Part shown: positions 1 to 64,000 of the stretch, piece by piece
Layout: each line of letters starts with the position of its first letter
Position numbering within the stretch: position 1 is the first letter of the stretch
Source: Enterobacter asburiae
GTDB taxonomy: Bacteria > Pseudomonadota > Gammaproteobacteria > Enterobacterales > Enterobacteriaceae
Assembly: GCA_011754535.1 (NCBI GenBank)
Contig: JAAQVN010000001.1
Span: 2,356,001 to 2,420,000, forward strand
Direction: 5' to 3'
DNA length: 64,000 nucleotides
Made by a program: the position numbers and the translations under genes
The notes under the pieces: model-generated
What the model was told of the DNA's origin: nothing
Seen by the model: the letters and a program-made list of their open reading frames with translations, nothing else
Databases searched by the model: none

Positions 1-1254
1 GTAGACAACGAAGAACGCCAGCAGGCTGATGCTCATCTGCAGGGTGCTGTGCAGGGAGACCGCGTCAATCGTGCGCAGATAACCGTAGACGACCCACGGC
101 TGGCGGCCCACTTCGGTGGTTACCCAGCCGGCTAGCAGCGCCACCAGACCCGCGGGCCCCATGCAGAGGGCAAACCACTGGAACGGGCGCGAGTGATAGA
201 GCCTGTGGCGATAGCGTAGCCACAGGCTGACCAGGCCGAGGGTAATCATCAGCAGGCCCATCCCGACCATGATGCGGAACGACCAGAAGACGATGGTTGA
301 GTTTGGGCGATCCTCTTTCGGGAAGTCTTTCAGCGCCGGCACCTGCTTATCCAGGCTGTGCGTCAGGATAAGGCTGCCGAGGGCGGGGATCTCCAGACCG
401 TATTTGGTGCGCTCCTCGTCCATATCCGGCAGGCCAAACAGCAGCAGCGGCGTGGCCTCGCCGGGCGGATTTTCCCAGTGCCCCTCGATGGCGGCAATTT
501 TGGCAGGCTGATGCTCAAGCGTGTTCAGGCCGTGCATATCGCCCACCACGGCCTGGATGGGGGCGACCAGCAGCGCCATCCACATCGCCATCGAGAACAT
601 GGTGCGTATGGCAGGGGTATCGTTTCCGCGCAGCAGGTGCCATGCGCCCGACGCGCCGACGAACAGCGCGCTGCTCAGAAACGCGGCGATGGCCATATGG
701 ATAAGGCGGTAAGGGAAGGAGGGGTTAAAGATAATCGCCAGCCAGTCCTGCGGAATAACCTGTCCGTTTTCGATAGTAAAACCCTGCGGGGTGTGCATCC
801 AGCTGTTGGAGGCGAGGATCCAGAAGGTCGACATCAGCGTGCCGAGCGCCACCATGCAGGTTGAAAAGAAGTGCAGCCCGGGGCCGACCTTGTTCCAGCC
901 GAACATCATAACGCCCAGGAAGCCGGCTTCCAGGAAGAAGGCGGTTAACACCTCGTAGGTCAGCAGGGGGCCGGTAATGCTGCCCGCGAACTGGGAGAAC
1001 CCGCTCCAGTTGGTACCGAACTGATACGCCATGACCAGCCCGGAAACCACCCCCATCCCGAAGTTAACGGCAAATATCTTGAGCCAGAAGTGGTAAAGCG
1101 AACGCCAGACGTCGTTTTTGGTGCGCAGCCACATGCCCTCCAGCACGACAAGATAGCTGGCAAGACCAATGGTTATCGCCGGGAAAAGAATGTGAAACGA
1201 GACGGTAAAAGCGAACTGAATTCTGGCTAGATGGAATGCATCAAGTTCGAACAT
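1..1254 (-). CDS. Cytochrome bd-type (cyanide-insensitive-like) ubiquinol oxidase subunit I, 3' truncated by window
   Basis: Inner-membrane terminal oxidase subunit carrying the haems and the quinol site. It would transfer electrons from ubiquinol to oxygen together with a subunit II expected beyond the window edge. The frame is open for all 418 codons from the ATG at 1254. The N-terminus reads MFELDAFHLARIQFAF and is followed by SFHILFP, which contains the axial haem His of the family. Near the visible end is the conserved GRQPW motif. The Q-loop contains the conserved KIAAIEG segment. The N-terminus matches the CioA/CyxA subgroup rather than classical CydA (MLDIVELSRLQ). Family members are about 460-470 residues, so roughly 50 C-terminal residues are missing. 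It lies 66 bp downstream of katN on the same strand. Confidence 0.9.
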   Translation of the reverse strand, partial: MFELDAFHLARIQFAFTVSFHILFPAITIGLASYLVVLEGMWLRTKNDVWRSLYHFWLKIFAVNFGMGVVSGLVMAYQFGTNWSGFSQFAGSITGPLLTYEVLTAFFLEAGFLGVMMFGWNKVGPGLHFFSTCMVALGTLMSTFWILASNSWMHTPQGFTIENGQVIPQDWLAIIFNPSFPYRLIHMAIAAFLSSALFVGASGAWHLLRGNDTPAIRTMFSMAMWMALLVAPIQAVVGDMHGLNTLEHQPAKIAAIEGHWENPPGEATPLLLFGLPDMDEERTKYGLEIPALGSLILTHSLDKQVPALKDFPKEDRPNSTIVFWSFRIMVGMGLLMITLGLVSLWLRYRHRLYHSRPFQWFALCMGPAGLVALLAGWVTTEVGRQPWVVYGYLRTIDAVSLHSTLQMSISLLAFFVVY

Positions 1255-1290
1255 TGTCCGTACCTCTGAAGCGATGGGGCACGAGAATTA

Positions 1291-1311
1291 CCGGTAGCGC
1301 AGGGCTACCGG
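1291..1311 (-). other. Stem-loop between katN and the bd oxidase gene
   Basis: CCGGTAGC and GCTACCGG form a perfect 8-bp stem around GCAGG. No T-run follows on either strand, so this is not a classical intrinsic terminator. It may protect the 3' end of the katN message or partly attenuate read-through into the oxidase gene. Confidence 0.5.
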
Positions 1312-1320
1312 CAAAACCGA

Positions 1321-2193
1321 TTACGGTTTAGTCTTTCCGGCGCCCAGCTCGGCACCGGTCAGCGGGTCGGAATGTGGATCGGACTTCGTGCGGGCAGACA
1401 TCGCCTTAACCAGGGTTGCCTGTTCGGTTGTGAGCGTCACACTGGCGCTGCCGTCACCGCCATCCACCGCAGGCTGGGGGGACTCAACGTAATCAAAGTG
1501 CTTATCGCTGTTCCAGCTTCCGCGAACCTCTCCACCTTCTGACATATTGTAGTACTTGTTGGTGAATTCCTCGATTGGCGGCAGTTTCCCCGGCGGGAAA
1601 TTATTACGAATGGACTGTAACGCTTTTTCAAAGGAGAGCTGATGCGCCGCCTCACGCGTCATCAAAAACGCCAGCGCATCTTTTACTCCGGGATCGTCAG
1701 TGACGTTGATCAGCCGTTCGTAGATGATCTTCGCCCTGGCCTCTGCCGCCACGTTCGAGCGCAGATCTGCAGTTGGCTCGCCGATGGTATCGACGTAGGC
1801 CGCCGTCCAGGGCACGCCCGCCGAGTTAGTGAGCGGTGTGCCGCCGCCGTAGAGCAGGGAAGTGATGTGGCTGTCGTTCCCGTTTTCGGTCATGGACCGA
1901 TAGAGCTCAGCCTCATTTTCCACCCCTTCCGCCAGCGCGCCTTTGGCACCTTTGTTCAGCATGCCGACCAACGTACCGATGATTTCGAGGTGGCTTAACT
2001 CCTCGGTTGCAATGTCCATCAGCATATCCTTACGGCCAGGATCGTCATCGCTCAACCCTTGCGTAAAGTAGCGGCAGGCGGCCGCCAGTTCGCCCTGCGG
2101 CCCGCCAAACTGTTCCAGGAGTAGATTGGCGAGACCCGGGTTCGGTTCAGCAACGCGAACCGTGTATTGCAGCTGTTTAACGTGTCGAAACAT
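1321..2193 (-). CDS. katN: Manganese (non-haem) catalase KatN
   Basis: Dimanganese catalase that disproportionates hydrogen peroxide in the cytoplasm. The 290-residue protein starts MFRHVKQLQYTVRV and has the ferritin-like four-helix core. Candidate metal ligands lie in GELAAACRYF (Glu), ATEELSHLE (Glu and His), VAAEARAKI (Glu) and TREAAHQLSFE (Glu and His). An AGGAG-type ribosome site precedes the ATG. It is the last gene of the minus-strand yciG-yciF-orf-yciE-katN series, 15 bp after yciE. In Salmonella the yciGFEkatN operon is known to be RpoS dependent, and the same control is inferred here. Confidence 0.93.
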   Translation of the reverse strand: MFRHVKQLQYTVRVAEPNPGLANLLLEQFGGPQGELAAACRYFTQGLSDDDPGRKDMLMDIATEELSHLEIIGTLVGMLNKGAKGALAEGVENEAELYRSMTENGNDSHITSLLYGGGTPLTNSAGVPWTAAYVDTIGEPTADLRSNVAAEARAKIIYERLINVTDDPGVKDALAFLMTREAAHQLSFEKALQSIRNNFPPGKLPPIEEFTNKYYNMSEGGEVRGSWNSDKHFDYVESPQPAVDGGDGSASVTLTTEQATLVKAMSARTKSDPHSDPLTGAELGAGKTKP

Positions 2194-2208
2194 ATAGACT
2201 CTCCTGAG

Positions 2209-2715
2209 TTATTTTTTCGCTTCGACACCCGATGCGTCTGAACGCAGCAGGAACTGTTCCGTCGTCTGCGGGATGTGGCGAATCAGCCAGTCGGCCATCT
2301 CGCGCTCTTCCGCCAGGATCGTCTCAATGGCGGGCACGGAGGCACTATCGCCCGCTTTTTTTGCGGCGGCGAGCAGGGAGGTGTAGCAGGCGATTTCAAA
2401 CTGTTCGAAAACATAGCCGCTGATTGAGCCCTTAACGATTTCATCAGACGGGAACATGCCGCCGATGGACTGACCCAGCGCCGCCATTTTGCTCATCGAG
2501 TCTTTTAAAACCGAACGAGAAATATCATTACGGTCGAGGATTTCCTCCAGCAATGTAATTTGCCGTTTTGTCTCATTAATATGCTGTTCAATTCTGGCGC
2601 GAACATCGGGATAATTATCGATGCGGCTGGCCATGGATTCCAGCATTGACTCGGCTTGCTTTTCCATCGCATGGGCATCGCGTAGCCAGTCATGGTAGTG
2701 TTCTACGTGATTCAT
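2209..2715 (-). CDS. yciE: YciE, ferritin-like stress protein
   Basis: Soluble four-helix-bundle protein of the DUF892/ferritin-like family, 168 residues. It is closely similar to E. coli YciE, sharing the EHYHDWLRDAHAMEKQAESM opening and the SGYVFEQFEIACYTSLLAAA helix. Its biochemical function is unproven; expression is associated with the general stress response. Two tandem ATGs (2718 and 2715) follow AGGA. The second gives MNHVEHYHDW and the E. coli length, so it was chosen. A 30-codon upstream extension is open but unlike the family. It lies between a small membrane-protein gene and katN in the stress operon. Confidence 0.9.
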   Translation of the reverse strand: MNHVEHYHDWLRDAHAMEKQAESMLESMASRIDNYPDVRARIEQHINETKRQITLLEEILDRNDISRSVLKDSMSKMAALGQSIGGMFPSDEIVKGSISGYVFEQFEIACYTSLLAAAKKAGDSASVPAIETILAEEREMADWLIRHIPQTTEQFLLRSDASGVEAKK

Positions 2716-2740
2716 CATTGTATCCTCATTAGGGGTTCGC

Positions 2741-2944
2741 TTATTTGGTCTCACTCTCAGCAGCCTGATCGGCACGCGCGGCACTGTAGCCAGATAAATG
2801 GCCGACAATATTGGCGTAAATACTGATGATAATGACCCATAGCACGCTGTTCTTCCACCATATTACGGAAGGGATAGCGAGAATGAACCATATTATAGCT
2901 GCCGTTAAATGGCACCGTTTAATTGTCCTGGGACTGATGCTCAT
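2741..2944 (-). CDS. Small membrane protein within the yci stress operon
   Basis: Unassigned protein of 67 residues. It has a basic N-terminus (MSISPRTIKRCH) followed by one long or two short hydrophobic stretches at about residues 12-28 and 32-50 (AAIIWFILAIPSVIWW, VLWVIIISIYANIVG), and a polar acidic tail. The topology is that of a small inner-membrane protein. It lies 25 bp from each of yciF and yciE, on the same strand, so it should be co-transcribed. The ribosome site is weak (AGG well upstream), which may make translation depend on coupling. No function is assigned. Confidence 0.75.
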   Translation of the reverse strand: MSISPRTIKRCHLTAAIIWFILAIPSVIWWKNSVLWVIIISIYANIVGHLSGYSAARADQAAESETK

Positions 2945-2967
2945 TTTATTTAACCTGTGTTATTGCG

Positions 2968-3462
2968 TCATTTCTGCGCTTTTTGGTTAATATTTACAAC
3001 GGCCAGATCGGTGAGTTTAAGGTCGGTCTCTTTTTCTTCTTCCAGCGTTTCGGCAAGAAGCTTAACGGCTTTTTTATAGCCAAGTTGTTCTGCAAGCGTT
3101 GCTAGAGTACCGTAACTGGCAATTTCGTAATGCTCTACTTTTTGCGCAGCGGCAATTAGGGCAGCATCACGGACTTCATTTTTTTCCGTGCTTTCGATGA
3201 CTTCGTTGGCTTCTTCAATTAAGCCTTCCATCGCCACGCATTTCATGCGCTTGAGTTTGATACCGTCTTCTTGTTCGACGATCTGGTCGATACGCTCGAT
3301 CTGGCCCTGCGTCTCTTCAAGGTGTGCGGTAAAGGCCGCGCTCAGTTTCTCGCTGGATGCGGCGCGGGCAAGCTTACTCAGCGCGCGGGTAAGCTGTTTT
3401 TCCGCACTGTAGGTATCCGAGAGAAGATGAATAAATACATCCTCAACACTTTTCATATTCAT
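2968..3462 (-). CDS. yciF: YciF, DUF892 ferritin-like protein
   Basis: 164-residue helical protein very close to E. coli YciF. Shared segments include EDVFIHLLSDTYSAEKQLTR, MEGLIEEANEVIESTEK and HYEIASYGTLATLAEQLGYK. The E. coli crystal structure is a dimeric ferritin-like bundle; its role in stress is not defined. The ATG at 3462 reads MNMKSVED, matching the E. coli MNMKTIED start. Second gene of the stress operon, 94 bp after yciG. Confidence 0.92.
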   Translation of the reverse strand: MNMKSVEDVFIHLLSDTYSAEKQLTRALSKLARAASSEKLSAAFTAHLEETQGQIERIDQIVEQEDGIKLKRMKCVAMEGLIEEANEVIESTEKNEVRDAALIAAAQKVEHYEIASYGTLATLAEQLGYKKAVKLLAETLEEEKETDLKLTDLAVVNINQKAQK

Positions 3463-3556
3463 AATTATTACGCTCCGGTAAAATAAGGAGAGGGTACTGC
3501 GAGCTTTTCAGCCCGCAGCATGCTCTCTGGTTTTATTAAAAGAGTACTAAATAAGA

Positions 3557-3742
3557 TCAGGAGTTATCAGATTTACGGCCTCCGCCGTGACTGTTCTGTC
3601 CCCCTTTCTTACCCGCTTCAGATGCGCGTTGCGGATCGTTTTTAAAATTACCACCGCTGTGCTGGCCACCTTTACGTCCAGCTTCTGATGCTTTTTCACG
3701 GTCTTCAGCGAAATTACCGGAACCACCACGATGCTCTGCCAT
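3557..3742 (-). CDS. yciG: YciG, KGG-repeat stress protein
   Basis: Very small hydrophilic protein of 61 residues, starting MAEHRGGSGNFAEDREKAS. It carries repeated EAG(R/K)KGGQ units typical of the stress-induced KGG family. The start at 3742 follows GAGG by six bases; a six-codon upstream extension is ignored. It is the promoter-proximal gene of the yci-katN operon. In Salmonella, YciG is RpoS dependent and has been linked to swarming; the mechanism is unclear. Confidence 0.9.
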   Translation of the reverse strand: MAEHRGGSGNFAEDREKASEAGRKGGQHSGGNFKNDPQRASEAGKKGGQNSHGGGRKSDNS

Positions 3743-4268
3743 ATTAAACCTCATATTCATATATTGGTTATGTCAGTACGATACGAAAATATTCCGTATC
3801 ACTCGTCGTTCGATTAATAACTTTAGTCGCTATGGGGCATTCGTCAAATGCGTCTTGCTATTTGCGGTTGCGTTATTTTTGAATATTGAACGCTTTGCGC
3901 TTCGCCTGACGGGAAAATATTGAGAAGTGGGAGGGACTTGTAAACGTTAGCTAAGATTAGTCCTAAGTTTCGACTAAAAAGTTGAAAGGTGAAGATAAAA
4001 TAAAGGGCGTGCCATGACTGATTATTTTGCAATCGGCACCGTGCGAAAAATTAATACTTTATAGCTAGAAAACTGAGCCATAAATAATTATAAGGAAAAT
4101 CCTGGAAAAAGATGACGAGGCGAAAAGCGCGTTTCGGCAGGGAGCGTCAGCGACCGGTAGCACACGGTTTGACCACTGTCGTCTTAAGATCACAAATCAG
4201 AAATTCTTCCCCCCGGAAGGAACGGGTTTCTCTACACTCCAGGTAATATTCACTGGAGGCATGACATC
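3743..4268. promoter_or_regulatory. Divergent yciG / ydcJ control region (526 bp, no gene seen)
   Basis: AT-rich spacer with no convincing coding frame. On the yciG side is an inverted repeat, GATACG (3780-3785), nine bases, CGTATC (3795-3800), about 40 bp before the yciG start. On the ydcJ side, CTACACT at 4232-4238 resembles the extended -10 of RpoS promoters and is followed by GGAGG before the ATG. Nothing else recognisable was seen between 3850 and 4200. Confidence 0.45.
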
Positions 4269-5612
4269 ATGGCGAACACCATCACGGCTGATGATATTCG
4301 GGAACATTTTTCGCAGGCTATGTCGGCGATGTACCAGCAGGAAGTTCCGCAGTACGGCACGTTGCTTGAACTGGTTGCGGACGTAAACCTGGCGGTTCTG
4401 GAAAATAACCCACTCTTACATGAACAACTGGCGAATGCCGACGAGCTGGCGCGCCTTAACGTGGAGCGTCATGGGGCGATCCGCGTCGGGACGGCACAAG
4501 AGCTTTCCACCCTGCGCCGTATGTTTGCCATTATGGGCATGTATCCGGTCAGCTATTACGATCTCTCCCAGGCGGGGGTGCCGGTCCACTCGACGGCGTT
4601 TCGTCCGGTTGATGATGCGGCGCTGTGCCGCAATCCGTTTCGTATCTTTACCTCTCTGCTGCGCCTTGAGCTGATTGAAAACCTGGCGTTACGCGAGCGG
4701 GCGGCAGAAATTCTCTCTCACCGAAACATCTTTACGCCACGCTGTCTGGAACTTATTGATCTCCACGAGTTGGAAGGGGGCTTTACCGAAACGCAGGCGC
4801 ACGAGTTTGTACAGGAAGCGTTAGAAACCTTCCGCTGGCACCGTCATGCAACGGTCGACCAGGAGACCTACCTGGCGTTGAGTCACGAGCACCGTCTGAT
4901 TGCCGACGTGGTCTGCTTCCCCGGGTGCCATATCAACCACCTCACGCCGCGCACGCTGGACATTGACCGTGTGCAGGAGCTGATGCCGAAGTATGGCATT
5001 GAGCCAAAAATTCTGATCGAAGGGCCGCCGCGTCGTGAAGTGCCGATCCTGCTGCGTCAGACCAGCTTCAAGGCGCTGGAAGAGCCGGTGCTTTTCGCCG
5101 GTGAACACAAAGGCACCCACACCGCGCGCTTCGGTGAAATTGAACAGCGCGGCGTGGCGCTGACCCCGAAAGGTCGGGAACTGTACGATAGCCTGCTGGC
5201 CCAGGCCGGAACCGGTAAAGATAACCTCACGCACCAGCTGCATTTACAGGAGATTTTCAGCGCCTTCCCGGACAGCGAAATGTTCCTGCGCCGTCAGGAG
5301 CTTGCCTATTTTCGCTACCGCCTGACCCCGGCGGGAGAAGCCCATCGCCACGCGTTTCGTCCGGGAGACGATCCGCAACCGCTGATCGAGCGCGGTTGGG
5401 TGGTTGCTCAGCCGATCACCTACGAGGATTTCCTCCCGGTCAGCGCGGCGGGGATTTTCCAGTCCAATCTCGGGAACGAAACCCAGGCCCGCAGCCGCGG
5501 TAATGCCAGCCGCAATGCGTTTGAAGCCGCGCTCGGCTGCCCGGTGTATGACGAGTTTTCGCTCTACGAGGAGGCGGAAACGCGCAGCAAACAGCGTTGC
5601 GGTTTGCTCTGA
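4269..5612 (+). CDS. ydcJ: YdcJ/HglS-type 2-oxoadipate dioxygenase/decarboxylase
   Basis: Fe(II)-dependent enzyme of the former DUF1338 (VOC-like) family. The characterised Pseudomonas HglS converts 2-oxoadipate to D-2-hydroxyglutarate with loss of CO2 in D-lysine catabolism. The 447-residue length equals E. coli YdcJ. The expected metal triad is visible as His68 (in NVERHGAIRVG), His224 (in CHINHLTPR) and Glu290 (in RFGEIEQRG). The start follows GGAGG by about nine bases. No lysine-catabolic genes are adjacent, so the physiological substrate here is inferred from the family only. Confidence 0.9.
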   Translation: MANTITADDIREHFSQAMSAMYQQEVPQYGTLLELVADVNLAVLENNPLLHEQLANADELARLNVERHGAIRVGTAQELSTLRRMFAIMGMYPVSYYDLSQAGVPVHSTAFRPVDDAALCRNPFRIFTSLLRLELIENLALRERAAEILSHRNIFTPRCLELIDLHELEGGFTETQAHEFVQEALETFRWHRHATVDQETYLALSHEHRLIADVVCFPGCHINHLTPRTLDIDRVQELMPKYGIEPKILIEGPPRREVPILLRQTSFKALEEPVLFAGEHKGTHTARFGEIEQRGVALTPKGRELYDSLLAQAGTGKDNLTHQLHLQEIFSAFPDSEMFLRRQELAYFRYRLTPAGEAHRHAFRPGDDPQPLIERGWVVAQPITYEDFLPVSAAGIFQSNLGNETQARSRGNASRNAFEAALGCPVYDEFSLYEEAETRSKQRCGLL

Positions 5613-5655
5613 AATCGTTACTCTTCAGGGGTGTGATGGAAAAAATAAGGTTGTT

Positions 5656-7161
5656 ATGCAAAATCCTTCCGCCCCTGTGGTTGAAACGCGCCAGGGCGCA
5701 CTGTCTGGTTTAACCGATGAAAACGTTCACCGCTGGTGCGGTATTCCCTATGCCGCACCGCCCGTTGGCGAGTGGCGCTGGCGCTCGCCGCGGCCTCCGG
5801 AACGCTGGGAAGGCGTGCGTGAAGCCACCGCCTTTTCGCCCTCAAGCTGGCAAAGCAGTGAATATTGTCAGGAGCTGGGCGGGGGCGATCCAGGCCAGTT
5901 TTCTGAAGACTGCCTCTATCTTAACGTCTGGTCCCCCGTTGACCGTACCGGGCCGCTCCCGGTCATGGTCTGGCTGCACGGGGGCGGGTTTACGATCGGC
6001 GCCGGTGGCCTGCCGCCGTACAACGGCAAAGCCCTGGCATCACGCGGGGTGGTTGTCGTCACGATTAACTACCGTCTCGGCCATCTCGGCTTTTTCGCCC
6101 ATCCCGCGCTGGAGGGGGAAGAAGAGCGGGTGGTGCATAATTTTGCCCTGCTGGACCAGATCGCCGCGCTCGAATGGGTGAGGGAGAATATCGCCGCGTT
6201 TGGCGGCGACCCCAATAACGTCACCCTGTTTGGCGAATCCGCCGGCGCGCGCAGCGTGCTTTCTCTGCTGGCCTCGCCGCTGGCAGCAGGATTGTTCCAT
6301 AAGGCGATAGTGCAAAGCGGATACACCTTGCCGGACACGCCGCGCGAGCAGGCCCTGCAAAAAGGGGAAGCGCTGGCCGCCCATTTTGGTCTGGAGAACG
6401 CGACGGCAGAGCAGCTGCGCGCCATTCCGCCCGAGGCGTTCTGGCCGTTGACCGCGCCGCTGAACATCGCCCCGGCGCCCATCGTCGGGGATTGCGTTCT
6501 GCCGGAGGCGATGCTGGACGTCTTTTTCGCCGCCCGCCAGCATCCCGTGCCGGTGATGATTGGCTCCAACAGCGATGAAGCCAGCGTGATGGCGGTGTTT
6601 GGGGTCGACCTCGCAGGGCAAATCCAGAAGCTTCGCCGGGAGCGCCGCTTCGGTCTGGGGCTCATCAAGCTGCTTTATCCGGGCGTGAAGGGCGATGAGG
6701 AGCTCGGCAGGCAGGTATGCCGCGACATGGCCTTCACCACCATGGGCTACGTGGTGATGCAGGCCCAGCAGCGCGTCGGCGGGCTTTGCTGGCGTTACTG
6801 GTTTGACTATGTGGCCGAAGCGGAACATGGCACGTATATCAACGGCGCCTGGCACGGCAACGAAGTTCCCTATGTCTTCGATACCCTCGGCCAGGTGGAG
6901 CCTTCACGTCAGTATGTCAATGAGCGGGATCTACAGTTTGCCGCCCAGGTGGCTGATTACTGGGTAAGCTTTGCGCGCGATGCCGGAACGCATGACTGCC
7001 TTCACGGGCCGACGCGCTGGCCAGCCTGCCGCAAAGGGCGGGACGTGCTGTTACGTATTGGCGTGAATAAATATGCGGGTTTCAGGCTTGAAAACCGCTT
7101 TATGCGCGCCCGCATGAGTCTCTTCAAACGCGTGATGAAGCACCACGTCAGCCTCGATTAA
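5656..7161 (+). CDS. Type-B carboxylesterase (PnbA-like)
   Basis: Alpha/beta-hydrolase that cleaves carboxylic esters, 501 residues, no signal peptide. The catalytic Ser195 is in GESAG, the oxyanion loop is HGGGF, the acid is probably in IGSNSDEAS, and the His is in GAWHGNEVPY. The YAAPPVG and SEDCLYLNVW signatures of the carboxylesterase/cholinesterase fold are present. The frame is open further upstream into ydcJ, but homology begins at the ATG at 5656, 43 bp after the ydcJ stop. Its 3' end overlaps the convergent LysR gene by 14 bp. E. coli K-12 has no gene here. Confidence 0.88.
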   Translation: MQNPSAPVVETRQGALSGLTDENVHRWCGIPYAAPPVGEWRWRSPRPPERWEGVREATAFSPSSWQSSEYCQELGGGDPGQFSEDCLYLNVWSPVDRTGPLPVMVWLHGGGFTIGAGGLPPYNGKALASRGVVVVTINYRLGHLGFFAHPALEGEEERVVHNFALLDQIAALEWVRENIAAFGGDPNNVTLFGESAGARSVLSLLASPLAAGLFHKAIVQSGYTLPDTPREQALQKGEALAAHFGLENATAEQLRAIPPEAFWPLTAPLNIAPAPIVGDCVLPEAMLDVFFAARQHPVPVMIGSNSDEASVMAVFGVDLAGQIQKLRRERRFGLGLIKLLYPGVKGDEELGRQVCRDMAFTTMGYVVMQAQQRVGGLCWRYWFDYVAEAEHGTYINGAWHGNEVPYVFDTLGQVEPSRQYVNERDLQFAAQVADYWVSFARDAGTHDCLHGPTRWPACRKGRDVLLRIGVNKYAGFRLENRFMRARMSLFKRVMKHHVSLD

Positions 7162-7990
7162 GCAAACAGGCGCGAAACGCCGACAGACCATTTTCCTGGC
7201 AAGGCGTTTCGCGTAGCACCAGCCGGTAGCTCGCGCCGGTTTTTACACTTGCTTCATAGGGGCGCATCAGCCTTCCGGCGCGGACATCTTCTGCCACCAG
7301 CGTTTCGTCGGCGATGGCAACACCAAGCCCCTGAATGGCGGCGGTGATGGCGAGATCCATCGTATCGAAGTGTTGATTTTTGTGCATAGCAAAGCCCGGA
7401 CCTTCCTGATTCGCCAGCCACAGTGACCAGTCTGTCTTATCCCTTGTCGGGTGAAGAAACGTCAGCGAACCCAGTGCGGCACCCGCCCTGACGGGGCTGA
7501 ATACCGGGGTTAGCGCCTCTTCGAACAGCAGATCGCCTGCGCTCATGTGCGTGCCGAAGACGATGGCCGCGTCGTAAGATTCGGTTTTGAAATTGACGTT
7601 ATGATCGGTGGTGGTGGTGAGCGCGATCTGCAGGTCCGGCTGCTCGCGCTCTACCTCCAGCAGACGCGGCACCAGCCAGCGCATGGCGCAGGTAGGCGCC
7701 TTAAGCCGGATCACCGTGTGCAGGCTGCGGGCCTGGTCGGCTACGGTCAGCAGCTGCCCGAAAGCGGACTGCAGCTCAGGCAGCAGGGCGCTGCCCTGGG
7801 GCGAGAGGCGCAGCCCGCGCGCGTGGCGCTCAAAGAGCGGAAAACCAAACCACGTCTCAAGAGAAGAAATCTTGCGGCTCACAGCCCCCTGCGTCAGACA
7901 CAACTCTGCGGCGGCGTGGGTCAGATTCAGGTGACGCGCGGTGACTAAAAATGCGTCGATGGCATTGAGCGGGAGCGAACGGCGCGACAT
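7148..7990 (-). CDS. LysR-family transcriptional regulator (GcvA-like)
   Basis: 280-residue LTTR. The N-terminal winged helix-turn-helix covers about residues 8-66 (LNLTHAAAELCLTQGAVSRKIS), followed by a substrate-binding domain. The PLNAIDAFLVTARHLNLTHAA start and GCVA-like spacing put it in the GcvA/AmpR subgroup. It is divergent from the aminotransferase and binding-protein genes with a 114-bp gap, so those genes are its likely targets. The effector is unknown. Confidence 0.88.
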   Translation of the reverse strand: MSRRSLPLNAIDAFLVTARHLNLTHAAAELCLTQGAVSRKISSLETWFGFPLFERHARGLRLSPQGSALLPELQSAFGQLLTVADQARSLHTVIRLKAPTCAMRWLVPRLLEVEREQPDLQIALTTTTDHNVNFKTESYDAAIVFGTHMSAGDLLFEEALTPVFSPVRAGAALGSLTFLHPTRDKTDWSLWLANQEGPGFAMHKNQHFDTMDLAITAAIQGLGVAIADETLVAEDVRAGRLMRPYEASVKTGASYRLVLRETPCQENGLSAFRACLLNRG

Positions 7991-8033
7991 GAAAACACCT
8001 CAGCTATGCATTTTTCTCATGGCTATTATGACA

Positions 8034-8046
8034 ACAATTCGATTGT
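8034..8046. promoter_or_regulatory. Candidate LysR operator in divergent promoter
   Basis: ACAAT-TCG-ATTGT is a perfect dyad. It sits within a longer imperfect array (ACAACAA at 8031-8037, TTGTTGT at 8060-8066). A second inverted pair, TTCTCATGG at 8014-8022 and CCATGAGAA at 8086-8094, flanks it. The position between the divergent regulator and its likely target suits LTTR control. Confidence 0.4.
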
Positions 8047-8104
8047 CCCGGCAACGCACTTGTTGTTTGAATAGTTATGCAATGTCCATGAGAAGGGAAA
8101 GAGG

Positions 8105-9274
8105 ATGACTTTACGAACGCCAGTGCAAACGCGCTCCAAGCTGCCAGACGTGGGAACCACCATTTTTACCGTTATTGGCCAGCTTTCGGCCCAGCATAAT
8201 GCCATTAACCTTTCTCAGGGCGCGCCGAATTTTTCCTGCGACCCGAAGCTGATCGCCGGCGTCACCCGCGCGATGGAGGCTGGGCATAACCAGTATGCGG
8301 CAATGACCGGCCTGCAGCCGCTCAAGGAACGTATTGTTGATAAAATTGCCGCCCTCTACGGCACGCAGTATGACCCTGCCAGCGAGGTGCTGGTGACCGC
8401 CAGCGCCAGCGAAGGGCTCTATTCAGCGATAAGCGGGCTGGTGCACCCGGGCGATGAGGTGATCTACTTTGAGCCGTCGTTTGACAGCTATGCGCCCATT
8501 GTTCGCCTGCAGGGGGCAACGCCTGTCGCCATCAAGCTTACGGTCCCGGATTTTGCCGTCAACTGGGACGAGGTCCGTGCCGCCATCACCCCGCGCACGC
8601 GCATGATCATCATCAATACGCCGCACAACCCGAGCGGCCAGGTCTTCACGACCAATGACCTGCAGCAGCTGGCGGCGCTGACGCGCAATACCGACATCAT
8701 TATTTTGTCTGACGAAGTGTACGAACACGTCGTGTTCGATGGGGAACCGCACCACGGGATGGCCACGCACCCGCAGCTGGCGGAACGCAGCGTGATTATT
8801 TCTTCTTTCGGAAAAACCTATCACGTCACCGGCTGGCGCGTGGGTTATTGTGTGGCACCCGCAGAGCTGATGGACGAGATATGTAAAGTCCATCAATTTT
8901 TGATGTTCTCTGCCGATACGCCAATGCAGCACGCGTTTGCAGAACACATGACCGATCCGCAAACCTGGCTGTCGCTGTCGGCATTTTACCAGCGCAAGCG
9001 CGATCTGCTGCACGGCCTGCTGGCCGATTCGCCGTTTACCCTGCTGCCGAGCGCCGGATCGTTCTTTATGCTGGCGGACTACAGCCGGTTCAGCGACGAG
9101 CGGGACAGCGAGCTGGTGAAACGGCTGATCGTTGAGTACGGTGTTGCCACCATTCCGCTGTCGGCGTTTTATGCGGACGGCACGGATAATAAATTGATTC
9201 GTCTCTCTTTTGCGAAAGATGAGGCGACGTTACGGGCAGGTGCCCAGGCCCTGTGTCGGGTTAAACCACGCTAA
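8105..9274 (+). CDS. PLP-dependent aminotransferase, YbdL (methionine aminotransferase)-related
   Basis: Fold-type I class I/II aminotransferase, 389 residues. The PLP lysine is in SSFGKTYHVTGWRVGY. NTPHNPSG and ISDEVYEH-type (LSDEVYEHVVF) motifs are present. The sequence follows E. coli YbdL, which prefers methionine and other side-chain-bearing amino acids, but is clearly a distinct paralogue. It is followed after 10 bp by a polar amino-acid binding protein gene, suggesting uptake and transamination of the same amino acid. That coupling is inference. Confidence 0.88.
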   Translation: MTLRTPVQTRSKLPDVGTTIFTVIGQLSAQHNAINLSQGAPNFSCDPKLIAGVTRAMEAGHNQYAAMTGLQPLKERIVDKIAALYGTQYDPASEVLVTASASEGLYSAISGLVHPGDEVIYFEPSFDSYAPIVRLQGATPVAIKLTVPDFAVNWDEVRAAITPRTRMIIINTPHNPSGQVFTTNDLQQLAALTRNTDIIILSDEVYEHVVFDGEPHHGMATHPQLAERSVIISSFGKTYHVTGWRVGYCVAPAELMDEICKVHQFLMFSADTPMQHAFAEHMTDPQTWLSLSAFYQRKRDLLHGLLADSPFTLLPSAGSFFMLADYSRFSDERDSELVKRLIVEYGVATIPLSAFYADGTDNKLIRLSFAKDEATLRAGAQALCRVKPR

Positions 9275-9284
9275 GGAGTATGAG

Positions 9285-10058
9285 ATGAAATTACGCGCGT
9301 TAGTTGTCGGCATGGGATTGCTGTGTACCTTTTCGTCCTTCGCGGCCACCGAGCTGCGCTACGGTCTGGAAGCGGAGTACCCGCCGTTTGAGAGCCGCAA
9401 TGCCTCAGGCGAGCTGGAAGGGTTTGACGTTGAGCTGGGTAACGCCATCTGCAAAGTGGCAGCGATGAAGTGCAGTTGGGTGGAAACCTCGTTTGACGCG
9501 CTGATCCCGGGGCTGGTGGCGAAGAAGTTTGACGCCATCAACTCGGCGATGAATATCACCGAACAGCGCCGCAAGAGCATTGATTTCACCCAGCCGATCT
9601 ACCGTATTCCGTCGCAGCTGGTCGGCAAGGCCGGGACGGCGGTTGAGGCGACGCCTGAAGGGCTGAAGGGGAAAACCATCGGCGTGCTGCAGGGCTCCAT
9701 TCAGGAAACCTATGCCAAAGAGCACTGGGAAAAGCAGGGTGTCACCGTGGTGTCTTATAAAGATCAGAATATGGCCTGGGGCGATCTGCTGAATGGCCGT
9801 ATCGACGCCTCGCTGGTCATGTCCGCGGCCGGGCAGGCAGGTTTCCTCAGCAAGCCGCAGGGGAAAGGGTTTGGCTTCATCGGCAAACCGGTGTCTGACG
9901 ACACTATCCTCGGCAGTGGGATCGGTTTTGGGCTGCGTAAAGGGGACGAGGCCACCAAAAAGCAGCTTGATGCCGCGATTGATAAAGTACGTGCCGACGG
10001 CACGATCGCTAAACTCGCTGATAAGTACTTCCCGGGTATCGATGTCAGCGTAAAATAA
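9285..10058 (+). CDS. Periplasmic polar amino-acid-binding protein (ArgT/HisJ family), orphan
   Basis: ABC-importer substrate-binding protein of 257 residues. A signal peptide (MKLRALVVGMGLLCTFSSFA, cut before ATELRYG) is followed by the family 3 solute-binding fold: YPPFESRNASGELEGFDVE, MNITEQRRKSIDFTQPIY and IGVLQGSIQE. The ATG at 9285 follows GGAG. No permease or ATPase gene is adjacent, so it must use a transporter encoded elsewhere, as ArgT does with HisQMP. It probably forms an operon with the preceding aminotransferase. Confidence 0.88.
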   Translation: MKLRALVVGMGLLCTFSSFAATELRYGLEAEYPPFESRNASGELEGFDVELGNAICKVAAMKCSWVETSFDALIPGLVAKKFDAINSAMNITEQRRKSIDFTQPIYRIPSQLVGKAGTAVEATPEGLKGKTIGVLQGSIQETYAKEHWEKQGVTVVSYKDQNMAWGDLLNGRIDASLVMSAAGQAGFLSKPQGKGFGFIGKPVSDDTILGSGIGFGLRKGDEATKKQLDAAIDKVRADGTIAKLADKYFPGIDVSVK

Positions 10059-10069
10059 CCGCCTCATTT

Positions 10070-10102
10070 GCCCCGTCAGCTGATGTCCTGACGGGGCATT
10101 TT
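10070..10102 (+). terminator. Intrinsic terminator after the binding-protein gene
   Basis: GCCCCGTCAG at 10070-10079 pairs with CTGACGGGGC at 10088-10097 (10 bp, 8-nt loop), followed by ATTTTT. It ends the aminotransferase/binding-protein unit. Confidence 0.9.
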
Positions 10103-10300
10103 TATACACATTTTCCAGGCTTTCTTTACACCACTTTCGGGCCGTTCTGGTCGACAGAAAATATTTCTCACTTTGTTCAGATAATCACCGGCCAACAATT
10201 GGATTCTTAACCATTTTTGTTTAGGCTGTGCGTTCTTTCTTGCCGTCATTTCGCCGAGCGCGAAACACATTCACACGACCATAAGGACGTTTTTCCAGGC

Positions 10301-11956
10301 ATGAATCGCAGACGTTTTCTAAAAGGCTCGCTGGCAGTGGCAGCCCTGAGCGGTACCTCTGGCCTTGCTTCCCTGTTTTCCAAAGCGGCATACGCGGCCG
10401 ACTCTGACATTGCTGACGGCCAGAGCCGTCGTTTTGACTTCTCCGTACTGCAATCCATGGCGCATGACCTGGCGAAAACCCCGTGGGGGGGCGCGCCGCG
10501 TCCGCTGCCGGAGACGCTGGCGACCATGACGCCGCAGGCGTACAACGCCATCCGCTACGATGAAAAGCAGTCACTGTGGAACAACATTGAAGGCCGTCAG
10601 CTGGACGTGCAGTTCTTCCATATGGGAATGGGGTTCCGCCGCCGCGTGCGGATGTTCTCGCTGGACCAGTCGACCTCGATGGCGCGCGAGATCCACTTCC
10701 GTCCTGAGCTGTTCAGCTACGGCGAAACGGGTGTGGATACCAAACAGCTGGAAGGGCAAAGCGATCTCGGCTTTGCGGGCTTCCGCGCCTTTAAAGCACC
10801 AGAGCTGGCGCGTCGCGATATCGTCTCTTTCCTGGGCGCGAGCTATTTCCGCGCGGTGGATGACACCTACCAGTACGGCCTTTCCGCCCGCGGTCTGGCG
10901 GTAGATACCTTTACCGACACGCCGGAAGAGTTCCCGGACTTTACCTCTTTCTGGTTTGAAACCGTTAAGCCGGGCGACACTACCTTTACCGTCTACACGC
11001 TGCTGGACAGCCCGAGCATCACCGGTGCCTATAAATTCGTGATCCACTGCGAAAAAAGCCAGGTGATCATGGAGGTGGAAAACCATCTCTACGCGCGTAA
11101 GGACATCAAGCAGCTCGGCATCGCGCCAATGACCAGCATGTTCAGCTGCGGCAATAACGAACGCCGCATGTGCGACACCATTCACCCGCAAATCCACGAC
11201 TCTGACCGCCTTGCCATGTGGCGCGGCAACGGGGAGTGGATCTGCCGTCCGCTCAATAACCCGCAGAAGCTGCAGTTCAATGCCTACCTCGACAAAAACC
11301 CGAAAGGGTTCGGGCTGCTGCAGCTCGATCGCGATTTCTCGCACTATCAGGACGTGATGGGCTGGTATAACAAGCGCCCGAGCCTGTGGGTTGAACCGCG
11401 CAACGACTGGGGTAAAGGATCCATCGCGCTGATGGAGATCCCGACCACCGGTGAAACGCTGGATAATGTGGTCTGCTTCTGGCAGCCGGAAAAACCGGTG
11501 AAAGCGGGCGCCGAGCTGGACTTCAAATATCGTCTGTACTGGAGCGCACAGCCGCCGGTGCGCTCCCCGCTGGCGAACGTCTACGCGACCCGCACCGGCA
11601 TGGGCGGTTTCCCGGAAGGCTGGGCGCCGGGCGAAAATTACCCGAAAGTGTGGGCCCGTCGCTTTGCTATCGACTTCGTCGGCGGCGACCTGAAGGCCGC
11701 CGCACCGAAGGGCATCGAGCCGGTGATTACGCTCTCCAGTGGTGAAGCAAAGCAGGTTGAAATCCTTTACGTTGAACCGTTTGACGGCTATCGCATTCTG
11801 TTTGACTGGTACCCAACGTCGGATTCGACGGAGCCGGTGGATATGCGCCTGTTCCTGCGCTGCCAGGGCGATGCCATCAGCGAAACCTGGCTGTATCAGT
11901 ATTTCCCGCCAGCGCCGGATAAACGTCATTACGTTGATGACCGGGTAATGCGTTAA
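10301..11956 (+). CDS. opgD: Osmoregulated periplasmic glucan biosynthesis protein OpgD (MdoD)
   Basis: Periplasmic protein that shapes the glucose backbone of osmoregulated periplasmic glucans; an OpgG paralogue. The 551-residue sequence follows E. coli OpgD throughout, including [13 protein letters not shown] and [16 protein letters not shown]. The N-terminus [18 protein letters not shown] is a twin-arginine signal with probable cleavage after AYA. The start at 10301 gives the family length. In E. coli ydcH follows opgD; here only 45 bp separate it from rimL, so ydcH is absent. Confidence 0.96.
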
Positions 11957-11965
11957 CGATCGATT

Positions 11966-11999
11966 CCCTCTCCCTCCGGGAGAGGGTTAGGGTGAGGGG
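11966..11999 (+). repeat. REP-like palindromic element (CCCTCTCCC type)
   Basis: CCCTCTCCC at 11966-11974 and GGGAGAGGG at 11978-11986 form a perfect 9-bp stem around TCC, then TTAGGGTGAGGGG. This is the sequence of a common enterobacterial intergenic palindrome. The closing GAGGGG lies directly before the rimL ATG at 12002 and is its only visible Shine-Dalgarno sequence. Confidence 0.8.
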
Positions 12000-12001
12000 C
12001 A

Positions 12002-12550
12002 ATGACCGCAACACAATCCGAAACTATTCCCGTATCTGACGCTCTCGAGCTTCGCGCCGTCGAAGAGCGCTATACCACCGAACTGCATAACCTCGTCGTC
12101 AAAAACAGAGCCTTTCTGCAAACCGCTTTTGACTGGGCGCAGCACGTGGGCAGCGAGGACGATACCCGACGCAACGTGCAGAGTAACCAGATGCTGCACC
12201 AGCGCGGCTACGCCAAAATGTTTTTGATCTTCAGGGAGGATGCGCTGGTCGGCGTACTGTCGTTCAATGCGATTGAGCCAGCCAACAAAGCCGGGTACAT
12301 CGGCTACTGGCTGGATGAAGCACATCAGGGGCAGGGGATCCTCTCGCAGTCGCTGCAGGCGTTTATGCGCTACTACGCTGAGCGCGGTGAGATCCGCCGT
12401 TTTGTGATCAAGTGTCGGGTGGCGAATCAGCAGAGCAACAGCGTGGCCCTGCGCAACGGTTTTACGCAGGAAGGGTGCCTGCGGGAAGCGGAATACCTGA
12501 ATGGCGCCTATGACGATGTGAACGTCTACGGCAAAATTTATACCCTATAG
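12002..12550 (+). CDS. rimL: Ribosomal-protein-serine N-acetyltransferase RimL
   Basis: GNAT enzyme that acetylates the N-terminal serine of ribosomal protein L12, giving L7, and can detoxify some aminoacyl nucleotides. The 182-residue protein matches E. coli RimL in [25 protein letters not shown] (acetyl-CoA loop Q-G-Q-G) and NSVALRNGF. The start is the only ATG compatible with the family. Translation probably uses GAGGGG from the upstream repeat. It overlaps convergent ydcK by 6 bp. Confidence 0.93.
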
Positions 12551-13525
12551 CGCCCCCAGCAGCGGCGTACGGGTGATGCGCTGGTCGCCGTTGATCACCT
12601 TTTCACCGCGCAGGTGAATGCTCTCACCAGCAAAGGCTTCAATCACCGCATCGTCGGTGATTTCAACCCGATGCTCTATCAGCACGTCGCCGCTGATCCG
12701 CGCGCGTCCCTGAATCACCACTTTATCATCCAGCATGATTGGCCCGCCGCGCAGCCAGGCCTGCCCGCCGATCAGGACGTGGTGCTTGATGACGCAGTTT
12801 CCTTCCACCACGGCGTTCTCTGCAATCTGCGAGCTGTAGCGCACCGTCGGGATGGCATCGTCATCAAAGCCGGCAATCACGCGGGCGTTGCCGTACACTT
12901 TGGCGCAGTCGCACACCCAGACGTTGTTGAGTTCGTTACCTTCGAGGATCGCGCAGTCGAACACTTCGGCGCGGTGCTCAACAAACGCGTTATTCACCAT
13001 CGCCTCGCCGTAAATTTGTGCCTGATGCACAATGCGCGACCGGCTTACCGTCGCCCTGTCGTATATTTGCAGGATCTGGTCGTGGTCCGGCGTGAGGCCT
13101 TTGGCACCTATGATGACGCTGTTGTGCAGGACGCGCGCGTCGCCGAAGAGATGGCATTCGCCACGCACGCAGGAGTGCTGAACGGTGACGTTGTCACTTA
13201 TTCGCGCCCCGTGGCTGACCTCTGCTGCGTCCAGCCAGCAGTTACCGCCGATATGCGCGTCGTGGCTGACGGTACACGGCAGGGTCAGGCGCGCGTTGCC
13301 GGACACGGTTGCACCGGCAAACACCACGCTGTTTTCATCGTAGATCCAGCAGTCTCCCTCCTGGGACAGGGCACGCTCATCGTCAACCCAACCGCCTTTC
13401 GTGCCGGCCGTCACGTCGCTAAAATCTACCGTGGCGATAACCTGCCGCAGCGTCGTTGAGTGGGGTGTTTCGCCGTTTTTCCATTGCCAGAGGCGGGTCT
13501 CGTCGCTAAGGCGATATTTGTTCAT
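12545..13525 (-). CDS. ydcK: YdcK, left-handed beta-helix hexapeptide-repeat protein
   Basis: 326-residue protein, the E. coli YdcK length. Many imperfect hexapeptide turns run through the sequence ([41 protein letters not shown]), as in acetyltransferases and carbonic anhydrases of the left-handed beta-helix fold. The enzymatic activity is unknown. The ATG at 13525 gives [15 protein letters not shown]; the longer upstream frame is not conserved. Confidence 0.9.
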
Positions 13526-13659
13526 CTTCAAGTCTCTGATAAGCATCTTCACTAAACGTAGCAAATTTTTCGATTTTCGAACGGCTGGCAACCAGACGGT
13601 AAACGCCTTAAAATGGCATGTAAAATGCACTTTCAATTTATGAGAACGCAGGAAAAACA

Positions 13660-14253
13660 ATGACCGTCGATGAGAATTACTTCACAGAGAAATATGGACT
13701 CACCCGCACGCATTCAGAAGTGCTGTACAGCGCGGGGATTGTAAAGCCCGGTAAGACGCTGGATCTGGGCTGCGGTAATGGCCGCAACAGCCTTTACCTG
13801 GCGGCCAACGGCCACGAGGTGACCGCCTGGGATAAAAACCCGATGAGCGTTGATAACATCGAGCGCATCAAGGCGGCAGAAGGGATTGAGAATCTTCATA
13901 CCGCCGTCAAAGATCTTAACAGCCTGAGCTTTGACGGCGAGTACGACTTTATTCTTTCCACCGTGGTGCTGATGTTCCTGGAGGCGAAAACCATCCCGGG
14001 CCTTATCGCCAACATGCAGCGTTGCACCAAACCTGGCGGCTACAACCTGATCGTTGCCGCGATGGACACGGCAGATTATCCGTGCACCGTCGGCTTCCCG
14101 TTTGCGTTCAAAAGCGGTGAACTGAGCAACTACTATGAAGGCTGGGAGCTGCTCAAATACAACGAAGAGGTTGGCGAGCTGCACCGCACCGATGAAAACG
14201 GCAACCGCATCAAGCTGCGGTTTGCCACCATGCTGGCGCGCAAGCACGCCTAA
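13660..14253 (+). CDS. tehB: Tellurite methyltransferase TehB
   Basis: SAM-dependent class I methyltransferase that volatilises and detoxifies tellurite and also methylates selenium compounds. The 197-residue sequence closely follows E. coli TehB, with the SAM motif [18 protein letters not shown] and [17 protein letters not shown]. coli carries tehA, a membrane transporter, directly upstream. Here only a 134-bp non-coding gap separates it from ydcK, so tehB stands alone. It overlaps the convergent peptidase gene by 4 bp. Confidence 0.95.
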
Positions 14254-15479
14254 CGGGCGGCCAGCAGGCAGATCTGCAGGGCAGTGTTATAAGACGCCTC
14301 GAACGACGACAGCGGCAGAAATTCAAACTTCGAGTGGAAGTTATGCGCGCCGGTGAAGAAGTTCGGGGTGAGTAACCCTTTTGCCGAGAGTGCCGCGCCG
14401 TCGGTGCCGCCGCGCATAGGGATCGGTTTTGGGGTGATGCCGAGCGATTCCATCGCCTCAAACATCAGGTTGATGGCGCGCCGGTCTTCGCCAATCGCAT
14501 TGCTGATGTTGCTGTAGGTATCTTCAATGCTAAAGTCGACCTTCGCCGTCGGGTGCTGGGCGGCAATCAGCGCGGCGACGTCCGCGATCTGCTGCTTGCG
14601 GGCGGCAAAGCCGGCTTTATCAAAATCACGAATGTTGGCCTTTAGCACGGCGTCGTTCTGTCCGGCCTGAATGCCGTTAAACCAGATGTAGCCCTCGCGA
14701 CCCTCGGTGCACTCTGGCGTTTGCTGGCGGTCGAAATGGCTGATGAAATCGGTCGCCATCAACAACGGGTTCACCAGTACTCCTTTGGCGGACATCGGAT
14801 GCGCCGTCACGCCGGTGAAGCGGATCTCAGCGGCTGCCGCATTAAAGTTCTCGTAGACAATTTCCCCCAGCTCGCAGCAGTCGATGGTCCAGGCAAAGTC
14901 GACGTCGAAGCGCTTAAGATCCAGCGCCTTTGCACCGTTCAGGCCGATCTCTTCATCAGGCACAAATGCCACGACGATGTCCCCATGCTGATGCTCTGCC
15001 GTCAAGTTTTCCAGCACCGTCATAACGACCGTGACCGCCGATTTATTATCTGCGCCCAATACGCTGGTACCGTCGCTGAAAATAATCTCTTCATTTGGGT
15101 AAGCCAGAATTTCAGGATGCTCTTTCACCCGCAGCCAGATCTCTTTTTCTTTATTCAGACAGAGATCTTCACCGGTAAAGGTTAATATTTGCGGATGAAT
15201 ATCCGGTGATAATCCTACGTCCACGGTATCAATATGGGTAATAAAGCCAATGCGCGGCACGCCGGGCACGTTGCCTTTTTTTACCGCCGTCACGGTAGCG
15301 AACTCGTCAATCACGATGTCGTCTAAACCCAGCTGCGCCAGCTCCTGCGCCAGTTCTCGCGCCATGTCGTGCTGGCCCGGGGTTGAGGGCAGAGTTTTTA
15401 CTTTCGGATCGCTCTGGCTGGTAATCGCAAGATAGCGGAAAAAACGGTGCGTTAATTGTCTGGAAAGCGGCGAGCCCAT
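14250..15479 (-). CDS. Peptidase T paralogue (M20B tripeptidase)
   Basis: Dinuclear zinc aminopeptidase of the PepT family, 409 residues, cytoplasmic. Metal-site motifs are FITHIDTVD (His, Asp), VLGADNKSA (bridging Asp), PDEEIGLNG (Glu-Glu), [10 protein letters not shown] (Asp) and [10 protein letters not shown] (His). It is diverged from classical PepT (MDKLLERFLNYVSLD start), so it is a second peptidase T, not PepT itself. It is divergent from a peptide-binding protein gene, suggesting uptake and cleavage of the same peptides. Confidence 0.9.
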
Positions 15480-15510
15480 AGTGTTTTCTTCCTTATTTAT
15501 TTTTCAGGTG

Positions 15511-15549
15511 TTTGCCACTTCACTTTAATGTTATTTATGAAATGGCAAA
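15511..15549. promoter_or_regulatory. Inverted repeat between the peptidase and peptide-binding protein genes
   Basis: TTTGCCACTTCA at 15511-15522 and TGAAATGGCAAA at 15538-15549 are inverted copies with one mismatch, 15 bases apart, midway between two divergent starts. A shared operator or large hairpin is likely; the binding protein is unknown. Confidence 0.5.
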
Positions 15550-15587
15550 AGAATTAATTAGCCGTCGAATTAAAAAGACAGGAATAA

Positions 15588-17186
15588 ATGATGACAAGCA
15601 AACGCACAATGTTAACGCTGGCACTCGCTGCGCTCACGGTCAGTTCTACCGTAGCCGCGAAAACGCTGGTGTATTGCTCCGAAGGGTCACCGGAAAACTT
15701 TAATCCTCAGTTATACACCTCGGGCACCAGCGTGGACGCCAGCGCCGTGCCGGTCTATAACCGGCTGGTCGATTTCAAACCCGGCACCACGGAGTTGGTG
15801 CCGAGCCTGGCTGAGCGCTGGGAGGTGAGCGACGACGGCAAGGTTTACACCTTCCATCTGCGTCAGGGCGTGAAGTTCCAGAGCAATAAATTCTTCACGC
15901 CGACCCGTGACTTTAACGCCGATGACGTGATCTTCTCGTTTATGCGCCAGAAGGACGTGAATCATCCGTATCACAATGTCTCTAACGGCAGCTATTCCAA
16001 CTTCGAAAGCCTGGAGTTTGGTAGTCTGATTACCGCCATTGATAAAGTTGATGACCATACCGTTCGCTTTACCCTGGCACACCCGGAAGCGCCGTTTGTC
16101 GCCGACCTGGCATGGTATTTTGCCTCGATCCTCTCCGCGGAATATGCCGATGCGATGCTGAAAGCGGGCACGCCGGAGAAGGTGGATATGCAGCCGATCG
16201 GCTCCGGGCCGTTTAAGCTGGCGCAGTATCAGAAGGATTCCCGCATTCTGTTCACGGCATTTGCCGACTACTGGCAGGGAAAATCGAAGCTGGACAGGCT
16301 GGTCTTCACCATCACCCCGGATCCCTCCGTGCGTTTTGCCAAAATTGAGAAAAACGAATGTCAGGTGATGCCGTTCCCGAACCCGGCGGACCTGCCGCGC
16401 ATGAAGGCGAAAAAAGAAATCAACCTGATGAGCAAGGCCGGGCTGAACACCGGTTTCCTGGCGTTTAATACCCAAAAGCCACCGCTGGATAACGTGAAGG
16501 TTCGCCAGGCGCTGGCGATGGCGATCAATAAACCGGCCATCATTGACGCGGTATTCCACGGCACCGGAACCGCCGCGAAAAACCTGCTGCCGCCGGGCGT
16601 CTGGAGCGCTGACAGCGAACTGAAGGATTACGATTACGATCCTGAAAAAGCGAAAGCGTTGCTGAAAGAGGCCGGCCTGGCCAGCGGCATGAGTATCGAC
16701 CTGTGGGCGATGCCCGTCCAGCGGCCCTATAACCCGAACGCCAGACGGATGGCGGAGATGATTCAGGCCGACTGGGCGAAGGTGGGGGTGCAGACCAAAA
16801 TTGTCACCTACGAATGGGGTGAATATCTCAAGCGCGTGAAGGGCGGTGAACATCAGGCCGCGCTGATGGGCTGGACGACCGCAACGGGCGACCCGGATAA
16901 CTTCTTTGGCCCGCTCTTTACCTGCACCTCGGCAAACGGCGGTTCGAATTCGGCGAAGTGGTGCTATAAGCCGTTTGATAAGATCATCGCTGAGGCAAAA
17001 TCGATAACCGATCGCGATAAACGCGTGGCGCTGTACAAAGAGGCGCAGCAAATCATGCATGACCAGATGCCGGCGGTCATGATTGCGCATTCAACGATCT
17101 TCGAACCGGTGCGCAAAGAGGTGACAGGCTACGAAATCGATCCGTTTGGCAAGCATTTATTCTGGCAGGTGGATATTAATCAGTAA
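15588..17186 (+). CDS. Peptide ABC transporter substrate-binding protein (DppA-like)
   Basis: Periplasmic family 5 solute-binding protein of 532 residues. A signal peptide (MMTSKRTMLTLALAALTVSSTVAA) is followed by KTLVYCSEGSPENFNPQLYTSG. DppA-family motifs include VPSLAERWEVSDDGKVYTFH, IGSGPFKL and MGWTTATGDPDNFF. It is a DppA paralogue rather than DppA, because no dppBCDF follows. AGGA lies before tandem ATGs at 15588 and 15591. Divergent from the peptidase T paralogue. Confidence 0.9.
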   Translation: MMTSKRTMLTLALAALTVSSTVAAKTLVYCSEGSPENFNPQLYTSGTSVDASAVPVYNRLVDFKPGTTELVPSLAERWEVSDDGKVYTFHLRQGVKFQSNKFFTPTRDFNADDVIFSFMRQKDVNHPYHNVSNGSYSNFESLEFGSLITAIDKVDDHTVRFTLAHPEAPFVADLAWYFASILSAEYADAMLKAGTPEKVDMQPIGSGPFKLAQYQKDSRILFTAFADYWQGKSKLDRLVFTITPDPSVRFAKIEKNECQVMPFPNPADLPRMKAKKEINLMSKAGLNTGFLAFNTQKPPLDNVKVRQALAMAINKPAIIDAVFHGTGTAAKNLLPPGVWSADSELKDYDYDPEKAKALLKEAGLASGMSIDLWAMPVQRPYNPNARRMAEMIQADWAKVGVQTKIVTYEWGEYLKRVKGGEHQAALMGWTTATGDPDNFFGPLFTCTSANGGSNSAKWCYKPFDKIIAEAKSITDRDKRVALYKEAQQIMHDQMPAVMIAHSTIFEPVRKEVTGYEIDPFGKHLFWQVDINQ

Positions 17187-17194
17187 TTTTTCAC

Positions 17195-17221
17195 TGCCCG
17201 GTACGCTGCCGGGCACTCTTT
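17195..17221 (+). terminator. Intrinsic terminator after the peptide-binding protein
   Basis: TGCCCGG (17195-17201) pairs with CCGGGCA (17209-17215), then CTCTTTT. Confidence 0.8.
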
Positions 17222-17321
17222 TCGCAATTTGTGCTGTCCGCATCATTTTTTGTCACAACAAACCCACCAGACTTTTGCTATAACTTCAAATGCATACTTG
17301 CAGATAACATGGAAAACTATC

Positions 17322-17996
17322 ATGCGTCCTCAAACTTTTATTAAAGTTGCAGTGCTTACGGGTCTGTTGGCACTGGCGGGCTGTTCTTCAAAAGTCGCCG
17401 CGCCAGAACAATATTCAGGCTTTTTAAAAGATTACTCCGGCCTGCAGCAGACGACCTCTGCGACGGGTAAACCCACGCTGCGTTGGGTCGATCCTTCCTA
17501 CAACGAAGCCAATTACGACAGTATTATCTGGACGCCGATTACCTATTATCCTGCGCCTAAGCCAACCACGCAGATTGGTAAAAGAACGCTTGATGAGCTG
17601 TTGAATTACACCAATAACAAAATGAAAACGGCGATTGGTACCCGTAAGCCGATTGTGAGCACGCCGGGTAAACACAGCCTGATTTTCCGCGGTGCAATCA
17701 CCGGGGTGAGTTCGCAGAAAGAGGGTCTGCAGTTCTATGAAGTGGTGCCGGTCGCGCTGGTGGTTGCGGGGACGCAGATGGCAACCGGCCATCGCACCAT
17801 GGATACGCATCTCTTCTTTGAAGGTGAGCTGATCGATGCGGCCACCAACAAACCGGTGATGAAGGTGGTTCGTAAAGGCGAAGGTAAAGAGCTGACCAAC
17901 GAAAGTACGCCAATGACGTTTGCCACGCTGAAGCAGGTTGTTGATGACATGGCGACGGATGCCACCATGTTCGACGTGCATAAAACGGCGAAATAA
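17322..17996 (+). CDS. ydcL: YdcL, DUF3313 lipoprotein
   Basis: Outer-membrane-type lipoprotein of 224 residues similar to E. coli YdcL. The lipobox LALAGC ends at residue 19, followed by SSKV. The family body is clear: YSGFLKDYSGL, TLRWVDPSYN, GLQFYEVVPVALVVAGTQMATGHRTMD. No Asp follows the lipidated Cys, so Lol export to the outer membrane is predicted. Function unknown. The ATG at 17322 was chosen because the 31-codon upstream extension lacks a signal sequence. Confidence 0.92.
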   Translation: MRPQTFIKVAVLTGLLALAGCSSKVAAPEQYSGFLKDYSGLQQTTSATGKPTLRWVDPSYNEANYDSIIWTPITYYPAPKPTTQIGKRTLDELLNYTNNKMKTAIGTRKPIVSTPGKHSLIFRGAITGVSSQKEGLQFYEVVPVALVVAGTQMATGHRTMDTHLFFEGELIDAATNKPVMKVVRKGEGKELTNESTPMTFATLKQVVDDMATDATMFDVHKTAK

Positions 17997-18003
17997 CAGT
18001 AAG

Positions 18004-18031
18004 CGGCCTGCAGTTTGCAGGCCGTTTTTTT
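18004..18031 (+). terminator. Intrinsic terminator after ydcL
   Basis: CGGCCTGCA (18004-18012) and TGCAGGCCG (18016-18024) form a 9-bp stem with a 3-nt loop, followed by seven Ts. Confidence 0.92.
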
Positions 18032-18926
18032 ATGCTGTCCGCAAGCGCCTGAACCAGGTCTCTGGTTTTGTGAACATCACCATATTCCCGCCCAGAATCA
18101 GCAGTAACCCGACGATACCGTTAATGTGCCAGACGTAGCCTTCATACACCGTTGAGATGGAGAGCGCCACCAGCGGGAAGAGCAGCGTACTGTAAGCCGC
18201 TTTACCGGGGCCGATACGTCCCACCAGCGTGAAGTAGGCGCCAAAGGCTATCACCGAGCCGAACAGGGCCAGATAGAGCAGCGCGCCCATGTAGGTGACC
18301 GTCCATTCCGGGGTAAAACTGTCGCCTCTGCAAAGCGCAATGCCGCCCATCACCAGCGTGCCGTAAAGCATCGCCCAGGCGTTGGTGGTCATGGTTTCCA
18401 GACCTCTGCGCTGATGGCGCATGCTGATCATATTGCCCAGCGAGAACCCATACGTGCCGAGGGCGGAAAGGCCAATGCCCGTCAGAAGCGATACGCTCCA
18501 GCCGCTGGCCAGCAGGTCGTCCCAGAAAAGGGTCACGATCCCCACAAGACCCAGCGCCGCCGCCGTCCAGAAACGCGCGGGCGGGCGCTGTCCGAAGAAA
18601 ATAAAACAGTTAATGGCGTTGTAGAGCACCGCCATGGAGAAGATCACCGATTCCAGCCCGGTGTTGATGTGCGCGGCCGCGGTATAGAAGCACCAGAAGT
18701 TAAAGCAGAAGACGCAGCATCCCTGAAGCATGCAGAACAGGTGATCCCGCAGGGCCAGCTTGCGCAGACGGCGCAGGGCAAGTAACACCACCATCATTGT
18801 GGCGCTGGCCACCGCGAAGCGCCAGAAAATTGACACCGGGGCCGCCACGGGACCCTGCTGCAGGAAAATGGCAATCCAGGTGGTTCCCCAGATGATCACC
18901 ACCAGTCCGTATAATAATGCGTTCAT
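18030..18926 (-). CDS. DMT-superfamily (EamA) metabolite exporter
   Basis: 298-residue inner-membrane protein with about ten hydrophobic segments forming two EamA repeats. It starts MNALLYGLVVIIWGTTWIAI, typical of the drug/metabolite transporter superfamily. Substrate unknown; an amino acid or metabolite efflux role is usual. It is divergent from an AraC-type regulator with phased repeats between them, so the pair probably forms a regulator/exporter module. E. coli K-12 has no such gene between ydcL and ydcO. Confidence 0.85.
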   Translation of the reverse strand: MNALLYGLVVIIWGTTWIAIFLQQGPVAAPVSIFWRFAVASATMMVVLLALRRLRKLALRDHLFCMLQGCCVFCFNFWCFYTAAAHINTGLESVIFSMAVLYNAINCFIFFGQRPPARFWTAAALGLVGIVTLFWDDLLASGWSVSLLTGIGLSALGTYGFSLGNMISMRHQRRGLETMTTNAWAMLYGTLVMGGIALCRGDSFTPEWTVTYMGALLYLALFGSVIAFGAYFTLVGRIGPGKAAYSTLLFPLVALSISTVYEGYVWHINGIVGLLLILGGNMVMFTKPETWFRRLRTA

Positions 18927-18992
18927 TTTTTTTCTCTTCTCAAACCACGGAAGCCCGCAGTATGGCGCGGAGAGCGACAGGGGACTTTCACC

Positions 18993-19020
18993 GACTTGCG
19001 GTAGACTTGCAAAATCTTGC
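18993..19020. promoter_or_regulatory. Three helically phased CTTGC repeats, likely AraC-type operator
   Basis: GACTTGC at 18993-18999, GACTTGC at 19004-19010 and TCTTGC at 19015-19020 are direct repeats at 11- and 10-bp steps. They lie between the divergent exporter and AraC genes. AraC-family half-sites are commonly direct repeats on one DNA face. Confidence 0.5.
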
Positions 19021-19100
19021 GCTTTTTTCTTTTCCGGGGGCTGGCAACGGGGGACAACAGTTCTTAGACTGACAGTTCACTCAATAATGCGCTAACGGTT

Positions 19101-19973
19101 ATGTCTCACGCTTACGATACCTTTGAAACGCTACGCCAGCAGAATGCGGTCCTGCGGGAAACCGTTTCTCTGAATTCCGGCATTCAGCTGGCGGCGTGGT
19201 ACAACAAGCGCGATACGATAACGGTTAAGAGCAACCATCACACCCTCAGTCTGTACGTCGCCGACGGTTACGAGAGCTATCAAAAGACGCCGGGCGGCTG
19301 GAAGAACGGCGGGGGACCGGATCGTTTCTGTTTAATGCCGAAAGAGAGTGAATCGACGTGGGATATCCGCGACGACCTGTCTTTTGTCCATCTCTACTGC
19401 ACCGACGAACACCTGCGCGATGTGGGCGAAAAAATCTGGGACAAGCGGCCGCTGTCGCTGACGCTGGACGAGCGCATTTTTGGCAGCGACCCGAAGATCA
19501 CCGCGCTGTACCGCCAGTTTCTTCTCGGCTGCGACTGGCAGCAGCAGGCCAATCAGCTCACCCTGAGTACGGCCTCCACGCTGCTCTTGACCCACCTGCT
19601 GCAAAACTACGCTAACGTTCAGTGGAAGCTGCCGGTCGTTACCGGCGGGTTATCGCCGTTTGTTCTGCGCAACGTGCTGGCTTTCATTGAAGAAAACCTC
19701 GGGCAGCCCCTGACGCTGGCTGAGCTCGCGGCGCAGGCTGCCCTCAGCGAATACCATTTTGCCCGCATGTTCCGCCAGTCGACGGGGCTGGCGCCGCATC
19801 AGTACGTCATGCAAAGGCGCATGGAAAAAGCGAAAAACCTGGTACAGCATACCTCGACGCCGCTCACGGATATCGCGCTGGCCTGCGGGTTTAACTCCGC
19901 CAGCCACTTCAGTAACCGTTTCCGCAGCGTCATGGGCATCACGCCGTCTCAGCTACGCGCGGCGAGCGCGTGA
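19101..19973 (+). CDS. AraC-family transcriptional regulator
   Basis: 290 residues. An N-terminal cupin-like effector domain covers about 1-180 and two C-terminal helix-turn-helix motifs cover about 195-290 (LTLAELAAQAALSEYHFARMFRQ and LTDIALACGFNSASHFSNRFR). It probably controls the divergent EamA exporter. The inducer is not known. Its 3' end overlaps ydcO by 21 bp, tail to tail. Confidence 0.88.
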   Translation: MSHAYDTFETLRQQNAVLRETVSLNSGIQLAAWYNKRDTITVKSNHHTLSLYVADGYESYQKTPGGWKNGGGPDRFCLMPKESESTWDIRDDLSFVHLYCTDEHLRDVGEKIWDKRPLSLTLDERIFGSDPKITALYRQFLLGCDWQQQANQLTLSTASTLLLTHLLQNYANVQWKLPVVTGGLSPFVLRNVLAFIEENLGQPLTLAELAAQAALSEYHFARMFRQSTGLAPHQYVMQRRMEKAKNLVQHTSTPLTDIALACGFNSASHFSNRFRSVMGITPSQLRAASA

Positions 19974-21119
19974 GAACAGGGCGTAGCACACCCCACCCAG
20001 CACCAGCCCCCAGAATGCCGAACCGATGCCGAGGATCGTAACGCCGCTCGCGGTCATCAAAAACGTGACGATGGCCGCGTCGCGCTCCGCTTCATGATTC
20101 AGCGCCTGATATAAACTTCCGCTAATGGTACCCAGCAGCGCCAGACCGGCAAGGGTCTGGATCCAGCTGAGCGGCAGTGCTGCCATTATCGCGGTGATAG
20201 ATCCGCCGAACACCCCCGCCAGCAGATAAAACCCGCCGGCCGCGATTGCCGCCAGCCAGCGTTTAGCGGCATCCGGGTGGGCATCCGGGCTTTGACAGAT
20301 AGCGGCGGTAATGGCGGCAATGCAGATGGAAAAGACGCCGAAGGGGGACAGCAGCAGCGCGAGCCCGCCCGTAAAAATAATGATCGGTGAGACCGCCAGC
20401 GGATAGCCGGACGCTTTCATCGTCGCGAAACCGGGCGCATTTTGCGAGGCCATGGTCACCAGAAAGAAAGGCAAACCGATACTTACCAGACTGGTGAAGG
20501 TAAAGGCGGGGGCAATAAACTCAGGCATCACGGGGGAGAGGGTGATTTTATCGGTGACAACGTCACCTCCGGCCCACGCGACGATCCCGCCCACCAGCAG
20601 CGTAACGACAATGGCATACCGCGGTGCCAGCGCTTTCGCTACCAGCCACGCCGCAATCATGCTGCCGCACAGCAGAAAGTGCCCGTCCAGATGGGCAAAC
20701 GCATGCAGCCCAAACTGCAGGAGTACGCCTGCCAGCATGGCGGCCGCAAGCGAATGGGGGATTAGCTTCATCAGACGGGCAAAAAGCCCGGTAACGCCGC
20801 AGAGTAAAATGAGCGCGTTGGCGAAGATGAACACGCCGATCGTCTCAGCCAGCGTTACGCCGTGCAGGCTTGTGGCGAGCAGCGCTGCGCCGGGCGTAGA
20901 CCAGGCGGTCAGCACCGGGGCTTTATACCACCAGGAAAGCGCCAGGGTGCTGACGCCCATTCCTGTCCCCAGCGCGGTCATCCAGCCCGCGATCTGCTGC
21001 GCGCTGGCGCCCGCCGCCGCCGCGGCCTGCCAGATAATGGCTGCAGAACTGGCGTAACCGACCAGGACGGCGACAAATCCAGCCAGTGCGGCTGGAACGA
21101 GATGAGAGGAAGGGCGCAT
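19953..21119 (-). CDS. ydcO: YdcO, BenE-family benzoate/H+ symporter-like permease
   Basis: 388-residue inner-membrane protein with about 12 hydrophobic helices, similar to E. coli YdcO. Shared segments include VGYASSAAIIWQAA, YKAPVLTAWSTPGAALL, LVTMASQNAPGFATMKASGY and AAICQSPDAHPD. BenE transports benzoate in Acinetobacter; the substrate of YdcO is unproven. The ATG at 21119 gives the E. coli-like N-terminus. Divergent from ydcN. Confidence 0.92.
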   Translation of the reverse strand: MRPSSHLVPAALAGFVAVLVGYASSAAIIWQAAAAAGASAQQIAGWMTALGTGMGVSTLALSWWYKAPVLTAWSTPGAALLATSLHGVTLAETIGVFIFANALILLCGVTGLFARLMKLIPHSLAAAMLAGVLLQFGLHAFAHLDGHFLLCGSMIAAWLVAKALAPRYAIVVTLLVGGIVAWAGGDVVTDKITLSPVMPEFIAPAFTFTSLVSIGLPFFLVTMASQNAPGFATMKASGYPLAVSPIIIFTGGLALLLSPFGVFSICIAAITAAICQSPDAHPDAAKRWLAAIAAGGFYLLAGVFGGSITAIMAALPLSWIQTLAGLALLGTISGSLYQALNHEAERDAAIVTFLMTASGVTILGIGSAFWGLVLGGVCYALFSRARRA

Positions 21120-21130
21120 GGAAACTCCGT

Positions 21131-21177
21131 TGTGCGTTATAACGTCCGAGATAAGGTAACACTGTGCGTTATAGCGT
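21131..21177. promoter_or_regulatory. Paired YdcN operator candidates
   Basis: TGTGCGTTATAACGT (21131-21145) and TGTGCGTTATAGCGT (21163-21177) are near-identical direct repeats 32 bp apart, close to three helical turns. Each contains a palindromic core (CGTTATAACG, and CGTTATAGCG with one break). They lie between ydcO and ydcN, next to the XRE regulator gene. Confidence 0.65.
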
Positions 21178-21211
21178 ACAAGTGGTATGCTCATCGCCAT
21201 CAGGAGGGAGC

Positions 21212-21739
21212 ATGGACATTACACAACATCTTGCAGCAACGCTGAAAACGCTGCGCCAGGCCCGCGGCTGGAGTTTGTCGAAGCTGGCGGACGAAACCGG
21301 CGTGTCGAAAGCGATGCTCGGGCAAATCGAGCGCAATGAGTCCAGCCCGACGGTGTCGACGCTGTGGAAAATTGCCACCGGGCTGAACGTCCCGTTTTCC
21401 GCGTTCATCACGCCCGAGGCGGACAGGCCGGCGGTGTTTGATTCGCAGCAGCAGGCGATGGTGATTAAACCGCTCTTTCCCTGGGATGAGACGCTCAGGT
21501 TCGATCATTTCTCCATCACGCTGGCACCGGGCGCCCTGAGTGAGTCCACGCCGCACGAGGCGGGGGTGATCGAACATGTGGTGGTGATCGACGGCGAGCT
21601 GGAGATGAACATCGACGGCGAGTGGCAGACGGTTTATGCCGATTCTGGCGTTCGTTTTGCCGGCGATAAAGCACACGCCTACCGCAACAGCACCGACCGG
21701 CCGGTGCATTTTCACTCTCTGATCCATTATCCCCGCTGA
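21212..21739 (+). CDS. ydcN: YdcN, XRE-family regulator with cupin domain
   Basis: 175-residue two-domain regulator matching E. coli YdcN. The helix-turn-helix is at about residues 8-62 (WSLSKLADETGVSKAMLGQIE) and the C-terminal cupin sensor at about 100-170 (STPHEAGVIEHVVVIDGELE, VHFHSLIHYPR). The start at 21212 follows GGAGGGAG. It probably regulates ydcO and itself through the repeats just upstream. The ligand is unknown. Confidence 0.92.
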   Translation: MDITQHLAATLKTLRQARGWSLSKLADETGVSKAMLGQIERNESSPTVSTLWKIATGLNVPFSAFITPEADRPAVFDSQQQAMVIKPLFPWDETLRFDHFSITLAPGALSESTPHEAGVIEHVVVIDGELEMNIDGEWQTVYADSGVRFAGDKAHAYRNSTDRPVHFHSLIHYPR

Positions 21740-21819
21740 GACTACGCAAAACTGTTTCGCTGTCGCATACTTCTGACTACAATAGCCGCCATTTTGACCA
21801 TAACGGATAACGACGAAGT

Positions 21820-23784
21820 ATGCGCCTGCAATCCCATCATCTTGAACTTTTAAGCCCGGCCCGCGACGCCGCCATTGCCCGTGAAGCAATCCTTCACGGC
21901 GCTGACGCCGTCTACATCGGCGGCCCTGGCTTCGGTGCCCGCCATAACGCCAGCAACAGCCTGAGCGATATCGCCGAGCTGGTGCCGTTCGCCCACCGTT
22001 TCGGGGCGAAAGTGTTCGTGACCCTGAACACCATTCTTCATGATGATGAGCTGGAGCCCGCGCAGCGTCTGATTACCGATCTCTACCAGACCGGCGTTGA
22101 TGCCCTGATCGTTCAGGACATGGGCGTCCTGGAGCTGGATATTCCGCCCATTGAGCTGCACGCCAGTACCCAGTGCGATATCCGTACGGTAGAAAAGGCG
22201 AAGTTTCTCTCCGACGTCGGCTTTTCGCAGATTGTTCTGGCGCGCGAGCTGAACCTTAATCAGATCCGCGATATTCACCAGGCGACGGACGCGACGATTG
22301 AATTCTTTATCCACGGGGCGCTGTGCGTGGCCTATTCCGGCCAGTGCAACATTTCCCACGCCCAGACCGGCCGCAGCGCCAACCGCGGCGACTGCTCTCA
22401 GGCCTGCCGTCTGCCGTATACCCTGAAAGACGATCAGGGCCGCGTCGTGGCGTTCGAAAAACACCTGCTCTCCATGAAGGATAACGATCAGACGGCTAAC
22501 CTGGGCGCGCTGATCGACGCGGGCGTGCGTTCCTTCAAGATTGAAGGGCGCTACAAAGATATGAGCTACGTAAAGAACATCACCGCGCACTATCGCCAGA
22601 TGCTCGACGCCATCATTGAAGATCGCGGCGACCTGGCGCGCGCGTCAGCCGGGCGTACCGAGCATTTCTTTGTTCCGTCGACGGACAAAACCTTCCACCG
22701 CGGCAGCACGGACTATTTCGTGAATGCCCGTAAAGGGGATATCGGCGCGTTTGACTCACCGAAGTTTATCGGCTTACCGGTTGGTGAAGTGCTGAAAGTG
22801 GCGAAAGATCACCTTGACGTTGAAGTGACGGAACCGCTGGCGAACGGTGATGGCCTTAACGTGATGATTAAGCGTGAGGTCGTGGGCTTCCGCGCCAACA
22901 CGGTCGAGAAAACCGGCGAGAACCGCTACCGCGTATGGCCGAATGAAATGCCTGCCGATCTCTACAAGGCAAGGCCGAACGCGGCGCTTAACCGTAACCT
23001 GGATCATAACTGGCAGCAGGCGCTGCTTAAAACCTCCAGCGAGCGTCGCATCGCGGTGGATATTGAGCTGGGCGGCTGGGAAGAGCAGCTGATTCTGACC
23101 ATGACCTGTGAAGACGGCATCAGCGTGACGCATACGCTCGACGGCCTGTTCGAGGTGGCAAACAACGCGGAAAAAGCGCTTAACAGCCTGAAGGATGGCG
23201 TGGCGAAGCTGGGCCAGACAATTTACTACGCACGCGCGATAGAGGTTAATCTGCCGGACGCGCTGTTCGTACCGAACAGCCTGCTTAACCAGTTCCGCCG
23301 TGAAACGGCAGAGATGCTGGATGCAGCGCGTCTGGCCCAGTATCCGCGCGGCAGCCGTAAGGCCGAATCTGTTCCTGCGCCCGTGTATCCGGACACCCAT
23401 CTATCCTTCCTCGCGAACGTTTACAACCATAAAGCGCGTGAATTCTATCATCGTCACGGCGTGCAGCTGATCGACGCGGCCTATGAAGCGCACGAAGAGA
23501 AGGGCGATGTGCCGGTGATGATCACCAAGCACTGCCTCCGCTTTGCTTTTAACCTGTGTCCTAAGCAGGCGAAAGGGAATATCAAGAGCTGGAAGGCGAC
23601 CCCCATGCAGCTGGTTAACGGCGACGAAGTTCTGACCCTGAAGTTTGACTGCCGTCCGTGCGAAATGCACGTTATTGGTAAGATGAAAAACCACATCTTC
23701 AAAATGCCGCCGCCGGGCAGCATCGTCGCGTCCGTCAGCCCTGACGATCTGATGAAAACCCTGCCGAAGCGTAAAGGCAGTTAA
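21820..23784 (+). CDS. rlhA: 23S rRNA 5-hydroxycytidine C2501 synthase RlhA (YdcP)
   Basis: U32 peptidase-family protein that hydroxylates cytidine 2501 of 23S rRNA, with prephenate-dependent chemistry known from E. coli. The 654-residue sequence follows E. coli RlhA. The family core is visible: IHGALCVAYSGQCNISHAQTG, RGDCSQACRLPY and the late FNLCPKQAK and FDCRPCEMHV, which supply cysteines for an Fe-S cluster. Backbone gene in the same position as E. coli ydcP. Confidence 0.95.
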   Translation: MRLQSHHLELLSPARDAAIAREAILHGADAVYIGGPGFGARHNASNSLSDIAELVPFAHRFGAKVFVTLNTILHDDELEPAQRLITDLYQTGVDALIVQDMGVLELDIPPIELHASTQCDIRTVEKAKFLSDVGFSQIVLARELNLNQIRDIHQATDATIEFFIHGALCVAYSGQCNISHAQTGRSANRGDCSQACRLPYTLKDDQGRVVAFEKHLLSMKDNDQTANLGALIDAGVRSFKIEGRYKDMSYVKNITAHYRQMLDAIIEDRGDLARASAGRTEHFFVPSTDKTFHRGSTDYFVNARKGDIGAFDSPKFIGLPVGEVLKVAKDHLDVEVTEPLANGDGLNVMIKREVVGFRANTVEKTGENRYRVWPNEMPADLYKARPNAALNRNLDHNWQQALLKTSSERRIAVDIELGGWEEQLILTMTCEDGISVTHTLDGLFEVANNAEKALNSLKDGVAKLGQTIYYARAIEVNLPDALFVPNSLLNQFRRETAEMLDAARLAQYPRGSRKAESVPAPVYPDTHLSFLANVYNHKAREFYHRHGVQLIDAAYEAHEEKGDVPVMITKHCLRFAFNLCPKQAKGNIKSWKATPMQLVNGDEVLTLKFDCRPCEMHVIGKMKNHIFKMPPPGSIVASVSPDDLMKTLPKRKGS

Positions 23785-24015
23785 CTACCTTACGTGCGTG
23801 TCCGGTTTGCGCGATTTCTGCCACTGGTGGTGTTCGCGCAAACCCTCCGCCGACTCTTCAGCCGCACTGCGTAACTCATCGCTGTCGGCCTCATGCCGCA
23901 GTTGATGTTCAACATTTTTTACCCATATGTATTCATGGCCCTTGTGCCCGGCCATAAGCTGGCCTGAAAACAAAGCACAAATAAGCAGGACGACAGATAA
24001 CCCTTTTTTTAGCAT
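23785..24015 (-). CDS. yncJ: YncJ, small DUF2554 secreted protein
   Basis: 76-residue protein close to E. coli YncJ. A signal peptide (MLKKGLSVVLLICALFSGQLMA) is followed by a charged mature part (GHKGHEYIWVKNVEHQLRHE). The ATG at 24015 gives the E. coli length. Function unknown. The upstream region holds palindromes resembling Rcs boxes that it may share with the divergent gene at 24259. Confidence 0.9.
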   Translation of the reverse strand: MLKKGLSVVLLICALFSGQLMAGHKGHEYIWVKNVEHQLRHEADSDELRSAAEESAEGLREHHQWQKSRKPDTHVR

Positions 24016-24133
24016 GGTGTTCACCGCTGAATAACATTGCGGAATAAGCATGCCGATCGTTTCTTCGTGTTATTATTCTTTTATTCAAAGTACGGCAAAG
24101 AAAATGTCAAATACTGTTGGATCGGAATTCGTA

Positions 24134-24149
24134 TTAGGAAATTTCCTAA
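24134..24149. promoter_or_regulatory. 16-bp perfect palindrome, RcsAB-box-like
   Basis: TTAGGAAATTTCCTAA is a perfect palindrome about midway between the divergent starts of yncJ and the 24259 gene. It matches 11 of 14 positions of the RcsAB consensus TAAGAATATTCCTA as I recall it. Confidence 0.45.
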
Positions 24150-24204
24150 ATATGATTGTGGCGTTGTAAACTACCTGTTCTGGTACTGAAAGAGACGTTT
24201 ACTT

Positions 24205-24224
24205 TAAGGATAATCCTATATAAT
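24205..24224 (+). promoter_or_regulatory. Second RcsAB-box-like site abutting a TATAAT -10
   Basis: TAAGGATAATCCTA (24205-24218) matches 12 of 14 positions of the RcsAB consensus. It is followed at once by TATAAT (24219-24224), a consensus -10 for the gene starting at 24259. The box would therefore cover the -35 region. Confidence 0.5.
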
Positions 24225-24258
24225 AGAGGTTCTCTGGCTAAGGAATGGGTCTTAATTA

Positions 24259-24621
24259 ATGAAAAAAATAATCGCGCTAGCGCTCCTTGTGGCGGCCGTA
24301 GGGGCTACCGCAGGGTTGCGCTATATCGAGAATGGCGAACCAGAATATATTCAGTCCGCAGAAACCCGCGTTGGTTCCTATTTAACCAGCGACTACGGAC
24401 GCGTAGCCTGTAATAGCAAAAAAGTAAATGAACAACGCTGGGAATTAGACTGCACGCATCAGGCTGGGGGAAAAACATTCCAGTTCGCGGTGTATCCCTC
24501 TGAAAAAGCACCCTATGGTGTCTCGCGATCGTTTTATCTCGAAGCCCTTAACGATGATGCAAAACAGAGCGCTGAGCAGGGTCTGATGCGCTATTTGCAA
24601 ATCAACACCAGGTCGAGTTAA
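24259..24621 (+). CDS. Small exported protein of unknown function
   Basis: Not recognised. 120 residues with an N-terminal hydrophobic segment (MKKIIALALLVAAVGATAGL) that is a signal peptide or anchor, then a soluble domain with two cysteines (VACNSKK, ELDCTH) that could form a periplasmic disulphide. Composition is lower in GC than the neighbours. It has its own clear promoter with an Rcs-like box, and is followed by a structured RNA region ending in a strong terminator. Confidence 0.75.
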   Translation: MKKIIALALLVAAVGATAGLRYIENGEPEYIQSAETRVGSYLTSDYGRVACNSKKVNEQRWELDCTHQAGGKTFQFAVYPSEKAPYGVSRSFYLEALNDDAKQSAEQGLMRYLQINTRSS

Positions 24622-24629
24622 TCCTTAAT

Positions 24630-24772
24630 AAGGCTGTTGAGCTTTCGTTGAGGAAGCCGGTGTTAGTTTGTTCGAGATCCGCTGCCCGACCATGGAGTGT
24701 CGGGGACGTAGAGACCAAAATACAAATCTATCCATGCAAGCATTTACCGCCAGATAATGGCGGTTTTTTTTT
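24630..24772 (+). ncRNA. Candidate small RNA (about 140 nt) or structured 3' UTR
   Basis: Non-coding and structured. Hairpin 1 is GCTTTC/GGAAGC (24641-24646 with 24652-24657). Hairpin 2 is CCCGAC/GTCGGG (24685-24690 with 24699-24704). An unpaired A-rich linker follows, then a strong intrinsic terminator CCGCCA-GATAA-TGGCGG (24747-24763) with nine Ts. A promoter-like TTGCAA (24595-24600), 17 bp, TTAATC (24618-24623) would start transcription near 24630. It could instead be processed from the upstream mRNA. No match to a known sRNA was recalled. Confidence 0.5.
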
Positions 24773-24795
24773 GCCAACTCGCTTGTGCCATGCCC

Positions 24796-25332
24796 CTATG
24801 ATCTCACCTGATAGTGTGACTGTACCAGTCCCGAAGGGAAGCTGCGGCTTGATACCAGGGTTAAATCAATATCCCGGGACAGCGTGCCAAAAAGCGGTTT
24901 TCCTGAGCCGAGCAGCACGGGTACGGTAGTGATAACAATATCGGCGACCAGCCCTTCGCGCAGGAAGGACTGTATCACCTGCCCGCCATCGATATAGACG
25001 CGATTTACGTTTTGTGCCGCCAGATCGCCGAGAACCTCTTTTGGCGTGCTGCGTGAGAACTGCACTTTGCCCTTCAGCGCCTCGGGTACGGGCGTTCCGG
25101 CCAGCTGTCGGGAGAGCACCAGCACGGGCCGGTCATAAGGCCATGCGTCAAAGGTCAGCACCTTTTCGTAGCTACCCCGGCCCATCACGATCCACTCTTT
25201 ATCGGCGATGAACGCGTCATAGCCATGATCTTCTGTCGGGTCATCGCGCTGCAGCAGCCAGTCGATATCGTCATTTTCTCTGGCGATGTAGCCATCAAGA
25301 CTGACAGCGATAAAAACGTGTGTGGTGACCAT
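24796..25332 (-). CDS. Dihydrofolate-reductase-like (RibD C-terminal family) protein
   Basis: 178-residue cytoplasmic protein of the DHFR/RibD-C fold. Visible motifs are FIAVSLDGYIARENDDIDWL, EWIVMGRGSYEKVLTFDAWPY (NADPH-site turn), VYIDGGQVIQSFLREGLVADI and VPVLLGSGKPLF. Members of this YyaP/YwjB-like group are usually annotated as DHFR-family proteins without proven substrate. The start at 25332 follows GGAG. It lies 41 bp downstream of the FtrA gene on the same strand and may be co-transcribed with it. Confidence 0.85.
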   Translation of the reverse strand: MVTTHVFIAVSLDGYIARENDDIDWLLQRDDPTEDHGYDAFIADKEWIVMGRGSYEKVLTFDAWPYDRPVLVLSRQLAGTPVPEALKGKVQFSRSTPKEVLGDLAAQNVNRVYIDGGQVIQSFLREGLVADIVITTVPVLLGSGKPLFGTLSRDIDLTLVSSRSFPSGLVQSHYQVRS

Positions 25333-25373
25333 CAGGAGCTCCGTATTCAAACGTAATCGAAAAGACTGACCGT

Positions 25374-26360
25374 TCAGCGGCCAGCATCAGGGGGCGAAAA
25401 CTGTTTACGATACTGGGCAGGCGAAAGCGCATACTGCTGGCGAAAATGATGGCGCAGCGTCGAGGCCTGACCGAACCCGGTCTGTTCAGCAATGCTGTCG
25501 ATGCTCAACCGGCTGCTTTCCAGATAATCTTTCGCTCTCAGCAGGCGTTCATTGATCAGCCAGCGTGCGGGCGTCATCCCCGTCGCCGCCTCGAAGCGGC
25601 GCAGGAAGGTGCGCTGGCTCATACCGACCCGACGCGCCAGCGAGTCGAGGCTGTGCGGCTCGATAAGATGCTGGTGCAGATAGTCAAACAGCTGGCCCAG
25701 GCGCTGGCTCTCACGCAGCTGCGCCACCGGGCGGCTCAACTGCTGCGGCTGCGAGCCGTCACGGTGAGGGGGGATCACCAGCCGCCGCGCCACGCTGTTG
25801 GCGGTTTCCAAACCGTAATCCCGCCGGACGACGTGCAGACAGAGATCGATCCCTGCCGCGCTGCCCGCAGAGGTCAGGATGTCTCCCTCGTCCTGGTAGA
25901 GCACGTCCTCAACCACTTCGATTTCAGGGTTGCGGGCCTTAAGCGCGTCAATATAGCGCCAGTGCGTTGTGGCCTTGCGGCCGTTCAGTAGCCCCGTAGC
26001 GGCCAGCACGAACACGCCCGAACAGATGGACAGCAGCTGGCACCCGCGCGCGCTGGCCTGGCGCAATGCCTCGCAGAGCGCGTCCGGAACCGGTGCATCC
26101 AGCCCGCGCCAGCCGGGAACCACGATCAGATCTGCCGACGCAATCAGGCTCAAATCGCCATCAGTAACCATGCGGATCCCGCCGGTCGCCCGCAGTTCTC
26201 CGCTATCCACGCTCGCCACCGCAAAACGATACCAGTCGTCGCCCAGTTCCGGACGCGGCAGGCCAAAAATCTCCACCGCGACGCCAAACTCGAAGGTACA
26301 CAGTCCGTCATAAGCCAGCACCACCACCTGCGGGCGGGAAATCTGCCTTAAATTTGTCAT
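25374..26360 (-). CDS. ftrA: GlxA/FtrA-type AraC regulator with DJ-1/PfpI domain
   Basis: Transcriptional regulator of about 328 residues. An N-terminal DJ-1/PfpI amidotransferase-like sensor covers about 10-190 (VVVLAYDGLCTFEFGVAVEIFGLPRPE, LLSICSGVFVLAATGLLNGRKATTHW). An AraC-type double helix-turn-helix ends the protein (DSLARRVGMSQRTFLRRFEAATG, IDSIAEQTGFGQASTLRHHFRQ). It matches the FtrA group and is divergent from a rhodanese gene as in other enterobacteria. Start uncertain: in-frame ATGs also at 26381 and 26393, none with a strong ribosome site. Confidence 0.82.
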   Translation of the reverse strand: MTNLRQISRPQVVVLAYDGLCTFEFGVAVEIFGLPRPELGDDWYRFAVASVDSGELRATGGIRMVTDGDLSLIASADLIVVPGWRGLDAPVPDALCEALRQASARGCQLLSICSGVFVLAATGLLNGRKATTHWRYIDALKARNPEIEVVEDVLYQDEGDILTSAGSAAGIDLCLHVVRRDYGLETANSVARRLVIPPHRDGSQPQQLSRPVAQLRESQRLGQLFDYLHQHLIEPHSLDSLARRVGMSQRTFLRRFEAATGMTPARWLINERLLRAKDYLESSRLSIDSIAEQTGFGQASTLRHHFRQQYALSPAQYRKQFSPPDAGR

Positions 26361-26454
26361 CTTTTTGCTGTTTTCTGGCATAAGCAAGCGCATTCATGAG
26401 CTGAATTTGTGGATAGAGTAGTGTTAACACAAACGCCAAAGATGAGGAAGGATC

Positions 26455-26868
26455 ATGAGCTATGTTACTGAATTTCCGGCTGCCGAGCCGCAGGAAGCCG
26501 TTACCCATTTTCTGCGTCGCCTGAGCGTCGAAACCGACTGCGCCGACGTGCATCATGCCATCGCTAATAATGAGCAGGACTTTGTACTGCTGCACGTGGT
26601 GGGGAGCCCGGAACAGTTTGCCCGTCGCCATGTGCCGGGGGCACTGCATATGCCCTGGAGCCAGATCACAGCTGAGCGGATGTCCCAATGGCCGGAAGGG
26701 ACGCTGTTCGTCGTCTACTGCGCGGGGCCGCACTGCAACGGCGCAGACAGAGCCGCGCTGAAGCTGGCGCGCCTCGGGCTGCCGGTCAAAATTATGCTTG
26801 GCGGCATTACCGGCTGGGAAGATGAGCGCTACGCGTTTGCCAGCCTGTCGTCCGTCGCCGCGCTGTGA
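26455..26868 (+). CDS. Rhodanese-like sulfurtransferase
   Basis: Single-domain rhodanese of 137 residues, cytoplasmic. The active loop is CNGADR in VVYCAGPHCNGADRAALKLARLG, the persulfide-forming Cys being the second of the two. FARRHVPGALHMPW is the family CH2A-like motif. Likely controlled by the divergent FtrA. A methionine-biosynthesis-like gene follows, so a sulfur-related role is plausible. Confidence 0.88.
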   Translation: MSYVTEFPAAEPQEAVTHFLRRLSVETDCADVHHAIANNEQDFVLLHVVGSPEQFARRHVPGALHMPWSQITAERMSQWPEGTLFVVYCAGPHCNGADRAALKLARLGLPVKIMLGGITGWEDERYAFASLSSVAAL

Positions 26869-26871
26869 ATA

Positions 26872-26884
26872 TGAATTTTTTTCA
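26872..26884. promoter_or_regulatory. MetR-box candidate upstream of metE-like gene
   Basis: TGAATTTTTTTCA is an exact fit to the MetR consensus TGAA-N5-TTCA. A degenerate second TGAA half-site follows at 26892. It lies 141 bp before the methyltransferase start, immediately after the rhodanese stop. Confidence 0.6.
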
Positions 26885-26938
26885 ACACCCGTGAAATTTT
26901 CTCGTTTGCCGGTAGCGGTGAGGTATGACATCTTTTTT

Positions 26939-26962
26939 GGACATTTAGACATCCAGAAGTCT
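26939..26962. promoter_or_regulatory. MetJ operator candidate (three tandem met boxes)
   Basis: Consecutive 8-mers GGACATTT, AGACATCC and AGAAGTCT match the met box AGACGTCT at 5, 6 and 7 of 8 positions. Tandem boxes are how MetJ-SAM binds. The array lies 63 bp before the start of the metE-like gene. Confidence 0.6.
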
Positions 26963-26986
26963 AAATATTCAAATGATGAATTATCA

Positions 26987-27009
26987 CTGCCGGCAATTAT
27001 CGCCGGCAG
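26987..27009 (+). other. Leader hairpin before metE-like gene
   Basis: CTGCCGGC and GCCGGCAG form a perfect 8-bp stem around AATTATC, ending a few bases before the GAGGAG ribosome site. It could affect translation or mRNA stability. It is not a terminator, since no T-run follows. Confidence 0.5.
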
Positions 27010-27024
27010 ACTGAGGAGATTTCC

Positions 27025-28128
27025 ATGCAACGACAGCACGCCCCATACCGCGCCGACGTAGTCGGCAGCTTTTTACGTCCGGATGCCGTTAAACAGGCGC
27101 GCCTGAAGTTCGCCAGCGGCGAAATTGATGCCGGACAGCTTCGTGCGGTGGAGGACGAGGCCATTCGCCACGTCGTCGAGCAGCAGTGTGCGTGCGGCCT
27201 GCATGTAGTGACCGACGGTGAATTTCGCCGTGCCTGGTGGCACTTCGACTTCTTTGACGGTCTGCAGGGCGTTGAGCGTTACGATTCGCAGCAGGGCATT
27301 CAGTTCAACGGAGTACAAACCAAGGCCCACGGCGTGCGCGTGACCGGCAAGCTGGGCTTTGGCGACCACCCGATGCTGGAAGATTTCCGCTATCTGAAAA
27401 GCATCAGCGGCAATGCCCAGCCGAAGATGACCATTCCCAGCCCAAGCGTGCTCCATTTCCGCGGCGGGCGCAAAGACATCGACGCGACGGTTTACCCGGA
27501 TCTGAACGACTATTTCGAGGACCTGGCGACCACCTGGCGCGACGCCATCCGCGCATTCTACGACGCGGGCTGCCGTTACCTGCAGCTGGACGACACCGTC
27601 TGGGCCTATCTCTGTTCGGACGATCAGCGCCGTCAGATCCGCGAGCGCGGCGATGATGCCGATGAGCTGGCGCAAATCTATGCCCGCGTGCTGAACAAGG
27701 CGCTGGAAGGCAAGCCGGAGGATCTGACCATCGGGCTGCACGTCTGCCGCGGCAACTTCCGTTCCACCTGGATTTCCGAAGGCGGCTACGAGCCGGTGGC
27801 GGAAGTGCTGTTCGGAACGGTTAACGTTGACGCCTTTTTCCTCGAATACGATAACGACCGCAGCGGGGATTTCGCGCCACTGCGCTTCGTTCGTCCGGGC
27901 AAGCAGCAGGTGGTGCTGGGGCTGATCACCACCAAAAACGGTGAGCTGGAGAACCCGGAAGGCATCAAGGCGCGTCTGGAAGAGGCAGCGAAGTACGTGG
28001 CGAAAGATCAGATTTGCCTCAGCCCGCAGTGCGGTTTTGCCTCGACAGAAGAGGGCAACAGCCTGAGCGAAACCCAGCAGTGGGATAAAGTCCGTCTGGT
28101 CACGCAGATTGCCAGCGAAGTCTGGTAA
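27025..28128 (+). CDS. MetE C-terminal-like cobalamin-independent methyltransferase (YxjG/YxjH type)
   Basis: 367-residue single-domain relative of the catalytic half of methionine synthase MetE. It would move a methyl group to homocysteine; the donor is unproven for this short class. The zinc-site motifs are GLHVCRGN (His, Cys) and SPQCGF (Cys). VTDGEFRRAWWHFDFF and YLQLDDTVWAYL are family signatures. Preceded by MetR- and MetJ-like sites and GAGGAG. It lies 202 bp upstream of urtA, separated by a nitrogen-control region, so it is a separate unit. Confidence 0.88.
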   Translation: MQRQHAPYRADVVGSFLRPDAVKQARLKFASGEIDAGQLRAVEDEAIRHVVEQQCACGLHVVTDGEFRRAWWHFDFFDGLQGVERYDSQQGIQFNGVQTKAHGVRVTGKLGFGDHPMLEDFRYLKSISGNAQPKMTIPSPSVLHFRGGRKDIDATVYPDLNDYFEDLATTWRDAIRAFYDAGCRYLQLDDTVWAYLCSDDQRRQIRERGDDADELAQIYARVLNKALEGKPEDLTIGLHVCRGNFRSTWISEGGYEPVAEVLFGTVNVDAFFLEYDNDRSGDFAPLRFVRPGKQQVVLGLITTKNGELENPEGIKARLEEAAKYVAKDQICLSPQCGFASTEEGNSLSETQQWDKVRLVTQIASEVW

Positions 28129-28135
28129 ACCTTCC

Positions 28136-28172
28136 GGCACAGCGCTGCATTATAAAAGTGCAGCGCTGTGCC
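28136..28172. promoter_or_regulatory. NtrC enhancer-like site within a 14-bp inverted repeat
   Basis: A perfect inverted repeat (28136-28149 with 28159-28172, 9-nt spacer) contains TGCATTATAAAAGTGCA at 28146-28162. This matches 13 of 17 bases of the glnA NtrC site TGCACTAAAATGGTGCA. It lies about 70 bp upstream of a sigma-54 promoter, a normal enhancer distance. It could also act as a hairpin ending the upstream transcript. Confidence 0.65.
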
Positions 28173-28233
28173 ATTCTGAGTCGTTCTCTTTACATCCTGC
28201 ACTCTGTTTCCTGCAATAGCGCATTTTTCATTC

Positions 28234-28249
28234 TGGCATCCTTTTTGCT
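28234..28249 (+). promoter_or_regulatory. Sigma-54 promoter of urtABCDE
   Basis: TGGCATCCTTTTTGCT has GG (28235-28236) and GC (28247-28248) ten bases apart, fitting the -24/-12 consensus TGGCAC-N5-TTGC at all but one position. It lies 80 bp before urtA. Confidence 0.75.
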
Positions 28250-28330
28250 CCTGCTTCGCTGACACCTTTATTTCCGCGTCCATGCCGTTACGGACGTTTT
28301 CGCACAGCGTTCTTTTTCAGGAGTGAAAAT

Positions 28331-29602
28331 ATGCAGCGTCGTACCTTATTAAAAGCCTTTGCGTTATCCGCGTCCGTCGCGGCGATGGGAATGAGTTTTG
28401 GCGTGCAGGCGGCCGATACCATCAAAGTGGGGATCATGCATTCTCTGTCCGGCACGATGGCCATCTCCGAAACCCCGCTGAAAGACGTCGCGCTGATGAC
28501 CATCGATGAGATCAACGCCAAAGGCGGCGTGCTGGGTAAGAAACTGGAGCCGGTGGTGGTGGATCCGGCCTCGAACTGGCCGCTATTTGCCGAGAAGGCG
28601 CGTCAGCTGTTGAGCCAGGATAAAGTGGCGGTAGTGTTCGGCTGCTGGACGTCGGTTTCGCGTAAATCGGTGCTGCCGGTCTTCGAAGAGCTGAACGGCC
28701 TGTTGTTCTATCCGGTGCAGTATGAGGGCGAAGAGATGTCGCCAAACGTCTTCTATACCGGCGCAGCGCCGAACCAGCAGGCCATTCCGGCGGTGGAATA
28801 CCTGATGAGCGAAGACGGCGGCGGGGCGAAACGCTTCTTCCTGCTGGGGACCGACTACGTTTACCCGCGCACCACCAACAAGATCCTGCGCGCGTTCCTG
28901 CATTCGAAAGGGGTGGCGGATAAGGACATCGAAGAGGTTTACACCCCGTTTGGTCATAGCGACTACCAGACCATCGTCGCCAACATCAAGAAATTCTCCG
29001 CAGGCGGCAAAACCGCCGTGGTCTCGACCATCAACGGCGATTCCAACGTACCGTTCTACAAAGAGCTGGCTAACCAGGGACTGAAGGCGACCGACGTCCC
29101 GGTGGTGGCGTTCTCCGTAGGTGAAGAAGAGCTGCGCGGGATCGACACCAAACCGCTGGTCGGCAACCTCGCGGCGTGGAACTACTTTGAATCCGTGGAT
29201 AACCCGACCAACCAGGCCTTCGTCGCGGATTACAAAGCCTATGCCAAAGCGCACAAGCTGCCGAACGCCGATACCGTGGTGACCAACGACCCGATGGAAG
29301 CTACTTACGTGGGGATTCATATGTGGGCGCAGGCGGTGGAAAAAGCGGGCACCACCGACGTGGATAAGGTGCGTGCGGCGATGGCCGGTCAGTCGTTTAA
29401 GGCGCCTTCAGGCTTTACGCTCACCATGGATGCCACCAACCATCATCTGCATAAGCCGGTCATGATCGGTGAAATCGAAGGCAACGGCCAGTTCAACGTG
29501 GTCTGGCAGACGGAGCAGCCGGTACGCGCCCAGCCGTGGAGCCCGTTCATCGATGGGAATGACAAAAAGCCCGACCAGCCGATGAAAACCGCCAGCAACT
29601 AA
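28331..29602 (+). CDS. urtA: Urea ABC transporter substrate-binding protein UrtA
   Basis: Periplasmic urea-binding protein of 423 residues, first gene of the high-affinity urea importer. A Tat-like signal (MQRRTLLKAFALSASVAAMG, cleavage near VQA-AD) is followed by IKVGIMHSLSGTMAISETPLKD. The HAAT-family signatures VVFGCWTSVSRKSVLPVFE and QYEGEEMSPNVFYTGAAPNQQ are typical of UrtA. It starts the urtABCDE operon behind the sigma-54 promoter. Confidence 0.95.
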   Translation: MQRRTLLKAFALSASVAAMGMSFGVQAADTIKVGIMHSLSGTMAISETPLKDVALMTIDEINAKGGVLGKKLEPVVVDPASNWPLFAEKARQLLSQDKVAVVFGCWTSVSRKSVLPVFEELNGLLFYPVQYEGEEMSPNVFYTGAAPNQQAIPAVEYLMSEDGGGAKRFFLLGTDYVYPRTTNKILRAFLHSKGVADKDIEEVYTPFGHSDYQTIVANIKKFSAGGKTAVVSTINGDSNVPFYKELANQGLKATDVPVVAFSVGEEELRGIDTKPLVGNLAAWNYFESVDNPTNQAFVADYKAYAKAHKLPNADTVVTNDPMEATYVGIHMWAQAVEKAGTTDVDKVRAAMAGQSFKAPSGFTLTMDATNHHLHKPVMIGEIEGNGQFNVVWQTEQPVRAQPWSPFIDGNDKKPDQPMKTASN

Positions 29603-29626
29603 GCCATCACCGCAGGGAGAAACGTC

Positions 29627-31201
29627 ATGAACGCCATGCGCATGTTCATCGCTCTTGTATGGCTTTCCGGACTGCTGCCAGGGATGGCGCAGGCATCGGA
29701 TGCCGATCGTTTTGTTGCCGCCACCCGCAGCCAGCAGGCGGATTTACTCACGCAGTGGGCCGCCGCGCCGGATGCCGCACGGCTGCCGCTGCTTCAGTCT
29801 CTGCAAAAGGAAAACCTGTATACCGACAGCCAAAAGCACGCCTTTGCGCAGCGCAATGGTCAAATGGTTTCGCTCGGTGAAGCCCGCGTGGCCGAAGGGC
29901 CAGCCAAAGCCGTTCGTCTGACCAACCGGCTGCGCGTGCTGGCTGCTACGGCCATCGCTACACATCAGCTGGTGAGTGACAGTGTCACAGAAAGACGAGC
30001 AGCGGCGCGTCAGCTTCAGCGGGATGCCCAGCCGGGGATGCTCGCTTTTCTCGAAAAGCGGGTAAACGATGAAACGGACGCTGTCGCGCGCCAGGCGCTT
30101 TTACTGGCGGTGGCGAATCTCCAGCTGGCCAGCCCGCAGGCAGAGGTGCGCCACAAGGCTGTCGAATTATTAGGCCAGTCAGACGATCCGGACGTTCAGT
30201 CCAGACTCACCCCGTTCACTCAGGCGCAGACCGAGCCGGACGCCAGCGTGCGCGCGGCCGCGCAGGAGAGTCTTAGCCAGATCCAGCATCGACTGATGTG
30301 GGGCGACCTGCTGGGCCAGGCGTTTATGGGGCTGTCCCTGGGATCGGTGCTGCTGCTGGCCGCGCTGGGGCTCGCTATCACCTACGGCCTGCTGGGCGTC
30401 ATTAATATGGCGCACGGCGAGATGCTGATGCTGGGCGCGTACGCCACGTGGATGGTGCAGCAGGCGATGGCCGGGCTTGCGCCCCAGTGGCTGGCGCTCT
30501 ATCCCGTTATCGCGCTGCCGGTGGCGTTCTGCCTGACGGCGGGCATCGGGATGGTGCTGGAGCGCACCGTGATCCGTCACCTGTATGGTCGCCCGCTGGA
30601 AACGCTGCTGGCAACGTGGGGGATCAGCCTGATGATTATCCAGCTGGTGCGCATGATGTTTGGCGCCCAGAACCTGGAGGTCGCCAACCCGGCATGGCTG
30701 TCCGGCGGGGTGCAGGTTTTTGCCAACCTGACGCTGCCGTGGAACCGCATAGTGGTGCTGGGCTTTGTGCTGATGGTGCTGTTCTTTACCTGGCTCATTC
30801 TGAATAAAACCCGTCTGGGGCTCAACGTGCGGGCGGTAACGCAGAACCGCAGCATGGCCGCCTGCTGCGGGGTACCGACAGGTCGCGTCGATATGCTGGC
30901 GTTTGGGCTGGGCTCAGGGATCGCCGGGCTAGGCGGCGTGGCGTTATCCCAGCTTGGGAACGTCGGGCCGGAGCTCGGTCAGGGTTACATCATCGACTCG
31001 TTCCTCGTGGTCGTTCTCGGTGGCGTGGGCCAGCTGGCAGGCAGCGTAGCCGCCGCATTTGGGCTGGGCATTTTCAATAAAATTCTTGAGCCCCAGATGG
31101 GGGCCGTACTGGGCAAGATTGTGATTCTGGTAGCGATCGTGCTGTTTATTCAGAAGCGTCCTCAGGGGCTGTTTGCGCTGAAAGGGAGGGTGATTGACTG
31201 A
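29627..31201 (+). CDS. urtB: Urea ABC transporter permease UrtB
   Basis: Inner-membrane permease of 524 residues. A signal sequence and about 200-residue helical (HEAT-like) periplasmic domain precede the LivH-like membrane domain with about eight helices from residue 235 (GLAITYGLLGVINMAHGEMLMLGAY, VRAVTQNRSMAACCGV). The N-terminal extension is usual in proteobacterial UrtB. The stop codon overlaps the urtC start by one base. Confidence 0.95.
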   Translation: MNAMRMFIALVWLSGLLPGMAQASDADRFVAATRSQQADLLTQWAAAPDAARLPLLQSLQKENLYTDSQKHAFAQRNGQMVSLGEARVAEGPAKAVRLTNRLRVLAATAIATHQLVSDSVTERRAAARQLQRDAQPGMLAFLEKRVNDETDAVARQALLLAVANLQLASPQAEVRHKAVELLGQSDDPDVQSRLTPFTQAQTEPDASVRAAAQESLSQIQHRLMWGDLLGQAFMGLSLGSVLLLAALGLAITYGLLGVINMAHGEMLMLGAYATWMVQQAMAGLAPQWLALYPVIALPVAFCLTAGIGMVLERTVIRHLYGRPLETLLATWGISLMIIQLVRMMFGAQNLEVANPAWLSGGVQVFANLTLPWNRIVVLGFVLMVLFFTWLILNKTRLGLNVRAVTQNRSMAACCGVPTGRVDMLAFGLGSGIAGLGGVALSQLGNVGPELGQGYIIDSFLVVVLGGVGQLAGSVAAAFGLGIFNKILEPQMGAVLGKIVILVAIVLFIQKRPQGLFALKGRVID

Positions 31202-32274
31202 TGAGCCAGCCGCTAACCTTAACGCTGACGCGTAAAGCGCCGCGCGTCACGCAGATTGCAGGCAGCCTCCTGGTGGCATGTCTGCTGATATTACCGTTTT
31301 TTGCCTTGCTGCCTGCGACGCATCCGCTGGCGCTGTCGACCTGGATGCTGACGCTCATCGGCAAGATCCTCTGCTATGCCATCGTTGCGGTGGCGCTGGA
31401 TCTGGTGTGGGGCTATGCCGGGATGCTCTCTCTTGGGCACGGCATCTTCTTCGCCCTGGGCGGCTATGCGATGGGGATGTACCTGATGCGTCAGGCGTCA
31501 GGCGACGGCCTGCCCGCGTTTATGTCGTTTCTCTCCTGGAGCGAGCTGCCGTGGTTCTGGTGGGGCACCCAGCACTTTGCCTGGGCGCTGGTGCTGATTG
31601 TGATGGTACCGGGCCTGCTGGCGCTGGTGTTTGGCTGGTTTGCCTTCCGCTCAAAGATCAAAGGTGTCTACTTCTCGATTATGACCCAGGCGCTGACCTA
31701 CGCGGGCATGCTGCTGTTCTTTCGCAACGAAACCGGATTTGGCGGCAATAACGGCTTTACCGGCTTCACTACGCTGCTCGGGTTTTCGGTGACGGAAACG
31801 GCCACCCGCATCGCGCTGTTCCTGGCAACCGTGCTGCTGCTGCTCCTGGCGTTGGGTACCGGATTTGCGCTGGCGAAGAGCAAGTTTGGCCGCATCCTGA
31901 CCGCCGTGCGCGATGCCGAAAACCGCCTGACGTTTTGCGGCTACGATCCGCGCGGGTTCAAGCTGCTGGTATGGACGCTCTCTGCCGTGCTGTGCGGCCT
32001 GGCGGGGGCGCTGTACGTCCCGCAGGTGGGCATTATCAACCCCGGAGAGATGTCGCCGACCAACTCGATAGAAGCCGCCATCTGGGTGGCGCTGGGCGGG
32101 CGCGGCACGCTGGTGGGGCCGGTGATTGGCGCGGCGCTGGTCAACGGAGCGAAGAGCTTTTTCACCGTCGCCATGCCAGAGTACTGGCAGCTTTTTCTGG
32201 GACTGATTTTTATTGCCGTCACGCTGTTCCTGCCGCGCGGCGTCTACGGTCTGTTGCGTAAGGGAGAGAAATAA
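31201..32274 (+). CDS. urtC: Urea ABC transporter permease UrtC
   Basis: Second membrane subunit of the urea importer, 357 residues, LivM-like with about nine hydrophobic helices. Motifs include LDLVWGYAGMLSLGHGIFFALGGYAMGMYL and RDAENRLTFCGYDPRGFK (the cytoplasmic coupling loop). Translation is coupled to urtB and urtD through one-base stop/start overlaps. Confidence 0.95.
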   Translation: MSQPLTLTLTRKAPRVTQIAGSLLVACLLILPFFALLPATHPLALSTWMLTLIGKILCYAIVAVALDLVWGYAGMLSLGHGIFFALGGYAMGMYLMRQASGDGLPAFMSFLSWSELPWFWWGTQHFAWALVLIVMVPGLLALVFGWFAFRSKIKGVYFSIMTQALTYAGMLLFFRNETGFGGNNGFTGFTTLLGFSVTETATRIALFLATVLLLLLALGTGFALAKSKFGRILTAVRDAENRLTFCGYDPRGFKLLVWTLSAVLCGLAGALYVPQVGIINPGEMSPTNSIEAAIWVALGGRGTLVGPVIGAALVNGAKSFFTVAMPEYWQLFLGLIFIAVTLFLPRGVYGLLRKGEK

Positions 32275-33071
32275 TGCAGCCAGGGGAAGGATTATTTACC
32301 CGCCAGCTGCCCGGCGATCGCTACCGGGAGCAGACTGACCCGGTGCTTCAGCTTGAGGCCATTAACGTCAGTTTCGACGGCTTTCAGGCCCTGACCGATC
32401 TCTCGCTGAATATCGGCGTGGGCGAGCTTCGCTGCGTGATTGGTCCCAACGGGGCCGGTAAAACCACGCTGATGGACGTCATTACCGGCAAAACGCGGCC
32501 AAAGAGCGGCAGGGCGATTTACGATCAGTCCATCGACCTGACCGCGCTTGAGCCTGCGGCCATTGCCCGTCAGGGGATTGGTCGAAAATTCCAGAAGCCC
32601 ACGGTCTTTGAAGCGCTGACGGTGTGGGAAAACCTCGAGATCGCCATGAAAACCGACAAATCCGTCTGGGCGAGCCTGCGGGCAAAACTCAACGGCGAGC
32701 AGCGCGACCGGATCGATGAAATGCTGGTGTTGCTGCGCCTTAGCAGCGAGCGCGAACGCCGCGCCGGGCTGCTTTCGCACGGGCAGAAACAGTTCCTGGA
32801 GATCGGCATGCTGCTGGTGCAGGACCCGCACCTGCTGCTGCTGGATGAACCCGCCGCCGGGATGACCGACGCGGAAACGGAATACACCGCCGAGCTGTTC
32901 AGAACCCTGGCGGGCAAGCACTCCCTGATGGTGGTGGAGCACGATATGGGCTTTGTTGAAACGATTGCCGACCACGTCACGGTGCTGCATCAGGGGCGGG
33001 TGCTGGCGGAGGGCTCGCTTCGCGAGGTGCAGGCCAACGAGCAGGTGATTGAGGTCTATCTGGGGCGCTAA
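32274..33071 (+). CDS. urtD: Urea ABC transporter ATP-binding protein UrtD
   Basis: LivG-like ATPase of 265 residues. Walker A is GPNGAGKTT (about residues 61-69), the signature is LLSHGQKQFLEIGMLL, Walker B is LLLLDEPAAGM, and the H-loop is VVEHDMGF. The N-terminal 28 residues before LQLEAINVSF are extra to the core ABC fold. It pairs with UrtE to power UrtBC. Confidence 0.95.
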   Translation: MQPGEGLFTRQLPGDRYREQTDPVLQLEAINVSFDGFQALTDLSLNIGVGELRCVIGPNGAGKTTLMDVITGKTRPKSGRAIYDQSIDLTALEPAAIARQGIGRKFQKPTVFEALTVWENLEIAMKTDKSVWASLRAKLNGEQRDRIDEMLVLLRLSSERERRAGLLSHGQKQFLEIGMLLVQDPHLLLLDEPAAGMTDAETEYTAELFRTLAGKHSLMVVEHDMGFVETIADHVTVLHQGRVLAEGSLREVQANEQVIEVYLGR

Positions 33072-33077
33072 GGAGCG

Positions 33078-33779
33078 ATGATGTTACAGGTTAACGAACT
33101 GAATCAGTATTACGGCGGCAGCCATATCCTTCGCGGCGTGAGCTTTGAAGCCGTCACCGGCGAAGTAACCTGCCTGCTGGGGCGCAACGGCGTCGGGAAA
33201 ACCACGCTGCTGAAGTGTCTTATGGGGCTGATCCCGGCGAAAACCGGGGAGGTCATCTGGCAGGGTAAAACGATCACCCACAGCAGGCCGCACCAGCGGG
33301 TGCAGTCTGGCGTGGCGTATGTCCCGCAGGGGCGCGAGATTTTTCCGCGCTTAACTGTGGAAGAGAACCTTCTGCTGGGGCTGTCGCGATTTCCCGCCCG
33401 CGAGGCGAAGCAGGTGCCTGACGAAATCTGGCAGCTGTTTCCGGTACTTAAAGAGATGAAGCATCGTCGCGGGGGCGATCTCTCGGGTGGGCAACAGCAG
33501 CAGCTGGCGATTGGACGCGCGCTGGCGAGCCGTCCGCAGCTGCTGATCCTGGATGAACCCACCGAAGGCATACAGCCATCCGTCATCAAAGAGATTGGCC
33601 ACGTGATCCGCACCCTGGCAAACAGAGGCGACATGGCGATCCTGCTGGTCGAGCAGTTTTACGACTTTGCCGCAGAGCTGGCCGACAGCTATCTGCTGAT
33701 GTCCCGCGGCACCATTATTCAGCGCGGGCGGGGTGAAAATATGGAGCAGGAGGGCGTTCGCGGGCTGGTTGCGATCTGA
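33078..33779 (+). CDS. urtE: Urea ABC transporter ATP-binding protein UrtE
   Basis: LivF-like ATPase of 233 residues and the last urt gene. Walker A is GRNGVGKTT, the signature is LSGGQQQQLAIGRAL, Walker B is LLILDEPTEGI and the H-loop is LLVEQ. Tandem ATGs at 33078 and 33081 follow GGAG; the second gives the usual MLQV start. No urease or urea amidolyase genes are adjacent, so urea degradation must be encoded elsewhere. Its stop codon lies inside the Zur box of zinT. Confidence 0.95.
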   Translation: MMLQVNELNQYYGGSHILRGVSFEAVTGEVTCLLGRNGVGKTTLLKCLMGLIPAKTGEVIWQGKTITHSRPHQRVQSGVAYVPQGREIFPRLTVEENLLLGLSRFPAREAKQVPDEIWQLFPVLKEMKHRRGGDLSGGQQQQLAIGRALASRPQLLILDEPTEGIQPSVIKEIGHVIRTLANRGDMAILLVEQFYDFAAELADSYLLMSRGTIIQRGRGENMEQEGVRGLVAI

Positions 33780-33801
33780 AATGTTATAATATAACATTCT
33801 C
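33778..33801. promoter_or_regulatory. Zur box upstream of zinT
   Basis: GAAATGTTAT and ATAACATTCTC flank an AAT centre. This is nearly identical to the enterobacterial Zur consensus, a palindrome of GAAATGTTATA with its complement. It overlaps the urtE stop codon and lies about 30 bp before the zinT start, so zinc-replete Zur should repress zinT. Confidence 0.85.
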
Positions 33802-33831
33802 GTTCTTATAAAACGGAACGAGGGCGTTACT

Positions 33832-34473
33832 TTGGCTGCACATATTGGAAAATTTGCCATGACTCTGGGGGCGCTGCTGGTCAGCGGCCAGCTGTTTGCT
33901 CACTCGCACGGTCATCAGATGACCGAAGCGGAACAGAAGGCGGCAAACGGCGTGTTTGAGGATAAGGACGTGAAGGACAGAGCACTGTCAGACTGGGACG
34001 GGACCTGGCAGTCGGTTTATCCGTTCCTGCTGGACGGCTCGCTGGATCCGGTCTTCAGGCAGAAAGCGCAGAAGGATAAAAGCAAAACCTTTGACGAGGT
34101 GAAAGCGTACTACCGCAAGGGATATGCGACGGACGTGGATGCCATCGGCATCGAAAATAACGTGATGGAATTTCATAAAGGCAAAGCGGTCAGCCGCTGT
34201 CAGTATGGTTACAGCGGCTACAAAATTCTGACCTATGCGTCAGGTAAGAAAGGCGTTCGCTATCTGTTTGAGTGTAAAGATGCCGACAGCAAGGCGCCTA
34301 AATTCGTGCAGTTCAGCGACCACACCATCGGACCGAAGGCCTCTTCGCACTTCCATATTTTCATGGGCAACACCTCCCACGAGGCGCTGCTGAAAGAGAT
34401 GGATAACTGGCCGACCTATTATCCAAACGAGATGTACAAAGAGCAGGTGGTGGAGGAGATGTTGCACCACTAG
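33832..34473 (+). CDS. zinT: Periplasmic zinc/cadmium-binding protein ZinT (YodA)
   Basis: Metal-recruitment protein that helps ZnuABC under zinc limitation, 213 residues. A signal peptide ends near LFA, then His-rich HSHGHQ. The lipocalin-like core is conserved with E. coli Zin[40 protein letters not shown], and the metal-binding [10 protein letters not shown]. The start is TTG at 33832, behind GAGG and giving the E. coli-like length. An ATG at 33859 would remove half the signal peptide. Confidence 0.94.
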
Positions 34474-34484
34474 GCTGTTGCTTT

Positions 34485-34514
34485 TGCCGGGTGGTGGCTT
34501 AGCCATACCCGGCA
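34485..34514. repeat. REP-like palindrome between zinT and ydeE
   Basis: TGCCGGGT (34485-34492) pairs with ACCCGGCA (34507-34514), and the inner TGGCTTAGCCA extends the hairpin. It lies at the end of two convergent genes. Confidence 0.75.
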
Positions 34515-34519
34515 CACGA

Positions 34520-35737
34520 TTAGGGTTTTGTAGGTCGGGTAAGCGCAGCGCCACCCGACACGCTATCTTCACTTTTCACGCTCATCCCGCGCAAAATCAT
34601 CAGCCACGCAATGACGATGGCGACCATCATGATGACAAACAGCGACCAGTGCGGCAGGTTGGTCAGGATAATACCGGTGATCATCGGGTTTGCCGCCGCG
34701 CCGAGCCAGCCCAGCGCCTGGGCTGAGAAATAGCTCGCCTTCATCCCCGGCGGGGCAATGTTGTCGATCAGCATGTATTCACCCGGTGCGTAGATAATCT
34801 CACCCAGCGTAAAGACGGCGGCGGCGATGCCCCAGTAAATCAGGTTCTCCCCGGAGAGCATAAAGCCCCCCAGCCCCAGGATAAAAAACAGCGTTGCGGC
34901 GGTCATTAAAGGCCGAATATTGCTGGCGGAGATCTTGCGCCCCAGCGCGTACTGCAGCGTCACCACCACGGCTGCGTTAACGGGCAGCACCACGGCGACC
35001 ACCTTCTGGGCAAAATCGCTGTCGGCATTGGCGGCCAGAACATACTGCGAAATGCAGCTGGCGAACGATCCGCCCACGTAAGACGCGAGCAGGCCGGAGA
35101 GGGTGAACCAGAACAGGGCGCGGTCTTTCAGCAGTACCGACGGCTGCCAGGGCATCTTCTCCTCGGCGGTATCCAGCGCGACGCTTTTCTGCACGAAGAA
35201 ATGAATAAACCCGAGCGGCAGCGCGGCGCAGAAGGCGGCCAGCCAGAACGGCAGCTGCAGGCTGTACATCACCAGCAGGGTGCCAATGGGCGGCCCGATC
35301 GTCCAGCCAATGTTCAGGAAGCTGTAGTTCAGCGAGAAGACGCGCGCTTTCTGGCTTGCGGTGAGCACGTCGGAGAACCAGGCCTTCAGCACCGTCGAAA
35401 AGACGGAATAGGCGCAGTTGATCAGGGAAAAGAACAGCACCACCAGCGTGACGTTATCCACCAGCGGGATCGCGACAAAACCGGCGATAAAGGCCACGAT
35501 CGCGATCAGCATGTAGCGCTTTTTATCAAACTTATCGGCCAGAATGCCAAACCCCAGGCTGAACACTACGCCGACGGTGAGCGCAATCGTCAGGGCATAA
35601 CCAATATTCTCGACGCTCATATTAAACACGCGCGTGAGATAAATGGTCATGAACGGCAGCGTTGCCCCCCGACCGATGGTTAATAACAATGACGATGCCA
35701 GTAGCGCTGCGGTTGAGCGCCTGAGAGATGGTTTCAT
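34520..35737 (-). CDS. ydeE: YdeE, MFS efflux transporter
   Basis: 405-residue major-facilitator protein similar to E. coli YdeE (dipeptide and drug efflux reported). Hallmarks are LRRSTAALLASSLLLTIGRG, FGILADKFDKKRY and TLGEIIYAPGEYMLIDNIAPP, with about 12 helices. The start at 35737 gives MKPSLRRS, as in E. coli MNLSLRRS. The last 14 or so codons run through a REP-like palindrome, so the C-terminal tail (GGAALTRPTKP) is repeat-derived. Confidence 0.92.
   Translation of the reverse strand: MKPSLRRSTAALLASSLLLTIGRGATLPFMTIYLTRVFNMSVENIGYALTIALTVGVVFSLGFGILADKFDKKRYMLIAIVAFIAGFVAIPLVDNVTLVVLFFSLINCAYSVFSTVLKAWFSDVLTASQKARVFSLNYSFLNIGWTIGPPIGTLLVMYSLQLPFWLAAFCAALPLGFIHFFVQKSVALDTAEEKMPWQPSVLLKDRALFWFTLSGLLASYVGGSFASCISQYVLAANADSDFAQKVVAVVLPVNAAVVVTLQYALGRKISASNIRPLMTAATLFFILGLGGFMLSGENLIYWGIAAAVFTLGEIIYAPGEYMLIDNIAPPGMKASYFSAQALGWLGAAANPMITGIILTNLPHWSLFVIMMVAIVIAWLMILRGMSVKSEDSVSGGAALTRPTKP
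34530..34560. repeat. REP-like palindrome overlapping the 3' end of ydeE
   Basis: GTCGGGT (34534-34540) and ACCCGAC (34553-34559) flank AAGCGCAGCGCC, a typical enterobacterial REP sequence. It is inside the ydeE frame, 8 bp before the stop. Confidence 0.8.
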
Positions 35738-35930
35738 ATTCCTGCCCGACAATTGCTTATGCTTTTTATGTTGTGTCCTAAAAGGAGTATCACGACATAA
35801 GGGGCTTGTATAGCACCCGATTTATCCCTAAGTGCTTCAGCTCCCTGCCAGAAATAATGATCTTCTCGCGACACACTTTTTTCTGTTACCTTGAAGTGTT
35901 AACAAATTATTAATAATTCAGGGGCAGGGT

Positions 35931-36836
35931 ATGACGCGTAAAGACGGGCTGCTGGCGTTGCTGGTGGTCGTGGTGTGGGGGCTGAATTTCGTGGTCATCA
36001 AGCTGGGGCTGCACAATATGCCCCCGCTGATGCTGGCCGGTTTGCGTTTTATGCTAGTGGCGTTCCCGGCGCTCTTTTTCGTCGCCCGTCCAAAAATTCC
36101 GTTAAAACTGCTTTTGGGCTATGGCCTGACCATCAGCTTTGGCCAGTTCGCGTTTCTCTTCTGCGCCATTAAGTTCGGGATGCCGGCCGGTCTTGCCTCG
36201 CTGGTGTTACAGGCGCAGGCGTTCTTTACCATTATTCTCGGCGCCTTCGTGTTTGGCGAACGTTTACAGGGCAAACAGCTGGCGGGGATCGCGCTCGCGG
36301 TGTTTGGCGTGCTGGTGCTGATTGAAGCCAGCCTGAACGGTCAGGACGTGGCGCTGCTCGGGTTTATGCTCACGCTGGCGGCGGGGCTGAGCTGGGCCTG
36401 CGGCAATATCTTCAACAAGCTGATTATGCAGCACGAGGCAAGGCCTCAGGTGATGTCCCTGGTGGTCTGGAGCGCGTTGATCCCGATAATCCCGTTTCTG
36501 GCGGCGTCGTTTATTCTGGATGGCCCGGAGGTGATGCTGAACAGCCTGGTCGACATCGATCTGACCACGATACTTTCTCTTATCTATCTGGCGTTTGTCG
36601 CCACCATCGTGGGCTACGGGATCTGGGGCTCGCTGCTGGGGCGCTATGAGACCTGGCGCGTCGCGCCGCTGTCTTTGCTGGTTCCGGTGGTGGGGCTTGC
36701 CAGTGCGGCGATACTGCTGGATGAAACGTTAAGCGCGCTGCAGCTGCTCGGTGCCGTGCTGATCATGGCCGGTCTGTACATCAACGTGTTTGGTCTGCGT
36801 GTACGTCGGGCGGCGCGGGTGAGTGGGAAGGCATAA
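35931..36836 (+). CDS. eamA: O-acetylserine/cysteine exporter EamA (YdeD)
   Basis: 301-residue DMT-superfamily protein with about ten helices, matching E. coli EamA, which exports cysteine-pathway metabolites. Motifs are LVVVVWGLNFVVIKLGLHNMPP and SWACGNIFNKLIM. It lies between ydeE and marB as in E. coli. No separate regulator is seen. Confidence 0.93.
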   Translation: MTRKDGLLALLVVVVWGLNFVVIKLGLHNMPPLMLAGLRFMLVAFPALFFVARPKIPLKLLLGYGLTISFGQFAFLFCAIKFGMPAGLASLVLQAQAFFTIILGAFVFGERLQGKQLAGIALAVFGVLVLIEASLNGQDVALLGFMLTLAAGLSWACGNIFNKLIMQHEARPQVMSLVVWSALIPIIPFLAASFILDGPEVMLNSLVDIDLTTILSLIYLAFVATIVGYGIWGSLLGRYETWRVAPLSLLVPVVGLASAAILLDETLSALQLLGAVLIMAGLYINVFGLRVRRAARVSGKA

Positions 36837-36858
36837 AAAAGCCCCGCGTATGCGGGGC
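36835..36858 (-). terminator. Intrinsic terminator of marRAB
   Basis: GCCCCGC (36841-36847) and GCGGGGC (36852-36858) with a 4-nt loop. On the minus strand it is followed by six Ts, ending the marRAB transcript ten bases after marB. Confidence 0.88.
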
Positions 36859-36867
36859 AAAAACGAA

Positions 36868-37086
36868 TCAGAGGCCGTGCCGATTATAATAAGGCACGCC
36901 TAATTCGTCGGATTTGTCGCTACCAGCACCCATATGGTTGAAATCAAAAGGTGACTGGTCATGTGCTGACGGCAAAATCATCGTGTCACGATTATTTTGC
37001 TGCGTTGCACCTGGGGTTTGCTCCGCGAAGGTCTGGCTGGAAAACAGCACCAGCAAGGCGAGGGCGGCGGAGGCGGTAACGTTCAT
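36868..37086 (-). CDS. marB: MarB, small periplasmic protein of the mar operon
   Basis: 72-residue exported protein with a signal peptide (MNVTASAALALLVLFSSQTFA, then EQTPGATQQ). In E. coli MarB lowers marA transcription indirectly from the periplasm. Third gene of the operon, 33 bp after marA. Confidence 0.9.
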   Translation of the reverse strand: MNVTASAALALLVLFSSQTFAEQTPGATQQNNRDTMILPSAHDQSPFDFNHMGAGSDKSDELGVPYYNRHGL

Positions 37087-37119
37087 TTTTTCCTCGGTTA
37101 CGTCTGTTACAGGCGATGT

Positions 37120-37500
37120 TTAACTACAGTGTTTTAACGGATACAGATAACGGGATTCACCCGGTACGCTGGTGATTCGGTACTTATGAGGCGGCACGTC
37201 AAAGTAGTTCTTGAACGTACGCGTCAGGGTTTGCTGTGATTCAAATCCGTAACGCTCCGCCAGATAAAGGATCGGCTCATTGCTTTCTTTCAGTTTCTGG
37301 GCAATTTCCGTCAGTTTGCGGCTGCGAATATATTGACCTAATGAATGACCGGTCTCTTTTTTGAACATCCGTTGCAGGTGCCATTTGGAGTAACCTGAAC
37401 GCTCAGACACTTTTTCAAGGGAGAGCGGCGATTCCAGGTTATCTTCGATCCAGTCCAAAATGCTATGAATAGTGATAGCGTCAGTATTGCGTCTGGACAT
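37120..37500 (-). CDS. marA: MarA, AraC-type multiple antibiotic resistance activator
   Basis: 126-residue two-helix-turn-helix activator of the mar/sox/rob regulon (efflux pump acrAB-tolC, micF and others). The sequence is almost identical to E. coli MarA through [30 protein letters not shown] and [17 protein letters not shown]; the C-terminal tail differs. Two in-frame ATGs exist (37506, 37500). GAGG is one base from the first and seven from the second, so 37500 (MSRRNTDAI) was chosen. Confidence 0.96.
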
Positions 37501-37520
37501 CGTCATACCTCTTTTTCTGT

Positions 37521-37955
37521 TTACGGCAGTATTTTCTTCAGCAAAAGCTCAAGGGTTGCCACTTCATCTGCCGTTAAGTTTTTTGTTAGTTCCTGATGCA
37601 GTGTTTGTCCTACTAATTGATGACATTGCTCGCACATAGCCGCGCCATCGCTGGTGAGCCTGACCAGTACGCCGCGTTTGTCATTTGGGTTAGGGCTTCG
37701 TTCTACCCATCCTTTGCAGACGAGACGATCGAGCATGCGCGTTAACGCACCCAGATCGACAGAGAGCACCTTTTTCAGCTCAACCGGCGTGATACACCCT
37801 TCGCAGCGAATGGAGCACAGCACTTTGAACTGTGTTGCGGTGATATCCAGCGGTGACAGATAGTCATTGAGCAGGCGATCTTTTTTCTGGTTAACCATAT
37901 GAATAAGACGACCCAGTGGAACAACGTCGTTGAAGATATCACTGGTGTTTTTCAC
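37521..37955 (-). CDS. marR: MarR, repressor of the mar operon
   Basis: 144-residue winged-helix repressor released by salicylate and other phenolics. It matches E. coli MarR ([57 protein letters not shown]). The start is GTG at 37955, behind AGGG, giving the E. coli length; the in-frame ATG at 37985 lies upstream in the operator region. First gene of marRAB. Confidence 0.95.
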
Positions 37956-37958
37956 AAT

Positions 37959-38019
37959 GGTTGCCCTGGCAAGTAGTTTAGTCACGGCAGATATTATTGC
38001 TCAGGCAAGTATAAGTCAA
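37959..38019 (-). promoter_or_regulatory. marO: mar promoter and two MarR sites
   Basis: On the minus strand, TTGACT (38014-38019), 17 bp, TAATAT (37991-37996) is the mar promoter. MarR site I (ACTTGCCTGAGCAAT, 37996-38010) lies between the -35 and -10. Site II (CTTGCCAGGGCAACC, about 37959-37974) lies just before the GTG of marR. The arrangement is the same as E. coli marO. Confidence 0.9.
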
Positions 38020-38034
38020 CTGAATGAATCGGCC

Positions 38035-38055
38035 GATGCCACGAATTGCTAAAAC
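38035..38055 (-). promoter_or_regulatory. marbox for MarA/SoxS/Rob autoactivation
   Basis: The minus strand reads TTTTAGCAATTCGTGGCATC, very close to the E. coli marbox (ATTTAGCAAAACGTGGCATC), 16 bp upstream of the mar -35. Confidence 0.85.
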
Positions 38056-38211
38056 GTTTCATGAACTTTATTTGAAAGCTTGTAAATCATATAGATAACT
38101 GCTGGTTATCATTACCTTAAGAAAATAATCGTTACGTTGCGCAGATGGCTGAGCGTCACACTTTCACCCTATAATTGCGATGTTAAATGTGGATAAGGAC
38201 AACGACGCACT

Positions 38212-38877
38212 ATGTTGGATTTGATTAAAGCAATTGGGCTTGGGCTGGTGGTACTGCTGCCGTTGGCTAACCCGTTAACGACGGTGGCGCTTTTCCTCGG
38301 GCTGGCAGGGAATATGAACAGCGCCGAGCGCAATCATCAGTCGATGATGGCTGCCGTGTATGTCTTTGCCATTATGATGGTGGCTTACTATGCGGGACAG
38401 GTGGTGATGAACACCTTCGGGATTTCCATCCCTGGCTTGCGTATCGCCGGGGGGCTGATCGTGGCCTTTATCGGCTTCCGCATGCTGTTCCCGGCGCAAA
38501 AGGCGCACGAGTCGCCCGAGGCGGCCAGTAAATCCGAAGAGCTGGAAACCGAACCGAGTGCCAATATCGCCTTTGTACCGATTGCCATGCCGAGCACGGC
38601 GGGGCCGGGTACCATCGCGATGATCATCAGCTCCGCGTCGACGGTGCGCGACAGCGCAACCTTCCCGGACTGGGTGCTGACGGTTGCGCCGCCGCTGATT
38701 TTTGCGATTATCGGGCTTATCGTCTGGGCGTCGCTGCGCAGCTCTGGCGCCATTATGCGCTGGGTAGGCAAGGGCGGGATTGAAGCCATTTCGCGGCTGA
38801 TGGGCTTCTTGCTGGTTTGTATGGGCGTGCAGTTTATTATTAACGGCGTGCTGGAGATTATTAAGACCTACCATTGA
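38212..38877 (+). CDS. marC: MarC family inner-membrane protein
   Basis: 221 residues with six hydrophobic helices, matching E. coli MarC ([39 protein letters not shown]). Despite its name it has no shown part in antibiotic resistance. Divergent from marR, with the mar control region between. Confidence 0.93.
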
Positions 38878-38883
38878 GTTTAT

Positions 38884-38913
38884 TGCCGGGTAAGGCGAAA
38901 CCGCCACCCGGCA
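38884..38913. repeat. REP-like palindrome between marC and sotB
   Basis: TGCCGGGT (38884-38891) and ACCCGGCA (38906-38913) flank AAGGCGAAACCGCC. It sits between two convergent genes and may serve as a bidirectional terminator. Confidence 0.8.
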
Positions 38914-38923
38914 TAAACAAACC

Positions 38924-40120
38924 TCACCCGTGCTGCCCCTGTTCCTCCAGCGCCACCGGCCACTTGCGGAAGATGAGTACCGACCAGATCAGCGCCACCA
39001 GGGCTGGAATGGCTCCCAGATAGCCAATCGCCGACATCGACACGTGCAGGCTAATCTGATTTCCCACCAGCGCCCCCGCGCCAATCCCCAGATTGAATAT
39101 CCCCGAGAACAGCGACATCGCCACGTCCGTGGCATCCGGCGCCAGGGCCAGGACTTTCACCTGCATGCCGAGACCAATAATCATAATCGCTACGCCCCAG
39201 AACAGGCTCAGGATCGCCAGATGGCTTTCGCTGCCTGACGCAGGCAGCAGCAGCACCAGGCACGCCAGCAGCAGGCCGATGGCGCTGCTCACAAGCAGGG
39301 AGGCATGCTGGTTACCCAGTTTGCCAAACAGCACGCTGCCAATAATGCCCGCGCCGCCAAGGATGAGCAGTAAGAGGGTGGCAAAGTTAGCGCTAAAGCC
39401 CGCGACCATCTGCACAAACGGCTCAATGTAGCTGTACGCCGTGTAATGCGCGGTGACCACGATAACGGTGAGCAGGTAGATACTCAGCAGCGCCGGGCGA
39501 CGCATCAACAGCGGCAGACTTTTCAGCGAGCCGGAATGTTCGCTCGGCAGCGCGGGCAGCAGCTTAATCAGACACACCAGCGTCACCAGCGCGCCCATGC
39601 CGATGGCGAAGAAGGTGGTACGCCAGCCGAAGTATTGTCCCACGATGCGGCCAATGGGCAGCCCCAGCACCATTGCCAGCGCGGTACCGGTGGCAATCAG
39701 GCTCAAGGCCTGGGCGCGTTTACCCGCCGGCGCGAGTCGAATAGCCAGCGACGCGGTAATCGACCAGAAGACCGCGTGGGCAAAAGCGATGCCGATGCGG
39801 CTAATGACCAGCACCGTAAAATTCCACGCCATAAACGACAGGACATGGCTGGCAATGAACAAAGTAAACAGACCGATCAACAGCCTGCGCCGCTCCATCT
39901 GGCTGGTCAGCAGCATAAACGGCAGCGACATCAGCGCCACGACCCAGGCGTAGATGGTCAACATAATGCCCACCTGCGCCGTTTCCATCTGGAAGCTTTC
40001 GGCTATGTCAGACAACAGCCCAACCGGAACAAATTCTGTGGTGTTAAAAATAAACGCGGCAATGGCCAGCGTGACCACGCGTAGCCACGCAACTCTGCGG
40101 GAAACTGTGTTCGTTGTCAT
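38924..40120 (-). CDS. sotB: Sugar efflux transporter SotB (YdeA)
   Basis: 398-residue MFS exporter with 12 helices; the E. coli homologue exports arabinose and IPTG. Signatures are [48 protein letters not shown] and [16 protein letters not shown]. Position next to marC is as in E. coli. Confidence 0.93.
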
Positions 40121-40296
40121 AGGGATGTGGAGATACGTTGCTGGAAAGAAGAGGAGACGATCTTAAAACGTTGAACGGCGAAAACTCAACCATTATGTGA
40201 CGCAGATCTCAATATTTACCTTATGAAAGCGGTAGCCGGAGGCACTGTTTTCATTGAATATAAAAGTACAACACAACAAAAACAGGCGGTAAGACA

Positions 40297-41085
40297 ATGC
40301 AGGAGATTGATTTTTATCTGGTAGATGCGTTCAGCAAAAGCGCTTTTGGCGGCAACCCGGCGGCGGTTTGCCCGCTGAAAGCGTGGTTACCCGATGAGAC
40401 GCTACTGAAAATGGCGCAGCAGCATAATCAGTCGGAAACCGCATTTTTCGTCTGCACTAAAGGCGGCATTGAGCTACGCTGGTTTACCACGCTCGCCGAA
40501 GTCAATCTTTGCGGTCATGCTACCCTTGCCGCCGCGTACGTTCTGTTTAATGAACTGGATTATCCCGATTCACGGATCCACTTTGACACTGCGTCCGGTC
40601 GCCTCACGGTCAGCCGGGAGGGAGAGTGGATGACGCTGGACTTCCCGGCGTGTCCGACCTGTGAAGAGACGCCGCCGCCGGAAATGCTTGCGGCGCTAGG
40701 TATCCGCGATTACGTTGAAGCCCGTAAGGGCCGCGCCTGGGTGATTGTGCTGGAAAACCGCCAGCAGGTTGAAGCGCTTGAGCCGCGCTTTTCGGCGATG
40801 ACGCCGGGCGAGCATAAGGTGAGCGTGACGGCACCGGGCGAAGGGGAGTATGACTTTGTCAGCCGCTTCTTCTCGCCGGGCGTTTCCGTTCCGGAAGATC
40901 CGGTCACTGGATCCGCGCACACGATGCTGATCCCCTACTGGAGCGAAAAGCTGGGGAAAACGGCGATGTTTGCCCGTCAGGTCTCGGCGCGCGGCGGGGA
41001 TGTACGCTGCGAGCTGCGAGGGGAGCGCGTATTGATGAGCGGTCAGGCGTCGTGCTACCTGAAAGGCACTGTGTATCTGCGCTAA
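40297..41085 (+). CDS. PhzF-family isomerase-like protein, copy 1
   Basis: 262-residue member of the PhzF/diaminopimelate-epimerase-like fold. It starts MQEIDFYLVDAFSKSAFGGNPAAV. The catalytic Glu is in HNQSETAFF; NLCGHATLAAAYV and SVPEDPVTGSAHTMLIPYW complete the active site. The substrate is unknown; no phenazine genes are nearby. It is followed 26 bp later by a close paralogue. Confidence 0.88.
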   Translation: MQEIDFYLVDAFSKSAFGGNPAAVCPLKAWLPDETLLKMAQQHNQSETAFFVCTKGGIELRWFTTLAEVNLCGHATLAAAYVLFNELDYPDSRIHFDTASGRLTVSREGEWMTLDFPACPTCEETPPPEMLAALGIRDYVEARKGRAWVIVLENRQQVEALEPRFSAMTPGEHKVSVTAPGEGEYDFVSRFFSPGVSVPEDPVTGSAHTMLIPYWSEKLGKTAMFARQVSARGGDVRCELRGERVLMSGQASCYLKGTVYLR

Positions 41086-41111
41086 AACTGATAACAAGAG
41101 AGGAAGAGACA

Positions 41112-41906
41112 ATGCGGGAAATTGATTTTTATCTGGTGGATGCCTTCAGCGACAAAACCTTTGGCGGCAACGCCGCGGCGGTATGTCCTCTGGAAGAGTG
41201 GCTGCCCGACGAGACCCTTTTCAAGATGGCGCAGCAGCATAACCAGTCTGAGACCGCCTTTTTTGTGCGAACAGACGGTGGGTTTGAACTGCGCTGGTTT
41301 ACCACGCTGCATGAAATTAACCTCTGCGGCCATGCGACCCTCGCGGCATCGCACGTCATTTTTGAGTATCTGGACTACCCACATACGGAAATTCACTTTA
41401 CCACGCGCTTTGTGGGCGAGTTGACGGTCAAACGCAGCGGCGACTGGCTGACGCTGAACTTCCCCGCGTGGTCGACGGAAGCCGTCGATAACCCGCCGCC
41501 GGCGCTGTTTAGCGCGCTGGGCATCCCGGCGGCGAAAGAGGTGCGCGTCGGGCGAGATTATATGGTGGTGCTGGAGAGCCAACAGCAGGTGGAGGCGTTA
41601 ACGCCTGATATTGGCGCGATGGTACCGCTGGATAAAATGGTCTGCGTGACCGCGCCTGGCGAGGGTGAATATGACTTCGTCAGCCGCTTCTTCTGCCCGG
41701 GCGAAGGGGTACCGGAAGATCCGGTTACCGGGTCCACGCACAGCATGCTGATCCCTTACTGGAGCGAAAGGCTGGGTAAGACGTCGCTCAACGCCCGCCA
41801 GGTGTCGTACCGCGGCGGGGATCTTCGCTGTGAACTGAAGGGCGACCGCGTGCTGATTGGCGGCCAGGCAACGCTGTATCTGAAAGGGCGTGTCTTTTTG
41901 CGCTAG
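41112..41906 (+). CDS. PhzF-family isomerase-like protein, copy 2
   Basis: 264-residue paralogue of the preceding gene with the same motifs (HNQSETAFF, NLCGHATLAASHV, GVPEDPVTGSTHSMLIPYW). Nearly every block aligns without gaps, indicating tandem duplication. The C-terminal half is the most similar part; residues about 85-175 differ more. The ATG at 41112 follows GAGGAAGAG. Probably co-transcribed with copy 1. Confidence 0.88.
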   Translation: MREIDFYLVDAFSDKTFGGNAAAVCPLEEWLPDETLFKMAQQHNQSETAFFVRTDGGFELRWFTTLHEINLCGHATLAASHVIFEYLDYPHTEIHFTTRFVGELTVKRSGDWLTLNFPAWSTEAVDNPPPALFSALGIPAAKEVRVGRDYMVVLESQQQVEALTPDIGAMVPLDKMVCVTAPGEGEYDFVSRFFCPGEGVPEDPVTGSTHSMLIPYWSERLGKTSLNARQVSYRGGDLRCELKGDRVLIGGQATLYLKGRVFLR

Positions 41907-41987
41907 CCGGACGGCGTATAAGTTAATACTATGATGCACCCAGGCAGGCCTGCGCTATGTTGAAATAAAAACAACAAGGAGCCTGCC

Positions 41988-42470
41988 ATGTATTCCATTA
42001 CCTCTGAATCTGCCCGCCATCCGGACATTACCAGACTGATCGCGGCGCTTGACCGCTATCAAAGCGAACTCTATCCCGCCGAAAGTAATCATCTGCTCGA
42101 TCTGGCTGCGCTGCCGGAAACGTCGCTGATCCTGATGATCGTCCGCGACCAGCAGCTTCAGGCCGTCGGCTGCGGCGCCATCGTGCTCAACGGGGACGGA
42201 ACGGGAGAGATGAAGCGGGTCTATATCGATCCGGCCCATCGGGGCCAGCATCTCGGTGAGACGCTGCTGGCCGCCCTGGAAGACGAGGCCCTGAGCCGTC
42301 ATTGCCACACGGTGCGGCTGGAAACGGGCATTAAGCAACGCGCTGCGGTTCGTCTCTATGAACAGTGCGGATACGAACTGCGTCCGGCCTTTGCCCCCTA
42401 CGTTGACGACCCGCTCAGCCTGTTTATGGAGAAGGCGCTGGTTGAAGACGTTCGTTTAGCAGCGCTATAA
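41988..42470 (+). CDS. GNAT-family N-acetyltransferase
   Basis: 160 residues, single GNAT domain. The acetyl-CoA loop is [22 protein letters not shown], and [12 protein letters not shown] is the C-terminal motif. Substrate unknown. Its last 47 bp overlap the convergent ptrR gene. Confidence 0.85.
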
Positions 42471-43302
42471 ACGCCTCCAGCTGGCGGGTCATCGCCCCGC
42501 GACGCCACACCAGCCAGGTGGTGAGCCAGCGCCAGTTTTCCGCCAGCGGCCAGGCTTCAACCTGATGATGGCCCGGCATACTTTCCAGCATTGAGCGCGG
42601 CATCAGGGCAATGCCTGCCCCCGCAATGACGCAGGCGAGCATGCCGTGGTAGGACTCCATCTCATGAATGCGACCGGGCGTGGCTCTGTCCGCATGAAAC
42701 CAGCTTTCAAGGTGTCGGCGATACGAGCAGTTCGCGCGAAAGGCATAAACGTCGCTGCCGCTCACCTGCGCGGCGCGCGTGACCTCCGCCTGCCCGGCAG
42801 GCGTGACCAGCATCATCTCTTCCCTGTAGACCGGCATCCCCTCCAGCTCCGGGTGCGACAGCGGTCCGTCGACAAAAGCGGCGCTCAGGGTTCCCTCCAG
42901 TACGCCGTCAATCATCGTCCCGGATGGCCCGGTAGAAAGGGCAAACTGGATGCGCGGGTAGCGCTGGTTAAACTGCGCCAGCGTCTCAGGGATGCGCACG
43001 GCAGCGGTGCTCTCCAGCGCGCCGAGGGCAAACAGCCCCTGCGGCTCATCGCCCGCGACGACCATGCGCGCTTCATCCACAAGCGCCAGAATCTGCCTGC
43101 TGTAGCGCAGGAAGTTATGCCCGGCGGGAGATAAGCGCAAACGCTGGTTCTCACGAATAAACAGCTCAACGCCAAGATCGGCCTCCAGCTGGCGGATGCG
43201 GGTCGTCAGGTTCGAGGGAACGCGATGCACCTTCTGTGCCGCCTGGGTGATGCTGCCCGTCTGCGCGACGGCGTTAAACATTTCAAGCTGGGTTAAATCC
43301 AT
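42424..43302 (-). CDS. ptrR: LysR-family regulator PtrR (YneJ)
   Basis: 292-residue LTTR with the N-terminal [43 protein letters not shown]. It is highly similar to E. coli YneJ/PtrR, which controls sad and putrescine/glutamine-related genes. Divergent from sad with a 98-bp intergenic region, as in E. coli. Confidence 0.92.
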
Positions 43303-43400
43303 AGCATTCTCGTTTCGTGAATAAGGTGGTCAGTATTATTCATTTTTAAGAAATAGCAGAGTGAGCCACACTTAATCAACCGTAATGCGTGGAGAACATC

Positions 43401-44789
43401 ATGAAATATTCATCTGCTACACATGCCCTGTCAGTTAACCCGGCTACGGGCGAAACGCTCGCCGCCTGTCCGTGGGCGACGCAGGAAGAGGTTGAACGTG
43501 CCATCGCGCTGGCTGATGCGGGCTTTCGTCAGTGGCGGTGCGAAAGCGTTGCCCACCGGGCGCAGAAGCTGCGCGATCTCGGCGCCGCGCTGCGCGGCCG
43601 TGCGGAAGAGATGGCCCGGATGATGTCCCGCGAGATGGGAAAACCCATTCAGCAGGCGCGGGCGGAAGTGGCGAAATCAGCGGGTCTGTGCGACTGGTAT
43701 GCCGATCATGGCCCGGCGATGCTGCATGCGGAACCTACGCTTGTGGAAAACCACAACGCGGTCATTGAATACCGTCCGCTGGGGCCGATTCTGGCGGTAA
43801 TGCCCTGGAACTTCCCGCTCTGGCAGGTTCTGCGCGGCGCGGTGCCGATCCTGCTGGCAGGTAATAGCTATCTGCTCAAACATGCGCCGAACGTGCTCGG
43901 CTCGGCGGAACTTATCGCGCAGATTTTTGCAGATGCCGGTTTTCCTGAAGGGGTGTTCGGCTGGGTGAATGCCACCAATGACGGCGTAAGCCAGGCGATT
44001 AACGATCGCCGCATTGCGGCGGTGACCGTCACCGGCAGCGTGCGCGCCGGGGCCGCCATTGGCGCGCAGGCGGGGGCGGCGCTGAAAAAATGCGTACTTG
44101 AGCTGGGTGGCTCCGACCCGTTCATCGTACTCAACGATGCCGATCTGGACCTTGCCGTGAAGGCGGCGGTAGCAGGGCGCTACCAGAATACCGGGCAGGT
44201 GTGTGCGGCGGCCAAACGCTTCATTGTGGAAGCGGGTATTGCGGATACCTTTACCCGACGCTTCGTTGACGCCGTCGCCGCGTTAAAGATGGGCGCGCCG
44301 GATGAAGAAGAGAACTACCTTGGCCCGATGGCGCGCTATGACCTGCGCGATGAACTGCATCAGCAGGTGCAGGCGAGCCTGGCAGAAGGGGCAACGCTGC
44401 TGCTGGGCGGTGAGAAAATCAGCGGCGACGGGAATTATTACGCGCCTACCGTGCTGGCGAACGTCACTCCGTCGATGACAGCCTTCCGCCAGGAGCTGTT
44501 TGGTCCGGTTGCGGCCATTACGGTCGCGAAAGATGCGGATCACGCTCTCACGCTTGCCAACGACAGCGACTTTGGTTTGTCTGCGACGGTCTTTACCGCT
44601 GACGCAGCGCTTGCGGATAAATTCTCTCGCGAGCTGGAGTGCGGCGGGGTGTTTATCAACGGTTACAGCGCCAGCGACGCGCGCGTGGCCTTTGGTGGCG
44701 TGAAGAAGAGCGGTTTTGGCCGCGAGCTTTCTCATTTCGGGCTGCATGAATTCTGTAATGTGCAGACGGTGTGGAAGAACAGAGTGTAA
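43401..44789 (+). CDS. sad: NAD-dependent succinate semialdehyde dehydrogenase Sad (YneI)
   Basis: 462-residue aldehyde dehydrogenase that oxidises succinate semialdehyde from GABA and putrescine breakdown to succinate. The catalytic Cys is in NTGQVCAAAKRF and the general base Glu in LELGGSDPF; ILAVMPWNFPLWQV lines the NAD site. The ATG at 43401 follows GGAG and gives the E. coli length; an earlier ATG at 43389 adds four codons. Confidence 0.94.
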   Translation: MKYSSATHALSVNPATGETLAACPWATQEEVERAIALADAGFRQWRCESVAHRAQKLRDLGAALRGRAEEMARMMSREMGKPIQQARAEVAKSAGLCDWYADHGPAMLHAEPTLVENHNAVIEYRPLGPILAVMPWNFPLWQVLRGAVPILLAGNSYLLKHAPNVLGSAELIAQIFADAGFPEGVFGWVNATNDGVSQAINDRRIAAVTVTGSVRAGAAIGAQAGAALKKCVLELGGSDPFIVLNDADLDLAVKAAVAGRYQNTGQVCAAAKRFIVEAGIADTFTRRFVDAVAALKMGAPDEEENYLGPMARYDLRDELHQQVQASLAEGATLLLGGEKISGDGNYYAPTVLANVTPSMTAFRQELFGPVAAITVAKDADHALTLANDSDFGLSATVFTADAALADKFSRELECGGVFINGYSASDARVAFGGVKKSGFGRELSHFGLHEFCNVQTVWKNRV

Positions 44790-44918
44790 TTTATCGCCCG
44801 GCGGCGCCGCGCTTGCACCTCTGGCAAGACGGCGTCGCCTGTCATTTTTCTGCAATGGTTCTGTCATTTTCGTTTCGTAGACTTGCACGCGTCTAACGTG
44901 TTGTTACTGAAGAAAATT

Positions 44919-46508
44919 ATGAACCTAACGCAAATTTTTCGTCGTATTGCGCAGCGTATTATCCCTCGCCAGTTTGGCCTGCTGACGGGTATCTTCTGCA
45001 TCATTGGCCTTTTCTCCGCGCTGCAGCTCTCCTCATCCTTTCTGCTTAACGCCTCCCTGAAGGAAGCTCAGCGCAACGAACAGCAAAATCTGCTGGCGTA
45101 CCAGCAGCAGAACAAGCTGGATCTGGCGCGCGTCTCCCTGCTGGCAGCAAGCGATCTGCTCAACCGCTCCGGCGTCTGGTTTATGCAGGATAAAGAGACC
45201 GGCTCGGAAGGAAGCTGGCACAGCCTGATGGAGGAGGCGCAAAAGTCGCTGGCGGTTTCACAGCAGGCGTGGAAGGCCTGGCTGGCGCTCAGCCCGCAAA
45301 AAGATGAGGCGCTGATTAACAGCTACCAGCTTTTCTACGATGCCATTAAAGAGCAATCGGAAGCACTTGTCAGAACCAACTCGATTGATGCCTTCTTTGC
45401 CGTGCCGGCGCAGGCGTTTCAGACCGACTTTAACGACAACTACGCGCGCTACCAGCAGGCCAGCGAGAAGCAGGCGATGCAGGGGCGTCAGGCCCTGATG
45501 GCACAGCTCTCCGGTCTGCAAACGCTGTTCCTGCTGGCGCCTGTTCTGCTGCTCGCCATCGCCGTAGCGGTCTGGTTCGGCATGTCCCGTTGGGTGATTA
45601 CGCCGCTGCGTCGCCTGATTGCGCATATTAACCGGCTGGCGGCCGGGGATCTCTCCGGCACGCCGCCCGACGTTATGCGTTTTAACCGGGAGACCGGGCA
45701 GCTCAGCGACAGCGTTGCCACCATGCAGCGCGGCCTGCAGCAGCTGGTGACCCAGGTCAGCCACGCCACAGCCACGATGGTGGAGAACATTGGCTCCCTC
45801 GCGGAGGGAAACCAGAAGCTGTATCAGCAGTCGGCGCGTCAGGCAAAGGAGCTGGAGGAGGTGACAACGCATATCGCGGCGCTGGAAACCCACGTGGAAG
45901 GCAATACCGGCTATGCCCGGCTCGCCAGCTCGCGTGCGGATGAAGCGCGTCAGGCCGCGGTGGGCGGCGACCAGATGATGTCGACCGTGAATGCGTCCAT
46001 GCAGGCGATCGTCGAGCGATCTTCAGAGATGCGCGGGATCGTGGCGATGATAGACAGCGTAGCGTTTCAGACTAACATTCTGGCGCTGAACGCCGCCATT
46101 GAGGCCGCCCATGCCGGAAACCAGGGGCGCGGGTTTGCCGTCGTCGCGCGGGAAGTCGGGCTTTTGGCCAGAAAAAGCAGCCATTCGACGCAGACCATTC
46201 AGGAACTCATTAACCGCTCGCTGCAGGGCATTGAAGACGGTTCTCGTGCCGTTAACCTGATGGAAGAGAATCTGCAGCAGGTCACCGGTCTGGTGGGCAA
46301 TTTAAGCAGTTTGCTGAATGAAATCTCGACCGCCACGCTCAGTCAGGGAGAAAGTATTCACCAGATGACGCGCCAGCTTCAGGCGCTGAATCAGGTCTCC
46401 CGCCAGACGGATTTGCTGGTTTCTGACGCCTCGGAAGCCTCAGAACGCCTGCAAAAGCAGTCCGATCTTTTATTGCAGGCCGTTTCGCGTTTTCGTCTTA
46501 GCGCCTGA
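44919..46508 (+). CDS. Methyl-accepting chemotaxis protein
   Basis: 529-residue transmembrane chemoreceptor. TM1 is at about 20-42, a TarH-like four-helix periplasmic domain spans about 45-200, TM2 is at about 205-228, then HAMP and the signalling domain. The hairpin tip is IDSVAFQTNILALNAAIEAAHAGNQGRGFAVVAREV. The C-terminus ends RFRLSA, without the NWETF pentapeptide tether that recruits CheR and CheB in Tar and Tsr. Inserted between sad and glsB relative to E. coli. Ligand unknown. No FliA-type promoter was identified upstream. Confidence 0.9.
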   Translation: MNLTQIFRRIAQRIIPRQFGLLTGIFCIIGLFSALQLSSSFLLNASLKEAQRNEQQNLLAYQQQNKLDLARVSLLAASDLLNRSGVWFMQDKETGSEGSWHSLMEEAQKSLAVSQQAWKAWLALSPQKDEALINSYQLFYDAIKEQSEALVRTNSIDAFFAVPAQAFQTDFNDNYARYQQASEKQAMQGRQALMAQLSGLQTLFLLAPVLLLAIAVAVWFGMSRWVITPLRRLIAHINRLAAGDLSGTPPDVMRFNRETGQLSDSVATMQRGLQQLVTQVSHATATMVENIGSLAEGNQKLYQQSARQAKELEEVTTHIAALETHVEGNTGYARLASSRADEARQAAVGGDQMMSTVNASMQAIVERSSEMRGIVAMIDSVAFQTNILALNAAIEAAHAGNQGRGFAVVAREVGLLARKSSHSTQTIQELINRSLQGIEDGSRAVNLMEENLQQVTGLVGNLSSLLNEISTATLSQGESIHQMTRQLQALNQVSRQTDLLVSDASEASERLQKQSDLLLQAVSRFRLSA

Positions 46509-46572
46509 CGCAATACATTAGCCTCTGTTATACTCGCAGCCCGTTTTAGCCTGAGGGCAAGGAGCAATAAGA

Positions 46573-47499
46573 GTGGCTGCGGTCATCCATAATGAGATGC
46601 TGGACGAGATTCTGGCGCAGGTTCGTCCGTTATTGGGAAAGGGGAAGGTTGCCGACTATATACCGGCCCTTGCCTCGGTGAGCGGGAATAAGCTGGGCAT
46701 CGCTATCTGTACCATAGACGGACAGCGATACCAGGCCGGCGATGCGACTGAACGTTTCTCCATTCAGTCCATTTCTAAAGTGCTGAGTCTGGTCGCGGCG
46801 ATGCGCCAGTACGAGGAAGAGGAGATCTGGCAGCGCGTGGGGAAAGATCCGTCCGGCCAGCCTTTTAACTCACTGCTTCAGCTCGAAATCGAGCAGGGTA
46901 AACCGCGCAACCCCTTTATCAATGCCGGGGCGCTGGTGGTCTGCGATATGCTGCAAAGCCGCCTCAGCGCACCGCGTCAGCGAATGCTTGAGATCGTGCG
47001 TCAGCTCTCGGGCGTGGACGACATTGCCTATGATTCGGTGGTGGCGCGCTCGGAGTTTGAACACTCCGCCCGCAACGCGGCTATTGCCTGGCTGATGAAA
47101 TCCTTCGGCAATTTCCACAACGATGTGGCGACCGTGCTGCAAAACTACTTCCATTACTGCGCCCTGAAGATGAGCTGCGTTGAGCTGGCCCAGACGTTTC
47201 TGTTCCTTGCGCACCAGGGGCACGCGCCGCATCTCGATCAGGAGGTGGTTTCCCCGCTTCAGGCGCGTCAGGTCAATGCTCTGATGGCAACCAGCGGCAT
47301 GTATCAGAACGCCGGCGAGTTTGCCTGGCGGGTTGGCCTTCCGGCCAAATCGGGTGTTGGTGGCGGAGTGGTGGCGATTGTGCCGCATGAAATGGCGATT
47401 GCCGTCTGGAGCCCGGAGCTGGACGAAACGGGAAATTCACTTGCCGGCGTGGCAGTTCTGGAGAAGCTGACTCAACGTCTTGGACGTTCCGTATACTGA
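46573..47499 (+). CDS. glsB: Glutaminase GlsB (YneH)
   Basis: Cytoplasmic glutaminase converting glutamine to glutamate and ammonia. The 308-residue length is the same as E. coli GlsB2. The beta-lactamase-like catalytic pair Ser66 and Lys69 is in [12 protein letters not shown], and [11 protein letters not shown] and [31 protein letters not shown] are conserved. The start is GTG behind AAGGAG. It overlaps yneG by one base. Confidence 0.95.
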
Positions 47500-47861
47500 T
47501 GTCTGACCTGGATCCTCTCTTTTCCCGCCTGGCGCGATCGACGTTTCGCTCGCGCTTTCGACTGGGCAATAAGGAACGGCAGTACTGCTGGGACAAAGGC
47601 CCCGAAACCATTGACCAGCATGCCGCCGATTTTGTCGCTAAACGCCTTGCACCGGCGCAGCCCGCAAACGACGGTAAGCAGACGCCCATGCGCGGCCATC
47701 CGGTGTTTATCGCCCAGCATGCCACCGCGACCTGCTGTCGGGGTTGTCTGGCAAAATGGCATAACATTCCCCAGGGCGTGCAGCTGAGCGCGCAGCAGCA
47801 GCACTATATCGTCAACGTTATCCGCCACTGGCTGGTGATACAGATGAACGCCCAAAAATGA
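47499..47861 (+). CDS. yneG: YneG, DUF4186 protein
   Basis: 120-residue protein close to E. coli YneG. A conserved HATATCCRGCLAKWH motif with three Cys and two His suggests metal binding. Function unknown. Translationally coupled to glsB. Confidence 0.9.
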   Translation: MSDLDPLFSRLARSTFRSRFRLGNKERQYCWDKGPETIDQHAADFVAKRLAPAQPANDGKQTPMRGHPVFIAQHATATCCRGCLAKWHNIPQGVQLSAQQQHYIVNVIRHWLVIQMNAQK

Positions 47862-48041
47862 TATTTAATGCGTTCTGCTCTTAACGCCATCGGGCATTCC
47901 AGCCTCGCGCCCGGCTGGCGGACGAGCAAATCGTCATAACGCATTGACGTAAAAATGGATAGCGGCTTAACAGGATGTCGAACACTGACAATGTCTCTGT
48001 TTAAGCTACGCTTTGAGTAACGCTTTACGTCAGGAGACATT

Positions 48042-49007
48042 ATGAAAGCACCTGCAACACCTGAAAATGAAATGGACAGACTTAACGCGCTGCGCGAATC
48101 GGGTCTGCTTGAGATTGACAGTTCCCCGGCGTTTGACCGCTTAACGCGTCTGGCAAAGCGCTTTTTCCAGGTACCGCTGGCAATGGTCAACCTTATTGAT
48201 GAGCATACGCTGATCGTTAAGTCGGCTGATGGGCAGGCACCCGGTTCCGTTCCGCGTAATATCTCATTTTGTGGTCATACCATCCTCACCGAAGCACCGC
48301 TAATTGTGGGGGATATGCTTCAGGACGATCGTTTTGCAGATAACCCGCTGGTGGCCGGCGAACCTCGTGTGCGGTTTTACGCAGGCTTTCCGCTGCGCCT
48401 GCGCAACGGCGCAAGCGTTGGCTCGCTTTGCCTGATTGACTACGCACCGCGGGAGTTCTCAGCGGCCGATCTCGCCGTGCTGGGGGATTTGGGCGCGCTT
48501 GCTGAAGACGAGTTTGCAGCAATCAGCGCGGCGACCACCGATGAATTGACCGGATTATTCAACCGACGGGGCTTTAACCAGCTCGTGCGCTTCACGCTCT
48601 CCATAGCCCGACGCCGGGCTGAGCCGTTAACGCTCGGCTGGCTGGATCTGGATCGGTTTAAGGAAATTAACGATCGTTACGGGCACGAAGAGGGGGATAA
48701 GGCTTTAAAAACCATGGCGCAGTTGATGCGCACCTCTTTCCGCGAAGCGGATCTGCTGGTTCGTTTCGGCGGCGATGAGTTTGCCGTGCTCTTTGCCGAT
48801 ACGGATGAGAAGGGCGCGTGGATTGCCATGCAGTATCTCGCCGAGCAGGTTGAAAACTACAATGCGCGCAAGCTACATCCGTGGTCGCTTATGTTCTCCT
48901 GGGGGCTCAGCGAATTCGATCATAACAGCAACGACCTGCAGCAGTGGCTCAAAGATGCCGATGAAAAAATGTATGCCATGAAGCAGCAGCGGCAGCGGGC
49001 CAGGTAA
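48042..49007 (+). CDS. GAF-GGDEF diguanylate cyclase
   Basis: 321-residue soluble enzyme expected to make c-di-GMP from GTP. A GAF sensor domain covers about 22-160 (FQVPLAMVNLIDEHTLIVKSADG) and a GGDEF domain about 165-320. The active-site loop is intact (RFGGDEFAVLF), and the inhibitory I-site RxxD (READ) lies five residues before it, so product inhibition is predicted. E. coli has the membrane-bound yneF at this position; this is a different architecture, so a replacement. Confidence 0.9.
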   Translation: MKAPATPENEMDRLNALRESGLLEIDSSPAFDRLTRLAKRFFQVPLAMVNLIDEHTLIVKSADGQAPGSVPRNISFCGHTILTEAPLIVGDMLQDDRFADNPLVAGEPRVRFYAGFPLRLRNGASVGSLCLIDYAPREFSAADLAVLGDLGALAEDEFAAISAATTDELTGLFNRRGFNQLVRFTLSIARRRAEPLTLGWLDLDRFKEINDRYGHEEGDKALKTMAQLMRTSFREADLLVRFGGDEFAVLFADTDEKGAWIAMQYLAEQVENYNARKLHPWSLMFSWGLSEFDHNSNDLQQWLKDADEKMYAMKQQRQRAR

Positions 49008-49090
49008 CATAACAAAACCGTATGGCCGTTTCGTTTGCGTTAATAAAATGTTAAATGCAAAGTGAGGGTATTCAACGTAAGGACTCAACA

Positions 49091-49618
49091 ATGAATACCC
49101 CACTGCAAATTAAAATCCTCACCCGGGACGATATTCTCACCCATCTTGATGCGCTGTCCGAAATCCTCGAAAACTGCGTTAACGGCGGCGCATCCGTCAG
49201 CTTCATGCTGCCTTTTAGCCCGGAAAAGGCCCGTTCATTCTGGCTCAGAATAGCTGACAGCGTAGGGCGCAACGAGCGCGTTGTGCTGGCCAGTATCGAT
49301 CCGCAGGAGGGCGTTATCGGCACGGTGCAATTGATTACCGACCAGCCGGAAAACCAGCCACACCGTGCGGATGTGGCAAAGCTGCTGGTTCATGAAAAGG
49401 CTCGGCGTAAAGGAGCCGCAATGGCGCTGATGGAAGCGCTGGAGGCTGAGGCCCGGTCAAGAGACATTTCGGTTCTGGTGCTCGATACCTCCACCGGCAG
49501 CGGCGCGGAAACCTTCTACCAGCGTGCCGGCTGGCAAAAGGTCGGTGAGATCCCACGCTACGCCCTGATGCCGGACGGCGCCATGACGGCCACGTCGGTG
49601 TTCTATAAATTCCTGTAA
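49091..49618 (+). CDS. GNAT-family N-acetyltransferase
   Basis: 175 residues, single GNAT domain. HRADVAKLLVHEKARRKGAAMALMEALE carries the acetyl-CoA loop, and AETFYQRAGWQKVGEIPRYAL is the C-terminal block. Resembles small-molecule or antibiotic acetyltransferases; the substrate is not known. The ATG at 49091 follows AAGGA; the upstream open frame is not conserved. Confidence 0.85.
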   Translation: MNTPLQIKILTRDDILTHLDALSEILENCVNGGASVSFMLPFSPEKARSFWLRIADSVGRNERVVLASIDPQEGVIGTVQLITDQPENQPHRADVAKLLVHEKARRKGAAMALMEALEAEARSRDISVLVLDTSTGSGAETFYQRAGWQKVGEIPRYALMPDGAMTATSVFYKFL

Positions 49619-49683
49619 TTATTTCACAACCACGCCCGGGATTGATCGAAACAGGGTTTCTGGTCGTAAAGTTTTGATAAGTT

Positions 49684-49694
49684 ATTGTACCAAT
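49684..49694. promoter_or_regulatory. Possible ExuR-type operator before uxaB
   Basis: ATTGTACCAAT is an imperfect dyad 41 bp before the uxaB start and resembles the ATTGGTA/TACCAAT half-sites of hexuronate-regulon operators. Confidence 0.3.
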
Positions 49695-49734
49695 CTTATC
49701 AGGCTGTATGACTAATCATAAAAGGAACCCCCTT

Positions 49735-51186
49735 GTGAACACGCTCAACCGTCGTGATTTTCCCGGTGCGCAGTACCCCGAACGCATCATTCAGTTTGGT
49801 GAAGGCAATTTCCTGCGTGCGTTTGTCGACTGGCAAATTGACCTCTTGAATGAACATACCGATCTCAACGCCGGTGTGGTTATCGTTCGTCCTATTCAGA
49901 GCGACTTCCCGCCTTCGCTAAGCACACAGGATGGGTTGTACACCACCATCATTCGTGGCCTGAATGAGCAGGGCGAAGAGGTGAGCGACGCTCGACTTAT
50001 CCGCTCCGTTAACCGTGAAATCAGCGTCTACGACGAATACGACGCATTTCTTAAGCTGGCCCACAACCCGGATATGCGCTTTGTTTTCTCGAACACCACC
50101 GAAGCCGGCATCAGCTACCACGCGGGGGATAAGTTCGACGATGCCCCTGCGGTGAGCTATCCGGCGAAGCTGACGCGGCTGCTGTTTGAGCGCTTTAGCC
50201 ACTTCAATGGCGCGCCTGACAAAGGCTGGGTCATCATTCCGTGTGAACTGATTGACTACAACGGTGACGCATTGCGTGAACTCGTGTTGCGCTATGCGCA
50301 GGAGTGGACGCTGCCTGCCGCCTTTATCCAGTGGCTGAACGAGGCGAACAGCTTCTGCTCAACGCTGGTTGACCGCATCGTGACCGGTTATCCGCGCGAC
50401 GAAGCGGCCACGCTGGAGGCTGAGTTGGGGTATCACGACGGGTTTCTGGATACGGCTGAACATTTCTATCTGTTTGTCATTCAGGGGCCTGAATCTCTTG
50501 CCCGCGAGCTGCGCCTGGATCAGTATCCGCTAAACGTGCTAATCGTGGACGACATCAAGCCCTACAAAGAGCGCAAAGTCGCCATCCTGAACGGTGCGCA
50601 CACGGCGCTGGTGCCGGTGGCATTCCAGGCCGGGCTGGATACGGTGGGCGAGGCGATGAACGATGCAGCGATCTGCGCATTTGTCGAAAAAGCGATTTAT
50701 CACGAGATAGTCCCGGTCCTCGATCTGCCCCGTGACGAGCTGGAATCTTTCGCCAGCGCGGTGACAGGGCGCTTCCGGAACCCCTACATCAGACACCAGC
50801 TGCTTTCCATTGCGCTCAATGGCATGACCAAGTATCGCACGCGTATTCTTCCGCAGCTGCTGGCGGGGCAGAAGGCAGTGGGAAAATTACCCGCACGTTT
50901 GACGTTTGCCCTGGCTGCACTGATCGCATTTTATCGCGCGGAGCGTAACGGGGAGAGCTACCCGGTGCAGGATGATGCGTTCTGGCTGGAACGGTATCAA
51001 CAGCTATGGGCGCAGCATCGCGATAATCAGATCGCTACCCGTGAACTGGTGCACGCCGTGCTGAGCGAGGAAGCGCACTGGGAGCAGGACCTGACGAAGT
51101 TGGATGGTCTCGTCGACCAGGTAACGCTCGATCTTGATGCCATTCTGCTGAAGGGTATGCGCGCGGCGGTGAAGCCGCTTTGCTAA
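49735..51186 (+). CDS. uxaB: Altronate oxidoreductase (tagaturonate reductase) UxaB
   Basis: NAD-dependent mannitol-dehydrogenase-family enzyme that reduces D-tagaturonate to D-altronate in galacturonate catabolism. It is almost collinear with E. coli UxaB ([40 protein letters not shown]). The GTG at 49735 behind AAGGA gives 483 residues, the E. coli length; the ATG at 49708 would add nine. Confidence 0.95.
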
Positions 51187-51193
51187 TCACGTG

Positions 51194-51211
51194 ACCCGGC
51201 TTCGGCCGGGT
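51194..51211 (+). terminator. Intrinsic terminator-like hairpin after uxaB
   Basis: ACCCGGC (51194-51200), TTCG loop, GCCGGGT (51205-51211), followed by a short TTAAAC. The stem with its stable tetraloop is good but the U-tract is weak. Confidence 0.7.
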
Positions 51212-51386
51212 TTAAACAGGTATTGCTTTAGTTACAACATACTATTTGCCATTACTTAAAAAACAGATGCAGCACCGTGCGGTTTACGTTCTTCAGATGA
51301 GAAAATGCAATGTTCCGTTAACATGCTTGCAACCGTGACGGGGATCACGTTTAATAGCCACGCTCTTTTCTTGCCTGAAACTCACT

Positions 51387-52301
51387 ATGATCGTTCGTCC
51401 TAAACAGCACTGGCTACAACTGATTTTTGTCTGGCATGGTTCGGTACTTCCTAAAATCTATACCCGACTGCTGCTCAACTTCCTGCTTTCTATCGCCGTT
51501 ATTCTGATGCTGCCGTGGTATACCTCACTCGGCATCAAATTTACCGTGGCACCGTTTAGCATTCTCGGCGTGGCAATTGCTATCTTTCTGGGTTTCAGAA
51601 ACAACGCCTGTTATTCGCGCTACGTTGAGGCTCGCCTGCTCTGGGGGCAACTGATGATAGCGGCACGCTCGCTGTTTCGCGAGGTAAAAAACACCTTGCC
51701 TGACGATAAGCACCTGGGGGAGTTTGTCCGCCTGCAGATCGCCTTTGCCAACTGCCTGCGCATGACCCTGCGCCGGGATATGGATGCTGAGCAGCTCTCT
51801 CGCTATCTGGCTCCGGACGTTTTACATCAGGTAATGGGCGCCAACTCGCCGGCGAACCGTATTTTACTGATCATGGGGGAGTGGCTGGCCGTACGGCGGC
51901 GTAACGGGCTACTCTCAGACATCCTGTTCCACAGCCTGAACAACCGTCTGAACGATATGTCCATCGTCCTTTCCGGGTGCGAGCGCATTGCGACAACGCC
52001 AGTGCCGTTTGCCTATACGCTGATTTTGCACCGCACGGTGTATCTCTTCTGCATCATGCTGCCGTTCGCGCTGGTTGTGGACTTGCACTACATGACGCCG
52101 TTTGTGTCGGCGCTGATCTCCTACACCTTTATCTCGCTGGATACCCTGGCAGAAGAGCTGGAAGACCCGTTTGGCACAGAAGATAACGACCTGCCGCTGG
52201 ACGCCATCTGTAACATGATGGAACGCGATCTGCTGCAGATGAACGATGAAGAGAACATTCCGGAAAGGCTGATGCCGGATAAGCACTATCAGCTGACCTG
52301 A
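51387..52301 (+). CDS. yneE: YneE, bestrophin-like channel protein
   Basis: 304-residue inner-membrane protein of the bestrophin/UPF0187 family, close to E. coli YneE (LLLNFLLSIAVILMLPWYTSLGIKFT, GFRNNACYSRYVEARLLWGQLM, EELEDPFGTEDNDLPLDAICNMME). Bacterial bestrophins form pentameric cation-selective channels; the role here is unproven. Overlaps a convergent GNAT gene by 13 bp. Confidence 0.92.
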   Translation: MIVRPKQHWLQLIFVWHGSVLPKIYTRLLLNFLLSIAVILMLPWYTSLGIKFTVAPFSILGVAIAIFLGFRNNACYSRYVEARLLWGQLMIAARSLFREVKNTLPDDKHLGEFVRLQIAFANCLRMTLRRDMDAEQLSRYLAPDVLHQVMGANSPANRILLIMGEWLAVRRRNGLLSDILFHSLNNRLNDMSIVLSGCERIATTPVPFAYTLILHRTVYLFCIMLPFALVVDLHYMTPFVSALISYTFISLDTLAEELEDPFGTEDNDLPLDAICNMMERDLLQMNDEENIPERLMPDKHYQLT

Positions 52302-52837
52302 CGGGCGTTCCACTCGTCGCGGGTGATCTCCCACAGTTCGGAGTCCAGCATCCCGCTGACGTAGGCTTTCTTTTCCGTTCTGATAAGCCGCATGCCGCTG
52401 CTGTCTGAAATACGACGGGAGCGGCTGTTCGCGGCGGCCTTCGGCGCCCGCAAAACGGGTTTGTTCAGCGTATTAAACCAGTAATCCGTCGCCGCAATGC
52501 TGGCCTCACGCATATACCCCTGTCCCTGAAACTCCGGCGCCAGCCAGAATCCGCGGTTATTATCGTCAACGTCGTACAGGCAGATAATCCCCATCAACTC
52601 ATCCGGCACCTCGCGACGGCGGATGCTCCAGAACCAGGCAATCCCTTTTGCCATATCCGGCAGCGCGACGTTGTTGACATAATTTTCCGCGCCGTTATCC
52701 GGGTAGGGCCAGGGCACTGTAGAGACCATATAGCGGACAATCTCCCAACGCGGATACAGCTTTTGAATCTGAACCGCATCTTCGGCAACCAGCGGTTTCA
52801 GCAGGAGACGTTCTGTCGTGAGTGTCGGTATCGTCAT
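52289..52837 (-). CDS. RimJ/RimL-type GNAT acetyltransferase
   Basis: 182 residues starting MTIPTLTTERLLLKPLVAEDA, the RimJ/RimL-family opening. GFWLAPEFQGQGYMREA is the acetyl-CoA-binding loop. The substrate could be a protein N-terminus or small molecule. Divergent from another GNAT gene. First gene of the accessory block between yneE and tam. Confidence 0.85.
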   Translation of the reverse strand: MTIPTLTTERLLLKPLVAEDAVQIQKLYPRWEIVRYMVSTVPWPYPDNGAENYVNNVALPDMAKGIAWFWSIRRREVPDELMGIICLYDVDDNNRGFWLAPEFQGQGYMREASIAATDYWFNTLNKPVLRAPKAAANSRSRRISDSSGMRLIRTEKKAYVSGMLDSELWEITRDEWNARQVS

Positions 52838-52955
52838 CTGCGGATCTCCATATTTAAGCGTTATGTTTTTGTTTGCGTTCTGGTATTTTCACCTTAGCAG
52901 CACTCTATCCCAGGGAGAGCCCTTTCCCATACTACTAACAATTGCAGAGGTCAGC

Positions 52956-53426
52956 ATGGTATTAAGACGGGCCAACTCCCAGGAAGCCGAAATACTCTGG
53001 AATATACGCAATCAGGCGATTCGTCACGGCTGCAAAACCAGCTACGACGCTGACGTGATTGCACGCTGGACGCCGGATCTGATGCCCGAGCATTACCGTC
53101 AAACGATCATTCAATACCCTTTTTACGTGGTGGAAGACGAGAAGGGCGTCATTGCGGCAACCGGCTACCTGGATCTTGATACCCATTGCCTGGAGGCCAT
53201 ATTCACCTTTCCCTCAGCCACCGGGAGAGGCATGGCGACCCGGATTATCAAGGCGCTTACAAACGAGGCGCGCAGTCGGGGAATCACCCGCCTGAGGCTT
53301 GATGCAACGCCTAACGCCCAGTCCTTTTATCAGAAACTGGGGTTTGTGACGCTGCGCGAAAACTATCATCACTCGCGTATGGCGGGGGCTGATTTACGCT
53401 GTTTTGAAATGGCAATCGACTTGTAA
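52956..53426 (+). CDS. GNAT-family N-acetyltransferase
   Basis: 156 residues. AIFTFPSATGRGMATRIIKALTNEA is the acetyl-CoA loop and AQSFYQKLGFVTLRE the C-terminal block. The ATG at 52956 behind GAGG was chosen; the 46-codon upstream frame is hydrophobic and unlike the family. Followed 12 bp later by a second GNAT gene, likely one transcript. Confidence 0.83.
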   Translation: MVLRRANSQEAEILWNIRNQAIRHGCKTSYDADVIARWTPDLMPEHYRQTIIQYPFYVVEDEKGVIAATGYLDLDTHCLEAIFTFPSATGRGMATRIIKALTNEARSRGITRLRLDATPNAQSFYQKLGFVTLRENYHHSRMAGADLRCFEMAIDL

Positions 53427-53438
53427 TGTGAGGAACGC

Positions 53439-53879
53439 ATGGCTGTCACGGTAAGACCTCTCCGCGAAGACGACTATTCCCAGTGGCGACCGCTGTGGGA
53501 TGGCTATACCCATTTTTATGATTGCTACCTTGACGAGCCCGTCACCGCATCGACATGGGAAAGGGCGCTCTCAGCGCATTCTCCGATGTTCTGCCGCGTG
53601 GTAGAGAAAGACGAAAAGGTCATCGGTTTCGCAATGTGTGTTCTTCACGAAGGAACCTGGTCAACCGTGCCCATTTGCTATCTGGAAGATCTGTTTGTTG
53701 ATGCCGACGAACGCGGCGCGGGAGCGGGTAAGGCGCTTATTGATGCCCTGATAGCGGAAGGCAAGCGTGAAGGGTGGTCAAAACTTTACTGGGTCACCCG
53801 GGAGAACAATCCGGCACGTAAACTCTACGATCGATACGGTGACGCTGACGATTACGTCCGCTATCGAATCTCTCTGTAA
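53439..53879 (+). CDS. GNAT-family N-acetyltransferase
   Basis: 146 residues. YLEDLFVDADERGAGAGKALIDALIAEG carries the acetyl-CoA motif and LYWVTRENNPARKLYDRYGD the C-terminal one, as in diamine-acetyltransferase-like GNATs. Substrate unknown. Follows the previous gene by 12 bp, behind GAGG. Confidence 0.87.
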   Translation: MAVTVRPLREDDYSQWRPLWDGYTHFYDCYLDEPVTASTWERALSAHSPMFCRVVEKDEKVIGFAMCVLHEGTWSTVPICYLEDLFVDADERGAGAGKALIDALIAEGKREGWSKLYWVTRENNPARKLYDRYGDADDYVRYRISL

Positions 53880-53897
53880 GGCAACAGCGCCTGTGTT

Positions 53898-53966
53898 TGT
53901 ATCACACTGTATCTGCATACCGGATACATACGCAGGCTTGCAATAAACCCGCTTTCGCACATATCC
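53898..53966 (+). promoter_or_regulatory. Two-block control region of the hydrolase-TCS operon
   Basis: TGTATC occurs at 53898 and again 10 bp later at 53908. The second copy reads TGTATCTGC and forms an inverted repeat with GATACA at 53923-53928 (N9). Block two, CGCTTTCGCACATATCC, is at 53950-53966, exactly 42 bp from the second TGTATC. The same blocks at the same spacing precede dipZ. Probable binding site of the encoded response regulator. Confidence 0.6.
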
Positions 53967-54024
53967 GCTATACATTGCAGTGTTGTTATATCCCCGTGAA
54001 TTGTACTCAACCGGAGATACCAAC

Positions 54025-55020
54025 ATGTTCAGCAAACTCGCTTATTCAACGCTTGCTCTCACCGTTTCCCTTGGCACCGTCATGTCATGTCAGGCCGAAG
54101 TCACCGGCACTAACTTCGCGGCGGCTTTCGATCGTCCACAGCAAATTAACGCAGGCGATCTTAACGTCGGGTATGTCGACATTGGTCCTAAAGACGGCCA
54201 ACCGGTTATTTTATTACACGGCTGGCCCTACGATATTCACAGCTACGCTGAAGTCGCGCCTGCGCTGGCGGCAAAAGGCTACCGCGTGATTGTACCTTCC
54301 CTGCGCGGCTACGGCACCACGCGCTTCCTGTCTGCAAAAACACCGCGCAACGGCCAGCCTTCCGCAATGGCGAAAGATATCGTGAACCTGATGGACGCCC
54401 TGAATATCAAGCAGGCGGTATTTGCAGGCTATGACTGGGGCGCCCGTACGGCGGATATCGTTGCGGCGCTGTGGCCAGAACGCGTTAAGTCGCTCGTTTC
54501 GGTGAGCGGTTATCTCATCAGCAGCCAGCAGATTGGCAAACAGCCGTTGCCGCCAAAAGCGGAGCAGCAGTGGTGGTATCAGTTCTATTTCGCCACCGAG
54601 CGTGGTGCTGAAGGCTATGCCAAAAACACCCATGACTTCGCTCGTCTGATCTGGTCTCAGGCCTCGCCTGACTGGAAATTTAGCGATGCAACCTTCAACG
54701 CCAGCGCCAAATCCCTTGATAACCCGGATCACGTTGCGGTGACGCTTAGCAATTATCGCTGGCGCTTAGGGCTGGAAAAAGGCGAGCGCAAATACGACAG
54801 CTACGAGCAAAAGCTGGCCACACTGCCGAATATCACCGTTCCAACGATCACCATCGAAGGCGGAAACAACGGGGCGCCGCATCCGGCACCGCAGGCCTAC
54901 GCGGGTAAATTTACCGGTAAATATGAACACCGTACCTTCGGCGCAACCGTGGGGCACAATCCCCCTCAGGAAGATCCGCAGGATTTCGTCAAGGCAGTTG
55001 TTGACGCTGACAAACTCTGA
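54025..55020 (+). CDS. Secreted alpha/beta hydrolase, epoxide-hydrolase/haloalkane-dehalogenase type
   Basis: 331-residue exported hydrolase. The signal region is MFSKLAYSTLALTVSLGTVMSCQA. The SPase I site before EVTG fits best; a degenerate lipobox VMSC is also possible. The oxyanion motif is HGWP (about 65-68). The nucleophile is Asp137 in GYDWGA, and the base is His311 in VGHNPPQEDP. An Asp nucleophile indicates epoxide or haloalkane hydrolysis rather than esterase chemistry. The ATG at 54025 follows GGAG. The response regulator starts 44 bp downstream, so all three genes probably form an operon. Confidence 0.85.
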   Translation: MFSKLAYSTLALTVSLGTVMSCQAEVTGTNFAAAFDRPQQINAGDLNVGYVDIGPKDGQPVILLHGWPYDIHSYAEVAPALAAKGYRVIVPSLRGYGTTRFLSAKTPRNGQPSAMAKDIVNLMDALNIKQAVFAGYDWGARTADIVAALWPERVKSLVSVSGYLISSQQIGKQPLPPKAEQQWWYQFYFATERGAEGYAKNTHDFARLIWSQASPDWKFSDATFNASAKSLDNPDHVAVTLSNYRWRLGLEKGERKYDSYEQKLATLPNITVPTITIEGGNNGAPHPAPQAYAGKFTGKYEHRTFGATVGHNPPQEDPQDFVKAVVDADKL

Positions 55021-55064
55021 AATGTGCTATTTTCAATACGTTACCCTTCGGTCTGGAGATTTCG

Positions 55065-55805
55065 GTGGAGCATATTGATCATATCCTTGTCGTCGATGAC
55101 GACAGGGATATTCGTGAATTGATTATCGACTATCTCGTTAAGTCCGGTTATCGCGCCACTGGCGCGGCAAACGGCAAAGAGATGCGCGTCGTGCTGGATA
55201 AGCAGCATATCGACCTGGTGGTGCTGGACGTTATGATGCCCGGCGACGACGGGCTTACGCTGTGTCGGCAATTACGCGTCGGGAAATATAAAGATCTGCC
55301 CATCCTGATGCTGACGGCGCGCAATGAGGAGACGGACAGGATCCTGGGCCTGGAAATGGGAGCAGACGATTACGTCGTAAAGCCTTTCGTCGCACGAGAA
55401 TTGCTGGCGCGTATCAAAGCGATTTTACGTCGTTTTCGCACGATGCCGCCCAATTTACAGGTCACGGAAGCAGGGCGGTTGGTGACGTTCGGTGAATGGC
55501 AGCTCGATACCGTTGCCCGCCACCTGATTGACCCGGAAGGGGTGATCGTGGCGCTCAGCGGGGCAGAATATCGCCTGCTGCGCGTTTTCCTTGACCACCC
55601 GCAGCGGGTGCTGACCCGCGATCAGCTGCTCAACCTGACTCAGGGGCGTGACGCCGAACTGTTTGAACGCTCAATCGATCTACTGGTTAGCCGGGTTCGC
55701 CAGCGTCTGAATGAAGATGCCCGCACGCCCGCGTATATCAAAACCGTGCGCAGCGAGGGCTACGTTTTTACCATGCCGGTCACTATCAAAGAGGCTAACG
55801 AATGA
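55065..55805 (+). CDS. OmpR-family response regulator
   Basis: 246 residues. The receiver domain (about 6-120) has acidic Asp11-Asp13, phosphoacceptor Asp55 in LVVLDVMMPG and Lys106 in VVKPF. The C-terminal winged helix covers about 145-240 (LSGAEYRLLRVFLDHPQRVLTRDQLL, RSIDLLVSRVRQRL). The start is GTG at 55065 behind GGAG. Overlaps its sensor kinase gene by four bases. Its likely targets are the flanking hydrolase and dipZ, which share promoter blocks. Confidence 0.9.
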   Translation: MEHIDHILVVDDDRDIRELIIDYLVKSGYRATGAANGKEMRVVLDKQHIDLVVLDVMMPGDDGLTLCRQLRVGKYKDLPILMLTARNEETDRILGLEMGADDYVVKPFVARELLARIKAILRRFRTMPPNLQVTEAGRLVTFGEWQLDTVARHLIDPEGVIVALSGAEYRLLRVFLDHPQRVLTRDQLLNLTQGRDAELFERSIDLLVSRVRQRLNEDARTPAYIKTVRSEGYVFTMPVTIKEANE

Positions 55806-57100
55806 CGCTCTGGCCCCGCTCGCTGCTGGCCCGCTTGCTGATCGTCGTGCTGCCCGGACTGTTGCTGGCCAACGCCCTGAGTCTGACGCTGGTCATGATT
55901 GAGCGAATGCACAGCGCCCGAACGGTGATGCTCGGTAATCTGGAATACGATGTCGCGACCAGCGTGGCTATTTTAGACCGCTTACCCGCCAATGAACGCG
56001 CGGCCTGGCTGCCGCGACTTGAACGCGGTAACTACCGCTATATTCTGGGGCCGGGAGAACCCGGCAACGCGCCGACGGATAAGCGTTCGCGGGACGCCAT
56101 CCGAACCTTAAAAGCGACGCTTGCGGCACGGTATCCGCTCAGCTTCACTGCCGTTCCCGGCGCCATTTCACACATCCAGGCGCATCTCACGTTACGCGAT
56201 GGCGCGCCGCTGACCATCGATCTGATCCCACGGATGCCGCCGGTCGCCAGTTGGCTGCCCGTGGTTCTGATTCTGCAGCTGCTCGTGCTGGCTGCCTGCT
56301 CCTGGATCGCCGTGCGGCAGGTGGTACGGCCTTTTTCGCAATTTACCCGCGCGGTAGATTCCCTGGACCCGGCCGCCAACACGACAATGACGGAAAAGGG
56401 GCCGGTTGAGGTGCAGCGTGCAGCGCATGCCTTCAACGCGATGCAGGCGCGAATTCAGTCCTATCTCAGGGAGCGGGCGCAGATCCTGGCGTCCATTTCG
56501 CACGATCTCCAGACGCCCATTACCCGCATGAAGCTTCGTGTTGAGATGGCCGAACAGCCTGAACTGCGCGACAAGCTTTTAAACGACCTTGATAATATGA
56601 CGCGTCTGGTGCGGGAGGGTATTGCGTATGCCCGGTCATCAGAATTGCTGGAAGAAACCTCGCTGAAGCTTGAGCTGAATGCCTGGATAAACAGCATCGC
56701 CTGCGATTATCAGGACATCGGTAAAAACGTGCAGTTTCAGGCAGGTGAAACCCGTTTGCCCATCGTCACGCGTCCTCAGGCGCTTCGCCGGGTGATGACC
56801 AATCTGTTGGATAACGCCCTGAAATTTGGCGAGTACGCCACCATTAGCATTGATGACTCGACTACCGGAGAGGTGACCATTCACATCATGGACGGCGGGC
56901 CGGGTATACCGGATGCCGAACTGGAGGCAGTTTTACAGCCGTTTTATCGTGTGGAAACATCACGCAACCGCGATACCGGCGGGACAGGCCTTGGCCTGGC
57001 GATCGCTGCGCAGCTCACCGCACAGCTGGACGGAAAGCTGAAGCTGGCAAACCGCGCAGAGGGCGGGCTGGACGTCTCAATTACACTCCCGTGCCGTTAA
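55802..57100 (+). CDS. Sensor histidine kinase
   Basis: 432-residue inner-membrane kinase. TM1 is at about 8-32, a periplasmic sensor domain of about 115 residues follows, TM2 is at about 150-171, then HAMP. The H-box is SISHDLQTPITRM with His234; the N-box is MTNLLDNALKFGE, G1 is DGGPGIPD and G2 is GGTGLGLAIA. The signal sensed is unknown. Partner of the preceding response regulator, translationally coupled (ATGA). Confidence 0.9.
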   Translation: MTLWPRSLLARLLIVVLPGLLLANALSLTLVMIERMHSARTVMLGNLEYDVATSVAILDRLPANERAAWLPRLERGNYRYILGPGEPGNAPTDKRSRDAIRTLKATLAARYPLSFTAVPGAISHIQAHLTLRDGAPLTIDLIPRMPPVASWLPVVLILQLLVLAACSWIAVRQVVRPFSQFTRAVDSLDPAANTTMTEKGPVEVQRAAHAFNAMQARIQSYLRERAQILASISHDLQTPITRMKLRVEMAEQPELRDKLLNDLDNMTRLVREGIAYARSSELLEETSLKLELNAWINSIACDYQDIGKNVQFQAGETRLPIVTRPQALRRVMTNLLDNALKFGEYATISIDDSTTGEVTIHIMDGGPGIPDAELEAVLQPFYRVETSRNRDTGGTGLGLAIAAQLTAQLDGKLKLANRAEGGLDVSITLPCR

Positions 57101-57111
57101 TTGTACGGCTT

Positions 57112-57170
57112 TGTATCTGCCGGAAAGGGCGATACAGAGCCAGACAAAAACCACGCTTTTACACATATCC
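57112..57170 (+). promoter_or_regulatory. Two-block control region of dipZ
   Basis: TGTATCTGC (from 57112) with GATACA at 57131-57136 (TGTATC-N13-GATACA), and CGCTTTTACACATATCC at 57154-57170. The two blocks are 42 bp apart, start to start, as in the hydrolase promoter. The second block differs from the other copy at only two of 17 bases. Confidence 0.6.
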
Positions 57171-57235
57171 TGAACACATCCGCACGATGAAATAACCTCA
57201 CTGCAGCGTCGCAGGACTTGTATTGTGAGGTGTTT

Positions 57236-58426
57236 ATGTTTCTGATAATTGCTTTTCTGGGCGGGATGATAAGCCTGCTCAGTCCATGTACGCTCCCGGT
57301 TATTCCACTCCTGTTCGCCGGTTTTCAGGGGCAGCGGCGGCACATTCTGGCGCTGCTCGCGGGGATGATCGTCATGTTCACCCTGGTGGCGATGGTGGTC
57401 ACCGTTGCCAGCGAGTGGATAACAGACGCAACTATCATCGGGCGCTGGATTGCGCTTATCGTTCTGGCCGCGGCCGCGCTGGCCTTAATTTTTCCTGCTT
57501 TTGCCCAGCGTATTGCCGGGCCGGCTGTCAGCGCGGGAAATGTCCTCAACGCGCGAAGCGGGCAAACGCGCGGTATGGCATCGGCATTTCTGGCCGGGCT
57601 TGCGGTCGGGCTGCTCTGGTCTCCCTGCGCGGGACCGATCCTGGGCGCCATTTTCAGCATCAATATTGCCGGACATTCGGCCATTGCCACAGGCGCTTTG
57701 CTGGCCGCCTATGGTAGCGGCTGCGCGCTGATGCTGGGTTTACTCGTTCTCGGAGGCCGCACGCTGATGGCGCCGCTGAAAGCCAAATCGTCGCTGATGG
57801 AAAAGCTACGTCAGGGGGCAGGCGTGGTAATGTTAGCGGCCGTCGTCTTTAACGCAACGGGGATGACGTCGGTTCTGCAGGGCGCGAACGGCGTCGCGGA
57901 TCGCCTTGAAACCACGCTGCTGAATCTGGCGAAACCCGCCACGCAGTCGCCGAAGCTTCAGCCGGTAGTGATGACCGAGCCCAGCAGCCAGCTGCCTTCA
58001 TTAAGCGGTGGGACAGGGTGGGTGAACGGTGACCCTGTCACGTCTGAATCCTTGCGCGGGAAAGTGGTTCTGATCGATTTCTGGACCTGGGACTGCATTA
58101 ACTGCCAGCATACGCTTCCGCACGTGCGCGACTGGGCAACAAAATACCAGTCTCAGGGCCTGGTCGTCATAGGAGTACACACGCCTGAATATCCCTGGGA
58201 GAAACCGATCGCCTCGGTGAAAAACGCGGTAAATAAATGGCAACTACCGTACCGGGTTGTAACGGACAACAACTATCAAATCTGGAACGCTTTCGGCAAC
58301 CAGTACTGGCCCGCGCACTACTATTTCGACGCAAAAGGCCAGCTGCGCTATACCGCCTTTGGTGAAGGTGATTATGAGCAGCAGGAAAAAGTTATTCAGC
58401 AGCTGCTCAAAGAGGCCCGTTCATAG
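57236..58426 (+). CDS. DipZ-like membrane thiol reductase (CcdA-type membrane domain fused to thioredoxin)
   Basis: 396 residues. The N-terminal CcdA/DsbD-like membrane domain (about 1-215, six helices) has the redox cysteines Cys18 (LLSPCTLPVIP) and Cys131 (WSPCAGPILGA). The C-terminal periplasmic TlpA/thioredoxin domain (about 255-396) has Cys287-Ile-Asn-Cys290. This architecture should pass electrons from cytoplasmic thioredoxin to periplasmic disulphides. Mycobacterial DipZ has a further C-terminal domain that is absent here. The ATG at 57236 follows GAGG by five bases. Confidence 0.88.
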   Translation: MFLIIAFLGGMISLLSPCTLPVIPLLFAGFQGQRRHILALLAGMIVMFTLVAMVVTVASEWITDATIIGRWIALIVLAAAALALIFPAFAQRIAGPAVSAGNVLNARSGQTRGMASAFLAGLAVGLLWSPCAGPILGAIFSINIAGHSAIATGALLAAYGSGCALMLGLLVLGGRTLMAPLKAKSSLMEKLRQGAGVVMLAAVVFNATGMTSVLQGANGVADRLETTLLNLAKPATQSPKLQPVVMTEPSSQLPSLSGGTGWVNGDPVTSESLRGKVVLIDFWTWDCINCQHTLPHVRDWATKYQSQGLVVIGVHTPEYPWEKPIASVKNAVNKWQLPYRVVTDNNYQIWNAFGNQYWPAHYYFDAKGQLRYTAFGEGDYEQQEKVIQQLLKEARS

Positions 58427-58432
58427 CCCCGT

Positions 58433-59191
58433 TCAGGGCTGACGCTGAGCCACAATAAACAGCCGCGGGAAAGCCAGCAGTATCTGCCCGTTTTCCTGGA
58501 GTGGATACTGCTCTTCCAGCAGTTCGTGATAGCGTTTCAGGAAACGTTTCTGCTCGCTCTCGTTCAGATCCTGGAGCCACGGCCGCAAACCGGTGGCGCT
58601 GACCCAGTCAATAATGGCCTGGTGCGAGCTCATTTTATGGAAATAGGTTGTCCGCCAGATATCCACATCGCAGCCGGCCTCCGACAAGATATCGTAATAG
58701 GCATGTACGCCTGGCAGAGGCTCGCGACCGCGGTCAGGATAGTCCTGCTCCAGCGCCACTTCGCGCATCGCTACGTGAGTGGGCTCGAGCCAGTTGTCAG
58801 GCATCTGGATCGCCAGTACGCCATTTAGCGCGAGCAGAGAGACAAGATGAGGCAGAAGATCGTAATGGTCAGGAACCCATTGCAGCGAAGCATTGGCATA
58901 AATCAGACTCAGCGGCTGGCCAGGCTTGTACTGGCGGATATCGGCCTCAACGAACTGGCAGCCGGGCAGTGCACTGCGCGCCTCTTCCAGCATGGCTGGT
59001 GAGTTATCGACGCCGACGATCTGAGCTTTCGGCCAGCGATGGTGCAGCAGCGCCGTGCTATTGCCCGGCCCGCAGCCCAGATCGGCGATGGTGGCGACGT
59101 CATCGAGGGGAATTCTGGCAAGCAGCTCAGCGGCGGGGCGCGTTCGTTCGGCGCCATATTGCAGGTAAAGCGAAGGGTTCCAGTCAGCCAT
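58433..59191 (-). CDS. tam: Trans-aconitate 2-methyltransferase Tam
   Basis: SAM-dependent methyltransferase of 252 residues that methylates trans-aconitate, a spontaneous by-product of cis-aconitate that inhibits aconitase. Nearly identical in pattern to E. coli Tam: [25 protein letters not shown] (SAM site), [15 protein letters not shown] and [12 protein letters not shown]. In E. coli it neighbours yneE; here about 6 kb of accessory genes intervene. Confidence 0.95.
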
Positions 59192-59272
59192 CTTCAGATC
59201 TCCGTTTTGCGTGTTTCAGCAAGGATAGCACAGGCCGACACCTGCACCGGGGCAGGCGTCGAGAGCGGCAGG

Positions 59273-59857
59273 TTACAGAATGCCTTTTAGCGCAATATGA
59301 TAGAGCAGCATGATGGTTTTTCCGTCGACGATCTTGCCCGCATCAATTGCCCGCAATGCCTCTTCAAAGGGCATTTCCAGTACGTCGATATCTTCTCCCT
59401 CCGCTTTGATACCGCCGCCTGCGCTGGTTTTGTCCTTCGGCTGATACTCGGCAAGATAGAAGTAGAGTTTCTCCGTGACGGAGCCAGGGCTCATATAGGC
59501 TTCAAAGATTTTCTGCACGCTCGACACGTTAAACCCGGTCTCTTCTTCCGCCTCTGCTTTAATGCGGCTTTCCGGATCCATGTTATCGAGCAGGCCGGCC
59601 GCCGCCTCAATCAGATCGTCCTCATGGCCATTAATAAAGACCGGGAAGCGGAACTGGCGGGTCAGAATCACCGTTTTTTGGTCACGGTTGTAGAGCAGGA
59701 TCGTGGCGCCATTTCCCCGGTCATAAACTTCACGCGTTTGCCGCTGCCATTCGCCATCGCGTCTTTGCAGGTCAAACGTATATTTTTTAAGTAAGTACCA
59801 GTTATCGGACAGCGTTTCACTGTCAATGATGCGCACATCTGCACGTTTTGATTGCAC
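59273..59857 (-). CDS. NUDIX hydrolase, NudK (GDP-mannose pyrophosphatase)-like
   Basis: 194 residues, related to but distinct from E. coli NudK. REVYDRGNGATILLYNRDQKTVILTRQFR is the family hallmark. The NUDIX box (GLLDNMDPESRIKAEAEEETGF, about residues 87-108) keeps the EExG metal-binding core, but the leading Arg of REUXEE is Ala. The start is GTG at 59857 behind AGGAGG. Divergent from a DeoR regulator with shared TTGCACG repeats between them. Confidence 0.88.
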   Translation of the reverse strand: MQSKRADVRIIDSETLSDNWYLLKKYTFDLQRRDGEWQRQTREVYDRGNGATILLYNRDQKTVILTRQFRFPVFINGHEDDLIEAAAGLLDNMDPESRIKAEAEEETGFNVSSVQKIFEAYMSPGSVTEKLYFYLAEYQPKDKTSAGGGIKAEGEDIDVLEMPFEEALRAIDAGKIVDGKTIMLLYHIALKGIL

Positions 59858-59928
59858 GTTTCATCCTCCTTACGTAGAGTAACTATCAATAACAGCATTA
59901 ACGTGCAGTTTCAAGATTAAACATGCAA
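59840..59928. promoter_or_regulatory. TTGCAYG repeats between NUDIX and deoR-type genes
   Basis: TGCACGTTTT (59840-59849), ATTGCACGTTTCAT (59851-59864), AACGTGCA on the opposite strand (59900-59907) and ACATGCAA (59921-59928). The same motif recurs before the gene at 61100. Probable operators of the DeoR-family repressor. Confidence 0.5.
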
Positions 59929-60705
59929 CATCAGGAATCCATGATGCTCACCAGTCAGCGAAAGCAGTTGATCCTCGAAAAGCTCGGCACCGAAGGTCAG
60001 GTTCAGTCAAAAGCGCTAAGCGTTCTCTTCGACGTCTCTGAAGACACCATCCGACGCGATTTACGCGAGCTGGCGGCAGAAGGGCGTTTACAACGGGTTC
60101 ACGGCGGCGCGCTGCCGTCGTCTTCCGCTATTGTGCCTTTCGCGGAACGACAGTCCGTCAAAATGGATGCCAAAAGAAAGGTGGCGCAGAAGGGAGCGCA
60201 GCTGATCTCTTCGGGCCAGGTGGTGATCGTTGACGGAGGAACGACCACCTCAGAGCTGATCGCCTTCTTACCGCATGACCTGCGTATTACCGTGGTGACG
60301 CACAGTCCGAGCATTGCTCTGGGGCTTGTTAATCATCCTTACATCGAAGTGATTCTGATCGGAGGCCGTTTGTATAAGCATTCGATTGTGGCCATCGGCG
60401 CGGCGGCTATTGAAGGCATTGAGAACATTCATGCGGATCTGTTCTTTATGGGCGTGACCGGCATCCATCCGGAAGCAGGGCTGACGACCGGTGATTTCGA
60501 AGAGGCGTGCATCAAACGTGCATTTTCCGGCAGAGCCGCGGAGACGGTTGTCCTTGCGTCGCCGGAAAAAATAAACACGGCGTCATCATTTGTAATAGGC
60601 GATGTGTCCCTGGCAAATACGATTGTCGTCGAAGGCGATACCGATCGTGGCTGGGTGAATGCGGTATCGGAAAAAGGGGTATCGATCGTGCTGGCTACCG
60701 CGTGA
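59923..60705 (+). CDS. DeoR-family transcriptional repressor
   Basis: 260 residues. N-terminal HTH (SQRKQLILEKLGTEGQVQSKALSVLFDVSEDTIRRDLRELAAEGRLQRVHGGAL) and a C-terminal sugar-phosphate-binding DeoRC domain (VIVDGGTTTSELIAFLP, DLFFMGVTGIHPEAGLTTGDFEE). Such proteins usually sense phosphorylated sugars. ATGs at 59923, 59941 and 59944 are all possible; the conserved part begins at MLTSQRK. Likely controls the flanking NUDIX and deoxyribosyltransferase-like genes. Confidence 0.88.
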   Translation: MQHQESMMLTSQRKQLILEKLGTEGQVQSKALSVLFDVSEDTIRRDLRELAAEGRLQRVHGGALPSSSAIVPFAERQSVKMDAKRKVAQKGAQLISSGQVVIVDGGTTTSELIAFLPHDLRITVVTHSPSIALGLVNHPYIEVILIGGRLYKHSIVAIGAAAIEGIENIHADLFFMGVTGIHPEAGLTTGDFEEACIKRAFSGRAAETVVLASPEKINTASSFVIGDVSLANTIVVEGDTDRGWVNAVSEKGVSIVLATA

Positions 60706-60727
60706 GCCAGCCAGAAAACTGGCTGGC
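60706..60727. terminator. Hairpin between convergent deoR-type and NDT-like genes
   Basis: GCCAGCCAG, AAAA loop, CTGGCTGGC: a perfect 9-bp stem between two convergent stops. There is no U-tract on either strand, so termination is possible but unproven. Confidence 0.5.
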
Positions 60728-60737
60728 GCGGGCACCG

Positions 60738-61100
60738 TTAAGCCTGAGGAATGCTTTCAAGTGCGGTATAAATCGTGAGGCCGTGTTTACGGGCAACCTC
60801 TATGTCCATATCCGCGCCCTGAGACGCGCCGGCAATACGATAAATCGCATCGCACTTTGCGATGAGCCGGTGCGCAATGGGATATAGCATCGATTCTGCG
60901 AACTCATCGGCTACAGACTTTGAGCCCGCGGCCTTCGCCAGTGGAAGCGCCAGCCATTCACCAATCACCGGAACGTGGCCGAGCTGGTAAACGGCTAATG
61001 CAGCACGTTCAAGACGGGCAAGATTTTCATCAATGCGGGACTGAACGCCTTCGGTTCCGCTGCGATAGGGGCCGGCAATTAAAATCAGCTGTTGTGTCAT
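60738..61100 (-). CDS. Nucleoside 2-deoxyribosyltransferase-like (DUF4406-type) protein
   Basis: 120 residues of the small Rossmann-like deoxyribosyltransferase superfamily. An N-terminal LILIAGPYRSG phosphate/ribose loop is followed by the late CDAIYRIAGASQGADMDIEVARKHGLTIY block, whose Glu is the expected catalytic residue. No experimentally assigned substrate. The ATG at 61100 was chosen; the 41-codon upstream frame runs through the promoter repeats. It shares TTGCAYG motifs with the NUDIX/deoR promoter. Confidence 0.75.
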   Translation of the reverse strand: MTQQLILIAGPYRSGTEGVQSRIDENLARLERAALAVYQLGHVPVIGEWLALPLAKAAGSKSVADEFAESMLYPIAHRLIAKCDAIYRIAGASQGADMDIEVARKHGLTIYTALESIPQA

Positions 61101-61120
61101 AGATACCTCTGTCAATGTGA

Positions 61121-61199
61121 TTGCATGAAATTGCACGTTTACTACCAATACCATACGGGATTGTTGCATCGTCATGAAACACTTTCGTGCATTATCGTG
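61121..61199. promoter_or_regulatory. TTGCAYG repeat array upstream of the NDT-like gene
   Basis: TTGCATGAAA (61121-61130) and TTGCACGTTT (61131-61140) are direct repeats at 10-bp spacing. Further copies are TTGCATCG (61164-61171) and, on the other strand, TTTCGTGCA (61183-61191) and ATCGTGCAA (about 61194-61202). They match the motif near the DeoR gene. Confidence 0.5.
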
Positions 61200-61250
61200 C
61201 AAAAAAGATGCATAACAGATCATTTAATCGCTTCTGACAGAAGGGCTGAG

Positions 61251-61622
61251 CTACAGACTTTCCGGCACATGGCACACCGCCTCGATATTATGGCCATCAG
61301 GCGAGATGACAAACGCGGCATAGTAATTTTCACCGTATGACCTCAACCCCGGCCCGCCGTTATCACGTCCGCCGGCGCGCAGGGCGGCATGGTAAAACGC
61401 ATCGACCTGCTGGCGCGTGTTGGCCACAAACGCCAGATGCAGAGGAGCAGGTTTATCATTTGTCTGAAAAAGACAAAGCGAAACGTCGCCTGAACTCATT
61501 TCGACACCGTAGTCTGGCGTCCCTTCATCGATGAGTTCTACGCCAAGCGGCTTAAGCGCATGGAGAAAGAAGGTTTTACTTTTTTCATAATCACTGACGC
61601 CAAATTTCACATGATCGAACAT
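61251..61622 (-). CDS. VOC (glyoxalase/dioxygenase-fold) protein
   Basis: 123 residues forming one vicinal-oxygen-chelate module. It starts MFDHVKFGVSDYEKSKTFFLHALKPLGVEL, with LHLAFVANTRQQVDAFYHAALRAGG and a final YAAFVISPDGHNIEAVCH holding the likely Glu ligand. Lyase/dioxygenase-like, substrate unknown. Confidence 0.87.
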   Translation of the reverse strand: MFDHVKFGVSDYEKSKTFFLHALKPLGVELIDEGTPDYGVEMSSGDVSLCLFQTNDKPAPLHLAFVANTRQQVDAFYHAALRAGGRDNGGPGLRSYGENYYAAFVISPDGHNIEAVCHVPESL

Positions 61623-61744
61623 AATAGCTCCTTAAGGGGTGCGAAAGATAAGGAGTATAGAAGTGAAATCAAACCGAAGACGAAAAAGAGCCTATCAGTG
61701 TGACAGAAATCAATGTTACATGGTAACCACAAGCGCTTATCGCT

Positions 61745-62224
61745 TCAATAATCAGTGCATACAAAATAGGGAACCGGCGCAGTTGTGAATATCCAGGCAC
61801 CATTTTTAAGGTTTTTTATTCTGATATGATGAGCCGGTACAGTATTGGAGAGATAAAAATCAGGAATAAAATTCTCAAGAATTGATTTATCTCCAGGCGT
61901 GACGTCTAAAACACCATCGCTAATTTGACTGAGTAAATATTCCCCTTCTTTTTCCCTGTAACGGAATTGTTTTGACAAACTCACCTCGGAGATCTTCATC
62001 TCGCTCTCATAATACTCACCGCTAAGCGTCAAAAAACCCTGTCCATCTTCCATATGGTAGTTTAAAACCGCGCTTAACAATTTGTTATGGTTATGTAGGT
62101 TCACATTAGCCGTACAATAGAAGCCATCACTTGAGATATTATTGTCATTGCCCAGGTAGCCAGCGATACCTGAAGAAACAATCAACACGACAGCAATTAT
62201 ATATTTTAATGGAGTCACGCTCAT
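61745..62224 (-). CDS. FidL-like membrane-anchored protein
   Basis: 159 residues with one N-terminal membrane segment (about 7-24, LKYIIAVVLIVSSGIAGYL) and a periplasmic domain with two cysteines (FYCTANV and the terminal FVCTDY). Size, topology and position directly behind a ToxR-like regulator resemble FidL, which follows MarT in Salmonella SPI-3; the homology was not checked by alignment. The ATG at 62224 behind AAGG was chosen over the GTG at 62230. Low GC. Confidence 0.65.
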   Translation of the reverse strand: MSVTPLKYIIAVVLIVSSGIAGYLGNDNNISSDGFYCTANVNLHNHNKLLSAVLNYHMEDGQGFLTLSGEYYESEMKISEVSLSKQFRYREKEGEYLLSQISDGVLDVTPGDKSILENFIPDFYLSNTVPAHHIRIKNLKNGAWIFTTAPVPYFVCTDY

Positions 62225-62233
62225 AACCACACC

Positions 62234-63019
62234 TTAAAAATAATAATCAGAACTGCATAACACATCGTCTTTTTTACTTTCTTTTAAAAGAAAGTCAGTT
62301 GAGCATCGTAATATTAATGTTTTTGACGCTGGCGGATAATTAAAAATGAACCACCACTTTTGTTCTCCGCACGTGATGTTATTCCTATTGAGAAACTCAT
62401 AAAAATACGAGTCGTCACGTAATGATTGGTTTCTGTATATATGGCAATCACCATTCAGATGAAGTGCGGAGAAGGTGGGGCGAATAAACTTTTCGCCATC
62501 CTTTTGCAGACGTTTCCCAGCCTCAAAAGAGAGTAGAGATAGCACTACGGTGAGAAGCATGAGAATTAATACATATTTCTTCTTTTTTTTAGAATTTACC
62601 TCCGCACCAGTCATGTGAGGTACATCAATGGCAGGCGTGATGTGCTGACCAGGTGCTGGAGGAGTTTCTGGATTGCTTTCATTTTCAGCATGTAAAAAAC
62701 TGGTGGATAAAATAACGAATCCACGCTTAGGAATGGTTTTAATGATATCTCCTGATAAACCTGCTTTGACGAGGCTTTTCCTGAGAATAGACAGGTTCTG
62801 ATAAATTGCATTGGTAGAAACGTTAATGCCACGGGATTGCCATGCAAAGGCGTGAAGCTCATTGAGTGATACCGTTTCATCTTTATTCTGCAACAAAGCG
62901 AGCAAGCAAAGACTGGCTGGAATGGCCAGGGTGACCTGCGTCTCTCGCCGGTCATTTATGCACAATGAATGCGTAGACGAATCATAGATGACTTTGTCTT
63001 CAAGAATAAATTTTGCCAT
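62234..63019 (-). CDS. ToxR/CadC-like membrane-bound transcriptional regulator
   Basis: 261-residue one-component regulator. An N-terminal OmpR-type winged helix covers about 1-108 (VSLNELHAFAWQSRGINVSTNAIYQNLSILRKSL, IIKTIPKRGFVI). A flexible Pro-rich linker, a positive stop (KKKKK) and a single TM at about 149-167 follow. The periplasmic domain of about 90 residues has four cysteines. MarT/GrvA-type regulators have this form and often control adhesins. Ten bases separate its stop from the FidL-like start. AT-rich composition suggests transfer and H-NS silencing. Confidence 0.82.
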   Translation of the reverse strand: MAKFILEDKVIYDSSTHSLCINDRRETQVTLAIPASLCLLALLQNKDETVSLNELHAFAWQSRGINVSTNAIYQNLSILRKSLVKAGLSGDIIKTIPKRGFVILSTSFLHAENESNPETPPAPGQHITPAIDVPHMTGAEVNSKKKKKYVLILMLLTVVLSLLSFEAGKRLQKDGEKFIRPTFSALHLNGDCHIYRNQSLRDDSYFYEFLNRNNITCGEQKWWFIFNYPPASKTLILRCSTDFLLKESKKDDVLCSSDYYF

Positions 63020-63308
63020 ATCCGTTTATATGCCGCAGTAGTAAGCCACTAATTACTCAATAAAAGAATATCATGCAATTTTAAAATGTACAATTCAATA
63101 CACTTGAAAAGGTTTCACGAAACCTTCACAGCACGCCCATTACCACATAAGCCCGTGAAAAATAAGGAATTAAAAATTAAAAAAGCATTCAGAATTTTAT
63201 GAGTTGCTTCTGGATTGTCATTTTAAGAATATTAATAGTAAAGAGGGCGACAAAGCCTTTCAGGTATATAAAGCTGTGTGTTTAACTACCTAAATATGAG
63301 AAGAAGAT
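63020..63308. promoter_or_regulatory. AT-rich divergent control region with an 8-2-8 palindrome
   Basis: No coding frame was seen. AAGGTTTC-AC-GAAACCTT at 63109-63126 is a perfect palindrome 90 bp before the ToxR-like gene and is a candidate operator for it. The surrounding sequence is strongly AT-rich, with many A and T tracts. Confidence 0.45.
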
Positions 63309-63614
63309 GTGAGAAGTGCAGACAAGACAAAATCATATTCGAAAGTCCTTAACGAATTAACTAAAAAGAATTTAACAAAAACCCTTCAGTTTTATGGATT
63401 TATAGAGTGCGCAAAAATACTGCGTTTTCTTTCACTAATGGTAGAGGGTGAAACGTTGGACTTGCCAGCCTTGAGGTATATACTTGCAAATCTTAACGAA
63501 TGTATTAATAAGCACGCTCGTGATTACAGGGATGAGGTTCACCTCAACTATTTTCACTCACTTTTTGAACTGCGAACCAAAATAGAGTTTGTGACATCTG
63601 TTAACATTACTTAA
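63309..63614 (+). CDS. Small helical protein of unknown function
   Basis: Not recognised. 101 residues, charged and predicted mostly helical (KVLNELTKKNLTKTLQFYGFIECAKILRFLSLM, ALRYILANLNECINKH), no signal peptide or membrane segment. The start is GTG at 63309 behind a weak AGAAGA. It is divergent from the ToxR-like regulator and lies just before another unrecognised gene, so it may belong to the same AT-rich island. Confidence 0.55.
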   Translation: MRSADKTKSYSKVLNELTKKNLTKTLQFYGFIECAKILRFLSLMVEGETLDLPALRYILANLNECINKHARDYRDEVHLNYFHSLFELRTKIEFVTSVNIT

Positions 63615-63642
63615 AACTTTAATCTCATGAGTTATCATAACT

Positions 63643-64000
63643 ATGTCTGAAACTCCAAAGCTTTTCACCAGTGAACACACAACTAATGCATGTATTGTTC
63701 TTACGGATAATTATTATCTTTATTTTGGGGTAGCATCAAGCTTACCGGATTACACATGTATTCATGTGCCATTAACTGATTACAAAGCTATCAACATTGA
63801 TTGTTCCACTCCTTTTGTTCTCATTGATAGTAAAATATTATTTATTCGAGCATGGGGTAATTTCACGGCACTGTTTGAGCGTTACCCACTAGGAAGGTTT
63901 GTTTGGTTACCCTGTGGTCCTAAAGAGCGATATTTACGGGATGACGCCTTAGCTATACGCTCTTGCGATCTGTGCGATATTATGTCGTTTCGAAATGCTA
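63643..64000 (+). CDS. Unrecognised protein, N-terminal part only (runs off window)
   Basis: Open frame of 119 codons from the ATG at 63643 to the window end. It starts MSETPKLFTSEHTTNACIVL, with no signal peptide and a mixed alpha/beta-looking sequence (TDNYYLYFGVASSLPDYTCIHVPL, RFVWLPCGPKERYLRDD). The size and setting would suit the N-terminal domain of a regulator, but the C-terminal half is not visible, so no function is given. Confidence 0.6.
   Translation, partial: MSETPKLFTSEHTTNACIVLTDNYYLYFGVASSLPDYTCIHVPLTDYKAINIDCSTPFVLIDSKILFIRAWGNFTALFERYPLGRFVWLPCGPKERYLRDDALAIRSCDLCDIMSFRNA

Follow-up and report, generated by a model that had tools for sequence, protein, structure and literature searches.

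Which genes are governed by the OmpR-type two-component system that lies between an exported hydrolase and a DipZ-type protein in Enterobacter asburiae, and against what would such a regulon be directed? The stretch of DNA analysed (64,000 nucleotides, hereafter the window) contains the hydrolase, response regulator, sensor kinase and dipZ genes in that order and all on the forward strand (Table 1), so that the hydrolase and dipZ flank the regulator and kinase as a reading from the sequence alone had described. That sequence-only reading had placed the start of the locus at 52289, which is too far upstream, because 52289-53879 is occupied by three GNAT acetyltransferase genes that do not accompany the cluster in the compared loci. 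The 4.5-kb stretch yielded zero matches when compared with complete E. coli genomes by megablast, and at this level of similarity E. coli therefore offers no direct model of the regulon.

Table 1. Genes and promoter modules of the two-component locus (window positions).
Feature	Position	Strand	Basis
Exported alpha/beta hydrolase gene	54025..55020	+	Pfam PF00561
OmpR-family response regulator gene, GTG start	55065..55805	+	Response_reg + Trans_reg_C
Sensor histidine kinase gene	55802..57100	+	HAMP, HisKA, HATPase_c
DipZ-type protein gene	57236..58426	+	Pfam DsbD_TM + AhpC-TSA/Redoxin
Hydrolase promoter module 1, direct repeat TTGTATCACACTGTATC	53897..53913	+	Sole exact TTGTATCNNNNTGTATC in source genome
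Hydrolase promoter module 2, inverted, GATACA ... TTGCAA	53923..53943	-	CAA register
Hydrolase promoter module 3, inverted, imperfect, CACATATCC....TATACAT	53958..53975	-	Aligned promoters
dipZ promoter module 1, TTGTACGGCTTTGTATC	57101..57117	+	Aligned promoters
dipZ promoter module 2, inverted, TTGTCTGGCTCTGTATC on minus strand	57131..57147	-	
dipZ promoter module 3, ACACATATCCTGAACACAT	57161..57179	-	Aligned promoters

The two blocks originally reported for both promoters, TGTATCTGC (53908 and 57112) and CGCTTTYRCACATATCC (53950 and 57154), were recovered with their spacing of exactly 42 bp. The joint two-block pattern (up to three mismatches) had two occurrences in the window, and none of 100 shuffles contained it; since it was derived from the same two sites, this count speaks for specificity only. 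Within the first block, which the promoters do share, the terminal TGC proved variable: among the distinct box-bearing promoters, the complete TGTATCTGC was present in 4 of 20 for the hydrolase and 2 of 20 for dipZ, and it was dropped as the motif in favour of the kept unit TTGTATCnnnnTGTATC. GATACA does follow the first block (at 53923 and 57131), not as its inverted partner but as half of a separate, inverted second site, and the second block of the sequence-only reading overlaps a third site. Treating TGTATCTGC-N18-GATACA as a single operator was rejected, as it had 0 matches in the source genome and a spacing that fits neither promoter.

The aligned promoters indicate that the kept core is the direct repeat TTGTATCnnnnTGTATC, the first of three modules in fixed register. 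This forward direct repeat is followed by an inverted repeat approximately 30 bp on and by a third site approximately 60 bp on, by the likely -10 element, upstream of which module 3 of the hydrolase promoter is located. In the promoter alignment the three-module array precedes the hydrolase, dipZ and a third operon. The module 1 unit is present in all 20 distinct hydrolase promoters having the box within 230 bp. Of 54 distinct promoters, 43 have CAA at offset 44, whereas the other offsets average 0.65. All the sites keep their register between genera.

The distribution of the sites was compared with that of the regulator gene, which was identified in 23 of 295 genomes of the family. An exact motif scan of 35 genomes returned 30 matches, 26 of them at regulon promoters of regulator-bearing genomes, whereas the backwards pattern used as control matched once in the same genomes. 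Exact TGTATCNNNNTGTATC was present in 19 of 22 regulator-positive versus 2 of 13 regulator-negative genomes, and 26 of the 28 matches in regulator-positive genomes were at regulon promoters (one of these, in G017, inverted). The exact off-regulon matches G001:859800 and G162:1147473, both in regulator-positive genomes, and the one in G020 showed no further modules by eye and were attributed to chance. With two mismatches allowed, the source genome gave 49 matches versus 24 for the backwards pattern; two of the 49 fall in the dipZ promoter, and the scan was dropped as too noisy for finding targets. This commonness of the relaxed motif would suit a chance or dispersed repeat element that is no operator at all, a reading with next to no probability because exact matches are rare and recur at the same promoters across many genera, and because this placement and the fixed CAA register contradict it. 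Four sites in the source genome had one mismatch, one being the promoter of a DUF6130 gene; at C1:3408806 (L159), C1:504557 (L129) and C2:84040 (L132) modules 2 and 3 were not seen by eye.

Several loci depart from the standard layout. G163 has the box and a hydrolase fragment, with the regulator absent at the cut-off used; in G041 and G258 the operon is retained but a close dipZ is missing. The OYE-like gene at the dipZ position in the latter two was not counted as a target, as the box is absent in front of it in L111. A distant dipZ class (45-48%), the sole class in 8 of 27 genomes, was excluded from the orthologue count. The box was looked for at the hydrolases of L124, L125 and L127 and was absent.

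The one-mismatch site at the DUF6130 gene led to a third predicted target. This operon, 1.1 Mb away in the source genome, encodes DUF6130 and a second exported alpha/beta hydrolase and carries the full array, so that the description of the regulon as self-contained was too narrow. Its assignment is based on the motif that pointed there and on synteny in Pantoea, where homologues of the operon are located within the cluster. Of 295 genomes, 8 encode DUF6130, and each of these is regulator-positive (p approximately 4e-10 assuming independent genomes, a value that is too small because the genomes share kinship). The DUF6130 promoter of G011 is without the box. A fold search with DUF6130 returned weak Ig/FN3-like matches only, with zero at E <0.001, and these were set aside.

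Outside the Enterobacterales, rhizobia and Pseudomonas have arrays or boxes, with three-module arrays in Sinorhizobium and Phyllobacterium. Of the 68 hydrolase loci from outside this order, 18 carry a box in front of the hydrolase, and within the fetched stretches 10 have a related regulator (at least 50% identity) and 6 have dipZ. In two loci, the promoter of a BhsA-like gene resembles the array. The neighbourhood of rhizobial loci includes genes for Ohr, DJ-1/PfpI, glyoxalase and an EHN epoxide hydrolase; OsmC/Ohr was not accepted as an exported protein, as its N-terminal extensions resemble start miscalls. In Klebsiella and S. meliloti, pqq genes are found close to the locus.

The box persists at 14 of the 58 hydrolase loci whose fetched stretch contains no related regulator. 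This, and the fact that sites of OmpR-family members can look alike, would fit control by a different regulator, e.g., an OmpR-family paralogue, with the adjacent system a mere neighbour. We consider such control improbable, since exact sites follow the regulator gene within the Enterobacteriaceae and since the boxes of L222-L225 adjoin the regulator although the hydrolase lies apart. There is good support for a single activator, most simply the encoded regulator as originally put forward, acting on these sites, which track the regulator in the Enterobacteriaceae and led to a further target. Regulation of three operons through the shared array is strongly supported by this comparative evidence.

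All predicted regulon products except the regulator are predicted envelope proteins, a theme that the N-termini of the orthologues fit by eye, those of the hydrolases being signal-like. The hydrolase is predicted to be of the epoxide-hydrolase/dehalogenase type and is a close relative of 5bov (5bov_A, E=2.1e-167), which was also the sole structure listed in a profile search reported down to E<=1e-20. All 16 aligned sequences share Asp137, His311, Tyr185 and Tyr244, which may be the catalytic Asp nucleophile, the His and the two ring-opening cap Tyr. The DipZ-type protein combines a DsbD/CcdA-like membrane domain (DsbD_TM) with a periplasmic thioredoxin-like domain having the CxxC motif CINC, the architecture of its class. 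The latter domain matches the M. tuberculosis DipZ domain 2hyx (E=1.9e-44), and Cys18, 131, 287 and 290 are kept in at least 95% of 31 sequences. The domain make-up of the regulator and kinase (a Trans_reg_C receiver protein beside a HAMP/HisKA/HATPase_c kinase) is that of an OmpR-family two-component system. The kinase has Cys166 in TM2, and this residue is invariant: 37 of 38 aligned kinases share it and the remaining row ends before this column, whereas E. coli EnvZ is without Cys in TM2.

We propose that these proteins form a two-component system of the OmpR type that drives a small envelope-defence regulon of its own through the array, the insult perhaps being an oxidant or electrophile (probability approximately 0.6). 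The kinase would sense an envelope insult, and the phosphorylated regulator would occupy the array, overlapping a weak -35 element, and activate all three operons, thereby raising its own level. DipZ would pass electrons from cytoplasmic thioredoxin to the periplasmic CINC motif, the exported hydrolases would act on a reactive small molecule (an epoxide, ester or halide) by ring opening or hydrolysis, and DUF6130 would act in the envelope along with the other products. The least certain step is the signal, which may be an oxidant or electrophile and might be detected by the TM2 cysteine. With signal and substrates predicted in this way, the regulon probably defends the envelope against oxidants or electrophiles. 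Defence against an electrophile or thiol-damaging agent in particular, as first suggested, is plausible and gains indirect support from the array-like promoter of the BhsA-like gene and from the rhizobial neighbours named above. Induction of the BhsA family by chlorine and HOSCN is reported in the available parts of two papers (PMC4092069, PMC12096828).

The same regulator, array and regulon could also serve a catabolic or scavenging role, in which the hydrolases act on an ester, epoxide or halide from the environment while DipZ and DUF6130 assist handling or protein folding. The presence of two exported alpha/beta hydrolases in one regulon, the many soil and plant bacteria and rhizobial plasmids among the hydrolase relatives listed, and the nearby pqq genes would agree with such a role, but no transporter or extra catabolic gene recurs next to the cluster in the locus maps drawn, and DipZ and the BhsA-like gene suit stress better; we regard it as rather unlikely. 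A similarly low likelihood is given to envelope stress of an acid or misfolding kind, where a RisS-like sensor domain, compatible with a pH or ligand signal, would respond to either and DipZ would serve disulphide isomerisation or cytochrome c maturation. Extending the favoured defence reading, it is conceivable, if doubtful, that the system is a widespread, undescribed redox/electrophile sensor, whose TM2 cysteine reads damage and whose three-site array, shared from rhizobia to enterobacteria, launches a periplasmic clean-up by DipZ as thiol reductant, by exported epoxide/ester hydrolases and by DUF6130, joined in some genera by BhsA-like proteins.

The composition matched no named system in the open-licence full texts searched, in agreement with the sequence-only reading, which knew of none. 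Queries with DUF6130, the motif, and presumed locus tags for 5bov and S. meliloti found no paper there. The available part of a Klebsiella disinfectant paper (PMC12809559) does not mention the system. An unnamed two-component system would gain a defined operator together with a predicted regulon, DUF6130 and a class of exported hydrolases would be placed in a common pathway, and Cys166 and the promoter array would provide direct handles on envelope oxidative/electrophile sensing outside E. coli K-12.

Among known proteins, the window hydrolase shares its alpha/beta fold with its close relative 5bov, a putative epoxide hydrolase, and with the Cif-type epoxide hydrolases, of which Cif-like chains (7jqx) also match. 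Cif is exported and regulated by a TetR-type repressor. M. tuberculosis DipZ (2hyx, 5cyy) likewise has a thioredoxin-like domain after a DsbD/CcdA-like membrane domain; the protein studied here differs in its predicted control by a two-component system and was not assigned to the long type, as it is without the C-terminal Thioredoxin_10 domain, which the Bosea/Neorhizobium proteins (L042, L161) have and M. tuberculosis DipZ presumably carries. The predicted periplasmic domain of the kinase best matched the RisS sensor domain (3lr3, 3te8), to which it may be related (12-16% identity, Foldseek E >0.01). OmpR/EnvZ provide the closest curated models for both proteins and share the gene order and the OmpR-type winged-helix DNA-binding domain, and, as predicted for the regulator here, OmpR has more than one site in front of a promoter that it activates. 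The pair was nevertheless rejected as the osmoregulatory system itself, since both proteins miss the NCBIfam cut-offs (245 bits against 331 required for the regulator and 180 against 415 for the kinase), and the regulator, 43% identical to part of E. coli OmpR, has different predicted targets. The two-component system HprSR (YedVW) of E. coli, as described in the available parts of two papers (PMC13367049, PMC9302797), adjoins the periplasmic repair module msrPQ and induces it under reactive chlorine. Neither msrPQ nor hiuH was seen beside the present locus in the window and the locus maps, the kinases are weakly alike (22% over the aligned C-terminal part), and the predicted targets are other ones. 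The two systems nonetheless have in common that each adjoins a periplasmic module and that HprS also has cysteines in its TM2 region (C165, C172), at another helix position than Cys166 of the window kinase.

The array at the centre of this analysis is a promoter site of three modules: a forward direct repeat (the first box), an inverted site about 30 bp on and a third site about 60 bp on. The sequence-only reading had described two motif blocks starting 42 bp apart in both the hydrolase promoter (53908/53950) and the dipZ promoter (57112/57154), and both blocks were recovered at that distance. For 36 mapped Enterobacterales loci the first box was sought as TGTA-N6-TGTAT within 230 bp of the gene, and was found at the hydrolase in 21 of 36 loci (20 distinct) and at dipZ in 21 of 26 (20 distinct; missed in 5). 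Nine of the 15 hydrolase loci missed carry the box farther upstream; it lies ahead of a DUF6130 gene in L033 (gene recognised by eye only), L113, L118, L119 and L122, and just past the 230-bp limit in L031, L107, L108 and L109. The box is inverted in three more of the 15 (L112, L123, L126), and the fetched stretches of L124, L125 and L127 contained none.

When promoters were aligned on the first box, the first module read TTGTATCacacTGTATC at offsets 0-16, the inverted second module ATAC near 31-34 and CAA at 44-46, and the third YACA near 61-64 and 74-77. CAA occurred at offset 44 in 43 of 54 distinct promoters, other offsets averaging 0.65; the sample (56 promoters, 54 distinct) was picked for presence of the first box, and its same-gene promoters in sister species are related. 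Since the promoters precede several genes (the hydrolase, dipZ, DUF6130 and the rhizobial hydrolase), their common register is not accounted for by descent from a single promoter. The likely -10 element falls around offset 89-94, which would place the third site over the -35.

Features of the cluster and its flanks (positions within the window)
Feature	Position	Strand	Remark
yneE	ends 52301		left flank
three GNAT acetyltransferase genes	52289-53879		between yneE and hydrolase cluster
exported alpha/beta hydrolase	54025-55020	+	predicted
OmpR-family regulator	55065-55805	+	
histidine kinase	55802-57100	+	
DipZ-type protein	57236-58426	+	
tam	58433-59191	minus	right flank

The window's genome is Enterobacter-like; its kinase shares 91% identity with a named Enterobacter protein and its hydrolase 98% with one from E. 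chuandaensis. The gap between yneE and tam (52301-58433) holds the three GNAT genes and four plus-strand genes; because 3 bp separate the two flanking genes in E. coli K-12 and megablast of the 4.5-kb stretch against complete E. coli genomes returned 0 matches, this block represents an insert relative to E. coli. The GNAT genes vary among Enterobacter relatives and, in the mapped Enterobacterales loci, do not travel with the cluster, whose flanks vary from genus to genus. The cluster lies near pqq genes in S. meliloti and Klebsiella (L162 1-1683; L246 107-5601; also L115, L120, L121), and other genera hold it at sites away from that shared position.

A third target emerged in the same genome, where the exact pattern TGTATCNNNNTGTATC matches twice, at the hydrolase and at C1:3532621, a distant site some 130 bp ahead of a DUF6130 gene; the next gene encodes a second exported alpha/beta hydrolase (hydrolase 2). 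With the pattern lengthened by one base the C1:3532621 site has one mismatch, and its promoter carries all three modules at the same spacing; three other one-mismatch sites in this genome showed no array. Synteny in Pantoea agglomerans, with the single cluster DUF6130-hydrolase-regulator-kinase-hydrolase 2-dipZ, independently backs this operon as a target. DUF6130 was found in 8 of 295 Enterobacteriaceae genomes, all eight regulator-positive, and a box or near match lies upstream in seven, G011 having none.

The exact pattern was scanned in 35 chosen genomes (every one of the 24 with the hydrolase, plus 11 from the list of those lacking it), which gave 30 matches against one for the backwards-pattern control; the genomes are related and the counts are not independent events. 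At least one match occurred in 19 of 22 regulator-positive genomes (28 matches; none in G109, G169 and G253) and in 2 of 13 regulator-negative genomes, one each (at a hydrolase fragment in G163, elsewhere in G020). Of the 28 matches, 26 sit at hydrolase, dipZ or DUF6130 operon promoters, one of them inverted (G017), and two lie away from regulon promoters (G001:859800, G162:1147473). The array is thus very probably (about 0.9) the operator of the encoded regulator in Enterobacteriaceae. Control of a small set of operons by one regulator acting at the array they share is strongly supported by this comparison, in which exact matches track the regulator gene; the sequence-only reading had proposed a single activator.

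Gene content was surveyed in the 295 genomes, with the hydrolase present in 24 (E<=1e-60), the regulator in 23 (E<=1e-95) and both in 22; G086 has the regulator without the hydrolase, G141 and G163 the reverse. The hydrolase fragment of G163 (locus L126) keeps its box in a genome lacking the regulator at this cut-off; the locus seems to be decaying, and G017 of the same genus carries the full set. A close dipZ class (at least 54% identity) was present in 19 genomes, all 19 regulator-positive, and a distant class alone in 8 further genomes. The order hydrolase-regulator-kinase-dipZ was kept in 26 of the 36 Enterobacterales loci, in some with other genes between; among the remainder dipZ is absent (L110, L111, L119), the cluster is reordered (L123) or cut by a contig end (L033), or the hydrolase stands alone (L122, L124-L127). 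In G041 and G258 a FadH/OYE-like flavin oxidoreductase gene takes the place of dipZ (L111 6107-8128), with no box ahead of it in L111.

Outside Enterobacterales 68 loci (L037-L104, the remainder of the best 80 of 596 hydrolase relatives) were examined in stretches reaching as far as about 6 kb to either side of the hydrolase. The gene set is looser there than within the order, a related regulator (at least 50% identity) occurring in 10 of 68 stretches and a dipZ relative in 6. Of the 68 hydrolases, 18 have a box in the 400 bp ahead of them, many in Pseudomonas; an estimate from nine fixed bases, rather than a shuffle, puts the number expected by chance across all 68 well below one. A box is present in 4 of the 10 loci whose stretch holds a related regulator and in 14 of the 58 whose stretch does not; these 14 are the chief weak point in the case for a single regulator, and their regulator may lie elsewhere. 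Pseudomonas loci L041, L049, L054, L058 and others have a TGTATC direct-repeat box and no regulator nearby, and in L063, L083, L097 and L104 a regulator about 70% identical to that of the window occurs with no matching kinase in the stretch. In a different bacterial class, the three modules recur, as judged by eye, at hydrolase promoters of Sinorhizobium meliloti and Phyllobacterium; in a Methylobacterium record the regulator is preceded by a half-matching box, and a Neorhizobium record has no box by this pattern.

Apart from the regulator, the products are predicted to be envelope proteins. Judged by eye, hydrolase N-termini are Sec-type in most Enterobacterales loci and twin-arginine in several others; DipZ is predicted to span the membrane and to carry a thioredoxin-like domain in the periplasm, and signal-like N-terminal starts are present in DUF6130, hydrolase 2 and a BhsA-like protein. 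The kinase has a single invariant cysteine in TM2 (Cys166, 56297-56299), common to alpha- and gammaproteobacteria. In G086, G169 and G253, whose regulator stands away from the hydrolase or occurs without one, a small YdgH/BhsA-like gene follows the kinase; in L224 (3148-3429) and L223 (5713-5994) it comes directly after the kinase and has an array-like promoter with an imperfect first box, and L225 shows the same spacing. Strong induction of BhsA-family genes by chlorine and by HOSCN has been reported (PMC4092069, PMC12096828). Genes found beside the rhizobial loci, which count as neighbours and not as targets, include those for an Ohr/OsmC protein, DJ-1/PfpI, a glyoxalase and an EHN-type epoxide hydrolase. 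The functional reading that fits best, at roughly even odds, is defence against oxidants or electrophiles; its rivals are a catabolic role and a pH-type role. The sequence-only reading knew of no named system of this composition and, consistent with that, no name was found in open-licence full texts; the system would belong among the OmpR-type envelope-stress two-component systems.
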